Assembly: GCA_001485605.1 (NCBI GenBank)
Contig: FAON01000008.1
Coordinates: 124,001-188,000 of the forward strand
Direction: 5' to 3'
DNA from: Candidatus Kryptobacter tengchongensis
Lineage (GTDB): Bacteria; Bacteroidota; Ignavibacteria; Kryptoniales; Kryptoniaceae
DNA length: 64,000 nucleotides
The stretch's first letter is position 1, and each line of letters begins with the position of its first letter. The translations under genes were made by a program, and so were the position numbers. Under the pieces are notes generated by a model that saw only the letters and a program-made list of their open reading frames with translations, had not been told where the DNA came from and made no database searches. This document shows positions 1-64,000 of the stretch, piece after piece.

Positions 1-2
1 CT

Positions 3-1906
<1,904 letters not shown>

Positions 1907-1971
1907 TTTTCCCCTGATTTTTTATTATTTTTACAAAAATTTTAAAGGAGAAAACCCAAATTTTTTGTTTT

Positions 1972-3891
1972 ATGGAAAAGATTAAGGTTAAATTACCCGA
2001 TGGAGATATTCTTGAGGTTAATAAAGGAACAACGCCTTTACAAATAGTTGAAAATTTAAGCAGAAAACTTGCAAGGGAGGCAGTTGCAGCAAAGGTTAAT
2101 GGCGTTGTCATAGATCTTACTCGTCCACTTGAAGAGGATTGCGAACTTCAAATTTTAACATTTGATGACCCTGAGGGAAGAGAAGTTTTTTGGCACAGTT
2201 CAGCTCACCTCATGGCTCATGCAATTGAGGAACTTTTCCCGGGTGCAAAATTCGGGGTTGGACCACCGATTGAAGATGGATTTTATTATGATGTTGATGT
2301 TGATAGGACTTTAACGCCTGAAGATCTTGTCAAAATTGAGGAAAAGATGAGGGAGCTTGCGCAAAGAGATGAACCTTATATTAGGAGGGTTGTTACGAAG
2401 GAGGAAGCTCTTGAATTTTTTAAAAAGAAAGGTGATCCATATAAGGTTGAAATTATAGAACAAATTGATGATAATGACACAATTACCTTTTACAGTGAAG
2501 GAAGTTTCACTGATTTGTGTCGGGGTCCACATTTACCTTCAACTGGAAAGATAAAATATGTCAAGCTATTAAGCGTTGCAGGTGCTTATTGGAGGGGTGA
2601 TGCAAGGAACAAGATGCTTCAAAGAGTTTACGGTGTTGCTTACCCGAAGAAGGAACTTTTGGATGAGCATTTAAAACGTCTTGAGGAAGCAAAGAAAAGG
2701 GATCATAGACGGCTTGGTAAGGAGCTTGAACTTTTTGTTTTCCACGATATCGCCCCCGGCGCACCATTTTGGTTACCCAAGGGTATGATAATTTTCCGTG
2801 AACTTGAAAAATTTATCCGTGAAGAGCTTGATAAAAGAGGTTATGAAGAGATCTCAACGCCTATACTTGTGAAGAAGGACCTTTGGGAAAGATCGGGACA
2901 TTGGGAGCATTACAAGGAAAATATGTTCGTTCTTGAAGTTGAAGATGAAATTTATTCGCTTAAACCTATGAACTGTCCAGAAAGCACCTATGTTTACAAG
3001 ATGAAGACAAGAAGCTATAGAGATTTGCCATTACGACTTGCAGAGATAGGCAGGCTACATAGAAATGAAATTTCAGGCGCACTTGGTGGAATGTTTCGCG
3101 TCAGACAAATAACAATGGATGACGCTCATATTTATTGCAGACCAGATCAAATACTAAGCGAAATAAATGAGCTAATTGATTTTATAAACTATGTTTATGG
3201 TATTTTCAAGTTTGAGCCAGCTTATTATCTTTCAACGAAACCAGATAATGCAATGGGTGACCCTGCACTATGGGAACAGGCGGAACAAGCCTTGAAAATG
3301 GCACTTGAACAAAATGGAATAAGATATGGACTAAAGGAGAAAGAAGGAGCTTTCTACGGACCTAAAATAGATGTTCAAATAAAAGATGCCCTTGGCAGAG
3401 ATTGGCAAGTTGCGACAATTCAACTTGACTTTGTAATGTTGCCTGAAAGATTTGATCTTACTTATATTGATGTTGATGGTCAGCCTAAGCGTCCTGTTGC
3501 GATTCATCGGGCTATATTTGGTTCGTTTGAAAGATTTGTTGGAATTTTAACAGAGCATTTCGCTGGTAATTTCCCGGTATGGCTTGCGCCTGTCCAAGTT
3601 TCGGTTTTGCCGATAACGGATGCTCAAAATGACTATGCAAAGGAAGTATGGACGAGGTTAAGAAATTTAAAAATACGCGCAGAAATTGATCTAAGAAACG
3701 AGAAAATAACATATAAGATAAGAGAAGCTGAGACAAAGAAAATCCCATACATGCTCATAATTGGTGAAAAGGAAAAGACAAGTGGAACGGTCTCGGTGAG
3801 GAAGCACGGTAAGGGTGATCTCGGGGTGTTTGATTTGGAAAGTTTTATATCGCAAGTTAAATTTGAAATAGAAACTAAAGCTGTGGAATGA
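1972..3891 (+). CDS. thrS: Threonyl-tRNA synthetase
   Basis: Class II aminoacyl-tRNA synthetase that charges tRNA-Thr. At 639 residues it has the full bacterial architecture: an N-terminal TGS domain (about 1-62), the SAD editing domain with HSSAH near residue 76 and the downstream CRGPH segment, the catalytic core with the zinc-ligand region MNCPEST, DDAHIYC and IHRAIFGS, and a C-terminal anticodon-binding domain (about 540-630). It begins the thrS - infC - rpmI - rplT - pheS - pheT translation cluster common in bacteria, although here a coiled-coil gene sits between thrS and infC. The start at 1972 follows a 65-nt gap after eno with no clear terminator. Confidence 0.97.
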   Translation: MEKIKVKLPDGDILEVNKGTTPLQIVENLSRKLAREAVAAKVNGVVIDLTRPLEEDCELQILTFDDPEGREVFWHSSAHLMAHAIEELFPGAKFGVGPPIEDGFYYDVDVDRTLTPEDLVKIEEKMRELAQRDEPYIRRVVTKEEALEFFKKKGDPYKVEIIEQIDDNDTITFYSEGSFTDLCRGPHLPSTGKIKYVKLLSVAGAYWRGDARNKMLQRVYGVAYPKKELLDEHLKRLEEAKKRDHRRLGKELELFVFHDIAPGAPFWLPKGMIIFRELEKFIREELDKRGYEEISTPILVKKDLWERSGHWEHYKENMFVLEVEDEIYSLKPMNCPESTYVYKMKTRSYRDLPLRLAEIGRLHRNEISGALGGMFRVRQITMDDAHIYCRPDQILSEINELIDFINYVYGIFKFEPAYYLSTKPDNAMGDPALWEQAEQALKMALEQNGIRYGLKEKEGAFYGPKIDVQIKDALGRDWQVATIQLDFVMLPERFDLTYIDVDGQPKRPVAIHRAIFGSFERFVGILTEHFAGNFPVWLAPVQVSVLPITDAQNDYAKEVWTRLRNLKIRAEIDLRNEKITYKIREAETKKIPYMLIIGEKEKTSGTVSVRKHGKGDLGVFDLESFISQVKFEIETKAVE

Positions 3892-3894
3892 ACG

Positions 3895-4380
3895 ATGAGT
3901 TTTTATGATGTGCTTGCGCTTGGGGGAGTGATGGCAACGATTCTTGGTTTGTTTTTAACTTTGTATGCAATTATAAACAATAGAACTTTGAAGGCTGAAG
4001 CAAGGAATATAAATGAACTTATAAGTCAATTTAGAAAAGAACATCACGAAACGATGCAAATTATGTCAGGAAACCTTGATGAGTTTAGGAGAGAACATCG
4101 TGAGACGATGCAAGTTATGTCGGAAAAACTTGATGAGTTCAGGAGAGAACATCGTGAGACGATGCGAATTATGTCAGAAAAGCTTGATGAGTTTAGGAGA
4201 GAACATAGAGAAACGATGGAGCGGTGGGGTAAAGAGCATGCTGAGATGATACGAATTATGTCGGAAAAACTTGATGAGTTTAGAAGATCGCATGAAGAGA
4301 CCATTAAGTATATCGCAAATTTAATTGTCACAAATGGTGAAAGAACAAGACAGGAGATAAGGAAGAAAACGAAGCGTTAA
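3895..4380 (+). CDS. Membrane-anchored coiled-coil repeat protein
   Basis: A 161-residue protein that I do not recognise as a named family. It has one hydrophobic N-terminal segment (about residues 5-28) and then a highly charged helical region made of near-identical 18-residue units such as MSEKLDEFRREHRETMRI (four copies, one interrupted by a 10-residue segment, residues 54-136). The tail is very basic. The layout suggests a single-pass inner-membrane protein with a long cytoplasmic coiled coil. The start codon lies 3 nt after the thrS stop, so it is almost certainly translated with thrS, yet it interrupts the usual thrS-infC adjacency. Its function is unknown; a second repeat-built coiled-coil protein lies at 54013-54528. 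Confidence 0.75.
   Translation: MSFYDVLALGGVMATILGLFLTLYAIINNRTLKAEARNINELISQFRKEHHETMQIMSGNLDEFRREHRETMQVMSEKLDEFRREHRETMRIMSEKLDEFRREHRETMERWGKEHAEMIRIMSEKLDEFRRSHEETIKYIANLIVTNGERTRQEIRKKTKR
4054..4302 (+). repeat. 54-bp tandem coding repeats
   Basis: Four near-identical 54-nt units (18 codons each), with one 30-nt divergent insert before the last, lie inside the coiled-coil gene at 3895-4380. The unit codes for a block containing LDEFRREHRET. The close similarity at DNA level suggests recent duplication by slippage or unequal recombination, so copy number may vary between strains. Confidence 0.85.
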
Positions 4381-4406
4381 ATTTAAAAACAAAGAGAGGA
4401 GTCGCC

Positions 4407-5021
4407 ATAGAGAAAGAATTACGCATTAACGATCAGATTAGAGTTCCACGGGTTAGAGTGATTGATGAGAACGGTCAGTCACTTGGCATAATGAATACCC
4501 GTGATGCCCTGAGGTTGGCTGAAGAACGAGGTTATGACCTTGTTGAGGTTGCTCCGAATGCTAATCCACCAGTTTGCAGGTTGATGGACTATGGTAAGTA
4601 TAAGTATGAGAAGCAGAAAGAAGAAAAGTTGCACAAGAAGCAGAAAGCAACGACAGTTTTGAAAGAGTTAAGATTTCATCCCAATACAGGTGAGCATGAT
4701 TTTCAGTTCAAAGCACGTCATGCGAGAGATTTTATACTTGATGGTCATAAAGTTAAAGCGCAGGTTATTTTCAAGGGTAGAGAGATCTTGCATACCGAGT
4801 TTGGTGAAAAAATTTTGAGGAAGTTGATTGAATTTTTATCTGATGTTGCAAAAGTTGAACAGGATATACGACTTGAAGGAAATTCAATGAGTGTTTTATT
4901 TGCACCCGATAGGAAGAAAATTCAGATGTTGAAAGAACAGGAAGAAAAAAACAAACAATTTGGAGGAGAGTCATCAGATGCCAAAAGTGAAGAGCAATCG
5001 CGCAGCGATGAAGCGATTTAA
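4407..5021 (+). CDS. infC: Translation initiation factor IF-3 with AUA start
   Basis: IF-3 binds the 30S subunit, checks initiator tRNA and start codon, and keeps subunits apart. The conserved N-terminal segment [18 protein letters not shown] lies upstream of the first ATG (4458), so the real start must be earlier. The codon ATA at 4407 is in frame, has GAGAGGAG about 6 nt upstream, and gives a 204-residue protein of typical length. IF-3 genes characteristically use AUU, AUC or AUA so that IF-3 can repress its own translation. Both IF-3 domains and the linker are present. The C-terminus carries an acidic, low-complexity extension of about 25 residues whose codons overlap the start of rpmI. 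Confidence 0.92.
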
Positions 5022-5172
5022 AGTTACCGCAACTGGCAAGATAAAAAGGCAAAAGGCAGGAAGAAGCCATCTTGCCACAGGAAAATCAAGGAAAAGGAAA
5101 AGGCAACTTCGTAAGCCAACACTTGTTCATCCATATGAGGAAAAAAGGATCAAGCAACTAATTCTTGCGTGA
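4978..5172 (+). CDS. rpmI: 50S ribosomal protein L35
   Basis: A 64-residue basic protein starting [15 protein letters not shown], typical of L35, with the internal motif [18 protein letters not shown]. The ATG at 4978 has the strong ribosome binding site GGAGGAGAG just upstream. The gene begins 44 nt inside the 3' end of infC in another frame, so both genes share that DNA and translation is probably coupled. It sits in the normal infC-rpmI-rplT order. Confidence 0.95.
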
Positions 5173-5203
5173 TTTTAAAAACTAAATCTATGAATCGGGA
5201 AAG

Positions 5204-5548
5204 ATGAGAGCAACGAATAAGCCAGCATCAAGGAGGCGGAGGAAGAAGATACTTGAGAGAGCGAAAGGGTTCTGGGGGATGCGAGGCAACACCCTCAGAC
5301 AGGCAAAAGACCATGTTGCGAAAGCACTTCAATATTCATATCGCGACAGAAGAACCAAAAAACGTGAATTTAGACGTCTTTGGATAGCAAGGATAAACGC
5401 AGCAGCAAGATTAAATGGAACAACTTATTCAAAACTCATTTCAGCTCTGAAAAAGAAGCAAATTGAGATCAATCGTAAGATGCTTGCCGATCTTGCGGTG
5501 AATAATCCCGACGCTTTCTCTGAGGTTGTAAAATTTGCCTTTAGTTAA
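5204..5548 (+). CDS. rplT: 50S ribosomal protein L20
   Basis: A 114-residue early-assembly 23S rRNA-binding protein. Family features are the basic N-terminus [18 protein letters not shown], the Y-rich central helix ([16 protein letters not shown]) and [13 protein letters not shown]. In many bacteria L20 represses its own operon by binding the leader; I did not find an obvious L20-binding structure here. It is followed by a strong hairpin terminator. The gene is complete and normal. Confidence 0.96.
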
Positions 5549-5555
5549 AATTTTT

Positions 5556-5607
5556 CTCCCATCGTTCGGGTTTGTTTTTTAGCTTAGCCCGATGATGGGA
5601 GTTTTTT
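5556..5607 (+). terminator. Rho-independent terminator after rplT
   Basis: CTCCCATC...TTCGGG (5556-5570) pairs with CCCGA...GATGGGAG (5588-5601), with one mismatch, and is followed by TTTTTT. It separates the infC-rpmI-rplT unit from pheST. Confidence 0.8.
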
Positions 5608-5647
5608 ATTTATTTGAAAAGTTTGAACACAAAGTTTCATTGAAAAA

Positions 5648-6658
5648 ATGATTAATCATATTGAGGAAGTTAAAGCAAAGTTCCTTAAAGAGATTGACGC
5701 TATAGAGGACGAAAAACAGCTTGAGGAATTTAGAGTTAAATATCTTGGGCGAAGGGGAATAATTCAAACATTGTTTGATAAACTTAAAGAGATACCCCGT
5801 GATGAGAAACCTGTTGTTGGAAAACTTTTGAACGAATTTAAAGAACTTGCTCAAGCAAAATTTAACGAGAAAAAACAGAAGATTGAGGGAAGTAAAAAGA
5901 AAGTTAAAGAATTAGTTGACCTAACAATTCCAGGGCGATACAAATATACTGGGGGAATGCACCCGCTTACGCAGACGCTTGAAGAGATAAAGAAGATTTT
6001 CATCTCAATGGGGTTTGATGTCGCCTCGGGTCCAGAAATTGAAGATGATTATCATAACTTTGAAGCGCTTAACATTCCGCCGGAACATCCCGCAAGAGAT
6101 ATGCAAGATACATTTTTCATCAAGGAAAATATAATTTTGCGAACCCATACATCGCCTGTGCAAATAAGGGTTATGGAGTCAAAACAACCACCTGTTAGAA
6201 TAATTGCTCCAGGAAGAGTTTATAGAAATGAAGCGATAAGTGCCAGGAGTTATTGTTTGTTCCATCAAGTTGAGGGATTGTATGTTGATGAAAATGTTTC
6301 CTTTGCAGAGTTAAAAGGAACTTTGCTCTCATTTGCAAAGCAAATGTTTGGAAGCAGTGTTAAGTTAAGGTTTAGACCAAGTTTTTTCCCGTTCACTGAG
6401 CCAAGCGCTGAAGTAGATGTTAGTTGTTTTATTTGTGGGGGTAAAGGTTGTAGAGTCTGCAAATACGGGGGATGGCTTGAAATTCTTGGCTGTGGGATGG
6501 TTGACCCCAATGTTTTTAAGTTTGTTGGCTATGATTCTGAAAAATACACTGGTTATGCTTTCGGTATGGGAGTTGAAAGGATAGCAATGCTTAAGTATGG
6601 AATTGATGACATAAGGTTATTTTATGAGAATGATTTTAGATTTCTTGAGCAATTTTAA
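5648..6658 (+). CDS. pheS: Phenylalanyl-tRNA synthetase alpha subunit
   Basis: Catalytic subunit of the alpha2-beta2 synthetase that charges tRNA-Phe. The 336-residue protein has an N-terminal coiled coil (about 1-85) that contacts tRNA, then the class II core with [26 protein letters not shown], the motif 2 region [20 protein letters not shown], and motif 3 [19 protein letters not shown] short cysteine cluster ([12 protein letters not shown]) is present, as in a subset of bacterial PheS. It is 2 nt from pheT, as usual. Confidence 0.97.
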
Positions 6659-6660
6659 AT

Positions 6661-9120
6661 TTGAAAAACAAAATTGAACTTAAGAAAGTGAAGGTTTCGC
6701 ACAAATGGCTGAAAAATTACATTGAACTTGAAGCAGAACCTGAAGAGGTAAAAGAAAAACTTACAATGCTTGGACTTGAAGTTGAAAGCGTTGAGTATCT
6801 TGGGGAAAAATTTAAAAATTTTTATGTTGGGGAGGTTCTGGAAGTAAATAAGCATCCAAATGCTGATAGATTAACGGTTTGTAAAGTCAGCATCGGGAAA
6901 GATACACTTCAAATAATCTGCGGAGCCCCAAATGTATCATCGGGTCAGAAAGTTCCAGTTGCTCTTGTTGGTGCGATTATACCAAGAAATCAGCATGACC
7001 CCGAAGGAAAGCCGTTCGTTTTAACAAGAGCAAGGATTCGTGGAGTTGAATCATTTGGAATGATTTGTTCCGAATATGAACTTGGACTTGGGGATGATAA
7101 AGAAGGTATTATGGTCCTTGAACCAAATGCAAAAGTTGGACAACCACTTGCTGAGTATTTCGGGCTTGATGATTTTGTTTATGATATCAGTATAACTCCG
7201 AATCGCCCCGATTGTTTAAGTCATATTGGGATTGCCCGTGAGCTTGCGGTTGCTTTTGGCTTAAAACTCAAAAAACCAGAGATTAAGGTTGTTGAATCAG
7301 ATAAAAAAGTTACAGATTACGCTTCCGTTGAGATCATTGATCCACTGAATTGTCCAAGATATACAGCCAGAGTTGTTTTAAATGTCAAGGTTGAACCATC
7401 TCCAAAATGGCTTCAAAATTATCTTCAATCTGTTGGTTTGCGACCGATAAATAACATTGTTGATATAACAAACTTTGTCCTTTATGAAATTGGGCATCCG
7501 CTTCATGCGTTTGATTATGATAAACTCGCTGGGCATAAAATTATTGTGAAGTGTGCTGAAGATGGTGAAGTTTTTATAACTCTTGATGGCAAGGCAAGGA
7601 CATTGAGAAAAGATACTTTGATGATATGTGATGCCCAAAAACCTGTGGCAATTGCAGGTGTGATGGGTGGAGCAAATAGCCAAATCACGGAGGAAACAAG
7701 AAATGTTTTAATTGAAAGCGCTTATTTCAATCCTATAAGTATAAGAAGAACATCAAAATATCTTGGATTATCAACAGACGCATCTTATAGGTTTGAAAGA
7801 GGTGCTGACCCTGAGGCTGTGATCTGGGCTTTAAATCGTGCAGCTCAACTTATGGCTGAAATCGCAGGTGGTGAAGTTCTGCGAGGGATAATTGATGTTT
7901 ACCCAGTTAAAATTGAACCAAAAGTTGTTAGTTTAAGATTTTCAAGATTGAATTCTATAATCGGGCTTGAAATACCTCGTGATGAAGTCATTAAAATCCT
8001 TGAGGGACTTGAATTTGAGGTTTTGAATCTTGATGAGAAAGGTTTAACAGTTAAAGTTCCAACATTTAGACCTGATGTTGAGCGGGAGATTGATCTTATT
8101 GAAGAGGTTGCAAGGGTTTATGGTTATGACAAAATTCCTGATAAAATGCAATCCATCGTTCATTTCTCAGCTGAAAAGATAAAAATTGATTTCCATAATC
8201 TTGTTCGTGGAAGGTTGATTGGCGCTGGATTTAAAGAAGTTGTAACAAACAGTATGCTTGATCAGGATAAGGCTGGACTTTTTGGTGAAAATTTTGTAAA
8301 AGTTTTAAATCCGTTGAGCAAGGAAATGTCAGCTTTGAGAACGAGTTTAATCCCAAGTGCGCTTGAGGTGGTTAAACATAACTTTGGATATGGTATAAGA
8401 AATTTGAAATTTTTTGAAATAGGGAAGGTTTTCAGGATCGCTTTTGATGAGGATGAAAAACAAAAATATGTTGACAATTATGTTGAGGAAGAAAGGCTTT
8501 TGATTCTGATGACTGGCGTGGCTGAGCCAGTTTCATATGATTTGAGAGAAAGAGGTTTTGATATTTATGACCTAAAGGGTGAGGTGGAAAAGTTGTTCAG
8601 AGGTCTTTTTCTTGAAAATTATCAGTTTATTTATTATTCTAATAATAGTGAGCTTGCGGAGTTTGAGATAGGCATTGAGATAGCTGGAAAATATGCAGGA
8701 AAGTTGTTTAAGGCAAGCGATGATCTCTTGAAAAAGTTTGATATTGAGGCGGATATATACATTGCTGAAATTGATTTTGAATTGATTTGCAAACATTCAA
8801 AAATTGAAGAGAGGCGATATGTAGAATTGCCGAGATTTCCAAGTGTTTATAGAGATCTTGCTTTTGTTGTTGATGAAGGAGTTCCAGTTGGAGAGGTTGA
8901 GAAAGCGATAAGGGAAAAAGCTGGTGAGATTTTGAAATCAATTCGTTTATTTGATATTTATAGAGGTGAAAGAATTGGAGAAGGTAAAAAGAGCGTTGCT
9001 TTTTCGCTTGAAATTCTTTCAAAAGAGAAAACATTGACGGATGAAGAAGTTAATGAGCTGATTAAGAAGGTTGTAAATTATGTTGAACAAAAACTTGGTG
9101 CTAAACTTAGAGCATATTGA
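6661..9120 (+). CDS. pheT: Phenylalanyl-tRNA synthetase beta subunit
   Basis: Large subunit of PheRS with the standard order: a tRNA-binding EMAP-like domain (about 40-150, HPNADRLTVCKV), B3/B4 editing domain, B5 domain, core-like domain and the C-terminal ferredoxin-fold anticodon-binding domain (about 725-818, RFPSVYRDLAFVVDE). The 5' end is uncertain: no ATG is available. TTG at 6661 gives 819 residues, while GTG at 6688 would give the family-typical N-terminus (VKVSHKWLKNYIEL). I favour GTG 6688 on homology, but give the longer limit here. Confidence 0.95.
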   Translation: MKNKIELKKVKVSHKWLKNYIELEAEPEEVKEKLTMLGLEVESVEYLGEKFKNFYVGEVLEVNKHPNADRLTVCKVSIGKDTLQIICGAPNVSSGQKVPVALVGAIIPRNQHDPEGKPFVLTRARIRGVESFGMICSEYELGLGDDKEGIMVLEPNAKVGQPLAEYFGLDDFVYDISITPNRPDCLSHIGIARELAVAFGLKLKKPEIKVVESDKKVTDYASVEIIDPLNCPRYTARVVLNVKVEPSPKWLQNYLQSVGLRPINNIVDITNFVLYEIGHPLHAFDYDKLAGHKIIVKCAEDGEVFITLDGKARTLRKDTLMICDAQKPVAIAGVMGGANSQITEETRNVLIESAYFNPISIRRTSKYLGLSTDASYRFERGADPEAVIWALNRAAQLMAEIAGGEVLRGIIDVYPVKIEPKVVSLRFSRLNSIIGLEIPRDEVIKILEGLEFEVLNLDEKGLTVKVPTFRPDVEREIDLIEEVARVYGYDKIPDKMQSIVHFSAEKIKIDFHNLVRGRLIGAGFKEVVTNSMLDQDKAGLFGENFVKVLNPLSKEMSALRTSLIPSALEVVKHNFGYGIRNLKFFEIGKVFRIAFDEDEKQKYVDNYVEEERLLILMTGVAEPVSYDLRERGFDIYDLKGEVEKLFRGLFLENYQFIYYSNNSELAEFEIGIEIAGKYAGKLFKASDDLLKKFDIEADIYIAEIDFELICKHSKIEERRYVELPRFPSVYRDLAFVVDEGVPVGEVEKAIREKAGEILKSIRLFDIYRGERIGEGKKSVAFSLEILSKEKTLTDEEVNELIKKVVNYVEQKLGAKLRAY

Positions 9121-9131
9121 GATTGAAAGAG

Positions 9132-9404
9132 ATGGAAAATAAAAACGGCGTTTCAAGTTTTATTAAGATTTTTGAGGAGCTTCAGGGAAAATTTGATAAG
9201 GTTTTTGAATATGTACAGAATTTGAGAAATGAGAATGAAAGCTTGAAGCAGAAAATATCTTTACTTGAAGCGGAGATTGATGCATTAAGGCGGGAGAACG
9301 AGGAGATGAGGAAAAATGGTATTGTTTTGTTCTCTCCTGATGAGAGAGAGGAGTTCAAAAGGAAAGTCTCAGCTTTGCTTGAGAGGTTAAATCGTTATCT
9401 TTGA
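9132..9404 (+). CDS. Small coiled-coil protein upstream of zapA (ZapB-like)
   Basis: A 90-residue, almost entirely helical protein with a leucine/charged heptad pattern (residues 15-60, NENESLKQKISLLEAEID). The ATG at 9132 follows GAAAGAG; a TTG overlapping the pheT stop at 9117 is a less likely start. A short coiled-coil protein directly before zapA recalls the cell-division factor ZapB, which partners ZapA and FtsZ in enterobacteria. There is no firm sequence signature, so the ZapB role is an inference from size, structure and position between pheT and zapA. Confidence 0.7.
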   Translation: MENKNGVSSFIKIFEELQGKFDKVFEYVQNLRNENESLKQKISLLEAEIDALRRENEEMRKNGIVLFSPDEREEFKRKVSALLERLNRYL

Positions 9405-9451
9405 AAAATTTTTGACGCTGGTTTTCCCGTGAGAACAGAAAATAAACTTTT

Positions 9452-9757
9452 ATGGAGAATAATTTGGATTTATCACAATCAAAAGTCGTAAAGGTAAAAA
9501 TTTTTAACACTGAATATACCTTAAAAGTTGAAGATGAAGATCTTGCTTATAAAGTTGCGGAGTATGTTGATAAGGTGATGAATGAGTTGCATAACAAGTT
9601 TCCTGATCAGTCTATTTTGACGATTGCAATTTTGACTGCGTTGAACATTGCTGAGGAATTATTTCGTGAGCGGGCAAACAGAGGATATGTGGAAAGTGAG
9701 ATAGAGGATTTGTTGCGTGGTTTGTCGTCAAGGGTAGATATGATATTAAGTATATGA
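9452..9757 (+). CDS. zapA: Cell division protein ZapA
   Basis: A 101-residue protein with a ZapA globular head (VKVKIFNTEYTLKVEDEDLAYKVAEYVDKVMNEL split over residues 13-46) and a helical C-terminal tail. ZapA binds FtsZ polymers and stabilises the Z-ring on the inner face of the membrane. Its location immediately before a 6S-like RNA matches the widespread zapA-ssrS arrangement, which supports both calls. The stop codon (9755-9757) touches the first base of the RNA's closing helix. Confidence 0.85.
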   Translation: MENNLDLSQSKVVKVKIFNTEYTLKVEDEDLAYKVAEYVDKVMNELHNKFPDQSILTIAILTALNIAEELFRERANRGYVESEIEDLLRGLSSRVDMILSI

Positions 9758-9979
9758 CCGCGCTGTCAGCTCAGTTTGAGCTTGGGGGAGAACCAGCGTC
9801 AAGGACCCATTGGTAGCCTGGCTCTTGGATGCGGATTACAGGCCACGATCCCACCTATTTAAAGGTGGGATTCCGCTGTCCTGGTTTAGCCAGGACATCA
9901 AAAGCGGACGGTGGAAGTAAGAAGTATCCAGGCGGGCACCGGTTCTCACCGTTAAGCTTGCTGGGCTGGCAAGCGCGGT
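9757..9979 (+). ncRNA. ssrS: Probable 6S RNA
   Basis: This non-coding stretch folds into one long interrupted hairpin. ACCGCGCT (9757-9764) pairs perfectly with AGCGCGGT (9972-9979), GAGAACC (9788-9794) with GGTTCTC (9941-9947), and CCTGG (9817-9821) with CCAGG (9928-9932). Two internal hairpins lie at 9848-9871 and 9877-9897. A T-rich run follows the 3' arm. An approximately 220-nt rod-like RNA directly after zapA fits 6S RNA, which mimics an open promoter and sequesters sigma-70 RNA polymerase. I saw no features of RNase P RNA, tmRNA or SRP RNA. The 5' boundary and promoter are not defined and may lie within zapA. Confidence 0.65.
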
Positions 9980-10023
9980 TTATTTTTTAAAGTTATTTGA
10001 AAAGAAAATCTTGGAGGGAGGAC

Positions 10024-11574
10024 ATGGTTGTATACATAGTTATTTCAGCTGCTGTTTTGTTTGCGTTTTTCATAGGGTGGTTTTTTCATTCAAAAGTTGA
10101 GGAAAAGAAAATTGGAACCGCTGAAGCTCGGGCTCAAAAGATAATTGAAGATGCGGAGCGCGAAGCAAATAACATCAAGAAAGAAAAACTTCTTGAAGTA
10201 AGAGATGAATGGTTTAGGAAAAAACAAGAATTTGAAGCAGAAGTAAATCAAATAAAGCAAAAGCTTCAATCTTATGAAAAACAACTTCTTTCAAAGGAAG
10301 AGAAGCTAAACGAGCGAGCTGAGGAATTAAACCGAAGGGAGCAGGAATTAAATAAAATCCAACAAAAACTTGAGGAACAGAAAAAACTTTTAGAAATTAA
10401 ACAGATGGAAATTGAGCAGATCATTGAGGAACAAAAAATTCAACTTGAAAAGATAGCAGGTTTAACCCGTGATGAGGCTAAAAAGATACTTATTGATAGT
10501 ATGGTTTCAGAAGCAAAAGCTGAAGCAGCTAAGATGATTCGCGAGATTCGTGAACAAGCCAAGGAAGAGGCTAAAAAAGAGGCACAAAAAATTATAGTCC
10601 AAGCAATTCAAAGAACAGCAGCTGACCATTCGGTTGAAACAACTGTCACGGTTTTACACATTCCAAATGATGAATTAAAAGGGAGGATAATAGGAAGAGA
10701 GGGAAGAAACATTCGTGCTTTTGAGCAACTTACAGGATGTGATATAATTGTTGATGATACCCCAGAAGCCGTGATAATTTCTGGTTTTGATCCATTCAGA
10801 AGAGAGGTTGCGAAGATTGCGCTTGAAAGATTACTTGCCGATGGTAGAATTCATCCAGCAAGAATTGAGGAGGTAGTTGAAAAAGTTAGGCAGGAACTTG
10901 AAGAGGAGATCTTCAAGGTTGGTGAAAATACATTGCTTGAACTTGGAATTCACAATGTTCATCGCGAGATAATTCGGCTTGTTGGGAAGATGAAATACCG
11001 TTCAAGTTATGGTCAAAATGTTTTACAACATAGTATAGAAGTTGCTTATCTTGCAGCTATAATGGCGTCAGAGCTTGGTCTTGATGCACATCTGGCAAAG
11101 CGAGCAGGTTTGTTCCATGATATAGGTAAAGTTGTTGATAAACAAGAAGGACCACATGCTTTGATAGGTTATGAAATTTTAAGCAGATATGGAGAGCATC
11201 CTATTGTCGTTAACGCCGTTGGATCACATCATGAAGATATCCCGATGGAAACACCTATCGCAGCAATTGTTCAAGCAGCCGATGCGATAAGTGGAGCAAG
11301 ACCTGGAGCAAGAAGAGAATCAGTTGAAGGTTATGTGAGGAGGTTGCAAAAACTTGAGGAAATTGCAAAGTCATTTGAAGGTGTTGCAAAAACATACGCA
11401 ATTCAAGCTGGTCGCGAAGTGAGAGTTATAGTTGAACCTGACAAAATAGATGATAATCTCGCAGATCAACTTTCAAGAGACATCGCTGCAAAAATTCAAG
11501 AGGAGATGGAGTATCCAGGTCAAATAAAGGTTACGGTTATAAGAGAGGTTCGCGCAGTCGCTTATGCGAAATAA
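10024..11574 (+). CDS. rny: Ribonuclease Y
   Basis: Membrane-anchored endoribonuclease that starts decay of many mRNAs. The 516-residue protein has an N-terminal transmembrane segment (about 5-22), a long coiled coil (about 30-200), a KH RNA-binding domain (LKGRIIGREGRNIRAFE) and an HD metal-dependent phosphohydrolase domain with HSIEVAYLA and LFHDIGKVVD. The ATG at 10024 has an excellent binding site (GGAGGGAGG), so it is preferred over an in-frame TTG at 9997. A hairpin terminator follows. Confidence 0.94.
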   Translation: MVVYIVISAAVLFAFFIGWFFHSKVEEKKIGTAEARAQKIIEDAEREANNIKKEKLLEVRDEWFRKKQEFEAEVNQIKQKLQSYEKQLLSKEEKLNERAEELNRREQELNKIQQKLEEQKKLLEIKQMEIEQIIEEQKIQLEKIAGLTRDEAKKILIDSMVSEAKAEAAKMIREIREQAKEEAKKEAQKIIVQAIQRTAADHSVETTVTVLHIPNDELKGRIIGREGRNIRAFEQLTGCDIIVDDTPEAVIISGFDPFRREVAKIALERLLADGRIHPARIEEVVEKVRQELEEEIFKVGENTLLELGIHNVHREIIRLVGKMKYRSSYGQNVLQHSIEVAYLAAIMASELGLDAHLAKRAGLFHDIGKVVDKQEGPHALIGYEILSRYGEHPIVVNAVGSHHEDIPMETPIAAIVQAADAISGARPGARRESVEGYVRRLQKLEEIAKSFEGVAKTYAIQAGREVRVIVEPDKIDDNLADQLSRDIAAKIQEEMEYPGQIKVTVIREVRAVAYAK

Positions 11575-11590
11575 GTGCTTTGATTTTATA

Positions 11591-11620
11591 AAGGTGGGGG
11601 GTAATTACCCCCACTTTTTT
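11591..11620 (+). terminator. Rho-independent terminator after rny
   Basis: GTGGGGG (11594-11600) and CCCCCAC (11608-11614) form a GC-rich hairpin followed by TTTTTT. Confidence 0.85.
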
Positions 11621-11661
11621 ATTTCTTGAAGAATTTTTAACTTTTAAAAAAAAGAACAAAA

Positions 11662-12297
11662 TTGCAATTCAAACACGGTATACTGACTATAGGAGTTACG
11701 GGAGGAATTGGTTCAGGAAAAACAACTGTATGTAGGTTTTTTGAGGAACTTGGAGCAAAAGTTATCTATGCAGATGATCTCGCTAAAAGAATTATGGAAG
11801 AGGATGAAAATCTAAAGAAAAAAATTAAAAAAATCTTTGGTGAAGAGGCTTACATCGGGGGAAAACTTAACAGGAAATTTATAGCTGATATCATTTTCTC
11901 TGATGAAACAAAAAAAAGTAAACTTGAATCGCTTGTCCATCCCGCTGTCATAAGGGAAATCATATCGGAGTTTAAAAAAATTGCAAGGGAAAAAAGTTAT
12001 GATTTTGTGATAGTTGAAGCTGCACTTATATTTGAATCTGGATTTGATAGCGAGCTTGATTATATCATTGTCGTTGATGCCGATGAAGAAGTGAAAATTA
12101 AAAGAATAATGGAGCGTGATAATTGTTCAAGGGAGGAAGTTCTAAATAGAATGAAAATGCAGATGGACCCTGCCAAAAAAAGGGAACTTGCGGATATATT
12201 CATACAAAATGATGGGGATATTGAGACATTGAGAAATAGAGTTAAGTTTCTCTATTCACTTTTTCAAAAAATTTCAAAATTAACTGGGGATAGTTGA
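11662..12297 (+). CDS. coaE: Dephospho-CoA kinase
   Basis: Last enzyme of coenzyme A synthesis; it phosphorylates the ribose 3'-OH of dephospho-CoA. The 211-residue P-loop kinase has the Walker A sequence GVTGGIGSGKTTVC at residues 11-24, then YADDLAKRI, HPAVIREI and the lid region RIMERDNCSREEVLNRM. The start is TTG at 11662; no ATG lies before the P-loop. The stop codon overlaps the start of the next gene (TGATG), so the two are translationally coupled. Confidence 0.92.
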   Translation: MQFKHGILTIGVTGGIGSGKTTVCRFFEELGAKVIYADDLAKRIMEEDENLKKKIKKIFGEEAYIGGKLNRKFIADIIFSDETKKSKLESLVHPAVIREIISEFKKIAREKSYDFVIVEAALIFESGFDSELDYIIVVDADEEVKIKRIMERDNCSREEVLNRMKMQMDPAKKRELADIFIQNDGDIETLRNRVKFLYSLFQKISKLTGDS

Positions 12298-13475
12298 TGT
12301 CAGTTTTTGAACTTGAAAAAGGTTTATTCTTTCAAACTTACAGACGGCTTGGAGTTCATATCAAGCGTGGTGAAGGGGTTTATCTTATTGATTCAGAAGG
12401 GAGAAAATATCTTGACATGATTGCTGGTATTGGGGTGAACGCCTTGGGATATGGGAATGAAAAAGTTAAAAAGGCGATGGTTGACCAGATTGAAAAATAT
12501 ATACATCTCTCAAATCTTTTTGTTCAGGAACCACAGATTGAACTTGCAAATTTACTTGTTCAACTTTCGGGCTATAAAAAAGTTTTCTTCACAAACAGCG
12601 GTGCCGAGGCGATTGAAACCGCGATTAAACTTACGAGAAAATGGGGAAGGAAATTTGGGAAGGTTGAAATAATTGCTTTTTCAAATTCATTTCATGGCAG
12701 GACCATGGGAGCTCTTTCACTAATGGACAAAGTAAAGTATCGGGATGGATACGAACCTTTTTTGCCTGAAATTTTAATTGCAAGATATAATGATGTTGAA
12801 GATATAGAGAAAAAAGTGAGTCATAAAACAGCGGGTGTTTTTCTTGAGTTTATTCAAGGCGAAGGTGGAATTGTTCCTGCAGATGAAAAATTTGTTAAAA
12901 AAATTTTTGAACTTCGTGATGGGTTTAACTTTCTTGTAGTTGCGGATGAAATTCAAAGTGGCTTGTGGCGCACTGGAAAATTTTTCGCTTTTGAACATTA
13001 TAATGTAAAGCCAGACATAATTGCACTCGCGAAGCCACTTGGTGGAGGGTTACCGCTTGGGGCTGTGCTCGGGAATGAAAAAGTTGTTGATGTATTTACA
13101 ACTGGTGCACATGGCTCAACATTTGGGGGAAACCCTGTAGCGTGTTCCGCAGGTTATGCAGTTATAAAAGAGATTCAAAATGGAATTGTTGATAATGTTA
13201 AGTATATCGGAAATTATTTGCAGGAAAAACTTTTGATGCTTAAGGAAAAATATCGTGGGCTTGTAAAAGATATTCGTGGAATCGGGTTGATGGTTGGAGT
13301 TGAACTTAGCATTGAATGTTTTGATGTGGTTAATCGTTTGATTGCTAAAGGTATTATCGTAAATTGCACAAGTAATAATGTTATCAGGTTATTGCCACCC
13401 CTTATAATAGAGAAGGAGCATGTAGATTTATTTATTGAAAAATTTGATGAAGTTTTAAACGAGATTAAACAATAA
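12297..13475 (+). CDS. Class III PLP aminotransferase (acetylornithine aminotransferase-like)
   Basis: A 392-residue fold-type I aminotransferase. The PLP-binding elements are clear: NSGAEAIETAIKL, the SFHGRTMGAL turn, the VADEIQSGLWRTGKFFA aspartate motif and the Schiff-base lysine in ALAKPLGGGLPLG. The length and motifs best match acetylornithine/succinyldiaminopimelate aminotransferases (ArgD) and ornithine aminotransferases; GabT-like enzymes are also possible. No other arginine gene is nearby, so the substrate is left open. The ATG overlaps the coaE stop codon. Confidence 0.85.
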   Translation: MSVFELEKGLFFQTYRRLGVHIKRGEGVYLIDSEGRKYLDMIAGIGVNALGYGNEKVKKAMVDQIEKYIHLSNLFVQEPQIELANLLVQLSGYKKVFFTNSGAEAIETAIKLTRKWGRKFGKVEIIAFSNSFHGRTMGALSLMDKVKYRDGYEPFLPEILIARYNDVEDIEKKVSHKTAGVFLEFIQGEGGIVPADEKFVKKIFELRDGFNFLVVADEIQSGLWRTGKFFAFEHYNVKPDIIALAKPLGGGLPLGAVLGNEKVVDVFTTGAHGSTFGGNPVACSAGYAVIKEIQNGIVDNVKYIGNYLQEKLLMLKEKYRGLVKDIRGIGLMVGVELSIECFDVVNRLIAKGIIVNCTSNNVIRLLPPLIIEKEHVDLFIEKFDEVLNEIKQ

Positions 13476-13492
13476 AGTTTCAGGAGGTTAAA

Positions 13493-14479
13493 ATGAAGAC
13501 AAAAAGGTTGAAAATTTGGAACGAACAAGATTATCTTAACTGGGTTAAACAGGAAACACCTCTAAAGGAAAAATACTTTGCGATGTATTCAACTGTATGG
13601 GATGCGGTTGTAACAAATCCAAATCTTATGAACATTCCCTTTGATGATCATATGGTTCATCGTGGCGATGGTGTTTTTGATAATTCGCTCGTTATTAATG
13701 GGAAGGTTTATCTTCTTGATGAGCACCTTGATAGGATCATTCGCTCTGCGACAGCAATAAGTATAAAAATTCCGTTAACGAAGCAGGAAATGAAAGAGAT
13801 AATCCTTGAAACAATTGCTATAACTGGAAAAAGAGATTGTATGGCAAGATTTTGGATTTCAAGGGGAACTGGGGGGTTCAGCGTTTATCCTGATGAGTCA
13901 CCGCAGGGACATTTTTATCTTATTATAACCTCACTCCCAAATTATCCGTCAAGGTATTATGAAGAAGGTTTAAATGTTGTAACAAGTCCTTTTCCATTAA
14001 GGCAACCTTTTACTCCCCAGGTTAAAAGTTGCAACTATCTTGCAAATGCTATGATGGAACTTTTTGCGCATAATGTTGGGGCAGATACCGCAATTGGGAT
14101 TGATTCGGAAGGTTATCTCACCGAGGGTTCAAATAAAAATGTTGCAATTGTAACTTGGGACAAGGTTTTTAAATATCCACGGCTTGAAAAAGTTTTACAC
14201 GGGACAATGCTTAAAAGAGCTATTTACTTTGCGAATTTGCTTAAGGAAGAAGGCATTTTAAAAGATGTAGTTTCAACAGATATCCCAATAAGTGAGGCAT
14301 ATAATAGCAGTGAGATGATGTTTTTCAGCACGACCCTTGTCGTTGCACCAATTGTAAAATATGACGGAATCACTATTGGTGATGGAAAGCCAGGGGAAAT
14401 TTATAAAAGATTAAGGGCGATGTTTAAAAAAGATATGACTGAAAACAACGAAGTTTTAACCCCTGTTGATTATGATTAA
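13493..14479 (+). CDS. Class IV PLP aminotransferase (BCAT / D-amino acid transaminase-like)
   Basis: A 328-residue fold-type IV enzyme, preceded by a strong AGGAGG site. The family motifs are DDHMVHRGDGVFD, DEHLDRIIRSA, the catalytic lysine in QVKSCNYLANAMME and the cofactor-binding LTEGSNKNVAIV. This superfamily includes branched-chain aminotransferase, D-amino acid aminotransferase and aminodeoxychorismate lyase; the HMVHRGDGVFD block resembles the group with plant D-amino acid transaminase-like proteins. It lies 17 nt after the class III aminotransferase, so the two may serve one pathway. The substrate is undetermined. Confidence 0.8.
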   Translation: MKTKRLKIWNEQDYLNWVKQETPLKEKYFAMYSTVWDAVVTNPNLMNIPFDDHMVHRGDGVFDNSLVINGKVYLLDEHLDRIIRSATAISIKIPLTKQEMKEIILETIAITGKRDCMARFWISRGTGGFSVYPDESPQGHFYLIITSLPNYPSRYYEEGLNVVTSPFPLRQPFTPQVKSCNYLANAMMELFAHNVGADTAIGIDSEGYLTEGSNKNVAIVTWDKVFKYPRLEKVLHGTMLKRAIYFANLLKEEGILKDVVSTDIPISEAYNSSEMMFFSTTLVVAPIVKYDGITIGDGKPGEIYKRLRAMFKKDMTENNEVLTPVDYD

Positions 14480-14483
14480 AAAG

Positions 14484-14555
14484 TGAGCCCGGGAGGGATC
14501 GAACCTCCGACCTCCTGCTTAAAAGGCAGATGCTCTACCACTGAGCTACGGGCCC
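14484..14555 (-). tRNA. tRNA-Lys (anticodon TTT)
   Basis: A full 72-nt cloverleaf on the minus strand: acceptor GGGCCCG/CGGGCTC, D arm GCTC/GAGC, anticodon stem TCTGC/GCAGG with loop CTTTTAA (anticodon TTT), and T arm GGAGG-TTCGATC-CCTCC. The discriminator base is A. The 3' CCA is not encoded and must be added by CCA transferase. Confidence 0.97.
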
Positions 14556-14623
14556 AAAGCAATACAAATATACAAAATTTTCAATTCTTAAGCAAATTTT
14601 AGGCTCTAACATTTAGCGTATCT

Positions 14624-14669
14624 CCAAAGGGGGTTATTTTTAGTCTTTAAACTAACCTTTCACCTTTGG
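14624..14669. other. Imperfect hairpin between tRNA-Lys and arsR
   Basis: CCAAAGG (14624-14630) is complementary to CCTTTGG (14663-14669), and GGTTA (14632-14636) to TAACC (14653-14657). The rest of the 14556-14677 spacer shows nothing else I can support. It could be a terminator-like or regulatory structure; no T-tract is present. Confidence 0.35.
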
Positions 14670-14677
14670 GTGATGAC

Positions 14678-14734
14678 TTGACAATTGGAAACTTTTTGTT
14701 TATTTTTATATAGACATTTGTCTATATGTCTATA
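14678..14734 (+). promoter_or_regulatory. Promoter and palindromic operator of the arsR-pirin-doxX operon
   Basis: TTGACA (14678-14683) is followed after 17 nt by a -10-like TATTTT (14701-14706). Overlapping it downstream is a perfect 20-bp palindrome, ATATAGACAT/TTGTCTATAT (14708-14727), and a third TGTCTATA half-site follows directly (14727-14734). Position and symmetry fit an autoregulatory site for the ArsR-family protein encoded immediately downstream. Confidence 0.7.
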
Positions 14735-14758
14735 ATTCAAAACAAAGGAACAAAACGC

Positions 14759-15031
14759 ATGGCAAAGGTAAAAATTTCAAAAGTTGCAAAAGCACTTGCA
14801 GATGAAACAAGATGTAAAATTTTTGAATTGATCGCAAGATCAAAAGAAATAAGCTGTAAGGAAATAACCGAAAAAATGGGATTGAGACAGCCGACGATAT
14901 CACATCATTTGAAAGCTTTACAGGAAGGCGGACTCGTAAATGTTAGAAGAGAAGGACAGTATCACTATTTCAGTTTGAACAAGCAAGTTTTAGAGGAATT
15001 TTCAAACTATCTCTCAAAATTTTTAAACTAA
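14759..15031 (+). CDS. ArsR-family winged-helix transcriptional regulator
   Basis: A 90-residue winged-helix DNA-binding protein. The helix-turn-helix region is SCKEITEKMGLRQPTISHHLKALQEGGL split at residues about 36-63, and the wing is VRREGQYHYFSL. The ATG at 14759 has AAGGA upstream; an earlier in-frame ATG at 14726 lies inside the operator and is unlikely. The typical arsenic ligand motif ELCVCDL is absent; only a single SCKE cysteine precedes the HTH, so the signal is probably not arsenic. It most likely represses its own operon (pirin, DoxX, DoxX). Confidence 0.88.
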   Translation: MAKVKISKVAKALADETRCKIFELIARSKEISCKEITEKMGLRQPTISHHLKALQEGGLVNVRREGQYHYFSLNKQVLEEFSNYLSKFLN

Positions 15032-15037
15032 AAAATT

Positions 15038-15892
15038 ATGCTCACGAAAATAAATAAATATCGTCGTATTCAAAGAATTATCCCTGGTATAGAAGTAATT
15101 GATGGAGCTGGCGTAAGATTGAGAAGATACATTGGCTCACCTTACCTAAATTATCTTGACCCATTTCTTCTTCTTGACGAGTTCAAAAGTGATGACCCTG
15201 AAGATTACATCGCAGGATTCCCTCCGCACCCACATCGTGGATTTCAGACTTTGACTTATATGGTGTGGGGAAGTTTTGAGCATAAAGATAGCACGGGAAG
15301 CACTGGAAGATTAAATTCAGGTGAATTGCAATGGATGAACGCTGGAAGTGGAGTGATACACTCAGAGATACCACTTATGAAAGAGGGTTTGTTATGGGGA
15401 TATCAACTTTGGCTTAATTCACCCGCAAGGGAGAAAATGAGCGACCCGTTTTACCACAATTTTAAAGCGATTGAGTTAAATGAGAACGATGTAAAAATAA
15501 ATCTCCTATCGGGGGTATTTAATGAAACCAAGCAGAGAAACTGGGCTTATTATCATTTTTTGTATCTTGATATTAGATTGGTGGAAGGAAGTGATTTTGA
15601 ATATGAAATTCCGGGTGATGTTAATTCATTTTGTCTTGTCTCGGAGGGACGAATAAAATTCCCTGATGGAGCGAAGGTAAATCAACATCATCTTGCGGTT
15701 TTAGACGATGGCAATTTAATTAAATTTACTGCGCTTAAGAATTCGGTTGTCTTGCTTGGATGTGCAAAGCCTTTAAATGAGCCCGTCGCTCGCTGGGGAC
15801 CATTTGTTATGAACACAGCAGAGGAAATTTATCAGGCAATAGAAGATTACCAAAAAGGTCATCTTGTTAAGAAAAGAGCAGTTGATATTTAA
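15038..15892 (+). CDS. Pirin family protein
   Basis: A 284-residue bicupin. The iron ligands of pirin are conserved: H64 and H66 in PPHPHRGFQT, H108 and E110 in AGSGVIHSE. Bacterial pirins such as YhhW can have quercetinase activity and others affect redox or stress metabolism; the substrate cannot be inferred. It lies 6 nt after the ArsR regulator and before two DoxX proteins, a set seen in redox or quinone stress operons. Confidence 0.9.
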   Translation: MLTKINKYRRIQRIIPGIEVIDGAGVRLRRYIGSPYLNYLDPFLLLDEFKSDDPEDYIAGFPPHPHRGFQTLTYMVWGSFEHKDSTGSTGRLNSGELQWMNAGSGVIHSEIPLMKEGLLWGYQLWLNSPAREKMSDPFYHNFKAIELNENDVKINLLSGVFNETKQRNWAYYHFLYLDIRLVEGSDFEYEIPGDVNSFCLVSEGRIKFPDGAKVNQHHLAVLDDGNLIKFTALKNSVVLLGCAKPLNEPVARWGPFVMNTAEEIYQAIEDYQKGHLVKKRAVDI

Positions 15893-15923
15893 AATCATCT
15901 TAAAAACAAAAAACGGTGCAAAC

Positions 15924-16364
15924 ATGCTTACAAAACTTTCAAATAAGGTTATAAGCGATATAGCTTTGTTAGTTATAAGGATAATACTTGGGGTTATCTT
16001 TATAGCCCATGGTTATCCGAAGATATTTGTTTTTGGGATCCCTGGGTTTGCTAAATTTTTAGGCGGGCTTGGTGTTCCGCTTCCGGGGCTTTTTGCTGTG
16101 ATTGTATCTTTGGTTGAATTTGTTGGCGGAATTGTACTCATACTTGGAATTTTCTCAAGATGGGTTGGGTTATTACTTGCGATTAATATGATTGTTGCAA
16201 CATTGCTTGTTAAGGTTAAGGTTGGACTTATAGCTCCGATGGATAAGCCAGGGGTTGGAGCTGAACTTGACCTTGCACTTTTTGCATGTGCCTTAGCGAT
16301 TCTTGTCTTTGGTCCAGGTTCAATTTCTGTTGAGTTGGGACTCTTTAAAAAAGAAATTTCATAA
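15924..16364 (+). CDS. DoxX family membrane protein
   Basis: A 146-residue integral membrane protein with four predicted hydrophobic segments and the DoxX family signatures RIILGVIFIAHGYPKIF and the loop GIPGFAKFLGGLGVP. DoxX-like proteins are linked to quinone/thiosulfate redox chemistry and oxidative stress in various bacteria, but most members are uncharacterised. The ATG at 15924 is chosen over an upstream start at 15864 that overlaps pirin and adds residues absent from the family. Confidence 0.85.
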   Translation: MLTKLSNKVISDIALLVIRIILGVIFIAHGYPKIFVFGIPGFAKFLGGLGVPLPGLFAVIVSLVEFVGGIVLILGIFSRWVGLLLAINMIVATLLVKVKVGLIAPMDKPGVGAELDLALFACALAILVFGPGSISVELGLFKKEIS

Positions 16365-16381
16365 AAAAGGAGGAAATAAAC

Positions 16382-16753
16382 ATGGAAGCGATCTGGGTAA
16401 TTGGGAGAATTTTATTTTCAGCGCTTTTTATAATGTCTGGCTTTGGGCACTTTAGAAACTATAAAGATATGGTTCAATATGCTCAGATGATGAAAGCACC
16501 ATCTCCGAATGTAACCGTTCCGTTGACTGGTTTGATGATAATACTTGGAGGGATAAGTGTTTTATTTAACTTTTACTTAACAATCGGTGCGATTTTACTC
16601 TTTTTATTTCTTGTTCCAACTGCTTTTATAATGCACAAGTTTTGGGCAGTTCAAGACCCCGGACTTGCTGCGAATCAGATGGCTCATTTCATGAAAAACC
16701 TTGCACTTGCTGGGGCTTCATTAATTTTAATTTATCTTGATAGTTTAAGGTGA
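16382..16753 (+). CDS. Second DoxX-like membrane protein
   Basis: A 123-residue four-helix membrane protein of the DoxX/DoxD-like group (RILFSALFIMSGFGHFRNY at residues 8-26; late segment ending in ALAGASLILIYLD). It has its own strong ribosome binding site (AAGGAGG) 17 nt after the first DoxX gene. The two DoxX proteins share little sequence, so they may form a heteromeric complex rather than being recent duplicates. This is the last gene of the ArsR operon; a terminator follows. Confidence 0.8.
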   Translation: MEAIWVIGRILFSALFIMSGFGHFRNYKDMVQYAQMMKAPSPNVTVPLTGLMIILGGISVLFNFYLTIGAILLFLFLVPTAFIMHKFWAVQDPGLAANQMAHFMKNLALAGASLILIYLDSLR

Positions 16754-16760
16754 ACTGTAA

Positions 16761-16789
16761 GGCCCCGACACATGTCGGGGCATTTTTTA
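16761..16789. terminator. Terminator between converging doxX and fadA genes
   Basis: GCCCCGACA (16762-16770) and TGTCGGGGC (16773-16781) form a 9-bp stem followed by TTTTTT on the plus strand. It sits between convergent genes, so it may also slow transcription from the minus strand, although the minus-strand T-tract is weak. Confidence 0.85.
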
Positions 16790-17965
16790 AATTAATTCAA
16801 AAATTCCCGCAGCACCCATACCACCGCCGATGCACATTGTGACCATTCCATACTTTACATTTCTTCTTTTCATTTCGTTTAAAATCGTCACGGTCAGTTT
16901 TGCTCCTGTACAGCCAAGTGGATGTCCAAGCGCAATTGCTCCACCGTTGACATTTATAATTTCTTCGTTTAATCCAGCAAGCTTTATAACAGCAAGAGAT
17001 TGAGCAGCAAATGCTTCATTAAGCTCAATTAGTCCGATATCGTCAAGTTTAAGTCCCGCAAGTTTTAGTGCCTTTGGGATTGCTTCAACTGGACCAATTC
17101 CCATTATTTCCGGTGGGACACCGGCGACGGCGTAAGAGACGAATCGCGCTATTGGTTTTAGTCCAAGTTCATTTGCTTTTTTATCAGACATGACCACAAC
17201 AACAGCGGCGCCATCGCTCATTTGGGATGAGTTCCCAGCGGTGACTGTTCCTCCTTCCTTAAACGCTGGCTTCAATTGAGCAAGCTTTTCAAGTGATGTA
17301 TCAGCACGAGGTCCTTCATCGGTGTCAAAAATTTTTTCTTCAACAATTTTTTCCCCTTTCCCATTAATATATTTGTTGACGACTTTAAGGGGGACGATTT
17401 CATCTTTAAATTTCCCTTCTTGAATTGCTTTTAATGCTTTTTGATGGCTTTTCAAAGCGAATTCATCTTGCATTTCTCTCGTGATGTGATATTTTTCCGC
17501 GACTCTTTCAGCTGTTAAACCCATGCTGATATAAACCTCTGGATAATTTTCAGCAAGATATGGGTTTGCTGAAAATTTGTTCCCGGTCATTGGAACCATG
17601 CTCATTGATTCAACCCCGCCTGCGATTATGATATCAGCATATCCAAGTTTGATTCTTTCGGCTGCGAAAGCAATTGATTGTAAACCAGACGAGCAAAATC
17701 TGTTGATTGTAATTGCTGGGACGCTTACCGGAAGTCCGGCTCTTAAGCTTGCAATTCTTGCTACATTTAGTCCCTGTTCACCCTCGGGAAATGCGCAACC
17801 AATTATAACATCATCAATTTCTTCAGGATTAAGGTTTGGGGTTCTTTTAACGGCTTCAGAGATTACGATTGCAAGCATTTCATCAGGGCGGAAATCTTTA
17901 AGTGTTCCCCTTTTTGCCCTTCCAACTGCAGTTCTTACTCCTGTTACTATTACTGCGTCTTGCAT
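16787..17965 (-). CDS. fadA: Acetyl-CoA acyltransferase (thiolase)
   Basis: A 392-residue thiolase that splits 3-ketoacyl-CoA with CoA in the last beta-oxidation step. The nucleophilic cysteine is C91 in [13 protein letters not shown]; the catalytic histidine and second cysteine lie in [10 protein letters not shown] and [13 protein letters not shown] near the C-terminus. It is the last gene of a minus-strand operon, 26 nt after the FadN-type enzyme that supplies its substrate, which favours degradative (FadA) over biosynthetic (AtoB) function. Confidence 0.93.
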
Positions 17966-17991
17966 TTTAACACCTTTTTATGTTTTTGAAA

Positions 17992-20400
17992 TTAATTTCT
18001 TAACGGTTTTCCATATTTTAGTATATACTGCATTCGTTCTTGTGTTTTCTTTTCACCGCATAGGCTTAAGAACGCTTCACGCTCAAGGTCGAGGATATGC
18101 TGTTCGCTTACAATTTGTGGTGATGTGAAATCACCACCTGACATTATATAAGCAAGCTTCTTACCAATGTGAGCTTCATACTCGGTTATGTAATTAGCTT
18201 CCCGCATAAGATAAATCCCGACGAGGAAATTTGCATAAAGTTGTTTTCCAAGCGCAACGATTTCAGCTGGGAGCGGTGGTTTATAGCCTTCCTCAACCAT
18301 AGCAAGCGCTATTTTTTTAGCATCATAAATTAGATAGTCTTTGTTCATTGAAATTGTGTCAAATTCTCGCAAATATCCAAGTTTTTTAGCTTCAAGTGCA
18401 CTTGTTGAAACTTTTGCGAATGCGATCGTTTCAAATGCTTCTCTTATAAATGGGGTGAGGTCAACATTATCTTGTTTCGGTGCCCTTTGAATTGCTCTTA
18501 AAAGCATTTCTTTTGTCCCACCACCAGCTGGGATTACACCAGCCCCAATTTCAACTAAACCAATGTAACTTTCGGCATAGGCGCGAACTTTTGGAGCATG
18601 GAGAACAATCTCACATCCACCCCCAAGCGTCATCCCGTGTGGGGCAACAACAACTGGCTTGGGAGAATATTTAATTCGCATGTTCATTCTTTGGAACATC
18701 CTTACAGCCCTGTCAATTTCTTCCCATTCACCTTCTTGTGCTAACATGAGTATCATCATAAGATTTGCACCCGCTGAAAAGTGTTGACCTTGATTTCCAA
18801 TTACGAGCGCTTCATAATTTTTTTCAAGCTCATCAAGGGCATAATTTGCCATTACGAGAATATCCTCACCAATTGCGTTCATCTTCGTATGAAATTCAAG
18901 ACATAAAATTCCCTCGCCAAGATGAATCAAACTTGCACCCGCATTTTGCTTTATAACTCTTGATTTATCCTCTTTAAATAAAGCAAGGTTGATTATCTCA
19001 GGTTTAGCTTTCATTTCAATATAATCCTTAACTCCGACGACATCATAAAAGTAAATTTTCCCATTCCTTTTCTCATAGAAGCTTTTCTTTCCAGATTTTA
19101 TCATATCTTTAACCCAATCAGCAACTTTAAATCCATATGATTCAATTTTCTCAATTGAGCTTTCAACCCCAATTAAATCCCACATTTCAAATGGACCTAT
19201 TTCCCAATTGAAACCCCACTTCATTGCATTATCAATATCAACTATTGTATCGCTGATTTCGGGAATTCTATTTGAGGTATAAGCGAGAACGGCGCTGGTT
19301 GTTTTCCAGAAAAATTCACCTGCTTTATCTTTTGCGTTCATCAAAATTTGAATTTTATCTTTCAATCCTTCAGTTGCTTTTGCCATTTCAAGAGACCCTA
19401 ATTTCACTTTCTGTCTTTCTCTATAGCTCAAGGTTGAGAGATCAAGAACAAGTATTTCACTTTCTCCATTCTTTTTAACACGTTTATAGAACCCCTGCCC
19501 AGTTTTTTCTCCAAGCCATTTATTTTCAAGCATCTTTTGAATCACATCAGGAACTTTGAAATAATCCCTCATCTCATCATTTGGGACAGCGTTGTAAAGA
19601 TTATTTGCAACATGAACAAGTGTATCAAGCCCAACAAGATCAAGCGTTCTAAAGGTTGCGCTTTTAGGTTTTCCCGTCACGGGACCTGTTAATTCATCAA
19701 CTTCTTCAATTGTAAAGCTATTTTCAAGCATATAGTGTAGAACATACATCACTGCGAAAACTCCGATCCTGTTGGCTATGAAATTTGGCGTATCTTTGCA
19801 GTAGACGATTCCCTTCCCAAGGACTCTTTCACCAAATTCAGCTATTGTTTCAATTACTTCTTTTGATGTTTCGGCGGTCGGAATTATCTCAAGAAGTTTC
19901 ATATATCTTGGTGGATTAAAAAAGTGTGTACCGAGGAAATGCTTCCTGAAGTCATCGCTTAAGCCATCAGCTATTTCGGAAATTCTGATCCCGGAGGTGT
20001 TTGAGCTTACAATTGTTCCGGGTTTTCTAACCATATCAACTTTCTTGAAAAGTTCTCTTTTCACATCAAGCCGTTCAACCACTGCTTCAATTATCCAATC
20101 AACCTCGGATAACCAATTTAAATTGTCCTCAAAATTTCCAATTGTTATCAATTTTTCAAGTTCTGGGATGAAGAACGCATTTGGTTTTAATTTTTTAGCT
20201 CTTTCAAGACCTTCACGAACAATTCTGTTTCTTACATCGGGGTTTTGAAGTGTTAATCCTTTTGCTTTTTCATCTTCAGTTAGTTCTTTTGGAACGATGT
20301 CAAGTAGGTAAGATGGGATTCCTGCATTGGCGAGATGAGCTGCAATTTGTGCCCCCATCACGCCTGCGCCCAGAACAGCAACTTTTTTGATGGGTTTCAT
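17992..20400 (-). CDS. fadN: 3-hydroxyacyl-CoA dehydrogenase / enoyl-CoA hydratase (FadN type)
   Basis: A bifunctional beta-oxidation enzyme of about 802 residues. The N-terminal half is the NAD-dependent dehydrogenase (Rossmann GAGVMGAQIAAHLANAG at 11-27, SSNTSGIRISEIA, GTHFFNPPRYMKLLEIIP), and the C-terminal part is a crotonase-fold hydratase (about 495-700, GQHFSAGANL and GMTLGGGCEIVLHA). This order is the reverse of E. coli FadB and matches Bacillus FadN. It lies between the acyl-CoA synthetase and thiolase genes; no acyl-CoA dehydrogenase is in this cluster, so one must be encoded elsewhere. Confidence 0.93.
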   Translation of the reverse strand: MKPIKKVAVLGAGVMGAQIAAHLANAGIPSYLLDIVPKELTEDEKAKGLTLQNPDVRNRIVREGLERAKKLKPNAFFIPELEKLITIGNFEDNLNWLSEVDWIIEAVVERLDVKRELFKKVDMVRKPGTIVSSNTSGIRISEIADGLSDDFRKHFLGTHFFNPPRYMKLLEIIPTAETSKEVIETIAEFGERVLGKGIVYCKDTPNFIANRIGVFAVMYVLHYMLENSFTIEEVDELTGPVTGKPKSATFRTLDLVGLDTLVHVANNLYNAVPNDEMRDYFKVPDVIQKMLENKWLGEKTGQGFYKRVKKNGESEILVLDLSTLSYRERQKVKLGSLEMAKATEGLKDKIQILMNAKDKAGEFFWKTTSAVLAYTSNRIPEISDTIVDIDNAMKWGFNWEIGPFEMWDLIGVESSIEKIESYGFKVADWVKDMIKSGKKSFYEKRNGKIYFYDVVGVKDYIEMKAKPEIINLALFKEDKSRVIKQNAGASLIHLGEGILCLEFHTKMNAIGEDILVMANYALDELEKNYEALVIGNQGQHFSAGANLMMILMLAQEGEWEEIDRAVRMFQRMNMRIKYSPKPVVVAPHGMTLGGGCEIVLHAPKVRAYAESYIGLVEIGAGVIPAGGGTKEMLLRAIQRAPKQDNVDLTPFIREAFETIAFAKVSTSALEAKKLGYLREFDTISMNKDYLIYDAKKIALAMVEEGYKPPLPAEIVALGKQLYANFLVGIYLMREANYITEYEAHIGKKLAYIMSGGDFTSPQIVSEQHILDLEREAFLSLCGEKKTQERMQYILKYGKPLRN

Positions 20401-20434
20401 TTTTTAATTTTGCCCTTTTATTTTTAAATGGATT

Positions 20435-22216
20435 TTACTCTTTGTAAAATGAATCAATTAGGTCTTTATACCTTGCTTCAACATTTCTTCGCTTTACTTT
20501 CAAGGTAGGCGTGAGGTAATCATCTTCAATTGTCAAGACACCATCAATCACTGCAAATTTTTTTATCGTTTCCCATTGCGCAAGATGCTGATTTACCTGA
20601 TCAACGATTTTTTGATATAATTCTTGAACTTTTGGATGATTTACAAGTTCAGCATTATTTGAATAAGTTATGTTGTTTTCATGCGCAAATTGTTTTAAAG
20701 TTTCAAAATTTGGAAATATGAGCGCTGAGGCAAACTTTCTGCCCTCACCTATCACAATGGCTTTATCAATATATACATTTGAAGAAAGGAGATTTTCAAT
20801 AACTTGAGGCGCTATGAATTTTCCACCGCTTGTTTTGATTAAATCTTTCTTTCTGTCTGTGATAAATAAAAAGCCATCTTTATCTAAATAGCCGATGTCG
20901 CCAGTTTTGAACCATGTATGTTCAAATGCTTTTAAGGTTGCTTCTTCATTTTTGTAATAGCCTTTCATAACATTTGGACCATCAACCAGAATTTCACCGT
21001 CTTCTGCAATTTTAACTGCAACGCCGGGGATCACTGGGCCAACCGAACCAATTCTATTTCTTTCAAGTCGGTTTACAGATATAACAGGCGATGTTTCTGT
21101 CAATCCATATCCTTGGAGCACTGGAATGCCAGCGGCGGTAAAAATTCTGGCGAGGTCGGGTCTTAATGCAGCGCCACCGGAGACGATGAATCTAAATCTT
21201 CCACCAAATCTTTGTCTGATTTTTTTGTAGACAAGTATATCTGCAAGTTTATGTTTTATTTTGTATGAAAGGGGAAATCTTTTTTCAGGATCATATTGTT
21301 TTGCGATGTTCAGTGCCCAATTGAAAATCTTACGCTTTAACGGGGACATTTTTTGAACCTGGGCAATCATTCGTTCCTCCGCCTTTTCAAGGAACCTTGG
21401 AACAGTGGTCATAACCGTCGGTCTTACCTCAAGAAGATTATCAGCAAGTTTATCTATTGATTCGGCATACCAAATTTGAATTCCGATGTAGAGATAAAGA
21501 TAAATTATCATTCTTTCAAAGATGTGCGAAAGAGGAAGATAAGTAAGAGCAATTTCTTTTTCTGCATCCCATGTAAATAGCGATGCACAGGTCGTAGCGT
21601 TTGAGATCAAATTTGAATGTGTGAGCATTACTCCTTTCGGCTCACCAGTTGTCCCAGATGTGTAAATTATAGTGGCAAGGTCGTCGGGTTTAACTTTGGA
21701 TTTTAACTCATCATAAAGGTTTGGGTTATTTTTATCAAGTTCTTTCCCTTTTTCTTCAAGTTCTTCAAGCGTCATGAGATTATCGGCGGATTTTTCAAAT
21801 GTTATAACTTTATCCACGAGTCCAACTTTTTCAATCACAGGTAAAACTCTCTCATAAAGTTGCTTTGTTGAAATAAAGATCATTTTTGATTCCGAATTTG
21901 TAAGTATAAACTCAACTTGAGGTAGTGATTGAGTTGTGTAAATTGGCACATCAATTGCACCAATTGAAATTATCCCAAGGTCTGTCAATGTCCATTCGGG
22001 TCGGCTTTCGGATAAAAGGGCGATTTTATCTCCAAATCTTATTCCAAGACTGTAAAGACCCAGTGCAATATTTTTAACACGATTGAAAGCTTCATCTGCG
22101 GAGATTGATTTCCACACTCCCTGTGATTTGTAGTTCAGGAGTTTGGGATTGCGATATGTTTTTACCCCGAATTCAAAGAGCTCAGCGAGATTTTGAAACT
22201 TCACCATAGCAATCAT
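20435..22216 (-). CDS. Long-chain acyl-CoA synthetase (AMP-forming)
   Basis: A 593-residue member of the ANL superfamily that activates fatty acids to acyl-CoA through an acyl-AMP intermediate. It has the P-loop-like motif TIIYTSGTTGEPKGVMLTH, the QGYGLTETSPVIS motif, and the hinge/A8 region TGDIGYLDKDGFLFITDRKKDLIKTSGG split at residues about 440-470. Length and the lid region match the eukaryote-like FAA1 group common in FCB bacteria. It is the first gene of the beta-oxidation operon. Two start codons (22216 and 22207) are equally plausible. Confidence 0.92.
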   Translation of the reverse strand: MIAMVKFQNLAELFEFGVKTYRNPKLLNYKSQGVWKSISADEAFNRVKNIALGLYSLGIRFGDKIALLSESRPEWTLTDLGIISIGAIDVPIYTTQSLPQVEFILTNSESKMIFISTKQLYERVLPVIEKVGLVDKVITFEKSADNLMTLEELEEKGKELDKNNPNLYDELKSKVKPDDLATIIYTSGTTGEPKGVMLTHSNLISNATTCASLFTWDAEKEIALTYLPLSHIFERMIIYLYLYIGIQIWYAESIDKLADNLLEVRPTVMTTVPRFLEKAEERMIAQVQKMSPLKRKIFNWALNIAKQYDPEKRFPLSYKIKHKLADILVYKKIRQRFGGRFRFIVSGGAALRPDLARIFTAAGIPVLQGYGLTETSPVISVNRLERNRIGSVGPVIPGVAVKIAEDGEILVDGPNVMKGYYKNEEATLKAFEHTWFKTGDIGYLDKDGFLFITDRKKDLIKTSGGKFIAPQVIENLLSSNVYIDKAIVIGEGRKFASALIFPNFETLKQFAHENNITYSNNAELVNHPKVQELYQKIVDQVNQHLAQWETIKKFAVIDGVLTIEDDYLTPTLKVKRRNVEARYKDLIDSFYKE

Positions 22217-22332
22217 CCCCGTTTTGGTTTTGAGGTCTGTTTACATTCAAAGTTTAAAAATTCCTATGAAAAAATCAAATTTTTGGAGAGGTTGGAGGAA
22301 ATGAAGTTTGGCAAATAGGAATAATTTAACTA

Positions 22333-22361
22333 TTGACTTTTAACAAAAAATGTTTTATTAT
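22333..22361 (+). promoter_or_regulatory. Sigma-70-type promoter of the TPR gene
   Basis: TTGACT (22333-22338), a 17-nt spacer and TATTAT (22356-22361) lie 35 nt before the TPR gene start, in the divergent intergenic region with the acyl-CoA synthetase. Confidence 0.65.
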
Positions 22362-22396
22362 TAAAAGAAATAATGAAAATTAAGGAGGCTGATAAT

Positions 22397-23167
22397 ATGA
22401 GAAAGCTTCTTTCAATAACGGTGCTTTTAATTCTGGCAGTTTCACTTGCAAACGCTCAGGGTGGCAATTCCGTAAAGCCTGATGTTGAGGCGGCGAAACT
22501 TTTTAATGAAGGTAATTCGCTTTTAAGAAGTGGGAATTATAAGGCAGCTATTGAGAAGTATGATGAGGCATTAAAAATCCAACAAGATCCAAGGTTTTAT
22601 TATAATAAGGGTCTTGCACTTAAGGCTTTGAGGCAGAATGAGGAGGCAATCAAGGTATTTAAGGAAGCAATAAATCTTAAAAATGATTTTGCCCCAGCTT
22701 ATAATGCCATTGCTGGAATTTATCTGGCTCAGGGAGATTATGATAACGCTATTGAAAATTACACCAAAGCGTTGCAGTATGATAAAAAGCTTGATGTGGC
22801 GATGAAAGGAATTGTTGAGGCGTTGCTTGGTAAGTCAAACGCATTAATTCAGGCGGGAAAATTTCAGGAAGCAGTTGATCTTTTAACTCAAGCAACGACT
22901 TATAGACAGGATTACCCGAAGGTTTATGTTATGCTTGCGCTTGTTTATAATAAACTCTCACAGCATGATAAAGCAGTTGAGTCAGCAAAGAAAGCAATTG
23001 AGATAAATCCAAAAGCCACGAATGCGGATGCTTATTTTGAGCTTGGGATTGCATATAAAAAACTTGGTCAAGTTGAAGAGGCGAGAAAAGCATTTCTTGA
23101 GGCGAAGAAAGACCCACGGCTTGCAAGAAACGCACAGTATGAACTTGATCTTTTGAAGGAGCAGTAA
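22397..23167 (+). CDS. Exported tetratricopeptide repeat protein
   Basis: A 256-residue protein with an N-terminal signal peptide (MRKLLSITVLLILAVSLANA, cleavage near residue 20) followed by about six TPR units (for example AAIEKYDEALKIQQDPRFYY and KAVESAKKAIEINP). The mature protein should be periplasmic and act as a protein-interaction scaffold; no catalytic domain is seen. The start at 22397 follows AAGGAGG and begins the signal peptide; an earlier ATG at 22373 overlaps that binding site. It is monocistronic, with its own promoter and terminator. Confidence 0.85.
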   Translation: MRKLLSITVLLILAVSLANAQGGNSVKPDVEAAKLFNEGNSLLRSGNYKAAIEKYDEALKIQQDPRFYYNKGLALKALRQNEEAIKVFKEAINLKNDFAPAYNAIAGIYLAQGDYDNAIENYTKALQYDKKLDVAMKGIVEALLGKSNALIQAGKFQEAVDLLTQATTYRQDYPKVYVMLALVYNKLSQHDKAVESAKKAIEINPKATNADAYFELGIAYKKLGQVEEARKAFLEAKKDPRLARNAQYELDLLKEQ

Positions 23168-23190
23168 ATTTTAAAATTTAAATTCCAATT

Positions 23191-23220
23191 TTTTGCCCGA
23201 CCTGATTGGTCGGGTTTTTT
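23191..23220 (+). terminator. Rho-independent terminator after the TPR gene
   Basis: CCCGACC (23196-23202) pairs with GGTCGGG (23208-23214), followed by TTTTTT. Confidence 0.88.
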
Positions 23221-23237
23221 GTTAAAATAGTGAAATT

Positions 23238-23840
23238 ATGAAAAACGCAGATATAAAATTTTTAGCAAGGGTTGTTTCGCTTGTTTCGCTCGGGAAGACA
23301 AAAAATCTTGAAGAGGAGTTAAAGAAAAATCTTTTAATTGAAACAAACCTTAGGAGGGTTGAAGAGGCAATTTTGCAGTGTTATCTTTTTGCGGGATTCC
23401 CAGCAGTTATAGAAGGTTTTATTGTTTTGAGAAAATTAGCGAATAAAAGATCAGCAAGACCAAAAGATTATAATGTTAATAAGTTTTATTTAAATGGGGT
23501 TAAAACTTGTCAAAAAGTTTATGGTGAGAATTTTGATAAACTAATTCAGAATATGAAGTCACTGCACCCAGATCTCCTTAAATGGATGTTAATTGAGGGG
23601 TATGGTAAAGTTTTAAGTAGAGATGTGTTGAGTTTAAAGGAAAGGGAGCTTTTGAATGTGGCAATTCTTACCTCGCTTGGTTGGGAAAGGCAATTGTATT
23701 CTCATTTGAAAGGGGCATTGAATGTGGGTGTAAAACAAAATGAAGTTATTGAGATTATTGAAACGATTTCCGATATTTGTGGAGCAAAAAAGGCAAATAC
23801 AGCATTGAGAATTTTTCAGAAAATTTTATCTCTCTCGTAA
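23238..23840 (+). CDS. Carboxymuconolactone decarboxylase / AhpD-like protein
   Basis: A 200-residue all-helical protein resembling the CMD/AhpD fold. It seems to have two related halves: an N-terminal one ending in EAILQCYLFAGFPAVIEGF, and a C-terminal one with LKERELLNVAILTSLGWERQLYSHLKGALNVG (split at residues about 131-162). The AhpD catalytic CxxC pair is absent in both halves, so peroxidase activity is unlikely; a decarboxylase or non-enzymatic role is possible. It overlaps the converging cytochrome gene by 15 nt at the 3' end. Confidence 0.75.
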   Translation: MKNADIKFLARVVSLVSLGKTKNLEEELKKNLLIETNLRRVEEAILQCYLFAGFPAVIEGFIVLRKLANKRSARPKDYNVNKFYLNGVKTCQKVYGENFDKLIQNMKSLHPDLLKWMLIEGYGKVLSRDVLSLKERELLNVAILTSLGWERQLYSHLKGALNVGVKQNEVIEIIETISDICGAKKANTALRIFQKILSLS

Positions 23841-24587
23841 TTTAATAACATAAGCGATGAGATCTGCTATTTCTTGGTCTGTTAATTTATCTGGGGTAAA
23901 AAACGGCATTGGGGTTTTGCTTGAGGCTGGTGAGCCTGCACGAACCATCTCAATTATTTTTTCAGGGGTGATCTTTTCGGCAAATATCGGCGGGGCAAGG
24001 TTGATTTCATCTAAATGGCATTGTTCACAGGCTTTCTCGTAGATTACTGCGCCATTTTCGGGATTTCCAACGAGATTTAAAATTTTATCTTTGATCTTTT
24101 TGACTTTTTCGGCTCTTTTTGATTCATCCTCCCAGGGTAGGATAAGGGGTTGAGATGTTAATTTTTCAACTTCAATATCTCCTGATATGAATTGAAAGTA
24201 AGCTAATAACGCCTGGGCATCTTCGGGAGGTAAAGCTTTCAGTGGATTTGAAATTTCTTGTTTTTTCTGATACAAAACAACGCACAGACCAGCTCCAGCT
24301 GCTGTTATATTTAATGCCTCTCCTCGGAATTTGCCATACCATGTGACTTTTCTGGTATGAGCACCTATCAAGTTATGCCCCGGTCTAATTTTATCATCGG
24401 GATAGTTTAAATCGTCAAAGTCAGCATGGCAGTTTGCACACGCGAACCCTGTAGTCCCATAATTTGAGTCATAAAAAATTTCCCGTCCTCGTTTTACCTC
24501 TTCGGGGAGTTTAATTTCTTTCCCACCCCGTGAACACGATGATAAGAAAATAATCGTAAGGAACATAATTGAAATTCGCAAAGACAT
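23826..24587 (-). CDS. Dihaem c-type cytochrome lipoprotein
   Basis: A 253-residue protein with a lipoprotein signal (lipobox LSSC, acylated Cys18) and two CxxCH haem-binding motifs: CANCH at residues 50-54 and CEQCH at 187-191. The second domain has a likely axial methionine in TPMPFFTP (M227). In the first domain no matching methionine is obvious; C102 in AGAGLCVVLYQ could be a ligand, which recalls the Cys-ligated haem of SoxA-type cytochromes. It is probably outer-membrane anchored and periplasmic, in electron transfer. The partner enzyme is not encoded nearby. Confidence 0.85.
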   Translation of the reverse strand: MSLRISIMFLTIIFLSSCSRGGKEIKLPEEVKRGREIFYDSNYGTTGFACANCHADFDDLNYPDDKIRPGHNLIGAHTRKVTWYGKFRGEALNITAAGAGLCVVLYQKKQEISNPLKALPPEDAQALLAYFQFISGDIEVEKLTSQPLILPWEDESKRAEKVKKIKDKILNLVGNPENGAVIYEKACEQCHLDEINLAPPIFAEKITPEKIIEMVRAGSPASSKTPMPFFTPDKLTDQEIADLIAYVIKLRER

Positions 24588-24768
24588 ATGCCTGGCAAAT
24601 TTAATCTTTGTTTTATCTTTAAGATATCACAAATCTGGATTTTTTTAAAATTTCATGCAAAAGATGTGTGATGATTTATTAACGGGGAAATTCTGATATC
24701 TCTTCGGGTTATGTTTTTTCTTTTTCACAATTTTGTTAAATTTTAAAAAAGCAACTTTAATTGAGGAA

Positions 24769-25635
24769 ATGCCCAAGATTGACCTTGTTGAGCTTAAAAA
24801 AAGGTTGAAGCAAATAAAGCTCGTTGCATGTGATATTGATGGAACTTTACTGAGTTCGGATAATCAAATCGGAGAAAAAACGATGCAACTTGTGAGAGAG
24901 TTAAGGAATTTGGGGATTAGGTTTACCCTTATCACGGGACGTGTCCATTCGGCTTCGGTTAAATATGCGAAGATGCTTGGTGTTGACGACCCAATAGTTT
25001 CATTAAATGGTGCGCTTGTAAAGTTTCCAGAGGGTGAAACAATAAAAGCCTTTTATCTTCCCGAGAAGCGAGTTCTCAAAGCCCTTGAACTTGCCGAAAG
25101 GTATTTTGTTAACATACTTTTTTATTCAGAAGATAAAGTTATCTATACGCCTGAGAATACGATTTTCCCCTCATATATTGGAAATCTTGAAGCTGAAACT
25201 ATGGAAGTTGATTCATATTATGACCACACTGATAAAGTTCTGCGTGTTGTTTTCAGTTCCGATAGATCACGGATACTTTACAAAATTGCACATAAGCTTG
25301 AGCCACCATTTTTCTCAAATATATCAACATCAATATATCCATCCCTTAAATATGATAGATTAACCTATCTTGAGGTAAAACGCAGGGGAATTTCAAAGGC
25401 AACTGGTTTGAAATATGTTCGCAAGTATTACGGGTTGAAACGGAAAGAAGTTGTAGGGATTGGCGATTTCTATAACGATCTTGAATTCTTAAAGAAGGTT
25501 GGAGTTGCGGTTGCGATGAAAAATGCCGTTGCGGAAGTAAGATTTAACGCTGACTATGTAACAACGAAGACAAATGATGAAGATGGTGTAAGTGAGTTTC
25601 TTGAGATTTTACTTGAAGCAAAAAAATTAGCCTGA
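24769..25635 (+). CDS. Cof-type HAD-superfamily phosphatase
   Basis: A 288-residue haloacid dehalogenase-like hydrolase of the Cof subfamily. Motif I is VACDIDGTLLSS with the nucleophilic aspartate, motif II is TLITGRVHS, the conserved lysine lies in the region KRRGISKATGLKYV, and motif IV is VVGIGDFYNDLEFLKKVG. A C2-type cap lies between. Substrates of this family include sugar phosphates and pyridoxal phosphate, so no specific one is given. ATG 24769 (GAGGAA upstream) is preferred over TTG 24733. It ends 3 nt before the PgpH gene. The 24588-24768 spacer shows no structure I can support. Confidence 0.87.
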   Translation: MPKIDLVELKKRLKQIKLVACDIDGTLLSSDNQIGEKTMQLVRELRNLGIRFTLITGRVHSASVKYAKMLGVDDPIVSLNGALVKFPEGETIKAFYLPEKRVLKALELAERYFVNILFYSEDKVIYTPENTIFPSYIGNLEAETMEVDSYYDHTDKVLRVVFSSDRSRILYKIAHKLEPPFFSNISTSIYPSLKYDRLTYLEVKRRGISKATGLKYVRKYYGLKRKEVVGIGDFYNDLEFLKKVGVAVAMKNAVAEVRFNADYVTTKTNDEDGVSEFLEILLEAKKLA

Positions 25636-25638
25636 AAT

Positions 25639-27960
25639 ATGAAAATACGAAGTTTTACATCCCTTTTTCAAAGGGATTTGATTTTGAAAGTTCTTATGTT
25701 TTTTCTCATTCCCATCTCTGCTGTGTTCTTGTTCAGGAGTCCACATGCGTTTGAATATAAATATGAAATTGGAAGCGTCTGGCTTTATGATGATGTGGTC
25801 GCTCCTTTTTCCTTCCCGATATACAAGGACGAAAAACAGTATCAAGAAGAACTTGAGAAAGTTTACAGCAGAGTTTATTTTATTTTTGATGTTGATACAC
25901 AGGTATACAAGAACCAGCTGAACGAATTACGGAAATTCTTAACTAACTTGAAATCATATCTTGATTTAAAGCAAAATTATCAGGTCAAATTAAATCAGCG
26001 GGTTAATTTAAATCTTCTCAAGCATGATTCTATTGAAATTGAAAATTTGAGGGAAAATTTAATTCAGAAGGTCACCAATGATGAACTTAACAAAATTGAA
26101 TCAATGTATAAAATTGGGTATTTTGATTTCAACAAATTAAAGATTGTTGGGGAGACATATCTTGCGTTGGTTTATCAACCAGTGGGTGTGATCTCGGTTC
26201 CAAGATCGGAGTTGAAAAGAAATGAAATAGTTTTAAGAAGGGGGAAGTTTGAGGAGGTTTATAAGCAAGGGAAATTTTATGACCTGAGGGAAAGTTTTGA
26301 ACTTGCAAAAGAGTTAACACGGAGAAATTTCCCAGAGCTTATTGAGGTTGATTCGGTTTATTTTGATATAATTGCGAAAATTTTTTATTCATTTGTTAAA
26401 CCAAATTTGGTTTTTAACGAATCTGAGACGAACAATTTGATTGAGCGGGAAAAGAGTAAAGTTTTAAGAACTGCTGGCATCGTTCGTGAAAATGAAAAAA
26501 TAATATCAAGGCATGAGATAATAACCCCTGATAAGTATTTAAAGCTTGAATCCTTAAAAAGAGCGCAAAAGGAGCGTGGCATTGGAACTGGACAAGTTAT
26601 AAAAGACCTTGGGCGTTTTATCCTTACGGGGACCCTATTTGCTATCTTCTGGATTTATCTTTACATGTATAGAAAGAAAATTTATTTTGACAATAAACTG
26701 CTCTCGCTTATAACTGCTCTTTTTCTTCTGGAAATTTTGCTTGCCTTCTTGATAACAAAGATAAAAACCGGGTATGAGATATACTATCTTATCCTTATAC
26801 CAGCGTTTTCAATGTTGATGACGGTGATTTTTGATTCAAGGGTTGCATTTTGGGCAACTGTGGTGATCTCACTTATAATTGGTTCTCTTATAGGTTACAA
26901 TTATGATATAGCATCAGCTTCGTTTGTTGCTGGGACTATTGCTATTTACTCCGTAAGAAGCATTGGGAATAGAATGCAGATTTTCAGGAGTTTCATTTTC
27001 ATTCTTATTGCGTATGTCTTTGTTATAGTTGGATTTTCTTTTCAAAAATATGAGTCCATTGCTGTTATTTTCGCAAAACTTGGTTTTGCGACGGCTAACG
27101 CTTTCCTTTCGCCAATTTTAACATATGGTTTGTTAATTTTTCTTGAGAGAATTTTTGGGATTATGACTGAAATCACCTTGCTTGAGCTTTCTGATTTCAA
27201 TCATCCACTTTTGCGTGAGCTTTCAGCAAGGGCTCCTGGGACATTTCACCATAGCATCGCAGTTGCAACTCTTGCTGAGGCAGCAGCGAAGGCGATTGGA
27301 GCTAATCCTGTGCTTGCACGTGTTGGGGCATATTATCATGATGTTGGGAAAATTTTTAATCCGGAATTCTTTGTTGAGAATCAAATGGAATCAGACAAAC
27401 TCCACAACTCAATTATGCCTGAGCAAAGCGTTCATATAATCATCTCGCATGTTGAAGAAGGGCAAAAAATCGCAAAAAGATATAAGCTTCCTTCAGAGAT
27501 AATAAAATTTATCCCTATGCATCATGGGACAACACTTGTGGCTTACTTCTATGGAAAAGCGTTGAAAAGAAAAGAACTTAGAAACATTGAAATTGAGGAA
27601 AGTAATTTTAGATATAAAGGACCAAAGCCAGATTCAAAAGAGACTGGAATAGTGATGCTTGCTGATTCTGTTGAAGCTGCTGTTAGGTCTCTTGATGAGA
27701 AAACCCCTGAGAACATAGAGAAAACGGTTGAAGCGATATTTGAAAGTAGAATTGAAGATGGTCAACTTGACGAGTCAAACTTGACATTTAAAGACATTGA
27801 GGATATAAAGAGAACATTCATTCAGATACTGGTCAACCTTTATCATCCAAGGGTTAAATATCCAGGGCAGGAAGAGATTGTAGAAGAGGCATCTGAAAGA
27901 AAGGAAGTTAAGATAAAGGCGAAAAGGAAAGCGAGAAGATTAAAAAATGGCGCAAGTTAA
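25639..27960 (+). CDS. pgpH: PgpH-type 7TM-HD cyclic-di-AMP phosphodiesterase
   Basis: A 773-residue membrane enzyme of the 7TMR-HD family. It has a first TM segment (about residues 15-32), an extracytoplasmic 7TMR-HDED sensor domain (about 40-310), seven clustered TM helices (about 320-510) and a cytoplasmic HD hydrolase domain with FHHSIAVATLAEAA, ARVGAYYHDVGKI and the downstream MHHGTT and LADSVEAAVR. In Listeria and other bacteria PgpH breaks down c-di-AMP and affects osmotic and stress responses. The basic tail overlaps the next gene by 14 nt. Confidence 0.9.
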   Translation: MKIRSFTSLFQRDLILKVLMFFLIPISAVFLFRSPHAFEYKYEIGSVWLYDDVVAPFSFPIYKDEKQYQEELEKVYSRVYFIFDVDTQVYKNQLNELRKFLTNLKSYLDLKQNYQVKLNQRVNLNLLKHDSIEIENLRENLIQKVTNDELNKIESMYKIGYFDFNKLKIVGETYLALVYQPVGVISVPRSELKRNEIVLRRGKFEEVYKQGKFYDLRESFELAKELTRRNFPELIEVDSVYFDIIAKIFYSFVKPNLVFNESETNNLIEREKSKVLRTAGIVRENEKIISRHEIITPDKYLKLESLKRAQKERGIGTGQVIKDLGRFILTGTLFAIFWIYLYMYRKKIYFDNKLLSLITALFLLEILLAFLITKIKTGYEIYYLILIPAFSMLMTVIFDSRVAFWATVVISLIIGSLIGYNYDIASASFVAGTIAIYSVRSIGNRMQIFRSFIFILIAYVFVIVGFSFQKYESIAVIFAKLGFATANAFLSPILTYGLLIFLERIFGIMTEITLLELSDFNHPLLRELSARAPGTFHHSIAVATLAEAAAKAIGANPVLARVGAYYHDVGKIFNPEFFVENQMESDKLHNSIMPEQSVHIIISHVEEGQKIAKRYKLPSEIIKFIPMHHGTTLVAYFYGKALKRKELRNIEIEESNFRYKGPKPDSKETGIVMLADSVEAAVRSLDEKTPENIEKTVEAIFESRIEDGQLDESNLTFKDIEDIKRTFIQILVNLYHPRVKYPGQEEIVEEASERKEVKIKAKRKARRLKNGAS

Positions 27961-28897
27961 AGGTAAATATGTAGATGAAAGTTTATTAAGAATCCGAAGT
28001 GTTAATTGGCAACGCTTTTTAAAGCATTTTCTCAAGTCAATTGAGATTGAAAAAGGTTATTCTAAAAACACTGTTGAATCATATTCAGTTGATCTTGTTC
28101 GCTATGTGTCTTTTCTTGAGGACAACGGGGTTGAACATCCGGATTTTGTTAGTGAGGAGTTAATAAGAAAGTATATTCGGGAACTTAGCTTAGTTGGTTT
28201 AAGCCCATCAAGCATATCAAGAAATGTAGCTTCAATAAGAACATTCCATAGGTTTTTACTTCTTGAGTCTTATTCAAAGAATTATCCAGCTGAAAACATT
28301 GAGCATCCGAAAATAAGAAAGAAGCCACCCGAGGTTTTAACTGTTGATGAGGTTTTTGCGCTTCTTGAACAACCTGATACTTCAACACCACTGGGGATAA
28401 GAGACAAGGCGATTCTTGAATTTATGTATGCAACGGGGGTTAGAGTTTCTGAGTTGATAAATTTAAGGCAAATTGATTTATATTTTGATATGGAATTTGT
28501 GCGAGTTTTCGGTAAGGGTTCAAAGGAGAGATTGGTTCCAATTGGAAAGGTTGCAATTGAATGGGTGAGGGAATATCAGTTGAAAATTAGACCAAAACTT
28601 GCTAAAATTGATAGTGGAGATTTTCTTTTCTTAAGTAGATTAGGAAAGAAATTGACGAGGATGAGCGTGTGGAAAATTGTTAAAAAGTATGCTCTGATGG
28701 CTGGGATAAAGAAGGAGATTCATCCTCACACGCTTAGACATTCGTTTGCGACACATCTTCTTGAGGGTGGCTCGGATTTAAGGTCTGTTCAAGAGATGCT
28801 TGGACATGCAAGTATAACCACAACTCAAATTTACACTCATATAAGTAATGAGACGATAAGGGAGATCTATTATCTTTACCACCCGAGATCAACTTAA
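27947..28897 (+). CDS. xerD: Tyrosine recombinase XerD/XerC
   Basis: A 316-residue site-specific recombinase, probably for chromosome dimer resolution at dif. The N-terminal SAM-like core-binding domain (FLKSIEIEKGYSKNTVESY) and the catalytic domain are complete: arginine I in ATGVRVSELINLR, HPHTLRHSFATHLLEGG with H-x-x-R, the LGHASITTTQIYTH histidine and the tyrosine nucleophile. The housekeeping context and absence of phage or transposon genes argue against a mobile-element integrase. It starts within the last 14 nt of pgpH. Length is slightly over the usual 295-300 because of an N-terminal extension. Confidence 0.9.
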   Translation: MAQVKGKYVDESLLRIRSVNWQRFLKHFLKSIEIEKGYSKNTVESYSVDLVRYVSFLEDNGVEHPDFVSEELIRKYIRELSLVGLSPSSISRNVASIRTFHRFLLLESYSKNYPAENIEHPKIRKKPPEVLTVDEVFALLEQPDTSTPLGIRDKAILEFMYATGVRVSELINLRQIDLYFDMEFVRVFGKGSKERLVPIGKVAIEWVREYQLKIRPKLAKIDSGDFLFLSRLGKKLTRMSVWKIVKKYALMAGIKKEIHPHTLRHSFATHLLEGGSDLRSVQEMLGHASITTTQIYTHISNETIREIYYLYHPRST

Positions 28898-28931
28898 ATT
28901 TTTTTAAAACCAAAACAAAGAGGAGAAAAAC

Positions 28932-30317
28932 ATGGCAGGACAACTTCCAAACTGGGAAAACATAGCAGAAAAAATTAACAGCTATGTTGATGATGTGAGA
29001 AATGAATTTGAACAAATGCTTGGTGAGATAGTTGAGATTCCAACTGTCAGCATGGATCCATCTTATAAAAACGATATTGAACGGGGTGCTGATCTTGCGG
29101 TTGAATTTTTGAAAAAATTCGGATTTGAAGCGAAAAAATGCACAACCCCTGGAAACCCAGTTGTCTTTGGATCTTATGTAACAGATCCAAAAAATCCAAC
29201 TGTTGCAATTTATAACCATCTTGATGTTCAACCGGCTGGTGGTCCTGAATGGATTCGGGAACCTTTTAAATTCACCAAGGAAAATGGTAAATATTATGGT
29301 CGTGGTACAACTGATGATAAGGGACCGGCGCTGACTGCTTTATTTGCAGCTCGTTTTGCGGTTGAAAATGGGATTCCGATAAACATTAAATTTATTTGGG
29401 AATTTGAGGAAGAAAACGGAAGCCCAAATTTTGAATATTTCATCAAGAATTACAAATCGGAACTTAAAACGAATTCTGTGCTTGTTTCCGATACCCTGTG
29501 GATCTCTTCAGACAAGCCAGCTATACCTTATGGATTGAGAGGATTACAAGGGGCAAGGCTTGTCCTTGAAACAGGAACAAAAGATGTTCATTCTGGGACA
29601 ACGGGTGGCTGGGCGAGAAATCCAATTGGGGAACTGTGTCAACTTATTTCACAGCTTTACGATGCAAAAACTGGCAAAGTTAAAATACCCGGATTTTATA
29701 AAGATGTGAAGAAATTAAGCGATAAAGAATTAAAAAATTTCCTTTCTTCTGGATTTGATGTGAAGAAAAGAATGGAAGTTTTTGGATTTAAAAGTGTGAG
29801 AACAAAGGATAAAGCTGAAGTTTTGAGAAGGATCTGGGCTGAACCAACTTTTGAGGTCCATGGGATTGTTGGAGGTTATACTGGACCAGGGATAAAAACA
29901 ATAGTTCCGCCAAGAGCTGAGGCAAAGATAAGTATGCGCCTTGTCCCGAACCAGACACCAAAGAAAGCTTTTAAGTTGCTCAAAGATTATGTCAAGAAGC
30001 TCAATCCAGATGTTGAGGTTATACGTGAAAATGCGTTGGAGCCATATCTTGGTGAGTTTGAAGGACCTTATGCGAGTGCAGCTGTGAAGGCAATTGAATA
30101 TGCGTTTGGCGTCAAACCTGCCTTTATAAGAGAAGGTGGTTCTATCGGTGCGGTTGTCACAATGCAAAAACTTCTTAAAGTCCCAATCGTGATGATTGGT
30201 TTGAGTCTTCCAGAACATGGTTATCATGAGCCAAACGAAAACTTTGATTGGAAACAAGCATCCGGTGGGATGAAAGCATTTGTGAGATACTTTTATGAGA
30301 TCTCCCAGATAAAATGA
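28932..30317 (+). CDS. M20-family metallopeptidase (dipeptidase-like)
   Basis: A 461-residue zinc peptidase of the M20 (ArgE/DapE/CNDP) family. The metal and catalytic motifs are present: [25 protein letters not shown] (bridging aspartate), the general base in [17 protein letters not shown] and the final histidine in [15 protein letters not shown]. The dimerisation lid is inserted at about 200-350. It most resembles cytosolic non-specific dipeptidases, so it probably completes peptide breakdown in the cytoplasm. A terminator follows directly. Confidence 0.88.
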
Positions 30318-30329
30318 AAACTTAAAATA

Positions 30330-30360
30330 AAAGGGGCTTTCTTCCGAAAGCCCCTTTTTA
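30330..30360 (+). terminator. Rho-independent terminator after the M20 peptidase
   Basis: AAGGGGCTTTC (30331-30341) pairs with GAAAGCCCCTT (30346-30356) around a TTCC loop and runs into a T-tract. Confidence 0.9.
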
Positions 30361-30455
30361 GTTTAAAAACTTGAAACTTAACAAAAATTTTATTATTAAT
30401 TATACTGTGTTTTTTAGAATTTGTGTTAAACTCTAAAAAACAGGAGGAGGTGAAA

Positions 30456-30863
30456 TTGAAAGCATTAGGGAGGCATCTTTTAATTGAGCTTTTCAACTGT
30501 GACAGAAAACTTTTAAACGATGTTAATTTCGTTGAAAAGGTTCTCACAAAATCAGCAGAACTTGCAGGGGCGACGATTGTGAAAACTTTTTTTCACACTT
30601 TTAATCCACATGGAGTAAGCGGGGTCGTCGTGATTGCAGAATCACATCTAACAATTCACACATGGCCAGAATATGGATACGCAGCAATTGATGTCTTTAC
30701 ATGTGGCGATGATGTTGATCCATATGTAAGTTATCAGTATCTGAAGGAAAAATTTAAGGCAAAGAGCGCTTACCTTATGGAGGTAAAGCGTGGACTTTCG
30801 GAGAATATCATGGGAACGATTACAAAGAAAATATCAGCAGGAGTCCTTGCAGGAGAAAAGTGA
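30456..30863 (+). CDS. speD: S-adenosylmethionine decarboxylase proenzyme
   Basis: Pyruvoyl-dependent enzyme that makes decarboxylated SAM, the aminopropyl donor for spermidine. With the TTG start at 30456 (GGAGGAGG five nt upstream), the self-cleaving serine is S63 in [12 protein letters not shown], the processing histidine is H68 and the catalytic cysteine is C83 in FTCGDD. These are exactly the positions seen in class 1b enzymes such as that of Thermotoga, which supports the start. Product length is 135 residues. It overlaps and is coupled to speE. Confidence 0.95.
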
Positions 30864-31731
30864 AGTAAATACGGATATCCCAAATAGTAGTAAAGAAGAT
30901 TTTTGGTTTACTGAATACGGTCCAACGAATACTTCTATTTCTTTAAGGGTGAAGTACAAACTTTTTGAAAAAGAAACACCATATCAAAAGATAGAAATTT
31001 TTGATTCCTATGATTATGGCAGAGTGATGGCTTTAGATGGCTTCATAATGCTAACTGAAAAAGATGAATTTATTTATCATGAGATGATCTCGCATGTTCC
31101 TCTTTTTACTCATCCAGAACCAAAGTATATACTTGTCATTGGTGGCGGAGACGGTGGAGCGGTAAGAGAAATTCTAAAGCATAAATCCGTTGAAAAAGTT
31201 GAACTTGTTGAAATTGATGAAGAGGTGGTGAATGCTTCAAAAATTTATTTCCCACAAATTGCCTCATGTCTTGAGGATAAAAGGGTTGAGATAAAGTTTC
31301 AAGATGGGGTTGAGTTCATAAAATCAAAAAAGGGAGTTTATGACATAGTTTTGATAGATTCACCAGACCCAATTGGTCCAGCGATCGGGCTTTTTGAAGA
31401 AGATTTTTATAAAAATGCTTTTTTTTCTTTGAATGACTCTGGGATTCTCGTTGCTCAATCTGAGTCACCCTTTGTTTTTCCAGATTTAATAAAGCGAGTT
31501 TACTCAATTTTCAAAAAATATTTCCCAATTGTTTATTTTTACCTTGCTAATGTCCCAACTTACGCAAGCGGTGTGATAAGCTTCATCCTCGGCTCAAAAA
31601 AGTTTGATCCGTTAAAAAACTTTGATCCTGAAAGGGTTAGGGGTTTTGACGCCAGTTTTAGATATTACAACGAGAAAGTTCATCTCGCATCGTTTGCTCT
31701 CCCGAACTTCTTCACGGAATTGCTTAAATGA
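30790..31731 (+). CDS. speE: Spermidine synthase (polyamine aminopropyltransferase)
   Basis: Transfers the aminopropyl group from decarboxylated SAM to putrescine or a related diamine. The SAM-binding motif is [14 protein letters not shown], the acidic ligand is in [11 protein letters not shown], and the diamine site is [11 protein letters not shown]. It follows speD, so the two make spermidine together; no putrescine-forming gene is in the window. The start is uncertain: ATG 30790 overlaps speD by 74 nt, while TTG 30847 gives a 294-residue product closer to the family length. The family core begins at DFWFTEYGP. Confidence 0.93.
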
Positions 31732-31741
31732 AAACTTTGAA

Positions 31742-32068
31742 ATGCGGGTTTTTAGAAAAACATATATTCTTATTTTGACTTTGGCTTTTTTTGTTTCATG
31801 CGGTTCGGAAAAAGGGGAAGATAAAGATAAAAAATTTGTGCAAGTATATGCCGAGATTTTGTATTTGACGGAAAAATTTAAAACCGACACAATCCAACTT
31901 AAGACTAAAATTGATTCAGTTTTGAATGTAAACCAAGTGGAAATGAAACAGATTGATTCAATTGCGAGCTCATACGGTAAAGACCCGAAGAAGTGGTCCG
32001 AATTTTTTGACAAAGTAAAAAAATATCTTGATGAAAAAAGCTTAAATGTCCGACCCAAAAAACATTGA
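31742..32068 (+). CDS. Small lipoprotein (DUF4296-like)
   Basis: A 108-residue lipoprotein. The signal peptide MRVFRKTYILILTLAFFVSC ends in the lipobox FVSC with the acylated cysteine at residue 20, followed by a charged, mostly helical domain. The pattern (short, lipidated, YAEILYLTEKF then a D-x-x-L-x region) is similar to the DUF4296 proteins of Bacteroidetes and relatives, but I cannot confirm this without a profile search. Its 3' end overlaps the DUF2851 gene by 23 nt, a link that may be functional. Confidence 0.7.
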   Translation: MRVFRKTYILILTLAFFVSCGSEKGEDKDKKFVQVYAEILYLTEKFKTDTIQLKTKIDSVLNVNQVEMKQIDSIASSYGKDPKKWSEFFDKVKKYLDEKSLNVRPKKH

Positions 32069-33500
32069 TGAAGTATATCTTTACTCTATATGGCTTTCGC
32101 ACGCTGGTAAAATAAACTTGAAAACAAAAAGTAATGATTTAATTGAAGTTCTTGACACTGGCGAAGTTAATACCGATGACGGGGCTGATTTTGTAAATGC
32201 AAGGATTAAAATTAATGAGAAAATTTACCGTGGCGATGTTGAAATTCATGTAAAAGCTTCTGATTGGAAAACCCACAAACATCATCTTGACGATAGATAT
32301 AACACCGTTATCCTTCATGTTGTTTTTAGAGATGATACGAAAGATGGTTTCGTTCAGACAAGTTCAGGAAGAAAAGTTTTAACTGCGGAAATTGAATGGG
32401 AAAGTGAAATTTTTAAAGCAAATGTGAGGAAAAACGATAAAATTAAGTGCTACGATATCAATAAGGTGGTCCCAAATGAGGAAAAGCTTAAATGGATAAG
32501 AAAGCTTGGATTGACCCGATTGTTTTTCAAAGCCAGAAATTTAAGCGAGAGGTTGACCGAGATAGTTGATGAAAATTTCTTTTTAATTTCCGAATCGCCC
32601 AGAGATTATTTACCAACGCATCAAAGTTATTCCCTTTATCAGTTATCGCATCGTTTTGTGTGGGATCAACTTCTTTATGAAAAGATTATGGAAGGGCTTG
32701 GATATTCAAAAAATAAATTGCCATTTCAAAAGCTTTCAAGAAATTTGACATTGAAGTTTATATCTGAACATTCATTTGCTCATTCATATGAAAAACAAAT
32801 CTTTAAAATTCAATCTTTGCTGTTTGGAGCATCTGGGTTATTAGATCATTTCATTAAAAAGAAAGTTGACCATGAAACGAAACTTTTTCTTGAGGAGATG
32901 TATAATGAGTGGATGAATGTGAGGAAATTTTACCATCGTGAGGTAATGCATCATTCCGAATGGAAGTTTTTAGCTGTAAGACCTGCAAATTCACCTGTAT
33001 TTAAACTTGCTGGCGCTTCGGTTTTAATATGGCGTTTGATACATGATGATTTTTACGCTAAAATAAACGACATAATACTTTCAAATTTAAACCCAATTGA
33101 AAAAACACAACACCTTGTGAATTTATTCCGTGTCAAATCCGAAGGTTATTGGGAAAATCATTACAACTTTGGTCGCAGTCGTGGCGTCAAAACTGGGTAT
33201 ACAGTTGGAATCTTAAAGGCAAGGGAGATCATTGTAAATGTTGTTCTACCGATAATGCTTACATTTTCAAGAATTTTCAAAAATGATGAAATTGAGAAAA
33301 GAGTTATTGATATTTACAAAAGTTTTCCAAATTTATCAGCAAATTGGATAACGGCAAAAATTGAGGAAGAGCTTTTCAGAGGTGCGGTGAAGCTTTCATC
33401 TTCAGGTTTGACACATCAAGGCGGGATTCAGCTTTATAAGTTTTACTGTTCAAATTCCATGTGCAATGCTTGTGCAATAGGAAATAAACTTTTTCTATAA
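32046..33500 (+). CDS. DUF2851 family protein
   Basis: A 484-residue soluble protein that matches the DUF2851 family found mainly in Bacteroidetes, Chlorobi and relatives. Characteristic segments are the N-terminal VLDTGEVNTDDGADFVNARIK, the RGDVEIHVKASDWKTHKH block, LILHVV-like strand (TVILHVVFRDD) and the C-terminal CSNSMCNACAIG with three cysteines that could bind metal. The function of this family is not known. It starts within the preceding lipoprotein gene, so the two are probably co-translated. It converges on the ABC ATPase gene with almost no gap. Confidence 0.85.
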   Translation: MSDPKNIDEVYLYSIWLSHAGKINLKTKSNDLIEVLDTGEVNTDDGADFVNARIKINEKIYRGDVEIHVKASDWKTHKHHLDDRYNTVILHVVFRDDTKDGFVQTSSGRKVLTAEIEWESEIFKANVRKNDKIKCYDINKVVPNEEKLKWIRKLGLTRLFFKARNLSERLTEIVDENFFLISESPRDYLPTHQSYSLYQLSHRFVWDQLLYEKIMEGLGYSKNKLPFQKLSRNLTLKFISEHSFAHSYEKQIFKIQSLLFGASGLLDHFIKKKVDHETKLFLEEMYNEWMNVRKFYHREVMHHSEWKFLAVRPANSPVFKLAGASVLIWRLIHDDFYAKINDIILSNLNPIEKTQHLVNLFRVKSEGYWENHYNFGRSRGVKTGYTVGILKAREIIVNVVLPIMLTFSRIFKNDEIEKRVIDIYKSFPNLSANWITAKIEEELFRGAVKLSSSGLTHQGGIQLYKFYCSNSMCNACAIGNKLFL

Positions 33501-33501
33501 A

Positions 33502-34263
33502 TCACTTTACCTTGTTGATGAAATTGTGAATTTTCTCCCCGAGTTTTTCACTTCCCGTTAGTTTTATGAAAGCGTTGTTCAAATCTGTTACATCCGCAAT
33601 TTTTAGTATCTCTTCAACTGTTCCAGAGGCTATGATTTCGCCATGGTTAATTATGATGAGTTTATCACAGATTTTTTCAATGACATCAAGTAAGTGTGAA
33701 GAGTAGAAGATAGTTCTGTTATTTTCGGCAAGCTTTTTTATGATTTCCTTGAAAACTTGTATTGCATTTGCATCAAGACCGTTCAATGGCTCATCAAGAA
33801 ACAGAACCTTTGGGTCATGCATAAGGGCGGATATGATCACAATCTTTTGTTTCATTCCTTTAGAAAAACTTAACATTGGCTCGTTTCTATGTTCATAGAT
33901 TTCAAAGATCTCCATCAATTCAGTTATTCTTTTTATGATCGTTGTTTCATCCATTTGATAAACTCTACCAACGAAAGAGAGAAATTCCATAGGGGTTAAT
34001 GTTTCAAACACTGCTCCTGATTCTGGGACATAGCCAATTATTTTCTTTACAGCGTTTGGATTTTCAACTATATTTATTCCATCTATATATGCGGTGCCAC
34101 CTGATGGTTTGATTATACCGGTGAGAATTTTTATCGTTGTTGTCTTCCCAGCACCATTTGGTCCGATATATCCGCAGATCTCTCCCTTCCCGACACTAAA
34201 GCTTACGCTGTTTAAAACCGCTTTACCATCAAAGTATTTTATTATCTTGATTGCTTCAATCAT
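33502..34263 (-). CDS. ABC transporter ATP-binding protein (ABC-2/DrrA type)
   Basis: A 253-residue ATPase with Walker A GPNGAGKTTTIKIL, Q-loop GYVPESGAVFETLTP, signature LSFSKGMKQKIVI, Walker B VLFLDEPLNGLD and the H-loop FYSSHLLD. The sequence class pairs with ABC-2 type export permeases, but no permease gene is adjacent: upstream are a lipoprotein and a phosphoesterase, downstream is a convergent gene. Its ATG overlaps the stop of the FN3 lipoprotein (ATGA), so the genes are coupled. Confidence 0.88.
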   Translation of the reverse strand: MIEAIKIIKYFDGKAVLNSVSFSVGKGEICGYIGPNGAGKTTTIKILTGIIKPSGGTAYIDGINIVENPNAVKKIIGYVPESGAVFETLTPMEFLSFVGRVYQMDETTIIKRITELMEIFEIYEHRNEPMLSFSKGMKQKIVIISALMHDPKVLFLDEPLNGLDANAIQVFKEIIKKLAENNRTIFYSSHLLDVIEKICDKLIIINHGEIIASGTVEEILKIADVTDLNNAFIKLTGSEKLGEKIHNFINKVK

Positions 34264-35231
34264 CTTAAAATCACGGTAAAGTTTCTCGTTTCGCTGATTG
34301 AATTTATGATATTTTCTCCTTTTGTAAAAGTTGCAACCTTCCAGAAGTAAGTTTTGCCACTGTAAAGGGACGAGCCGGTGTAAGAAACGGAAATGGTATC
34401 ATTTGAGCTTTCTGAATATACAACCCTTTTCCATATTTCATTCCCAAATCTTGATGTTGATATAAAGATAACATAACCAGAGGCATGTTCAACTTTTTTC
34501 CACTTGAAAGTTAAATCGTAGCTTGTAATTGCGTTGTTTTCTGGTTTAATCAGTTCAGGTTGCTTCAAAATTATATCATCCTCTTCATAACTTGGTTTGC
34601 TTTGAAGTCCACCTTTATCAATAGCGACAATTTTGTAATAGTAGCGTTGATTTAAAGATAGATTCAATGTATCCCTGTAAAAATTTATCGTTGAAGTTCC
34701 AACGAGGTTAGAGTCGTGAGTTGTAAAGTTAGGTGTTTTTGATCTGAAAATTTTATAAAGTTTTATGTCCCCATCTGGATTTTTATACCAGCTTAAATTT
34801 ATGTAGATTCCATCGGGATCGTTATGAGCTTCAACTGTTAATCCATAGGGTTGGACAGGCGGATAAAGGTTTAAAGGTTTTGCTCCCACGATTACACTTG
34901 GTTCGCTTTCATTTCCAGAGTTATCAACGGCGGTTATATAATAATAGTATGTTGTGTCATAGTCAAGGTCTTTATCCCCAAATATATTTTCGGATGTTTG
35001 CGAAATAAATGAGAAATTTAGGCTATCGGTGGAGCGGTAAATTTTATAAAACGCAAAGTCCGATTCTTTATTCTTTTCCCATACGAGAATTATCATTCCA
35101 TCCCCCGCAAAGTAGATATACACTCCTTGTGGCGGTGACGGTGGAGTTGTATCAGGTTCTGTTATTTGTTCCATTTCCCTTGCACAGCCGAATATGATGA
35201 TTAAACAGAATAAAAGAACAAACGCACGCAT
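34260..35231 (-). CDS. Lipoprotein with fibronectin type III repeats
   Basis: A 323-residue lipoprotein. The signal peptide MRAFVLLFCLIIIFGC has the lipobox IFGC (Cys16). Two or three FN3-like beta domains follow, with the patterns PPSPPQGVYIYFAGDGMIILVW and YYYYITAVDNSGNESEPS (residues about 100-116) and a second copy at about 120-225 ending YYYKIVAIDKGGLQS; a third beta domain runs to the end. Likely surface or periplasm-facing and used for adhesion or binding of a partner. It lies directly after the metallophosphoesterase (TAAATG) and overlaps the ABC ATPase. Confidence 0.8.
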   Translation of the reverse strand: MRAFVLLFCLIIIFGCAREMEQITEPDTTPPSPPQGVYIYFAGDGMIILVWEKNKESDFAFYKIYRSTDSLNFSFISQTSENIFGDKDLDYDTTYYYYITAVDNSGNESEPSVIVGAKPLNLYPPVQPYGLTVEAHNDPDGIYINLSWYKNPDGDIKLYKIFRSKTPNFTTHDSNLVGTSTINFYRDTLNLSLNQRYYYKIVAIDKGGLQSKPSYEEDDIILKQPELIKPENNAITSYDLTFKWKKVEHASGYVIFISTSRFGNEIWKRVVYSESSNDTISVSYTGSSLYSGKTYFWKVATFTKGENIINSISETRNFTVILR

Positions 35232-36443
35232 TTAACTCTGCGAAGATAATTTTATTAATGTTACTTCAGCTGGGGCATTGAACCTTATGGGTGCAAGTGT
35301 AAATCCAAGCCCATTGTTAACATTTATCAACATTGAGCCAAGTTGATAACTTCCCGAAACATATTTTGTTTCAATCTTTGAAGGTATAAGCTTGTATCCG
35401 AAGATTGAAAAGACGACTTGACCACCATGGGTATGTCCAGCGAGAAAAATTTTATAACCATTATCATGTGCGAATTTAACGAGATTCTCGGAAGGTTGGT
35501 GCGTTATGAAAATTTTAAAGTCAGAATTGTTCTTGAGAGCAAGTTCTGAAAGTATTTCACTGCTTGGGCGTTTGCTGTAGATATTTGTTACAAGCGTTAA
35601 ACCAATGTTTGCACCATCAATTTTCAAGTTTATGTTTTCGTTATCGTATAACCTTAAACCGTATTTTCTCATTTCATTTGCGATATTTCCAATCCCAGCC
35701 CAGTAATCGTGATCCCCAACGCATGAGTAAATTCCAAATTTTGATTTTATCCTTGATAACATTTCAACCGCAACAGGTATATGTTCAGTCCCATAAGTTA
35801 CAAGGTCACCTGTGAAAACAACAATGTCTGGTTCAAGTGAATTTACAAGGTTTATATACCTGTCAATTTTTTCTCTACCTGTTCTGATGTCTGCTTGGAT
35901 GTCACTTATGTGAACTATTTTCAGGGCATTTAAACTCGGAGGAAGGTTTGAGGATTTTAGATTTATCGTATTAAGTTTTATTGAGTTTGAATCAGCATAG
36001 ATTTTAACGCCAGAGTATAAAGCCATCGTGAGCGAGATTAAAATTATCAATCTTGGATAGAGAAAATTTATTTTCATTTGAATTGATGAGGTAACAAAAG
36101 GAGTGATGAATAATTTTACAATGTCAATTATTAAAATTGGAGACAAAGTTTGAATTGCGAAGACAAGCCCGAACCAAAATGGATAAGTGAAGAACGCATC
36201 AAAGATTCTGTTCCCAAATCTTAAGGATGAGATTATACCTTGGAAACCACTTATATAACCTATGAGACCAACCAAGGGATAGGACAAAAGATAAACCGGG
36301 ATAAAAACCGCAAAAAGTTTTACGATGGTTTCGTTTGTGTTTGTAATTTGTTTAACCACGCTTGAGATTTTGACTGAAAGATACAGATAAATTAAAATTA
36401 AAAGTCCGAGCAAAAGTAATGTCATTTTCAAAACCCACGGCAA
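35232..36443 (-). CDS. Membrane-bound metallophosphoesterase (YkuE/YaeI-like)
   Basis: A 403-residue protein with four hydrophobic N-terminal segments (about 1-155) and a calcineurin-type phosphoesterase domain. The dimetal motifs are VHISDIQADIRTG (D-x-D/Q variant), VFTGDLVTYG, GDHDYWAG (the usual GNHD motif with Asp replacing Asn), ITHQPSENL and AGHTHGGQVV. Related proteins act on membrane lipids such as UDP-diacylglucosamine or lipid phosphates. It is the first gene of a compact three-gene operon. Confidence 0.85.
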   Translation of the reverse strand: MPWVLKMTLLLLGLLILIYLYLSVKISSVVKQITNTNETIVKLFAVFIPVYLLSYPLVGLIGYISGFQGIISSLRFGNRIFDAFFTYPFWFGLVFAIQTLSPILIIDIVKLFITPFVTSSIQMKINFLYPRLIILISLTMALYSGVKIYADSNSIKLNTINLKSSNLPPSLNALKIVHISDIQADIRTGREKIDRYINLVNSLEPDIVVFTGDLVTYGTEHIPVAVEMLSRIKSKFGIYSCVGDHDYWAGIGNIANEMRKYGLRLYDNENINLKIDGANIGLTLVTNIYSKRPSSEILSELALKNNSDFKIFITHQPSENLVKFAHDNGYKIFLAGHTHGGQVVFSIFGYKLIPSKIETKYVSGSYQLGSMLINVNNGLGFTLAPIRFNAPAEVTLIKLSSQS

Positions 36444-36573
36444 GGCTTCACTTTGAATTTTATTTCTTATTTCTCAAAAATTTTAAAAATTTGTCGCAAC
36501 AAAAACAAACATTTGGGTATTTTGTTTTTATTTCAGCCTTTTATATTTTTTCTCAAAAATTTTAATATCGTGA

Positions 36574-37425
36574 ATGAATCGTTGTAGAGAGTTTGAGGTG
36601 GCTATAAGTGCGGTTCTTGAGGCTGGAGAAGTTTTGATGCGGTATTTCAAGAATAAAAATTATCATATCACATATAAAAGCAAGTTTGGAAAAAGCCCCG
36701 TCACCGATGCGGATATTAAATCAAATGAAATTTTGAAGAAGAATATCGTTTCTGCCTTTCCTGATGATGGGTGGTTTTCAGAGGAGACGGCGGATGATAT
36801 GTTAAGACTGGAAAAACGAAGAGTTTGGATTGTTGATCCACTTGATGGAACAAAAAGTTTTATAAGGGGAGTCTCTGAGTTTACGATTTCAATTGCCCTT
36901 GTTGAAGATGGGATTCCCATTGTCGGTGTCGTTTATAATCCGCCAGGTGAGGAATTGTATTTCGCCAGCAGAGGTAACGGTGCGTATTTGTTTAAAGGTG
37001 ATACATTGAGGGGTTTAAAAAATTTAAATGTTGAAGAGATTAAAGATTACCGATTTTACGCATCTAAATCTAAAAAATCAGTTAAAGAGGCAGTGATCAT
37101 TGCAAGTAGGGGGGAAATTGAGAAGAACGAAACATTGAAAAATTTAGTTGGGAAATTTGGTGAGGTGAGGTTTAGAAAAAGTATCGCATATAAAATCGTT
37201 AGCGTTGCAATTGGTTGGGCTGATGCGTTGGTAAGTCTTTCAAGTAAGAATGAATGGGACATCGCAGGGGCTCATGTTATAGCGGAGGAGGCGGGCTTGA
37301 AAGTTACCGATTCATTTGGTGAGAAAATTTTTTATAATGAGCGAAATGCTAAAAAGAAAGGAATTATTGTGGCTAATGAGATTTTGCATGATGAAATTTT
37401 AAAAATTCTAAATTTACGCAAATGA
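36574..37425 (+). CDS. Inositol monophosphatase / CysQ family phosphatase
   Basis: A 283-residue Li-sensitive-type phosphatase. The Mg2+ motifs are SEETAD, WIVDPLDGTKSFIRG and the C-terminal EWDIAGAHVIAEEAG. In this family, closest functions are 3'(2'),5'-bisphosphate nucleotidase (CysQ, recycling of PAP), inositol-1-phosphatase and histidinol-phosphatase (HisN). The sequence alone does not decide. No sulfate-assimilation gene is nearby. It starts 130 nt after a divergent phosphoesterase; that spacer contains an AT-rich promoter-like region without a clear consensus. Confidence 0.85.
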   Translation: MNRCREFEVAISAVLEAGEVLMRYFKNKNYHITYKSKFGKSPVTDADIKSNEILKKNIVSAFPDDGWFSEETADDMLRLEKRRVWIVDPLDGTKSFIRGVSEFTISIALVEDGIPIVGVVYNPPGEELYFASRGNGAYLFKGDTLRGLKNLNVEEIKDYRFYASKSKKSVKEAVIIASRGEIEKNETLKNLVGKFGEVRFRKSIAYKIVSVAIGWADALVSLSSKNEWDIAGAHVIAEEAGLKVTDSFGEKIFYNERNAKKKGIIVANEILHDEILKILNLRK

Positions 37426-37452
37426 ATCTTTCGTATAAGTTTAAAAAGCACA

Positions 37453-38562
37453 TCATTGAGCGTCTTGGATATACTTGAATCCAAATTTGATTGAAAGTTC
37501 GGCTTTCATTAACTCTTTTCCAAGATAAGCAGCGTGCGAGAGCTGTGTGATCCATCCATTTTTAATGATCGTCCAATAGATGGCTTTGGCTTCTTCCCCT
37601 TCAATGATTCGTAGAAGTTTATTATCGTAAGAGTAATGTTCAACTATGATGAGTTTTCTTTCCATCTGAGGTATTATTACAAAGTATCCCGCTTTGTCCA
37701 TCTCAACTTTATCGGGTTTTTTAGCTTTTATGATAGTTACAGTGGAAACTTGAATAGATTTTTTCTCTTTTTCAAAATTTTCGCAGCAAGATTTAGTAAC
37801 TTCTTCTGAGACTTCTTTAATTTTCTCAAGAATTTTATTTACATCTTCACAGCCAATCATATCCACAACTTTAACTTGTTTCCGAAAGGTTTCCACTTCT
37901 TGAAGGGTTACATTTTTTAAAATTGGACGCTTACCGGGAGAGTTTATGATTCTCATATTTTCATCAATTCCATTTTCCCACAGGGCGATCAAACTTGCTC
38001 CACTGCGATGACCTTCAGCATCCTTTCCAACCAGAAGAAGGACATGGATTGTTGGATTTGTTATAGTATTTTTGATCACCTTTTCAATGCCTATGTTTTC
38101 TGTCTCGGTTTTTCCGACGATACAGAGTTCCTTCGGTCTAATTTTAGCAAGACTTTCTGCGAGTTCAACGCTTGCAAGAGTTGAAACAGCAACTGGGCAG
38201 TTAGCACCATCGCAAAAAGCGAAATACTCCCCTGGAACGGAAGGCCAGATTTTCTCCTTGGTTTCAAAAACACAACTTCCGCTTTCAAAGCTTGAAGATT
38301 CGGGGAAAATCTGGTTGAAGACATTCATAGCTACAGCTGGATAGCAATACCTGCATCCAAGACATTCATACTTTACCTCACCCATTTGTCCAAGCCACAT
38401 TTCAAGATTTTCAATTAAGTTTCCAAAGTCAGGAACTGATTTAGAGATGGATAGTAAGCTTTCCAATGTTTCCTTCATACATCCACATTTTCTGCACTTT
38501 TCAAGGCTCATCCCCTTTTCAAGCTCGGAGAGAATTTTATCTATTTGAAATTTTTGTGTCAT
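37453..38562 (-). CDS. MtrA-like corrinoid-type protein with Cys-rich N-terminus and DUF4346-like tail
   Basis: A 369-residue soluble protein. Residues about 106-250 resemble subunit A of archaeal tetrahydromethanopterin S-methyltransferase: WPSVPGEYF, PVAVSTLASVELAE, VGKTETENIGIEKVI, LLLVGKDAEGHRSG and VVDMIGCED. H185 in AEGHRSG aligns with the histidine that binds the corrinoid cobalt in methanogen MtrA (H84). The membrane anchor of archaeal MtrA is missing. The N-terminus has two cysteine clusters (C23, C26, C28 and C67, C70, C73), suited to an Fe-S cluster or zinc. The C-terminus (about 285-369, ending HAAYLGKELMKAELSI...YIQD) matches what I recall of DUF4346. Its role, presumably methyl transfer, is unproven. 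Confidence 0.75.
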   Translation of the reverse strand: MTQKFQIDKILSELEKGMSLEKCRKCGCMKETLESLLSISKSVPDFGNLIENLEMWLGQMGEVKYECLGCRYCYPAVAMNVFNQIFPESSSFESGSCVFETKEKIWPSVPGEYFAFCDGANCPVAVSTLASVELAESLAKIRPKELCIVGKTETENIGIEKVIKNTITNPTIHVLLLVGKDAEGHRSGASLIALWENGIDENMRIINSPGKRPILKNVTLQEVETFRKQVKVVDMIGCEDVNKILEKIKEVSEEVTKSCCENFEKEKKSIQVSTVTIIKAKKPDKVEMDKAGYFVIIPQMERKLIIVEHYSYDNKLLRIIEGEEAKAIYWTIIKNGWITQLSHAAYLGKELMKAELSIKFGFKYIQDAQ

Positions 38563-38711
38563 CTTGGTTTTTGCTTTTGTTAGTTTAAAAAATTTTGGGA
38601 TCTTTTTAAGAACGGATGGAATTATTGCACAGCTATAAACTTCATTTTTTGAGTTGTGGTTTTATTTTAGTTAAATTTAAAAAGTTAGCCCAAATAAATG
38701 TAACATTATCC

Positions 38712-39776
38712 ATGAAGGCTTTATTTTTGCTTTTAAGTTTTGTTATATCATATCTGCTATTTGACATAAGAGGGAATAAGGTGGCTAATTTGAAAATTGA
38801 GTATGGTAGTATAAACATAGATGGCAAATTTTATAATCTTGACCCGAATTTTAAGCGTGGGAAATTTTCTGTTGTTTTTCCATTTATTGCAAGGAGAATT
38901 TTTGAGATGATATTTGGGGGTGGGAGTGAGAGGAGAAGATGTGATTTTGAGATTGTTGAATTTGACGAGAAACTTTATGAGAGAAAAAATCCGGAAAACA
39001 AAATAACATGGGTTGGACATTCAACATTTCTTGTCCAGATGGACGGTGTTAATTTTATCACGGACCCTATTTTCAGCATGAGGGCAGGTCCATTTGGAAA
39101 TAAAATTGGCTCAAGGCGATATGTTCCGCCAGCCATGAGAGTTGAGCAACTTCCCAAAATTGATTTCGTTATAATTTCGCATAACCATTATGATCATCTT
39201 GATATTTTAAGTTTAAAGAAGATAGTTGAGCTAAATTCTGATGTTAAAATTTTTGTTCCGTTGAAGGTAAAGAAATTGCTTGATAGGGAAGGGATTGGCG
39301 AAAATACAGTTGAATTAGATTGGTGGGATGAGTTTAATTTTAAAGGCTTAAAAATAATTTTTACACCAACCCAGCATTTTTCTGGCAGATGGTTAGGTGA
39401 TTCTAATGAGACATTATGGGGTGGATATGTTATAATCGGGAAGAAAAAATTTTATTTTGCTGGCGACACAGGTTATTTTTTTGGATTTAAATTAATCGGG
39501 GATGCTTTTGGTCCTTTTGATATTGTGTGTCTCCCGATCGGGGCTTATGAACCTTCGGAGATGATGAGACCTGTGCATATGAATCCAGAAGAAGCAGTTA
39601 GAGCTTATATGGACCTGAAAGGTAGGATTTTTTGTGCGATGCATTGGGGTACTTTTGATTTATCTGATGAAAAATGTGACGAACCACCTAAGAGATTGTT
39701 TGAGTGTGTTAAGAAATTAAATCTCAATGTGGATAATTTCAAGATTTTCAAGCATGGAGAGACAATCAAGTGGTGA
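38712..39776 (+). CDS. MBL-fold metal-dependent hydrolase (NAPE-PLD/RomA-like)
   Basis: A 354-residue protein with an N-terminal hydrophobic segment (about 1-18, signal anchor) and a metallo-beta-lactamase domain. Metal ligands are in SHNHYDHLD (HxHxDH), TPTQHFSGR, FAGDTGYF and the final CAMHWGTFDLSD. The ITWVGHSTFLVQMDGVNFITDP start of the domain and the TQHFSGRW block are typical of the NAPE-PLD/RomA branch, whose known members hydrolyse phospholipid-type substrates. Start 38712 is preferred over 38616, which lacks support. It is followed by the TPP riboswitch. Confidence 0.85.
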   Translation: MKALFLLLSFVISYLLFDIRGNKVANLKIEYGSINIDGKFYNLDPNFKRGKFSVVFPFIARRIFEMIFGGGSERRRCDFEIVEFDEKLYERKNPENKITWVGHSTFLVQMDGVNFITDPIFSMRAGPFGNKIGSRRYVPPAMRVEQLPKIDFVIISHNHYDHLDILSLKKIVELNSDVKIFVPLKVKKLLDREGIGENTVELDWWDEFNFKGLKIIFTPTQHFSGRWLGDSNETLWGGYVIIGKKKFYFAGDTGYFFGFKLIGDAFGPFDIVCLPIGAYEPSEMMRPVHMNPEEAVRAYMDLKGRIFCAMHWGTFDLSDEKCDEPPKRLFECVKKLNLNVDNFKIFKHGETIKW

Positions 39777-39840
39777 ATTTGTTTTTTAGTGTCTTTTCAA
39801 TTAAATTTTAAATGTAATTTGTTCGTTCTTTAATGGTTAT

Positions 39841-39938
<98 letters not shown>

Positions 39939-39960
39939 GACTGAAACTTTCATAGATAAA

Positions 39961-40003
39961 GCCGTTTTTCCCTATGCTGATTTTGGAAAAACGGCTTTTT
40001 TAT
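39961..40003 (+). terminator. Riboswitch-controlled intrinsic terminator
   Basis: GCCGTTTTTCC (39961-39971) and GGAAAAACGGC (39985-39995) form a perfect 11-bp stem with a T-tract after it. The left arm with its flank, CCGTTTTTCCCTATG (39962-39976), is also complementary to the aptamer 3' segment CGTAGGGAAACGG (39921-39933) apart from a two-base bulge and a wobble pair. This gives a mutually exclusive antiterminator when TPP is not bound. Confidence 0.9.
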
Positions 40004-40076
40004 TTAGTTATCCCCCCTTTTAGCCCACCCCCACGGGATTTAAAAATCCAAATAAAAACAAAAAACCAAAGGAAAA

Positions 40077-42593
40077 ATGAAAAAAGCATTAACTTTTTTC
40101 CTGCTTTTGCAAATTTTTGTGTCTTTCTCATTTGCTCAGGGCAAAGTCAAAGGTTATGTTTTTGACTCTGAAACAAATAAACCACTTCCAGGAGCAAATG
40201 TTTATGTGGAAAACTTGACAATTGGCTCGGCAACGGATCAAAATGGTTATTTTGAGATAAGCTATGTCCCGGCTGGGAAAATAGATGTCATTGCAAGTTT
40301 TATTGGTTACGCAAGGCAGAAGAAAACAGTTGAAATGGTCCCTGGGGCGGAGGTTAATTTGACTTTTTATCTTAAACCAACCGTGCTCCCATCTCAAACT
40401 GTTGTTGTCACAGCTCTTATAGCGACTGAGCGAGAATCTCCTGTTGTTTTTTCAAATCTTGAAAAGCAACAGATAAAAGATTTCTATACAACTCAGGATG
40501 TTCCAATTTTGCTTTCGGAGCTTCCATCTGTTCTCTCATACTCTTGGTCGGGAAATGGGATAGGGTATAATTATTTGAATCTTCGTGGTTTTGACCAAAG
40601 GCGAATTTCTGTTCTTGTGAACGGGATACCTCAAAATGACCCTGAAGACCATGGGGTTTATTGGCTTGATATGCCCGATTTGCTTGCGAGCGCTGGGAGT
40701 GTTCAGGTTCAAAGAGGTGCTGGAAGCGCATTTTATGGTCCACCTGCAATTGGTGGCTCTGTTAATATCATAACTTCAAATTTTTCACTTGAACCAAAAA
40801 TTTCACTTTTCACAGGTTATGGAAGCTACAATACGAAAAAACATTCAATTGCAATAAATTCTGGATTAATTGAAAACAGATATTTATTTTACAGTCGTCT
40901 TTCCTATATAGCCACGGATGGTTACAGGGAGAAATCATGGGCTAAGTTTCCAGCTTATTTCTTTAGCGCGATAAGATATGATGAAAATATGACAACGCAA
41001 ATCAACCTTTATGGTGGTCCCTTTGAAGATCATTTAGTCTATCGCGGGATCCCAAAATCGTGGGTGAAAGATAAAAGCAAAAGAAGGGCAAATCTAAATT
41101 ATATGGATGTCACAACAAGAGATGATGAGATTGAAAATTTCAGTCAACCGCATTATGAATTTCTACATGAATGGAGGTTAAGCGATAATTTGGTTTTAAA
41201 TAATACATTGTTTTACATCCGCGGTGTTGGATTTTGGGATATGGATGCTTCATGGGCTGATACAATTTATTTTCGTCTTTCAAGTCCATATGCGTTGAAA
41301 TATGGCTTTTCAACATCATCTCAAAATCCTGGTGAAGCTATAGCACGGTATTTCATTGATTTAAACCAATATGGGTGGTTGCCAAGGCTGATGCTTAAAC
41401 ATGATGGTGGGGAATTAACAATAGGTGCTGAATTTAGATTACACAGAGGACTTCACTGGGGAAAGATTGTATGGGCTCAAAATCTTCCAGAGAAGTTACC
41501 AAGTGATTACAAATTTTATCAATATAGGGGCGCAAAAGATATAATTTCGTATTATATTCACGAATTTTTCAAGCTAAAACCAAATTTGAAGTTGATGGCG
41601 AGTTTGCAATTTGTTTACAATAGATACAGAGTTTATAACGAAAAGGAATTTTATGATTACGATTTGGGCAAATGGGTAAGCAATGAGTTTACAGTTCCGT
41701 TTTACTTTTTGAACCCGAAAATTGGGGTAAGTTATGATTTAACAAAGAATATAAACATATTCGGTAGTTTCTCAATTACAAGTAGAGAGCCAAGCAGAAG
41801 AGATTTATATGACGCAAGTGATGGGCATTGGTATCCGTGGGGCAAGAGACCAAATTTTGAAGTCAGACCAGATGGAAGTTATGATTTCACAAAGCCACTT
41901 GTTAAACCAGAGCGACTTTTTGACCTTGAATTTGGAGGTGGCTATTTTTCCGATAATTATAAGTTTACCGCAAACTTCTATTATATGGATTTCAAAGATG
42001 AACTTGTGAAAAGCGGACAATTGAATATATTTGGTGATCCAATTGTTGGGAATGCCGAAAAAACGAGACATGTCGGGGTTGAATTAACATTTGAACTGAA
42101 AGATTTGTTAATCAATGGATTTGAAATAAGTGGTAATGCGACAATAAGTAGAAATAAAATTATAAAGCATGGAGTTTATGTGTGGGAAAATCCATATACG
42201 GGTGAAAAATATTCAACTCCACGAAGAATTCCACTTGATGGTAAAAGAATCGCAGGTTTTCCTGATAATATGGCTTCATTGAGAATTTCTTATAGAAAAA
42301 GTGGGCTGTTTATTTCAATCCTTGGGAAGTATGTTGGGGATTTCTATACAGACAATTTCAACCTCATTCCGTCAAATAATGTTAACCGCATAGATAGGAA
42401 AGTTGATGCTTATACTGTTTTTGATTTAACAGCGGGGTATAAGATTGATAAGGTTTTGAGTTTTAAAAATGTTGAGCTTAAGCTTCAAGTAAATAATCTA
42501 TTTAACGCACTTTATGCGGGTTCTGGTGTTGGCGATGAGTTTTATCCTGGGGCTGAGCGAAATTATTTTGTAGGTATTGGGTTTGAATTTTAA
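40077..42593 (+). CDS. TonB-dependent outer-membrane receptor, probable thiamine importer
   Basis: An 838-residue outer-membrane protein. It has a signal peptide (MKKALTFFLLLQIFVSFSFA), a carboxypeptidase-regulatory-like domain (about 23-105, GYVFDSETNKPLPGANVYVE), a plug domain (about 120-235, LRGFDQRRISVLVNGIPQ and VQRGAGSAFYGPPAIGGSVN) and a beta barrel ending in aromatic GIGFEF. TonB receptors import scarce nutrients using the proton motive force. The TPP riboswitch and the downstream thiamine kinase predict thiamine or a thiamine phosphate as cargo, as for the OMR1 receptors of Bacteroidetes. Substrate is inferred from context only. Confidence 0.88.
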   Translation: MKKALTFFLLLQIFVSFSFAQGKVKGYVFDSETNKPLPGANVYVENLTIGSATDQNGYFEISYVPAGKIDVIASFIGYARQKKTVEMVPGAEVNLTFYLKPTVLPSQTVVVTALIATERESPVVFSNLEKQQIKDFYTTQDVPILLSELPSVLSYSWSGNGIGYNYLNLRGFDQRRISVLVNGIPQNDPEDHGVYWLDMPDLLASAGSVQVQRGAGSAFYGPPAIGGSVNIITSNFSLEPKISLFTGYGSYNTKKHSIAINSGLIENRYLFYSRLSYIATDGYREKSWAKFPAYFFSAIRYDENMTTQINLYGGPFEDHLVYRGIPKSWVKDKSKRRANLNYMDVTTRDDEIENFSQPHYEFLHEWRLSDNLVLNNTLFYIRGVGFWDMDASWADTIYFRLSSPYALKYGFSTSSQNPGEAIARYFIDLNQYGWLPRLMLKHDGGELTIGAEFRLHRGLHWGKIVWAQNLPEKLPSDYKFYQYRGAKDIISYYIHEFFKLKPNLKLMASLQFVYNRYRVYNEKEFYDYDLGKWVSNEFTVPFYFLNPKIGVSYDLTKNINIFGSFSITSREPSRRDLYDASDGHWYPWGKRPNFEVRPDGSYDFTKPLVKPERLFDLEFGGGYFSDNYKFTANFYYMDFKDELVKSGQLNIFGDPIVGNAEKTRHVGVELTFELKDLLINGFEISGNATISRNKIIKHGVYVWENPYTGEKYSTPRRIPLDGKRIAGFPDNMASLRISYRKSGLFISILGKYVGDFYTDNFNLIPSNNVNRIDRKVDAYTVFDLTAGYKIDKVLSFKNVELKLQVNNLFNALYAGSGVGDEFYPGAERNYFVGIGFEF

Positions 42594-42611
42594 ATTTTAA
42601 TTGTTATGAAA

Positions 42612-42632
42612 TGGGGGTGCATGAGCCCCCGT
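42612..42632 (+). other. GC hairpin between receptor and kinase genes
   Basis: GGGGG and CCCCC around TGCATGAG form a short stem, without a clear T-tract. It could be a weak terminator or mRNA-stability element that lowers expression of the kinase and symporter relative to the receptor. Confidence 0.4.
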
Positions 42633-42658
42633 TTGCTTAAAATTTATATGAGGTGGTT

Positions 42659-43297
42659 TTGAAAGCAATTTTAATATGCAATGGAAATGCTCCTTCAGAA
42701 AGTTTTTTAAAGAAAATTGTTAAAAATTATAACTCTGTTGCTTGTGCAGATGGCGGAGCTAATTTAGCATACAGATTTGGGATTCAACCTGATTTTATAA
42801 TTGGAGATCTTGATTCAATTGAGAAAAATGTAAAGGATTTCTTCAAGAGAAAGGGCGTTGAAATTATATACGATTCAGATCAAAACAGCACGGACATTGA
42901 AAAGGCTGTTAAGTTTTTAATTCATCGGGGATATGTCAGCATTGATATAATATCAGCGATTGGAGATAGGCTTGATCATAACCTTGGGAATTTAAGTGTG
43001 CTTGTTAATTACCATGGAAGGGCAAGGTTGAAAATAATTGATGAAAAAACTGAAGTATTTTTTGCAACTGGGAAATTTTCGTTTAAAGCCAATAAGGGTG
43101 ACATTATTTCACTTATTCCACTTGGTAGGAAGGTTTTCATTTCAAAAACAATTGGATTAAAATTTAAACTTCAGAATGAGAGTTTAATTTTCAGTGGGAG
43201 AGGAGTAAGTAATGTTGCAACTGCGAAAAGGGTTTTAATTCATGTGAAGCGTGGCGGAGTGTTTGTCATTAGAAAATTAAACACCTTGGAACTATGA
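42659..43297 (+). CDS. thiN: Thiamine pyrophosphokinase
   Basis: Converts thiamine plus ATP to TPP in the cytosol. The 212-residue protein shows the family motifs ICNGNAPSESFLKK, ACADGGANLAYRFGIQPD, IIGDLDSI, DQNSTDIEKAVKFL and SAIGDRLDHNLGNL. The start is TTG 42659 (or GTG 42653), with GAGGTGG just upstream. The gene overlaps the symporter gene by 4 nt (ATGA). The location behind a TPP riboswitch and TonB receptor marks this as a salvage route; no de novo thiamine genes are in the window. Confidence 0.93.
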   Translation: MKAILICNGNAPSESFLKKIVKNYNSVACADGGANLAYRFGIQPDFIIGDLDSIEKNVKDFFKRKGVEIIYDSDQNSTDIEKAVKFLIHRGYVSIDIISAIGDRLDHNLGNLSVLVNYHGRARLKIIDEKTEVFFATGKFSFKANKGDIISLIPLGRKVFISKTIGLKFKLQNESLIFSGRGVSNVATAKRVLIHVKRGGVFVIRKLNTLEL

Positions 43298-44754
43298 GAG
43301 TTAATTTTGCTATAGAGGATATCATCCTGATTGTGTTGTATTTTGTCAGCGTTCTTTATATTGGTTTTAGAGCAAAAAAGAGCGACAATAATGATGCAGT
43401 TGAGGAATATCTGCTTGCTGGGAGAAGCTTAACTCTTCCGATGTTTGTTGCAACGCTTGTCTCAACCTGGTATGGCGGGATTCTTGGAGTTGGTGAATTT
43501 ACATACAAGCATGGTTTGGCTGTTTGGTTTGTTTTTGGATTACCATATTATGTTTTCGGATCTATTTTTGCATTTGTTCTTGCAGGGAAAGTCCGAAGAT
43601 CAAAACTTTTTACTATTCCTGATAGGCTTGCTCAGGTATATGACAGAAGGACATCATTTTTGGGGACGATTTTAACTCTTATTCTTGTCACACCCGCTCC
43701 TTATTTTTTGATGCTTGGAGTTCTTTTTCAGATTATTTTTGGGGTTGATTTGAAATTAAGCATTGTGATAAGCACGCTTCTTTCGGTAAGTTATCTTTTT
43801 GCTGGTGGATTTAGGGCGGATGTTTATACGGATATTTTTGAGTTTTTTCTCATGTTTGTTGGCTTCAGCTTGATAATTCCATTTGCTATTGTAAAGTATG
43901 GGGGCATTAACTTTATCGTTTCAAATGTTCCAAGGGAGGTATTGACATTGACAGGCGGGAATTCAATTCAGTATATAATTGCCTGGTTTTTAATAGCGGT
44001 TTGGACACTTGTTGATCCTGGTTTTTATCAGAGATGCTATGCGGCAAGAGATGAGAGGACGGCTAAATATGGAATTCTTATTTCAATTTTGTTTTGGATG
44101 ATTTTTGATTTCATGACTATGACAGCGGGGCTTTATTCCAGGGCGATATTGCCTGGGCTTGAGCAACCGCTTATGGCTTATCCTTTACTTGCTGAGGTTG
44201 TTTTGCCAAAGGTTGCGAAAGGTTTGTTTTACATCGGGATGCTTGCAACGATTATGTCAACCTTAAACACGCTTGTTTTTATTTCGGCAGTTACAATTGG
44301 TAATGATATAATTTGGAAGCTAAAGAAAACCCATAATGAAGTAAACAAGATAAACTTTTACACAAGGATAGGGCTTATTATAACATCTGTGTTATCAATT
44401 TTGCTTGCGATTTACTTTCCTTCAGTTGTTGACCTTTGGTATATAATTGGGACTTTGACGATACCTGGGCTTTTGATACCAGTTATCACAAGTTATTTTG
44501 AGAGTTTAACTCCAAGTCCAAGGCATGCATTTTTGATCATGGTTTCAGGTTTTACTTGTTCGTTTGTTTCATTTGTTATCGGTCAAGTTTTTAAAACGCC
44601 CTCTGGTGAGCCTATTTATCCGCTTGGGCTTGAGCCGATGTTTCCGGGGTTAATTGTATCTTTTCTGGTTTATGTGCTTGGGAAACTTAGGGATAAAAAT
44701 TTGTTTTTTAGAGCTGAAAATGTTATTTTTACAAACAAAAAATTGAAAATTTAA
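43294..44754 (+). CDS. SSS-family sodium/solute symporter, candidate thiamine transporter
   Basis: A 486-residue membrane protein of the sodium:solute symporter family with about 13 TM helices. Signatures are [26 protein letters not shown] (split at residues about 36-61), [16 protein letters not shown] (sodium-site region after SYLFAGG) and [13 protein letters not shown]. It is translationally coupled to thiamine pyrophosphokinase (ATGA overlap), in the place where Bacteroidetes thiamine operons usually have PnuT. The likely role is uptake of thiamine from periplasm to cytosol, an inference from context. I recall an SSS-type candidate (ThiV) having been predicted in other bacteria and archaea. 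Confidence 0.85.
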
Positions 44755-44770
44755 AGGTAGGTTCCTAAAA

Positions 44771-45244
44771 ATGGCTCGTTTTGATGTGATTGTAAACAAG
44801 ACATTTTCGCCGAAAAAGGAGGAAGTTATCAATCAAAGAAAGTGGTATTTAATTGATGCGGAGGGTCAAACCCTTGGCAGGTTAGCCAGTAATATCGCCA
44901 GAATTTTAAGAGGAAAACATAAACCGATTTTTTCACCGCATGTTGATTGTGGTGATTTTGTTGTTGTGATCAATGCTGAGAAAATCAAGGTCACCGGGAA
45001 GAAAGAGGAGAAGAAATTTTACTTTAGCCATTCTGGTTATCCAGGCGGTGAAAAGTTTGAAAGTTTGCGTGACCTTTTAAAAAGGAAACCCGAATGGGTT
45101 CTGTGGCATGCAGTTAAGCTCATGCTTCCGAAGAATCGGCTTGCGAGGAAAATGATAAAAAAACTCAAAATTTACGCTGGACCTGAGCATCCTCATCAAG
45201 CGCAAAAACCAGAACCAATACCAGAAGAATTGCTTTTAAAGTAA
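44771..45244 (+). CDS. rplM: 50S ribosomal protein L13
   Basis: A 157-residue early-assembly 23S rRNA protein with [45 protein letters not shown] and the [11 protein letters not shown] block, plus a C-terminal [12 protein letters not shown]. An N-terminal extension of about 20 residues precedes the family core. It pairs with rpsI as usual. Only 16 nt separate it from the symporter gene. Confidence 0.96.
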
Positions 45245-45268
45245 AACAAAATCTTAGGGTTCAAAGAT

Positions 45269-45661
45269 ATGGCTGTAATTTCATATGATGCTGTTGGGAG
45301 AAGAAAAACATCCGTCGCAAGGGTTCGCTTGATCCCTGGCACAGGGAAGATAATTGTAAATAAAAGGGAGTTTGAGAATTATTTCCCAATTGAGGCACAT
45401 AGGGTTGATGTAGTTCAACCTCTTGTTGTGACAAATACACTTGGGCAATTTGATGTGATCGCAAATGTTAAGGGCGGTGGCTTAACAGGTCAAGCAGGCG
45501 CAATTCGGCTTGGGATAGCCAGAGCCCTTTTAAAAGTTGATGAAACATATAGAAAAATTTTAAGACAGTATGGACTTTTGACTAGAGACCCGAGGATGGT
45601 TGAGCGTAAGAAGTATGGACAGCCAAAGGCAAGAAAAAGATTCCAATTCTCAAAGAGATAA
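45269..45661 (+). CDS. rpsI: 30S ribosomal protein S9
   Basis: A 130-residue small-subunit protein. It begins [19 protein letters not shown], contains [20 protein letters not shown], and ends in the basic tail [17 protein letters not shown] that reaches the P-site tRNA. Complete; followed by a structured leader for the next operon. Confidence 0.97.
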
Positions 45662-45678
45662 ACTTAATAATTACACAT

Positions 45679-45763
45679 ACTCTCCGAGTCCCATATTAAA
45701 TGGGATAATCTTTGCGGAGGTGTTCGGAATTTGCTCCGAATCCCGCAAAGATGTGAGGAGAGT
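45679..45763 (+). promoter_or_regulatory. Structured three-way-junction leader before rpsB
   Basis: ACTCTCC (45679-45685) pairs with GGAGAGT (45757-45763), enclosing two arms: a hairpin TCCCAT/ATGGGA (45689-45694 / 45700-45705), and a second arm CTTTGCGG/CCGCAAAG (45710-45717 / 45743-45750) that carries an inner stem TTCGGA/TCCGAA (45723-45728 / 45735-45740). All stems are perfectly complementary. Its place 40 nt before rpsB suggests an autoregulatory leader bound by a ribosomal protein, probably S2. There is no T-tract, so a translational mechanism is more likely than attenuation. Confidence 0.7.
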
Positions 45764-45802
45764 AGAGGATAAACCAAAAACAAAAATGGAGGAAAAATTT
45801 TT

Positions 45803-46525
45803 ATGCCGAGAGTTGAGCTTCAGCAGTTACTTGAAGCGGGAGTTCATTTCGGGCATTTAACCCGCCGGTGGAATCCGAAGATGAAACCGTTTATTTTTAT
45901 GGAGAAAAATGGTATCCACATTATTGATTTGAAAAAAACCCAAGAATATCTTGATATCGCTTGTGAAGAAGTTAAAAAGATTATATTGCAAGGGAAGCAG
46001 GTTCTATTTGTTGGTACAAAAAAACAGGCGAGGGAAATTATAAGAACCGAAGCCGAGAGAGCTGGGATGCCCTATGTAATTGAGAGATGGCTTGGTGGAA
46101 CTTTGACGAATTTCGTCACAATAAGAAAAAGCGTTAAGAAATTGCAGAACATTGAGAAAATGGAAGCAGATGGCACAATTGATGAATTAACGAAAAAAGA
46201 AAGATTGAGAATCCTACGTGAAAAAGAGAAATATCAAAAGATCCTTGGCGGTATAAGAGATATGGTGACATTGCCGGGGGCAATTTATGTGGTTGACATT
46301 AAGAAAGAACATATTGCGGTTTCAGAAGCAAGAAAATTAAATATCCCAATTTTTGCAATGCTTGATACGAATTGTGATCCCGATTTGGTTGATTATCCGA
46401 TACCTGCAAACGATGACGCAATTAAATCAATTCAACTTATCACAAAAGTTTTCACTGACGCAATTCTTGAAGCCAAAACGGTTATTGAATCTGAAAGATC
46501 TCTTGTTGAAGCTGAACGAAAATAA
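45803..46525 (+). CDS. rpsB: 30S ribosomal protein S2
   Basis: A 240-residue protein with the S2 signatures [45 protein letters not shown] and [25 protein letters not shown] lies upstream of the ATG. It forms the usual rpsB-tsf operon, followed by pyrH and frr. A structured leader precedes it. Confidence 0.97.
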
Positions 46526-46550
46526 AAACAAAAATTTGAAGGGCTGAAAA

Positions 46551-47156
46551 ATGGAAATAACCCTTGAGCAAATAAAAGCGCTACGCGAGAAAACCGGAGC
46601 AGGTATAATGGATTGCAAAAAAGCACTTATGGAAACAAATGGAGATATTGAGAAAGCAATAGAATATCTAAGAAAGAGAGGTGCATCTGTTCTTGAGAAA
46701 CATGCAAACAGGGAAACGAAACAGGGACTTATTGAAGCTTATATACATGCAGGTGGAAGAGTTGGCGCAATTGTTGAAATTAACTGTGAGACTGATTTTG
46801 TCGCAAGGACTGAGGAATTTAAACAGTTGGCTCGTGATATAGCAATGCAAATAACAGCAATGAACCCAAAGGTTGTTAGCAGAGAGCAATTGCCTGAAGA
46901 AATAGTGAAAAAGGAATTTGAAATTTATAAAGAGCAGGCACTTGCAGAGGGTAAACCTGAAGATGTAGCAGAAAAAATCGCGCAGGGAAAACTTGAGAAG
47001 TTCTTTGAGGAAGTGTGTCTACTTGATCAACCATTTATAAAAGATCAAGGCAAAACCGTGAGAGATTTGATCCATGAAGCTGCTGCTAAGTTTGGTGAAA
47101 ACATAGTGATAAGGCGATTTGTGAGATATTACCTTGGGGAAAGCGTTGAGAGATAA
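46551..47156 (+). CDS. tsf: Elongation factor Ts (short form)
   Basis: Guanine-nucleotide exchange factor for EF-Tu. The 201-residue protein has the UBA-like N-terminus (LREKTGAGIMDCKKAL), the exchange motif INCETDFVARTEEF and the C-terminal core with CLLDQPFIKD. It is about 80 residues shorter than E. coli EF-Ts because one core subdomain is reduced, as in Thermus and other bacteria. A strong terminator follows. Confidence 0.96.
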   Translation: MEITLEQIKALREKTGAGIMDCKKALMETNGDIEKAIEYLRKRGASVLEKHANRETKQGLIEAYIHAGGRVGAIVEINCETDFVARTEEFKQLARDIAMQITAMNPKVVSREQLPEEIVKKEFEIYKEQALAEGKPEDVAEKIAQGKLEKFFEEVCLLDQPFIKDQGKTVRDLIHEAAAKFGENIVIRRFVRYYLGESVER

Positions 47157-47188
47157 AAAGGTCTCAGGTTTCTCTGAGACCTTTTTTT
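47155..47188 (+). terminator. Rho-independent terminator after tsf
   Basis: AAAGGTCTCAG and CTGAGACC(TTT) form a perfect stem (arms 47158-47167 and 47174-47183) followed by a run of T. Confidence 0.93.
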
Positions 47189-47216
47189 ATGCTTGAAAAT
47201 AAAAATCTAAGTCAAA

Positions 47217-47960
47217 ATGCCTCAACAACCAGTTTATAAAAGAATTCTTCTAAAGGTCAGTGGGGAAGCTTTAATGGGAGATCGCGGATATGGAATTGAT
47301 CCAGTGGTTTTGAATAGATTCGCTGATGAAATTAAAGAAGTTCATGAACTTGGTGTTCAAATTGGAATTGTCATAGGCGGTGGCAATATATATAGGGGAG
47401 TTGATGCAGTTGCTGAGGGAATTGATAAAGTTGTCGGGGATCAAATGGGTATGCTTGCGACCGTTATTAATGCACTTGCTTTACAGAGCGTTCTTGAGAA
47501 AAAAGGTGTTATGACGCGACTTCAAACCGCGATTGTGATGGAGCAGATAGCAGAACCATTTATAAGAAGAAGAGCAATAAGACACCTTGAAAAGGGTAGG
47601 ATTGTTATATTTGCCGCTGGGACTGGAAACCCCTACTTTACAACAGATACAGCTGCAGCGTTGAGGGCAATTGAGATAAAAGCTGATGTCATTTTGAAAG
47701 GAACTCGGGTTGATGGAATTTATGACTCTGACCCTGAGAAAAATCCTTCCGCCGTAAAATTTGACCAAATTTCTTATCTTGATATTTTAAAACTTGACCT
47801 GAAGGTTATGGATTTAACAGCCATTACACTTTGTCGTGAAAATAGTCTACCGATAATAGTTTTTAACATGAACACACCTGGAAACCTTAAGCGTATAGTT
47901 CTTGGGGAAAATGTTGGAACAAAAGTTGTACATGTAAATGAGGTTTCCTCAGAAAGGTAA
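47217..47960 (+). CDS. pyrH: Uridylate kinase
   Basis: Phosphorylates UMP to UDP. The 247-residue amino-acid-kinase-fold protein has [47 protein letters not shown] and the nucleotide-binding [17 protein letters not shown]. It sits between tsf and frr as in most bacteria. A hairpin terminator lies upstream, so it may have its own promoter in the 47189-47216 gap or rely on read-through. Confidence 0.96.
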
Positions 47961-47980
47961 AAACAAAGTGGTTTTAAGCC

Positions 47981-48553
47981 ATGGGCACGCCATCAACAAT
48001 ACCTGAAATACTTAAAGATGCTGAAGAAAGGATGAAAAAATCGGTTGAGATAACAAGGCAGGAACTCGCAAGGATAAGAACTGGCAAGGCAACAACCGCT
48101 TTACTTGACGGAATTAAGGTAGATTATTATGGACAGCATTTACCTATTAACAAGGTTGCAACCGTAAGCGTAACTGATCCACATACCTTGACCGTCACAC
48201 CTTGGGACAAATCTCTGATACCTGTAATTGAAAAAGCAATACTTACATCCGACCTTGGATTAAATCCGACAAATGATGGCAATGTTATACGAATTCCAAT
48301 CCCACCTTTAACCGAGGAGAGGAGGAAGGAAATTGTTAAACTTGTTAGGAAATTCGGGGAAGAGGGAAAGGTTGCGATAAGAAATGTTAGAAGAGATGCA
48401 AACGAGCATTTGAGAAGAATTGAAAAGGAGCAACATATCTCAGAAGATGAAAGAAAAAGAGCGGAAGAGCAGGTTCAAAAGTTAACAGATAAATATATAA
48501 AGGAAGTTGATCTGCTTCTTGAGCAGAAAGAAAAGGAGATAATGAGCTTTTAA
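47981..48553 (+). CDS. frr: Ribosome recycling factor
   Basis: A 190-residue two-domain tRNA mimic that splits post-termination ribosomes with EF-G. Motifs: RTGKATTALLDGIKVDYYGQ, the ARTI-like IRIPIPPLTEERRKEIVKLV (residues about 107-126) and VRRDANEHLRRIEKE. It is 20 nt after pyrH and 11 nt before the cyclo-ligase gene, so the three are probably one operon. Confidence 0.96.
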   Translation: MGTPSTIPEILKDAEERMKKSVEITRQELARIRTGKATTALLDGIKVDYYGQHLPINKVATVSVTDPHTLTVTPWDKSLIPVIEKAILTSDLGLNPTNDGNVIRIPIPPLTEERRKEIVKLVRKFGEEGKVAIRNVRRDANEHLRRIEKEQHISEDERKRAEEQVQKLTDKYIKEVDLLLEQKEKEIMSF

Positions 48554-48564
48554 AGATTTATTTT

Positions 48565-49143
48565 ATGTCCCCATCCAAAAAAACGATAAGAGAGCAAATT
48601 TTATCAATTCGGAACTCACTTGATCCAGATGAAGCAAGAAAGAAAAGCAGATTGATTTTTCAAAATTTAAAAACCTTGTCAGTTTTTAACGACGCAAAAA
48701 CAGTTCATACCTATGTTTCTTCAAAAAAGAATGAGGTTGATACAATTGAAATTATAAGTTATCTTCTCTCTTCAGGGAAAAAGGTTGTTGTCCCTGTGGT
48801 TGATAAAGAGAAAAAAATCTTGAGGAATTCGGAATTAAAAAGTTTGACCAATCTTAAAAAATCAACATTTGGAATTCTTGAACCAGAGGAAATAATAGAT
48901 GTTGATATAAATGAAATTGATCTCGTTCTTGTGCCAGCGATTGCGGTTGATAGGGTTGGAAATCGTATAGGTTTTGGCGGTGGGTATTATGATAAATTTT
49001 TAAGTCAGGTGAGTTGTCCGAAAATTGCTCTCGTTTACAATTTTCAAATTGTTGATGAGATAAAACCGTCACAAAATGATATTCCGGTTGATTTTATAGT
49101 TACCGAAACTGAAATTATAAATTGCGGGCGCATGAAACAATGA
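48565..49143 (+). CDS. 5-formyltetrahydrofolate cyclo-ligase
   Basis: A 192-residue enzyme that converts 5-formyl-THF to 5,10-methenyl-THF with ATP. Motifs are KKTIREQILSIRNSL at the N-terminus, VHTYVSSKKNEVDT, and the C-terminal LVPAIAVDRVGNRIGFGGGYYDKFL (split at residues about 113-137). In many bacteria this gene (ygfA/fau) is next to zapA and 6S RNA; here it has been separated from them and follows frr. Confidence 0.92.
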   Translation: MSPSKKTIREQILSIRNSLDPDEARKKSRLIFQNLKTLSVFNDAKTVHTYVSSKKNEVDTIEIISYLLSSGKKVVVPVVDKEKKILRNSELKSLTNLKKSTFGILEPEEIIDVDINEIDLVLVPAIAVDRVGNRIGFGGGYYDKFLSQVSCPKIALVYNFQIVDEIKPSQNDIPVDFIVTETEIINCGRMKQ

Positions 49144-49194
49144 GGTGTAAAGCGCCGTATTTAACAGTAAAAACCAACAAAAGTTAATTTAAAA

Positions 49195-49854
49195 ATGAAG
49201 CGACTTTACAAATCAAAGCGTGATAGAATCATTGATGGTGTTTGCGGTGGGATTGGGGAATATCTTGGAATTGACCCAGTTATCGTTAGGATAATTTTCA
49301 TTCTTCTTTTCTTTATGGGTGGTATTGGTTTATTACTTTACATTGCTGGTATGTTGATAATTCCAGTAAATCCTGAGCATAAAGAAGAAAAATTTAAACC
49401 CGAAGAAAAAACACAAACCTCAGGTAGAGGTATACTTTTTATATTCGGTGTGATTTTAATAATTATTGGATTGGGTTTGTTGCTTGAAAACTTGGGATGG
49501 CCGTTCTGGCGCTTTTTTAAAATCGGATTTAATTATGCTTTTCCCGTTTTTCTTATTGCGATTGGGCTGTTTTTAATAATAAATTATGCACGTAAGAAGC
49601 AGGACAGCCAACTTGCTAAAATAGAGGAAGAAAAAACTCAAAATGAAACAGAGTTGGAGAACATGAAACGACTTTTTAGATCAAGGAAAAATCGGATGAT
49701 ATTTGGTGTGTGTGGGGGGCTTGGTGAATATCTTAACACAGATCCAACGGTTGTAAGAATCCTTTGGGTTATACTTGCTATATCCTCGCTTGGAATTGCT
49801 GTATTGCTTTATCTTATCATGGCCATAATTGTCCCAGAAGAGCCAGCGGTTTAA
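49195..49854 (+). CDS. Membrane protein with two PspC domains
   Basis: A 219-residue protein with two PspC domains: one at residues 1-62 (KSKRDRIIDGVCGGIGEYLG) and a second at about 155-218 (RSRKNRMIFGVCGGLGEYLN). Between them are two further TM helices and a short charged linker. PspC domains anchor stress regulators or toxin-like factors in the inner membrane during envelope stress. Both copies keep GVCGG(I/L)GEYL. Having two in one protein suggests an internal duplication. The stop codon overlaps that of the convergent aldehyde dehydrogenase gene. Confidence 0.85.
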   Translation: MKRLYKSKRDRIIDGVCGGIGEYLGIDPVIVRIIFILLFFMGGIGLLLYIAGMLIIPVNPEHKEEKFKPEEKTQTSGRGILFIFGVILIIIGLGLLLENLGWPFWRFFKIGFNYAFPVFLIAIGLFLIINYARKKQDSQLAKIEEEKTQNETELENMKRLFRSRKNRMIFGVCGGLGEYLNTDPTVVRILWVILAISSLGIAVLLYLIMAIIVPEEPAV

Positions 49855-51275
49855 GCAAGGTTAAGCACCATAAGTTTAAGTTCCGTCATTTCTTCAATTG
49901 CATATTTCAAGCCTTCACGACCAAATCCGCTATCTTTAACCCCTCCATAGGGCATATGATCAATTCTATAAGTTGGATAATCATTTATTATCACGCCTCC
50001 AACATCAATTTTCTCAAATGCGTAAAAAATTTTTTTGATATTATTTGTGAAGATCCCTGCTTGAAGTCCATATCTTGAATTGTTGACCATTTGAATTGCC
50101 TCTTCAAATGAATCATATTTTTCAAGGGTTACAACTGGAGCAAATACTTCTTGGCAACTTACCTTCATATCTGGCTTAACATCAATTAGGATGGTTGGTT
50201 CATAAAATGTGTAATTTCTTTTCCCACCTGTTAAGATTTTAGCCCCATTTTTGACTGCTTCGTTAACCCAATTCTCTGTTTTTATTGCTGCATTTTCATC
50301 AACAAGCGGACCAACTATTGTATCTGGTTCAAATGGATTGCCAACTTTTAATTTTTTTGTTTCCTCAACAAAGCGTTTTTCAAATTCAGGGTAGATATCT
50401 TTGTGAACATAAATTCTCTGGACAGCTATACAGGATTGCCCTGCTTGACCGAAAGAGCCAAGGGCGATTCTTTTAACAGCGAAGTCAAGGTTAGCATCTG
50501 GTTCAACCACAACTGCAGCATTTCCACCGAGTTCAAGTGTGACCTTTTTCTTTCCAGCTATATTTTTTAATCTCCAACCAACCTCGCTACTCCCTGTAAA
50601 TGTAACCATTTTTATTCGTTCATCTCTTACGAGAAGCTCAATTTCATCAGATTTGCAAGGGACGAGGTTAAATCCACCAGCTGGATAACCAGATTTTTCA
50701 ATTATTTCAGCAAGCATTATGCTCACGATGGGTGCTTGAGAAGATGGTTTTAGAATTATTGCATTTCCGCTGGCTATCGCTGGGGCAACCTTATGGGCAA
50801 CAAGATTCAGCGGGAAGTTGAACGGAGTTATGGCAAGTATGATTCCGATTGGAAATCTTTTAACAAGCCCTAATCTTTTTTCTGAATGAGATGCTAAATC
50901 AAGTGGTATGATTTCACCATTAATTCTTTTTGCTTCCTCACTTGCGATTTTGAATGTGAAAATTGCTCTATCAACCTCTGCTCGCGAGAAAGTTATTGGC
51001 TTTCCCATTTCCCTTGTTATCATCTGGGCAAAATCTTCACGGCGTTTTGCTATTTCATTTGAGATAAATTCAAGTATTTCAGCTCTTTTGTGGGATGGGA
51101 TTTCTTTTGTTTTTTCAAAAGCGTTTTGCGCTGAGATGACAGCATCTTCAAGATCATCTGGCGAAGCAAGATAAACTTCGCCAGCAATTTCCCCGTTGAA
51201 GGGGCTTTTGATTTGGATTTTTCTTGGAGAAGTTCTCCATTCACCATTGATGAAAAATTTATATTCAGTGACCAT
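49851..51275 (-). CDS. NAD(P)-dependent aldehyde dehydrogenase
   Basis: A 474-residue member of the ALDH superfamily. The substrate-pocket and catalytic motifs are present: ITPFNFPLNLVAHKVAPA, KPSSQAPIVS, FTGSSEVGWRL, the general base glutamate in VTLELGGNAAVVV and the catalytic cysteine in GQAGQSCIAVQRI. The sequence resembles the lactaldehyde/GapN-like group, but aldehyde preference cannot be read from it. The start at 51275 gives the family N-terminus (KFFINGEWR) and lies 19 nt after the proS stop; a longer version from 51305 would overlap proS. Confidence 0.88.
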   Translation of the reverse strand: MVTEYKFFINGEWRTSPRKIQIKSPFNGEIAGEVYLASPDDLEDAVISAQNAFEKTKEIPSHKRAEILEFISNEIAKRREDFAQMITREMGKPITFSRAEVDRAIFTFKIASEEAKRINGEIIPLDLASHSEKRLGLVKRFPIGIILAITPFNFPLNLVAHKVAPAIASGNAIILKPSSQAPIVSIMLAEIIEKSGYPAGGFNLVPCKSDEIELLVRDERIKMVTFTGSSEVGWRLKNIAGKKKVTLELGGNAAVVVEPDANLDFAVKRIALGSFGQAGQSCIAVQRIYVHKDIYPEFEKRFVEETKKLKVGNPFEPDTIVGPLVDENAAIKTENWVNEAVKNGAKILTGGKRNYTFYEPTILIDVKPDMKVSCQEVFAPVVTLEKYDSFEEAIQMVNNSRYGLQAGIFTNNIKKIFYAFEKIDVGGVIINDYPTYRIDHMPYGGVKDSGFGREGLKYAIEEMTELKLMVLNLA

Positions 51276-51294
51276 GGCTGTAGATGTGTTAATT

Positions 51295-52992
51295 TTATAA
51301 CTCAAGAATTTCTTTTATCTTCTGAACGACATCTTCAAGGTTTATTAATATTCTTTGACCCGACTTTCTTATCTTTATTTCAACCTGGTTATTTTTTAAA
51401 TTTCTCTCGCTTACAATTACCTGCAAAGGCATTCCAAGTAGATCAGCGTCTTTAAACTTAAACCCAGGGCTTACATCCATTCTATCATCATAAATTGTTT
51501 CAATTTTTTCCCTGTTGAATTTTTCATAAAGTTTATCAGCTGTTTCAACGACAACTGGGTTTTCTGTATTTACAGATATTAGATGAACATGAAATGGTGC
51601 GATCGCTTTATCCCAAATTATCCCATTTTCATCATGATTTTGTTCAATATGACAGGCGATTATTCTTTCAACGCCGATGCCGTAACTTCCCATAATTATT
51701 GGTTTTTCTTGTCCATTCTCATCAAGAAAGGTTGCTTTCATTGATTCAGAGTATTTCGTTCCAAGTTTAAATATGTGTCCAATTTCAATCGCATTGACAA
51801 TTCTTAACGGATTTCCGCAGTTGACACAGGGTTCACCCGCTTCAACTTTTCTCAAATCAAAATATCCATCAACTTTGACATCTCGTTCCATATCAATGTT
51901 TGCTATGTGATAGTCGTCTTTATTTGCTCCACTTATTAAGTTATTTGCCCCTTTCAATCGGGCGTCAGCTATAATTTTAAAGTTTTTCAATCCAATTGGT
52001 CCAATTGAACCTGCATTAGCTCCTGTTAAATTTTTTAATTCATCTGGTTCCATTGGAGTTATTTCACCGCCACCAAGTGCTTTTAGAAGTTTTGCTTCAA
52101 CAAGTTGGTCATTGCCGAGCATTAAAATCAAGACAGGTTGTCCATTATGTTTGTAGACAAGCGATTTAGCCAGTATATCTGTTGGGACATTTAAAAATTG
52201 AGCCAGTTCATTTATCGTTCTAACATTTGGGGTATAAATTTCTTCAAGTGGTTTGCTTTCGGGATATCTTTTTGCTGGTGGAACGTTTGATTGAGCTATT
52301 TCTGTATTTGCAGCATAACCACATTTATCACATAAAACAACGGTATCTTCTCCATATGGTGATTCAACCATAAATTCTTCAGATGCGGAGCCACCCATTG
52401 CTCCAGTTGAAGCACCAACGATGAAAAATTTTAGCCCACACCTTGTGTAAATTTTTATGTATGCTTGTTTATGAAGTTCGTAAGATTTATCAAGCCCTTC
52501 CCATGAGGCATCAAGACTGTATGAATCTTTCATTATAAATTGTCTTCCTCTTATAACTCCACTCCTTGGGCGAGGTTCATTTCTAAACTTAGTTTGAATT
52601 TGATACCATATCTGGGGTAAATCTTTATACGATTTTATATGGTGCTTTGCGATAAGGCAAATAACCTCTTCATGTGTGGGTGCCAAAACAAGAGGTCTAT
52701 TTTTCAATTGAAAGATCACATCACCGAAATCGCGTAATCTACCAGTTTCCTCCCATAGTTCAATTGGATTTAAAGCAGGAAGGTGAAATTCTTGCCCACC
52801 AATAGCATCCATTTCTTCGCGAATTATTTGCATAACTTTTTTTGCAACTCTCCATCCAAGTGGAAGAAAAGAATAAACTCCGGCTGCAAGTGGTCGAACA
52901 AGTCCGGCTCTTATCATCAGCTTATGGCTTGGCATGGTTGCATCAGAAGGATCCTCTTTCAAAGTTGGAACAAACCCAGAAGATAACCTCAT
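51295..52992 (-). CDS. proS: Prolyl-tRNA synthetase (bacterial type with editing domain)
   Basis: A 565-residue class II synthetase. Motif 2 region QTKFRNEPRPRSGVIRGRQFIMKD, the INS editing domain (about 220-385, with VYKHNGQPVLILMLGNDQL), motif 3 GSYGIGVERIIAC and the anticodon-binding domain at the C-terminus are all present. The INS insertion marks the ProS type found in most bacteria and removes mischarged Ala-tRNA-Pro. It lies 80 nt after the small membrane-protein gene. Confidence 0.96.
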   Translation of the reverse strand: MRLSSGFVPTLKEDPSDATMPSHKLMIRAGLVRPLAAGVYSFLPLGWRVAKKVMQIIREEMDAIGGQEFHLPALNPIELWEETGRLRDFGDVIFQLKNRPLVLAPTHEEVICLIAKHHIKSYKDLPQIWYQIQTKFRNEPRPRSGVIRGRQFIMKDSYSLDASWEGLDKSYELHKQAYIKIYTRCGLKFFIVGASTGAMGGSASEEFMVESPYGEDTVVLCDKCGYAANTEIAQSNVPPAKRYPESKPLEEIYTPNVRTINELAQFLNVPTDILAKSLVYKHNGQPVLILMLGNDQLVEAKLLKALGGGEITPMEPDELKNLTGANAGSIGPIGLKNFKIIADARLKGANNLISGANKDDYHIANIDMERDVKVDGYFDLRKVEAGEPCVNCGNPLRIVNAIEIGHIFKLGTKYSESMKATFLDENGQEKPIIMGSYGIGVERIIACHIEQNHDENGIIWDKAIAPFHVHLISVNTENPVVVETADKLYEKFNREKIETIYDDRMDVSPGFKFKDADLLGMPLQVIVSERNLKNNQVEIKIRKSGQRILINLEDVVQKIKEILEL

Positions 52993-53072
52993 TTAGGGTC
53001 TTATTTTTGTTTTTAAATTGTAATATTTTTTCAAATTTTACTAATTGCGAAGAAAAAATCAAAGAATGGAGC

Positions 53073-53204
53073 TCAACCAACTTTTGTTTGGAGATGCCAT
53101 ACAAGGTATAAAAGCACAAGCGTGAAAATAATGTAAAGAATATAGATAAAATTTGAGAAGAATTCTTTAAAAAGAGCCCAGATCTCGGCAAATGATTCCT
53201 TCAT
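53073..53204 (-). CDS. Small membrane protein (43 residues)
   Basis: A short gene of 44 codons. The translation is a charged N-terminus (MKESFAEIWALFKEFF) followed by one strongly hydrophobic helix (IYILYIIFTLVLLYLVW) and a short polar tail. Its ATG overlaps the stop codon of pyrF by ATGA, the classic arrangement for coupled translation, which is the main evidence that it is real. I do not recognise the family. It lies before proS in the same operon. Function is unknown. Confidence 0.6.
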   Translation of the reverse strand: MKESFAEIWALFKEFFSNFIYILYIIFTLVLLYLVWHLQTKVG

Positions 53205-54010
53205 ATGTTTTCCAAAATTTTGTTTATTTTTTCTTTAAATTCCACCGCTTTTTCCCTTGCCTTTTGAGCAAAATTTTTGGAATTTGAGGCATAAATAATT
53301 GCACGACTTACATTTATAAGAGCAATTTTATCTTTGTTAACCCCATATTTCAACGCAAGTTCAAGATTCCCTTTTTGCTCTCCAATTCCCGGTATTAAAA
53401 ACAATGTTTCATCGGATAATTCACGAACAAGTTTTATGTCTTCTCCTTTCGTTGCCCCAACAACAAAACCAAGATTTTTAAACTTTGAACTTATAAATCT
53501 TTCTGCAATATGTTGGAAAACAAATTTATCAGCACATTTTAGATATTGAAAGTCAAAAGCTCCCTGATTTGTGCTTAAAACCACAACGAACACAAATTTA
53601 TCCTCAAACTTTACAAATGGTTCAATTGATTCAACTCCAAAATATGGATTAACTGTGATTGCATCTGCCCCAAGTTCAACAAACAAACTTTTTGCATACA
53701 TTTCGTTAGTTGAGCGTACATCACCACGCTTTGAATCAAGGATAACAGGTATATCTTTAGGGATTGCATCAATTGTTAATTTTAAAATTTCAAATCCACG
53801 GGCACCAAGCGCCTCATAAAATGCGGTGTTAATTTTATAAGCACAAACAACATCGTAAGTTGCTTCAATTATATTGCGATTGAACTCCAAAATAGAATTA
53901 ATTGATTTTGGAAAATTATTTGGAATTTTTTCAATGTTGGTATCAAGCCCAATGCAAAGAAGGGAATTATTTTTTGCAAGTGCTTTTTTGAGTTTATAAA
54001 TAAAATCCAT
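53201..54010 (-). CDS. pyrF: Orotidine 5'-phosphate decarboxylase (group 2)
   Basis: Last step of UMP synthesis. The 269-residue TIM-barrel protein has LLCIGLDTNIEKIP at the N-terminus, the catalytic loop PVILDSKRGDVRSTNEMY (K-x-x-D array), and TVNPYFGVESIEPF, VLSTNQGA and VGATKGED blocks typical of group 2 (PyrF type 2). The ATG at 54010 is used; a TTG at 54016 overlaps the upstream gene's stop. The downstream small gene overlaps its stop codon. Confidence 0.93.
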   Translation of the reverse strand: MDFIYKLKKALAKNNSLLCIGLDTNIEKIPNNFPKSINSILEFNRNIIEATYDVVCAYKINTAFYEALGARGFEILKLTIDAIPKDIPVILDSKRGDVRSTNEMYAKSLFVELGADAITVNPYFGVESIEPFVKFEDKFVFVVVLSTNQGAFDFQYLKCADKFVFQHIAERFISSKFKNLGFVVGATKGEDIKLVRELSDETLFLIPGIGEQKGNLELALKYGVNKDKIALINVSRAIIYASNSKNFAQKAREKAVEFKEKINKILENI

Positions 54011-54012
54011 CT

Positions 54013-54528
54013 TCAAGATAAAACCTTATCTTCAATCTTTTGAAGTCGCCTTAAAATATCTCCAATGACAACATTTTCCTTTTTCAGAGATTCAACCTCT
54101 CTTGTAAGTTCGCCAATTTTTTCAACCAATGAATTTATCATAAATACCACATTATCAATTCTTTTATTTGTATCATCAATCCTTTTATTCGTATCATCAA
54201 TTCTTAAACTCAACTCAGATCTTGTTTCGTCAATCCTTGCGTTTAACTCGGTTCTTAATCCATCAATCCTTTCGTATAGTTCAGCTCTCAACCCATCAAT
54301 TCTTGCGTATAGTTCGGCTCTCATTTCATCAATTTTTGCATATAGTTCGGTTCTTAGCTCATCAATTCTGCGACTTATTTCGTTAATGTAAGCGTTTGTA
54401 TCGGAAAGGCGTGCAGAGAATTCATCCATTCGTCCGTGAAGTTTAGAAATGTCTTGTTTTATAACTTCAATTTCAGGCAAAATTACGGCTTTTATTGCTT
54501 CAATTATTTTACTTGTTGCATTCGCCAT
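54013..54528 (-). CDS. Coiled-coil protein with 11-residue repeats
   Basis: A 171-residue soluble, entirely helical protein. Its central part (residues 54-108) is five near-perfect 11-residue repeats of the form RIDELRTELYA, followed by two 7-residue RIDDTNK units and a leucine-zipper-like end. The 11-residue period (a hendecad) predicts a slightly right-handed or straight coiled coil. I see no catalytic motif and no TM segment. It resembles DUF1640-like or phage-tail-fibre-like coiled coils only in general composition. It is the first gene of the pyrF operon and ends 2 nt before pyrF. Confidence 0.75.
   Translation of the reverse strand: MANATSKIIEAIKAVILPEIEVIKQDISKLHGRMDEFSARLSDTNAYINEISRRIDELRTELYAKIDEMRAELYARIDGLRAELYERIDGLRTELNARIDETRSELSLRIDDTNKRIDDTNKRIDNVVFMINSLVEKIGELTREVESLKKENVVIGDILRRLQKIEDKVLS
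54163..54369 (-). repeat. 33-bp tandem coding repeats
   Basis: Five 33-nt units (coding 11 residues each) followed by two identical 21-nt units lie inside the coiled-coil gene at 54013-54528. Bases are highly similar between units, which suggests recent expansion. Confidence 0.85.
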
Positions 54529-54649
54529 TTAAATCTCCATTTAATGAGTTTTTCTAAATTTAAAACAATTTTTAGATAAATTCAATCCCGTTTGAAGAAC
54601 TTGAAATTAGCAAAGATAAAATCCTGCGCTATTATAGCCCCTCCCCCAC

Positions 54650-54678
54650 TTGACAATCTAATTTTTATTTGTTATATT
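54650..54678 (+). promoter_or_regulatory. Sigma-70-type promoter before the Lrp-amt operon
   Basis: TTGACA (54650-54655), a 17-nt spacer and TATATT (54673-54678) lie 55 nt upstream of the Lrp-type regulator. The rest of the 54529-54732 spacer shows nothing else I can support. Confidence 0.75.
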
Positions 54679-54732
54679 TAAGCGTATTTTCTCCTAAAAA
54701 ATTTAGGCAAAAATAAAAATTGACCTAAAATT

Positions 54733-55197
54733 ATGTTAAAAATTGACGATATTGACCTTAAAATTTTAGACATTCTCCAGAAAAATGGAAGGATAAAGCG
54801 TAATGACCTTGCTCAAATCGTTGGACTTTCTGTTCCATCGGTGAGCGAAAGGTTAAAAAAGCTTGAAGATGAAGGGATAATAAAAGGATATACCGCCTTA
54901 CTTGATTCAAAGAAGCTGGGGAAGGATATAACAGCATTTGTCTTTGTTTACATTGATTCGTCAAGGAATTATCCTTTATTTATTGAGAGGGCTATGGAGG
55001 TTGAGGAGATATTGGAGTGCCATTCAATCACGGGTGAGGGATCACACCTTTTGAAAGTTAAAACTGAGAACACATCAACGCTTGAAAAACTTCTTGCGAG
55101 AATTCAATCTTGGCCAGGTGTTACTGGGACTAAGACGAATATCGTTTTATCAACGATTAAGGAAACAACGAGAATAAAAATTTTTAATGAGGATTGA
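54733..55197 (+). CDS. Lrp/AsnC-family transcriptional regulator
   Basis: A 154-residue feast/famine-type regulator. The N-terminal helix-turn-helix is DLKILDILQKNGRIKRNDLAQIVGLSVPSVSERLKKLE (residues about 7-44) and the C-terminal RAM (effector-binding) domain follows (CHSITGEGSHLLKVKTENT). Such proteins bind amino acids and form octamers. It lies first in an operon with an ammonium transporter and glutamine synthetase, so its effector may report nitrogen status, for example glutamine. This is an inference from context. Confidence 0.9.
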   Translation: MLKIDDIDLKILDILQKNGRIKRNDLAQIVGLSVPSVSERLKKLEDEGIIKGYTALLDSKKLGKDITAFVFVYIDSSRNYPLFIERAMEVEEILECHSITGEGSHLLKVKTENTSTLEKLLARIQSWPGVTGTKTNIVLSTIKETTRIKIFNED

Positions 55198-55226
55198 ACT
55201 AAAGTTTTTAAACGGAGGTGTTATCT

Positions 55227-56873
55227 GTGGGCGAATTTAAAATTGTTGCTGATACGGTTTGGACTATGATAGCTGGTTTTCTTGTTTTTTTCATGAATCT
55301 TGGTTTTGCAATGCTTGAAGCGGGGCTTCAAAGGAGTAAAAATGCTGTTAATATCTTAATGAAAAATTTTGTTGTTTTTTCTGTTTCTTCAATTTCTTTT
55401 TTCATCATAGGTTGGGGTATTATGTTTGGAGATGGGAATGATTTTTTCGGTATCAAAGGTTTATGGTTTGTTTCGGGGCAGGATAATTCCCCTGCGACTG
55501 GCGAAAGTTATCTTGGCGTGTATAAAGCAATAAGTTGGGCATCAGTTCCATTATGGGCGAAATTTTTCTTTCAACTTGTTTTTGCTGGAACATCTGCGAC
55601 AATTGTGTCCGGAGCTGTTGGGGAAAGGATAAAGTTTAAAAGTTTTCTAATTTTTTCATTTTTGATGATTTCGTTTATTTATCCAGTTGTTGGGCACTGG
55701 ATTTGGGGTGGTGGATGGCTTAGTAAACTCGGATTTCTTGATTTTGCTGGTTCAACTGTGGTTCATTCCGTTGGTGGCTGGTCTGCGCTTACAGGAGCGA
55801 TATTACTTGGTCCAAGGCTCGGCAAATATAAAAATGGAAAGATTAATCCAATCCCTGGACATGATTTAACACTTGCTACGCTTGGGGCGTTTATCTTGTG
55901 GTTTGGATGGTTTGGTTTTAATCCCGGGTCAACTATGTCGGCAAATTTCTCATATATAGCAAAAATTGCAACAGTTACGAATATGTCCGCAGCTTCAGCA
56001 ACTTTGTCAGCCTTAATAACATCATGGGTTTTCTTGAGGAAGCCTGATTTAACGATGGTCCTTAATGGATGTCTTGCCGGTCTTGTTGCTATAACCGCTC
56101 CGTGTGCTTATGTTTCAGTTTTTTCGTCCCTTTTAATTGGCTTTACGGCTGGTGTGATCGTTGTCTTTTCCGTTTTGTTGTTTGATAAGCTTAAAATTGA
56201 CGATCCAGTTGGGGCTATATCTGTTCATTTGATAAATGGAATTTGGGGAACGCTTGCGGTAGGTTTATTTCATGAGGAAGAAGGTTTAATAAACGGGATG
56301 GTAAAGTTGTTAAAAGTGCAACTTTTGGGTGTGATTGTTGTTGGCGTATTTGCATTCACGATTTCATTTGTTCTTTGGCTTATTATAAAAGAAATTTTGG
56401 GATTAAGAGTTTCAGAGCAAGAGGAAATTGATGGGCTTGATCTTACTGAACATGGTCAGGTGTGTTATCCTGAATTTTCAATCCTTGGGTCAAGTTCTTT
56501 TGCAGTTGAGTTTCAGGAAATTGAACATGAAAAAGTTCCCGAAGTTAAGAAAGTATCAAAGAGAAAACCTCCAATCACTTTGGAAAAGCCCAAGATACTT
56601 GAGGCGGAAAGGGCAGATGAAAATAAAAGTTTCAAAATCAAGGTTGAGAATCTGGATAAGAAAGTATTTATCAATCTATGGCGTCAGATGTGTTCGGGGG
56701 ATTGGAGAAAATTACCCTTGGAATTTAAGGAGATATATCCGAATGTTAAATTATTTTCTGGGGACGAAATTTTATTTTCAAAGGGCAATCCAGATGTCAT
56801 AGTTGAAAAATTCGCTAAAGTTTTGAGTAGAGCGGGTTTTAAAGGATTTAAGATAAAAATTATAAAAGAGTAA
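55227..56873 (+). CDS. amt: Ammonium transporter with an extra C-terminal domain
   Basis: Inner-membrane ammonium channel of 548 residues with 11 TM helices. Conserved features: DTVWTMIAGFLVFFMNLGFAMLEAG (split at residues 7-31), HSVGGWSALTGAILLGPRLGK, FNPGSTMSAN and the conserved C-terminal region LRVSEQEEIDGLDLTEHGQ. Instead of ending there, it has about 132 further residues: a charged, proline-rich linker and a small alpha/beta domain (FKIKVENLDKKVFI...FSKGNPDVIVEKFAKVL). No PII (GlnK) gene is nearby and the tail does not look like PII. GTG 55227 has GGAGG upstream. Confidence 0.9.
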   Translation: MGEFKIVADTVWTMIAGFLVFFMNLGFAMLEAGLQRSKNAVNILMKNFVVFSVSSISFFIIGWGIMFGDGNDFFGIKGLWFVSGQDNSPATGESYLGVYKAISWASVPLWAKFFFQLVFAGTSATIVSGAVGERIKFKSFLIFSFLMISFIYPVVGHWIWGGGWLSKLGFLDFAGSTVVHSVGGWSALTGAILLGPRLGKYKNGKINPIPGHDLTLATLGAFILWFGWFGFNPGSTMSANFSYIAKIATVTNMSAASATLSALITSWVFLRKPDLTMVLNGCLAGLVAITAPCAYVSVFSSLLIGFTAGVIVVFSVLLFDKLKIDDPVGAISVHLINGIWGTLAVGLFHEEEGLINGMVKLLKVQLLGVIVVGVFAFTISFVLWLIIKEILGLRVSEQEEIDGLDLTEHGQVCYPEFSILGSSSFAVEFQEIEHEKVPEVKKVSKRKPPITLEKPKILEAERADENKSFKIKVENLDKKVFINLWRQMCSGDWRKLPLEFKEIYPNVKLFSGDEILFSKGNPDVIVEKFAKVLSRAGFKGFKIKIIKE

Positions 56874-56891
56874 TAAAAGGAGGTGTTAAGT

Positions 56892-58433
56892 ATGCTGTGG
56901 GTTATTTTTGTTTTTTTCGCTTTGCTTACAATTTCTATTCTTGCATTTACCTTACTTTATGTTAAGACTCCACCACACCTTGCTTTTGTGAGGACTGGAT
57001 TCGGGGGTAGAAAAGTTGTGATAGATGGCGGTTCAATTGTTTTACCTATAATTCAGGACATTCAATGGATATCGCTTAAAACATATAAGCTTGAGGTTTT
57101 TAAATCAGGTCGTGAGGCTTTTATAACGAAAGATAAGTTAAGAGTTGACATTGGAGCTGAATTTTATGTCAAAGTTGAACCAACCGAGAAAAGCATAGAG
57201 ATGGCATCAAGAAGCTTGGGTGAGAGCTCGTTTTCTGAAGATGGAATAAAAACTCTTGTTGAGGAAAAACTTATCTCAGCATTAAGAGCTGTTGCTGCGA
57301 CAATGGATATGGTTGAAATTCATGAGAATAGGCGATTATTTGAAGAAAGGGTTATGGAAAACTTAAAAGATGCCCTTCTTCAAAATGGACTTACACTTGA
57401 AAATGTCTCCGTATATTACCTTGATCAAACAGATAAAAACTATTTTGACCCAAACAATATATTTGATGCGGAGGGATTAAGGCAGATAACAGCTCAAACT
57501 TCAATGAGGTTGAAGGAGAGGAACGAAATAGAAAGGGAAACAGAAGTTGCGATAAAGCAAAAGGATGTTGAAACCTTCAAATTGAAACTCCAACTTGACA
57601 AGGATAAGGCTTTTGCTGAAGCTGATCAAAGTTATCAGGTGGAGACATATAAAGCGAAACGGTATGCTGAAATTGAGCAATTTAAAGCTGAGCAAGATAG
57701 GATAGCCCGTGAGGCTGTGATCCAAAAGGAACGTTCTATAAGAGAGGCTGAAATTCAAAGTGAAACAGCTTTGGTAAAACAGGCAAAATTTAAAGAGGAA
57801 GCCGAGATTGAAAAGCAAAGGGTGATTGAGCAATTAAAGCGTGATGTTGAAATATCAATTTTGCTTAAAGAAAAGGAAAAAGCAGAGGCTGAGGCTTTGA
57901 GGTTGCAAGCGAACGCAGTTGAAGAAGAAGCAAAGCAAAAGATAATAACGGTTGCGGAAAAAGCAAAAGCTGAGAGATTGAAGGAAATCGCATTGATTGA
58001 AGCATTGAAGGAACTTGAAGTCGCTGAGCAAAAAGCTAAAGCGGTTGAGATATTGGCTAAATCAAAGATGAAAGAGGGTGAATCGGAAGCCTTTGTTAGA
58101 ATGAAGAAATTTGAGGCGGAAAATGTTTTAAGCGAAAAGATAATCAACAGAGACATTCTATTGAATTTAATTGAAAAAGCCCCAAGTATATTGGGCGAGC
58201 TTATGGCGCCCGCAAAAAATATAGAGGGAATTAAAATACTTCAAATAGATGGGTATCGCCCCGACAATTTGCAATCTTCCTCAATTCCAGTTGGAATCAT
58301 CAACGCAATAATTGGAGCAAGCGCTTTGATCCCAATTTTGAGGGAATTAATAGATTTTGCGAAGGTGGATAAAAATGTCGTTGAAAAAATAGCGGAATAT
58401 ATCCCAGGTATAAAGGGAACAACTAAACAATAA
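56892..58433 (+). CDS. SPFH-domain (flotillin-like) membrane protein
   Basis: A 513-residue protein with an N-terminal TM helix (about 1-22), an SPFH/Band-7 domain (about 24-200, RVDIGAEFYVKVEPTEKSIEMASR) and a very long alanine/glutamate-rich coiled coil (about 210-430), then a short hydrophobic segment near the C-terminus. Flotillin-like proteins scaffold membrane microdomains and assist membrane-protein complexes. Its placement between amt and glnA, with strong GGAGG and 18-nt spacing, implies that it organises Amt or glutamine synthetase at the membrane. That link is inferred. Confidence 0.85.
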   Translation: MLWVIFVFFALLTISILAFTLLYVKTPPHLAFVRTGFGGRKVVIDGGSIVLPIIQDIQWISLKTYKLEVFKSGREAFITKDKLRVDIGAEFYVKVEPTEKSIEMASRSLGESSFSEDGIKTLVEEKLISALRAVAATMDMVEIHENRRLFEERVMENLKDALLQNGLTLENVSVYYLDQTDKNYFDPNNIFDAEGLRQITAQTSMRLKERNEIERETEVAIKQKDVETFKLKLQLDKDKAFAEADQSYQVETYKAKRYAEIEQFKAEQDRIAREAVIQKERSIREAEIQSETALVKQAKFKEEAEIEKQRVIEQLKRDVEISILLKEKEKAEAEALRLQANAVEEEAKQKIITVAEKAKAERLKEIALIEALKELEVAEQKAKAVEILAKSKMKEGESEAFVRMKKFEAENVLSEKIINRDILLNLIEKAPSILGELMAPAKNIEGIKILQIDGYRPDNLQSSSIPVGIINAIIGASALIPILRELIDFAKVDKNVVEKIAEYIPGIKGTTKQ

Positions 58434-58459
58434 ATTAAAAACAAAATTGATAAAATCTC

Positions 58460-59881
58460 ATGAAAAACGAAGCAATTGAAAATGTTTTTAGAATGATCAA
58501 AGAACACAAAGTTAAAATGGTTGACTTAAAGTTTATGGATTTCCCAGGTCAATGGCAACATTTCAGCGTCCCTGTGCATGAGTTAACAGAAAAATCGTTT
58601 GAAGAGGGATTTGGATTTGATGGTTCAAGCATCCGTGGATGGAAAAGCATAAATGAAAGCGATATGCTCGTTATCCCTGATCCGACAACTGCTTTCATTG
58701 ATCCATTTATTGAGGTTCCAACGATAAGCTTAATATGTGATGTTTATGATCCTTTAACGAAAGAAAAATATGAAAGATGTCCTCGTTATATTGCTCAAAA
58801 AGCGGAAATGTATTTGAAGTCAACAGGAATTGCTGATACGGTTTATTTTGGACCGGAGGCGGAATTTTTCATCTTTGATGATGTTCGTTTTGATCAGAAT
58901 GCGCATGAGGGATATTATTACATTGATTCAATTGAAGGGCAGTGGAATTCAGGGCGAGATGAAAAGCCAAATCTTGCTTATAAGCCAAGATATAAAGAAG
59001 GTTACTTCCCTGTTCCCCCGACTGACTCGCTCAATGATATAAGAAATGAAATGGTGTTGATTATGGAGCAATGTGGTCTTGAAGTTGAAGCGCAACATCA
59101 TGAGGTTGCAACTGGAGGTCAATGTGAGATTGATTTTCGCTTTGCTCCACTTGTGAGATGTGCAGATAACCTTTTGATCTTTAAATATATTGTTAAGAAT
59201 GTTGCACGAAGACATGGAAAAACCGCTACATTTATGCCTAAGCCATTGTTTGGGGATAATGGTTCTGGGATGCATTGTCATCAAAGTCTGTGGAAAAATG
59301 GACAACCATTGTTCTACGGCAATGGTTATGCGAATTTAAGTGAAATTGCACTTTATTACATCGGTGGAATCTTAAAACATGCCCCAGCTTTATGTGCTTT
59401 CACAAATCCGACAACTAATTCGTATAAACGCCTTGTCCCTGGATTTGAAGCCCCTGTAAATCTTGCTTATTCACAGCGGAATAGAAGCGCAGCAATCCGT
59501 ATCCCCGTCTACTCATCAAGTCCAAAGGCAAAGAGAATTGAAGTGAGATTTCCCGATGGTTCTTGCAACCCGTATCTTGCTTTCTCAGCAATGCTTATGG
59601 CCGGGATTGATGGAATCATAAACAAAATTGACCCCGGCGAACCATTAGATAAGGATATCTACGCTCTTCCGCCAGAGGAATTAAAAAACATTCCTTCAAC
59701 CCCAGGTTCACTTGAAGAAGCGCTAAGAGCGCTTGAAAAGGATCATGAGTTTCTTTTAAGGGGCGATGTCTTTACAGAGGATGTGATAGAAGCGTGGATA
59801 AAATATAAATGGGAAAAAGAAGTAAACCCGATGCGTATGCGTCCTCATCCATATGAGTTCGTTATTTATTTTGATGTGTGA
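58460..59881 (+). CDS. glnA: Glutamine synthetase type I
   Basis: Forms glutamine from glutamate, ammonia and ATP. The 473-residue subunit of the dodecameric GSI has [12 protein letters not shown], the metal motif [72 protein letters not shown] and the C-terminal [14 protein letters not shown]. The adenylylation loop tyrosine is present (DIYALPPEE), so regulation by adenylylation as in GSI-beta is possible, though no glnE or PII gene is in the window. Confidence 0.95.
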
Positions 59882-59888
59882 AAACTGT

Positions 59889-59904
59889 CCCCACTTCGGT
59901 GGGG
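59889..59904 (+). other. Hairpin after glnA, possible terminator
   Basis: CCCCAC (59889-59894) pairs with GTGGGG (59899-59904) around TTCG. There is no downstream T-tract, so termination is doubtful; it may protect the 3' end of the mRNA. The rest of 59905-60001 shows no clear promoter. Confidence 0.45.
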
Positions 59905-60001
59905 GCTTACCCTTATTAAGATTTGCAGAAACCTTTTCACACCTTTGGGGTTATATAGGTAGAAAGGAATCAAATTCCCTTTAAAATGAGCATATTGAGA
60001 G

Positions 60002-60544
60002 GTGCCAGAAAGTGATTGGGAAATATTTGAAAGAGTTAAAAATGGAGATGAATTAGCGTTTAAGGAAATTTATGAGAAATTTAAACTTCCACTATATAGA
60101 TTTTGTTTGCGGATGGTTTTTGATGAAGATACGGCAATTGACATAGTTCATGATGTTTTTATGAAGATATATGAAAATAAAAATTTGATTGAACCTGCTT
60201 CTTTTTCCCTTTCAACTTTGCTTTTTAAAATAGCCAAAAATAGATGTTTAAACTTTCTGCGAGATAGGAGAGAAAAAATTCAGGTTGATAGTGTTGAGAT
60301 AAATTCAGGTTGTGATGTTGAAAAAAATTTTGAAGTCATTGACGCAAAAGAGAAATTGCAAAGAATTTTGAACTTACTTGATGACGATTATAGAGCGATT
60401 TTGATTTTGAGAGAGTGGAACGGTTTAAGTTATAGCGAAATAGCAAAAATTTTTGACACGAGCGTTTCGGCTGTTAAGGCAAAACTTTTCAAAGCGAGAA
60501 GAAAATTAGCAGAAATTTACAAAAAATATTACGGAGATGAGTAA
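60002..60544 (+). CDS. ECF-family RNA polymerase sigma factor
   Basis: A 180-residue sigma-70-like factor with region 2 (FKEIYEKFKLPLYRFCLRMV and AIDIVHDVFMKIYENK) and region 4 (LILREWNGLSYSEIAKIFDTSVSAVKAKLFKARRKL, split at residues about 131-166). There is no region 1 or 3, as in ECF factors. It starts at GTG 60002. The next gene overlaps its stop and encodes a zinc-finger anti-sigma, so the pair is probably a signal-responsive switch. The regulon is unknown. Confidence 0.88.
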   Translation: MPESDWEIFERVKNGDELAFKEIYEKFKLPLYRFCLRMVFDEDTAIDIVHDVFMKIYENKNLIEPASFSLSTLLFKIAKNRCLNFLRDRREKIQVDSVEINSGCDVEKNFEVIDAKEKLQRILNLLDDDYRAILILREWNGLSYSEIAKIFDTSVSAVKAKLFKARRKLAEIYKKYYGDE

Positions 60545-60998
60545 AATGAAATGCGAAGATATTCAAGAAATACTTAGTTGTTTTGTTGATGGGGAACTCA
60601 ATGAAAACATTGATTATGCGTTTTCTCATGTTTTTTCATGCCTTGATTGTCAGGAATTTTTAAAAGTCACACTTAAATTTAAAGTTGATGCAAGTAAAGA
60701 TAAAATTGAATTTCCCGAGGTAGAAGAATTTGAAGTTAAAGGAAAAGGAAACTTGATAAGAAGATTTGTGAGATCTTTAAAGGTTGAAATTCCTATTCCA
60801 ACGGGACTTCTTTCGGCAGTTGTGGTTATGTTGTTTTTACTTTCCTTTTTGCTTGCTGTTTTTGTCTATGATAAAGCGATGATGGTTGAACAAGGTAAGT
60901 TCCAGGTTCCAGTTCACAAGGAAAAAACACGAATCGTGGTTGTTTATGGAATACCGCAGGTCATAGTTTACCCTGATATGAAAATAAAAGAAAAATAA
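60537..60998 (+). CDS. Zinc-finger anti-sigma factor, membrane-anchored
   Basis: A 153-residue protein with an N-terminal anti-sigma zinc-binding motif (HVFSCLDC, H-x3-C-x2-C at about residues 30-37), one TM helix (about 91-112, TGLLSAVVVMLFLLSFLLAV) and a short extracytoplasmic tail. It probably holds the sigma factor inactive at the membrane until a signal arrives. Its ATG overlaps the sigma factor stop. The extracytoplasmic part is too short for a standard sensor domain. Confidence 0.82.
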   Translation: MSKMKCEDIQEILSCFVDGELNENIDYAFSHVFSCLDCQEFLKVTLKFKVDASKDKIEFPEVEEFEVKGKGNLIRRFVRSLKVEIPIPTGLLSAVVVMLFLLSFLLAVFVYDKAMMVEQGKFQVPVHKEKTRIVVVYGIPQVIVYPDMKIKEK

Positions 60999-61012
60999 AA
61001 GGAGTGAAAATT

Positions 61013-61441
61013 ATGGTTCGGAAAATTTTTATTCTTATGTTGGCGGTGATTTTTATTGCCTGTCAAAAGTCAAAAGAAAATGGGGAATTAAATTCCGAGA
61101 TATTGCCTTTGACCCCGAAGGCTGAAATCAATAAAGAAAGTTATGCTATGATAGTAGATACCCCGCCAGGGATAATAGGTGGATTAGAAGCAATTCAGAA
61201 GAAAATTAAATATCCAGATAGCGCGATAAAAAACGGAATTGAGGGAACTGTGTATGTGATGGCTTATATAAATGAAAATGGAGAAGTTGATTTTGCTGAA
61301 GTTATAAAGGGAATAGGTTACGGTTGTGATGAGGTAGCAAGAGATGCTGTTTTACAGACGAAATTTACATCACCCTATCATCAAGGCAAGCCAGCAAAGG
61401 CAAGAGTAGTGGTGCCAATAAGATTTAAAATGAGAAAATAA
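61013..61441 (+). CDS. Lipoprotein with a TonB C-terminal domain
   Basis: A 142-residue protein with a lipoprotein signal (MVRKIFILMLAVIFIAC, lipobox FIAC) and a TonB_C-like domain at about 55-142 (YPDSAIKNGIEGTVYVMAYINENGEVDFA split over residues 64-92; RVVVPIRFK at the end). The usual TonB proline-rich arm and inner-membrane anchor are missing, so it may not transduce energy. It is in the same operon as the sigma/anti-sigma pair, with AAGGAG upstream, and might act as the extracytoplasmic sensor. Confidence 0.8.
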   Translation: MVRKIFILMLAVIFIACQKSKENGELNSEILPLTPKAEINKESYAMIVDTPPGIIGGLEAIQKKIKYPDSAIKNGIEGTVYVMAYINENGEVDFAEVIKGIGYGCDEVARDAVLQTKFTSPYHQGKPAKARVVVPIRFKMRK

Positions 61442-61577
61442 AAAATAGAACAATAGCCCAGCAACAGCAAAACAGTTTGTGACTCGGTTTTAAAAGCGGT
61501 GAAGAGGGATTTTTTATCTCGGGGTAAAATCTGCACTAAATTATTGCGCAATATTTAATCATTTCATTATTTTATAG

Positions 61578-64000
61578 ATGAGAAAAACAAAAACTCTGTG
61601 TGAACTTTTTATGAGAAGATTAATCATAATTTTTACGCTGTTTTTATATGTTGGCGTTTCTGCTGATGACCTGAAGAAGTATTTTCAACTTGCAGGTGAC
61701 GAATTTGGTGTCCCAGCTGAATTACTTGAAGCGATTGCATTTGTGAATACAAGATGGGTTCATATTGAGCCTGAAAAACTTGAACCAGCTTGCAATGGTA
61801 AACCGCCTGCTTATGGGATAATGGGCTTGCACGATGATGATTGGTTTGGACATAGTTTAGTTGAAGGAGCTAAATTGATTGGCGTTCCAGTGGAGGTCGT
61901 CAAGAAAGATTTATATCAGAACATAAGAGCTGCAGCTGCGTTGCTTGCCAAACTTTCAAAGGAAAGGGGATTGAAAAAGGGAGTTGCAAAGATTGAAGAT
62001 TATAAAGATGTCCTCGCAAAGTTCAGCGGAATTCCTCAACCAGAGATAGCTCAGATTTTTGCATACGATGTTTATAAGGTTTTGTCAACAGGGTTTGAAG
62101 GGTTTGGTATAAAGATTGAGAAAAGGGAAATTGATATGTCAATTTTTCCAGATGATTTATTTGAAAGAGCAAATTTAAAAATTGTAAAGCCAGATGAAAT
62201 AAATTCAGAAGATTATCCCCCAGCTGTTTGGGATCCGAGCCCAAATTATACGGAAAATAGACCTTACACAACGAGAATTGTAATTCATGTGACTCAAGGG
62301 AGTTTTGCTGGTTCAGTTTCTTGGTTGAAAAATCCAGCATCAAATGCGAGCGCACACTATGTTATTCGGAGTTCCGATGGGTATATAGTTCAACTTGTAA
62401 GAGAAAAAGACAAAGCGTGGCATGCAAGATGTTGGAATAATTTCACACTTGGGATTGAACATGAAGGTTATATTGAAGATCCAAATCGTTGGTTTACCCC
62501 TGTTATGTATCTTGAATCCGCCAAACTTGTGAGAAATATGGTTAATAGGTGGACAATCCCGGTAGATAGTAATCACCTAATTGGGCATAATTTCTGGCAA
62601 CAACCGCAGTGGCCAGTTGTCCGTCAAGAATGGGATTTTGCCACTTATGACCCTATATCAACTTATCCTACATCCTGCAATAATCATACAGACCCGGGAT
62701 CTGGATGGAACTGGAGTTATTATTTAAGTTTAATTCGTTCTAACCAAGTTCCGCCGAAAGTTATTTCAGTTGTGCCTGAGTCCGGGGCTCGTAATTTTCT
62801 TGCTTATAAATCTGTTGTGATTAATTTTTCTGTGCCAATGGATAAAGCATCTGTTGAAACAAATCTTATTATAACTCCTGCTGATACGGTGACATTTATA
62901 TGGAGTTCTGATCAGCGAACGCTTGAGATAAAACCTAACAAGTTTTGGGAATTTTCAACAACATACACGATAAAGATTGATACAGGAGCTAAAAGTGTTT
63001 TTGGTTTAAAGATTGACGGTGATGGCGATGGAGTGCCAGGAGATCCGTATTACATTGAGTTTACGACGACCGCACCTGATATCTATCCCCCAATTGTTGA
63101 AAAGGGTTATCCAACGGGTGAGAATGTGAGTATATACGCAGAGATGAAATTTGTATTCAACGAGCCGATTGAAAGCGCAAGTTTGGCAAGCAGAGTTAAG
63201 TTAGTTGATGAAAATGATCAGACTATTTCAATTACGGGGGGTAAACATGTTATAAAGAATGACAAAAGTATAGTTACATTTAAACCTTCAAGTCCGCTTT
63301 CAAACGATAAAATTTACAAAGTTAAGTTTTTGGCTGGTCTAAAGGATTTATTTGGCAATGCAACGACATCTGATTATGTTTTTGTTTTCAAAACCGAGCC
63401 GGGGATTTTCTATCGTGGAAATGTAATTGATTCTTTTGAAACAATTGGTTCGTGGTGGAAACCAACTCAAAGCGGAAGCACAACAGGTATAGACACAAGC
63501 GTAACTAATTTCGTTATCTCCGGGGAGAAAAAGATAAGTGCTTCAAACTCTGGTAAATTAATTTATAAATTCACCGGTGAAACTGGCGGAGTTGTAAGAG
63601 TTTATAATTCCTCAAAGCCGACAGTTTCAGATGCGAGTGGAGATATTGGACTGTGGGTTTATGGTGATTTGAGTGGAAATCAACTTGAATTCTGGTTTTA
63701 CAATCCAAATAATTACATTGTAAATCTTGGTCCTGTAAATTGGTATGGATGGAGGTTTATCTCATTCCCAATTTCGTCTGTTCCTGGCTCAAGCAAGCAA
63801 TTTCACAGCATTGTCATAAGACAATCCCAAGGTGCTGATAAAGAGGGAGAAATTTATTTTGATGATTTACAAGTTGGCGGAAGAATTACTGCTGTTGCAG
63901 ATAATACATTGCCATTGGAATTTTCGCTTGAACAAAATTACCCAAATCCATTTAATTCATCAACCTTGATAAGGTTTAGTTTGCCTCAACGTATGTATGT
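61578..64000 (+). CDS. Secreted N-acetylmuramoyl-L-alanine amidase with Ig-like domains and T9SS tail (partial)
   Basis: A long reading frame with no stop before the window end (at least 807 residues). From ATG 61578 or 61611 it has a signal peptide (LIIIFTLFLYVGVSA), a lytic-transglycosylase-like domain (about 61675-61975) that lacks the catalytic glutamate (FVNTRW where xLESRW is usual), and an amidase_2 domain with zinc ligands in RIVIHVTQ, GHNFW and NNHTDPG (about 62270-62700). Two Big_5-like domains (about 62755-63400), a carbohydrate-binding-like beta domain and the T9SS motif FSLEQNYPNPFN (about 63920-63957) follow. It probably cleaves peptidoglycan at the cell surface or outside the cell. 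A spacer of 136 nt upstream (61442-61577) has no clear feature. Confidence 0.88.
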   Translation, partial: MRKTKTLCELFMRRLIIIFTLFLYVGVSADDLKKYFQLAGDEFGVPAELLEAIAFVNTRWVHIEPEKLEPACNGKPPAYGIMGLHDDDWFGHSLVEGAKLIGVPVEVVKKDLYQNIRAAAALLAKLSKERGLKKGVAKIEDYKDVLAKFSGIPQPEIAQIFAYDVYKVLSTGFEGFGIKIEKREIDMSIFPDDLFERANLKIVKPDEINSEDYPPAVWDPSPNYTENRPYTTRIVIHVTQGSFAGSVSWLKNPASNASAHYVIRSSDGYIVQLVREKDKAWHARCWNNFTLGIEHEGYIEDPNRWFTPVMYLESAKLVRNMVNRWTIPVDSNHLIGHNFWQQPQWPVVRQEWDFATYDPISTYPTSCNNHTDPGSGWNWSYYLSLIRSNQVPPKVISVVPESGARNFLAYKSVVINFSVPMDKASVETNLIITPADTVTFIWSSDQRTLEIKPNKFWEFSTTYTIKIDTGAKSVFGLKIDGDGDGVPGDPYYIEFTTTAPDIYPPIVEKGYPTGENVSIYAEMKFVFNEPIESASLASRVKLVDENDQTISITGGKHVIKNDKSIVTFKPSSPLSNDKIYKVKFLAGLKDLFGNATTSDYVFVFKTEPGIFYRGNVIDSFETIGSWWKPTQSGSTTGIDTSVTNFVISGEKKISASNSGKLIYKFTGETGGVVRVYNSSKPTVSDASGDIGLWVYGDLSGNQLEFWFYNPNNYIVNLGPVNWYGWRFISFPISSVPGSSKQFHSIVIRQSQGADKEGEIYFDDLQVGGRITAVADNTLPLEFSLEQNYPNPFNSSTLIRFSLPQRMY

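Follow-up and report, generated by a model that had tools for sequence, protein, structure and literature searches.

The closest described counterpart of the protein reported here is MtrA of methanogens, in whose structure cobalt is ligated by His84, Glu54 is hydrogen-bonded to that histidine and Asn55 contacts the corrin; homologues in some bacteria, most of them keeping His84, have also been noted (PMC4915002), so that the existence of bacterial MtrA homologues was previously known. A second corrinoid protein, HgcA, transfers a methyl group to mercury via methylcob(III)alamin, with SAM as donor, and has a TM domain and a ferredoxin-like partner, HgcB (PMC11588087); it sets a precedent for the passing of a methyl group from a corrinoid to a metal. 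In a third, CFeSP, iron-sulfur cysteines serve the corrinoid. Sequence databases hold a further model, NF002128 (PRK00964.1-6), named tetrahydromethanopterin S-methyltransferase subunit A, which matches the protein described below over its whole length. As far as their available text goes, papers that mention COG4063 or PF04208 have methanogens or archaea as their subject, while our literature search found DUF4346 or PF14251 in no paper and the plasmid pA30H1, considered below, named in none.

Here we describe a bacterial member of this family encoded in the window, the whole 64,000-nucleotide stretch of Candidatus Kryptobacter tengchongensis DNA that was analysed, and compare it with relatives from other genomes. 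The gene and its parts are laid out as follows.

37453..38562, minus strand: MtrA-DUF4346 corrinoid protein gene, ATG start, 369 aa (ORF call, PF04208, PF14251, NF002128)
38254..38562, minus strand: N-terminal region with the cysteines, residues 1-103 (no Pfam match; 37/37 family members keep all six cysteines)
38479..38496, minus strand: first cysteine cluster, C23-x2-C26-x-C28 (invariant in 37/37, also in the Planococcus and Paraburkholderia plasmid copies)
38344..38364, minus strand: second cysteine cluster, C67-x2-C70-x2-C73 (invariant in 37/37, also in the plasmid copies)
37801..38253, minus strand: MtrA-type cobalamin domain, residues 104-254 (PF04208; predicted model compared with 5laa)
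38095..38100, minus strand: E155-N156, equivalents of Glu54 and Asn55 (alignment to 8q3v; conserved in 37/37)
38008..38010, minus strand: H185, equivalent of the cobalt ligand His84 (alignment to 8q3v; conserved in 37/37)
37462..37701, minus strand: PterinBD-DUF4346 tail, residues 288-367 (PF14251; TIGR00284)

An earlier note, made from the letters of the window, had proposed an MtrA-like centre with a retained cobalt-binding histidine, two flanking clusters of three cysteines and a DUF4346-like C-terminal domain, and each of these features is confirmed. Residues 104-254 match the Pfam MtrA profile (PF04208) at 127.9 bits (cutoff 25; E 4.2e-37), and residues 288-367 match PF14251 (PterinBD-DUF4346) at 82 bits (cutoff 29.6; E 5.5e-23); the tail also resembles the C-terminus of the DHPS-like NCBIfam model TIGR00284 (E 2e-13). 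Residues 1-103 are without any match in a Pfam scan, and neither PF03599 (the CdhD-type corrinoid domain, the criterion for HgcA) nor PF04060 (the CFeSP Fe-S motif) is among the Pfam matches of the protein. The NCBIfam models leave it outside the named equivalogs: TIGR01111, for methanogen MtrA, scores 119 bits, under its curated cutoff of 249, and NF002128 covers the whole protein at 417 bits without reaching its equivalog cutoff of 568. Every member tested falls below that value, full-length members with the cysteine region scoring about 381-499 bits and the Planococcus copy 284 bits over its C-terminal 270 aa.

In a phmmer alignment to Methanothermobacter MtrA (8q3v), H185 corresponds to His84, E155 to Glu54 and N156 to Asn55. 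These three residues and C23, C26, C28, C67, C70 and C73 are invariant in 37/37 family members and are kept in plasmid copies of only 36-37% identity; the TETENIGI motif is conserved in nearly all members. The structure prediction likewise agrees with the earlier reading: an AlphaFold2 model (mean pLDDT 82, from a 37-sequence alignment) superposes on the MtrA-cobalamin complex 5laa (E about 1e-12; rmsd 1.8 across 151 columns), and MtrA is the only kind of solved structure to match the protein significantly, none matching the DUF4346 part. The predicted structure is without the long hydrophobic C-terminal helix of MtrA type, its tail being the DUF4346 domain. Together, the conserved ligand residues and the modelled fold argue strongly that the window protein binds a corrinoid; the tail may, to judge from the name of its domain, be a pterin binder.

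When 84,980 species genomes were scanned, the family was located at 48 loci across many bacterial and archaeal phyla. In the window's genus the gene occurs in 4/7 sampled genomes, at differing chromosomal places, and it is rare in the phylum sample (2/296). In the tree the window copy is sister to that of Kryptonium thompsonii (support 98/84), and another copy from the window's genus groups with one from Aquificales (92/87, less than full support). This grouping, with the patchy presence at differing loci, fits repeated horizontal transfer. A separate Chloroflexota subfamily (L107-L117) is devoid of the cysteine N-terminus and lies beside ABC transporters or PadR-like regulators.

Neighbours of the gene in these relatives were identified by ORF search, similarity, and Pfam and NCBIfam scans. 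In the sister copy from Kryptonium (L004) the gene closes an operon in which CzcC-CzcB-CzcA are followed by PII-type and OsmC proteins and an uncharacterised membrane protein. Single loci offer a divergent MerR-family metal regulator with CzcA downstream (L005), a heavy-metal P-type ATPase (L006), and an Acr3-type arsenite exporter (L008; 244 bits, slightly under the curated cutoff of 282.8); L010 and L021 have ArsR and a permease weakly resembling the SO_0444/SaoE efflux families, L027 and L029 have ArsR, LspA and ATPases, with DUF302 adjoining L027, and L041/L105 have a weak MerT-like neighbour (24 of 32.9 bits). P-type ATPases adjoining the gene carry, in the few cases seen, ACPS (L006), AAPC (L027) or SCSC (L036, L051) instead of CPC. 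Bacteroidota copies neighbour a CsoR-family repressor and DUF3347. Plasmids also carry the gene: in Planococcus it is annotated DUF4346 (protein WP_082707470) and resides on small plasmids of 12-17 kb, the operon of pA30H1 running ArsR, HMA-domain carrier, metal ATPase, MtrA-DUF4346 and transposase. The Planococcus copy bears additional CGC-rich inserts. Next to the copy on a Paraburkholderia megaplasmid a CadR/PbrR-like regulator is encoded divergently; its 148.5 bits fall short of the cutoff of 151.45. At L034 an ArsM scoring over its curated cutoff is nearby, and a CFeSP-gamma-like Fe-S protein (PF04060; L034:9459-9992) is encoded directly upstream of MtrA-DUF4346. The L034 neighbourhood also includes ArsR, OsmC and a DGC-domain protein. 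In Nitrospirota (L028, L030, L032, L033, L035, L042, L043) the gene has a fixed place immediately before ParA and ParB, and no metal genes were found in these neighbourhoods. A role in a defence system was considered and dropped, PADLOC having returned no match.

For a quantitative comparison we counted markers of metal resistance (ArsR/CadC, CadR/PbrR and CsoR sensors; heavy-metal P-type ATPases, CzcA, Acr3 and MerT-like proteins) within 3 kb, taking control genes from the remainder of the window and from stretches of the genomes that carry the family. A marker accompanies 24/51 family loci and 7/256 of the controls (p about 1e-15 by Fisher's test, a value to be read with the marker seeds having been picked after inspection of the loci, the loci being partly related, and the control genes being clustered and not independent). 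With the loci that supplied search seeds removed, the count is 9/33 (p 7e-6). A metal-sensor regulator lies within 3 kb of the gene at 19 loci, and the cysteine-less Chloroflexota subfamily has a marker at 1/11. The family is thus non-randomly linked to metal sensors and exporters, and gene context shows its link to metal resistance. The sensor types encoded nearby, namely ELCVC-type ArsR, which senses As/Sb or Cd/Pb/Bi, CadR/PbrR-like proteins (Cd/Pb) and the CsoR family, point to thiophilic ions.

CzcA and SPC-motif ATPases occur in some loci, and Bacteroidota have a CsoR/RcnR-family repressor, which would be in keeping with cobalt or cobalamin homeostasis, in which the protein would be a corrinoid store or sensor tied to cobalt efflux (Czc, SPC-type ATPases, RcnR/CsoR-like repressors). 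We regard this as quite improbable: the ELCVC-motif ArsR, CadR/PbrR-like and Acr3 neighbours point instead to metals of the As/Cd/Pb class, and no cobalamin riboswitch was found near the gene in nine loci scanned. Control of the gene by B12 or folate riboswitches was rejected on the same scan, which showed neither kind nearby and only a TPP riboswitch belonging to another operon. Nor did any specific support emerge for the sensor role that the earlier note had offered as one option.

In many relatives the gene is accompanied by a 4-TM protein with a GCCGSPM motif (GCCGSP invariant) and a cysteine-rich tail. It is fused to the N-terminus of MtrA-DUF4346 in six loci (L015, L021, L023, L025, L026, L037) and encoded adjacently in others (L002, L016, L017, L020, L022, L031, L036, L046, L047), in Bacteroidota immediately upstream; among 16 genomes searched it is present only where it adjoins MtrA-DUF4346. 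The missing archaeal membrane anchor that the earlier note had remarked on is true of the window copy but does not extend to relatives with a fused or upstream 4-TM partner. Pfam, NCBIfam and fold searches with the 4-TM part returned nothing. On the Pelobacter plasmid pPRO1 (L054) a metal ATPase is preceded by a distant 4-TM relative. Near the gene in Bacteroidota there is also an exported protein with a GCEDAC motif whose match to CcmE is weak and under cutoff, and which is a candidate periplasmic metal carrier. At L026:9108-9491 and in its relatives this small CcmE-like protein, with GCEDAC conserved, precedes the 4-TM protein.

The window genome contains a mutase-type B12 domain and a cobalamin riboswitch, which answers the earlier call for a check of B12 genes and makes a corrinoid supply plausible. 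The partner methyltransferase genes that the earlier note had found lacking in the window are absent throughout the genome: MtrH (PF02007) has no match, and there is no protein of the CdhD/CFeSP/HgcA kind (PF03599). A full-length MetE (770 aa) is encoded, as it is in close relatives without MtrA-DUF4346, and MetH-sized B12 proteins were not found. This combination speaks against roles in methionine, Mtr or acetyl-CoA pathways; we accordingly rejected, for this genome, a methionine-synthase partner, full MetE being present in the genus whether or not the gene is, and a place in an Mtr complex or Wood-Ljungdahl pathway, for which MtrH and CdhD are wanting. More broadly, the MtrA homology, the occurrence of DUF4346 at the end of the DHPS-like TIGR00284 protein, and the many genomes in which the gene is solitary or linked to ParAB would accord with a methyl carrier in one-carbon metabolism, as in methionine synthesis or a folate/pterin route, beside which metal genes are incidental. 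That reading is improbable in view of the MetE distribution and the lack of MtrH, CFeSP and CdhD, and because patchy presence at differing loci within one genus is unlike a housekeeping gene and metal genes are enriched near the family. Elsewhere in the window, a TPP riboswitch (39840-39946; 75.8 bits) precedes a likely operon for thiamine uptake and salvage, with genes for a TonB-type receptor, thiamin pyrophosphokinase and a transporter of sodium-solute type.

The earlier note had envisaged a stand-alone corrinoid methyl carrier or sensor. What endures of the carrier is a likely corrinoid protein outside methanogenesis; the description was incomplete, the family being spread over many phyla with metal(loid)-resistance neighbourhoods, and the interpretation has moved, with partial support, to a corrinoid protein of metal(loid) resistance. 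The gene context suggests this function lead, which is new here. In its full form, to which we assign a little less than an even chance, MtrA-DUF4346 would be a soluble corrinoid protein for metal(loid) resistance that most likely moves a methyl group to or from a thiol-bound metal(loid). By homology and predicted fold, the MtrA domain would hold the corrinoid base-off/His-on via H185; the N-terminal cysteines may either bind the soft, toxic metal(loid) directly or hold an Fe-S cluster by which the corrinoid is reduced again. The corrinoid would then give a methyl group to the thiol-bound metal(loid), or take one from it, and a pterin that donates or accepts the methyl group might dock at the DUF4346 tail. 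In many lineages a membrane partner, the 4-TM protein with the GCCGSPM motif, might receive the product or ion, or P-type ATPases and CzcA pumps might export it.

Several observations count against the metal(loid) reading. The window copy is solitary, with no metal marker within 3 kb, and its genome has neither the 4-TM partner nor the OsmC gene seen in the Kryptonium operon; roughly half of the loci are without a metal marker, the Nitrospirota copies lying beside ParA/ParB; and passengers accumulate in metal operons. Methyl transfer in particular is weakened in that no neighbour is diagnostic for methyl transfer to metals, that Planococcus is an aerobe, unfavourable to Co(I) chemistry, and that several sensors are of Cd/Pb type. 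To our knowledge, methylated cadmium is not a detoxification product. The same metal gene context would also serve a bound corrinoid acting as a redox or binding device, in which cysteines and corrinoid form a cytosolic metal trap or a reductant feeding exporters, without methyl transfer; the Planococcus CGC-rich inserts resemble metal-binding stretches, and the genome has no methyl-donor enzyme of MtrH or CFeSP kind. We think such a device unlikely, though deserving some weight: it leaves the pterin-type tail without a use, and the E155-H185 network and TETENIGI motif, typical of a methyl-transfer corrinoid protein, are conserved.

Returning to corrinoid-dependent metal(loid) resistance with methyl transfer, its consequences would be considerable. 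A family in bacteria is named after an enzyme of methanogenesis whose partners they do not have, and, if the reading is correct, that name conceals a widespread B12-dependent detoxification route. Next to HgcAB it would be a second corrinoid system that acts on metals, with a possible bearing on the source of methylated or demethylated mercury, arsenic, antimony or lead in organisms that lack hgcA, arsM or merB. With the Planococcus plasmid operon, the question of metal resistance can be tested directly. The wider proposal is of a second corrinoid system, independent of HgcA, for the methylation or demethylation of toxic metal(loid)s, with an MtrA domain at its core; it would have spread horizontally and on plasmids across bacteria and archaea and would be equipped in some lineages with 4-TM and exported OB-fold-like partners of its own. 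We put this proposal forward as speculative and on balance doubtful.

Set against the known systems, the window protein shares with methanogen MtrA (PF04208; cytoplasmic homologues 5laa and 5l8x) the cobalamin domain, the fold and the equivalents of His84, Glu54 and Asn55, but adds the cysteine-rich N-terminus and DUF4346 tail, dispenses with the C-terminal membrane helix, has no MtrH partner in its genome, and has relatives in metal operons. The name of NF002128 implies a methanogenic function, whereas the partners for such a function are absent. CFeSP offers the likeness of Fe-S cysteines and, at L034, an adjoining gamma-like protein, yet MtrA-DUF4346 has a different corrinoid fold and the window protein does not contain PF04060. 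With HgcA/HgcB the family has like parts, namely a corrinoid domain, a cysteine-rich region that is an Fe-S candidate, and a TM domain fused or adjacent in some relatives. The corrinoid domains are nonetheless not homologous, that of the window protein being of MtrA type with a histidine ligand and that of HgcA having Co-thiolate ligation; in MtrA-DUF4346, moreover, the cysteine region is on the same chain, the TM domain is N-terminal, and DUF4346 is an extra domain.
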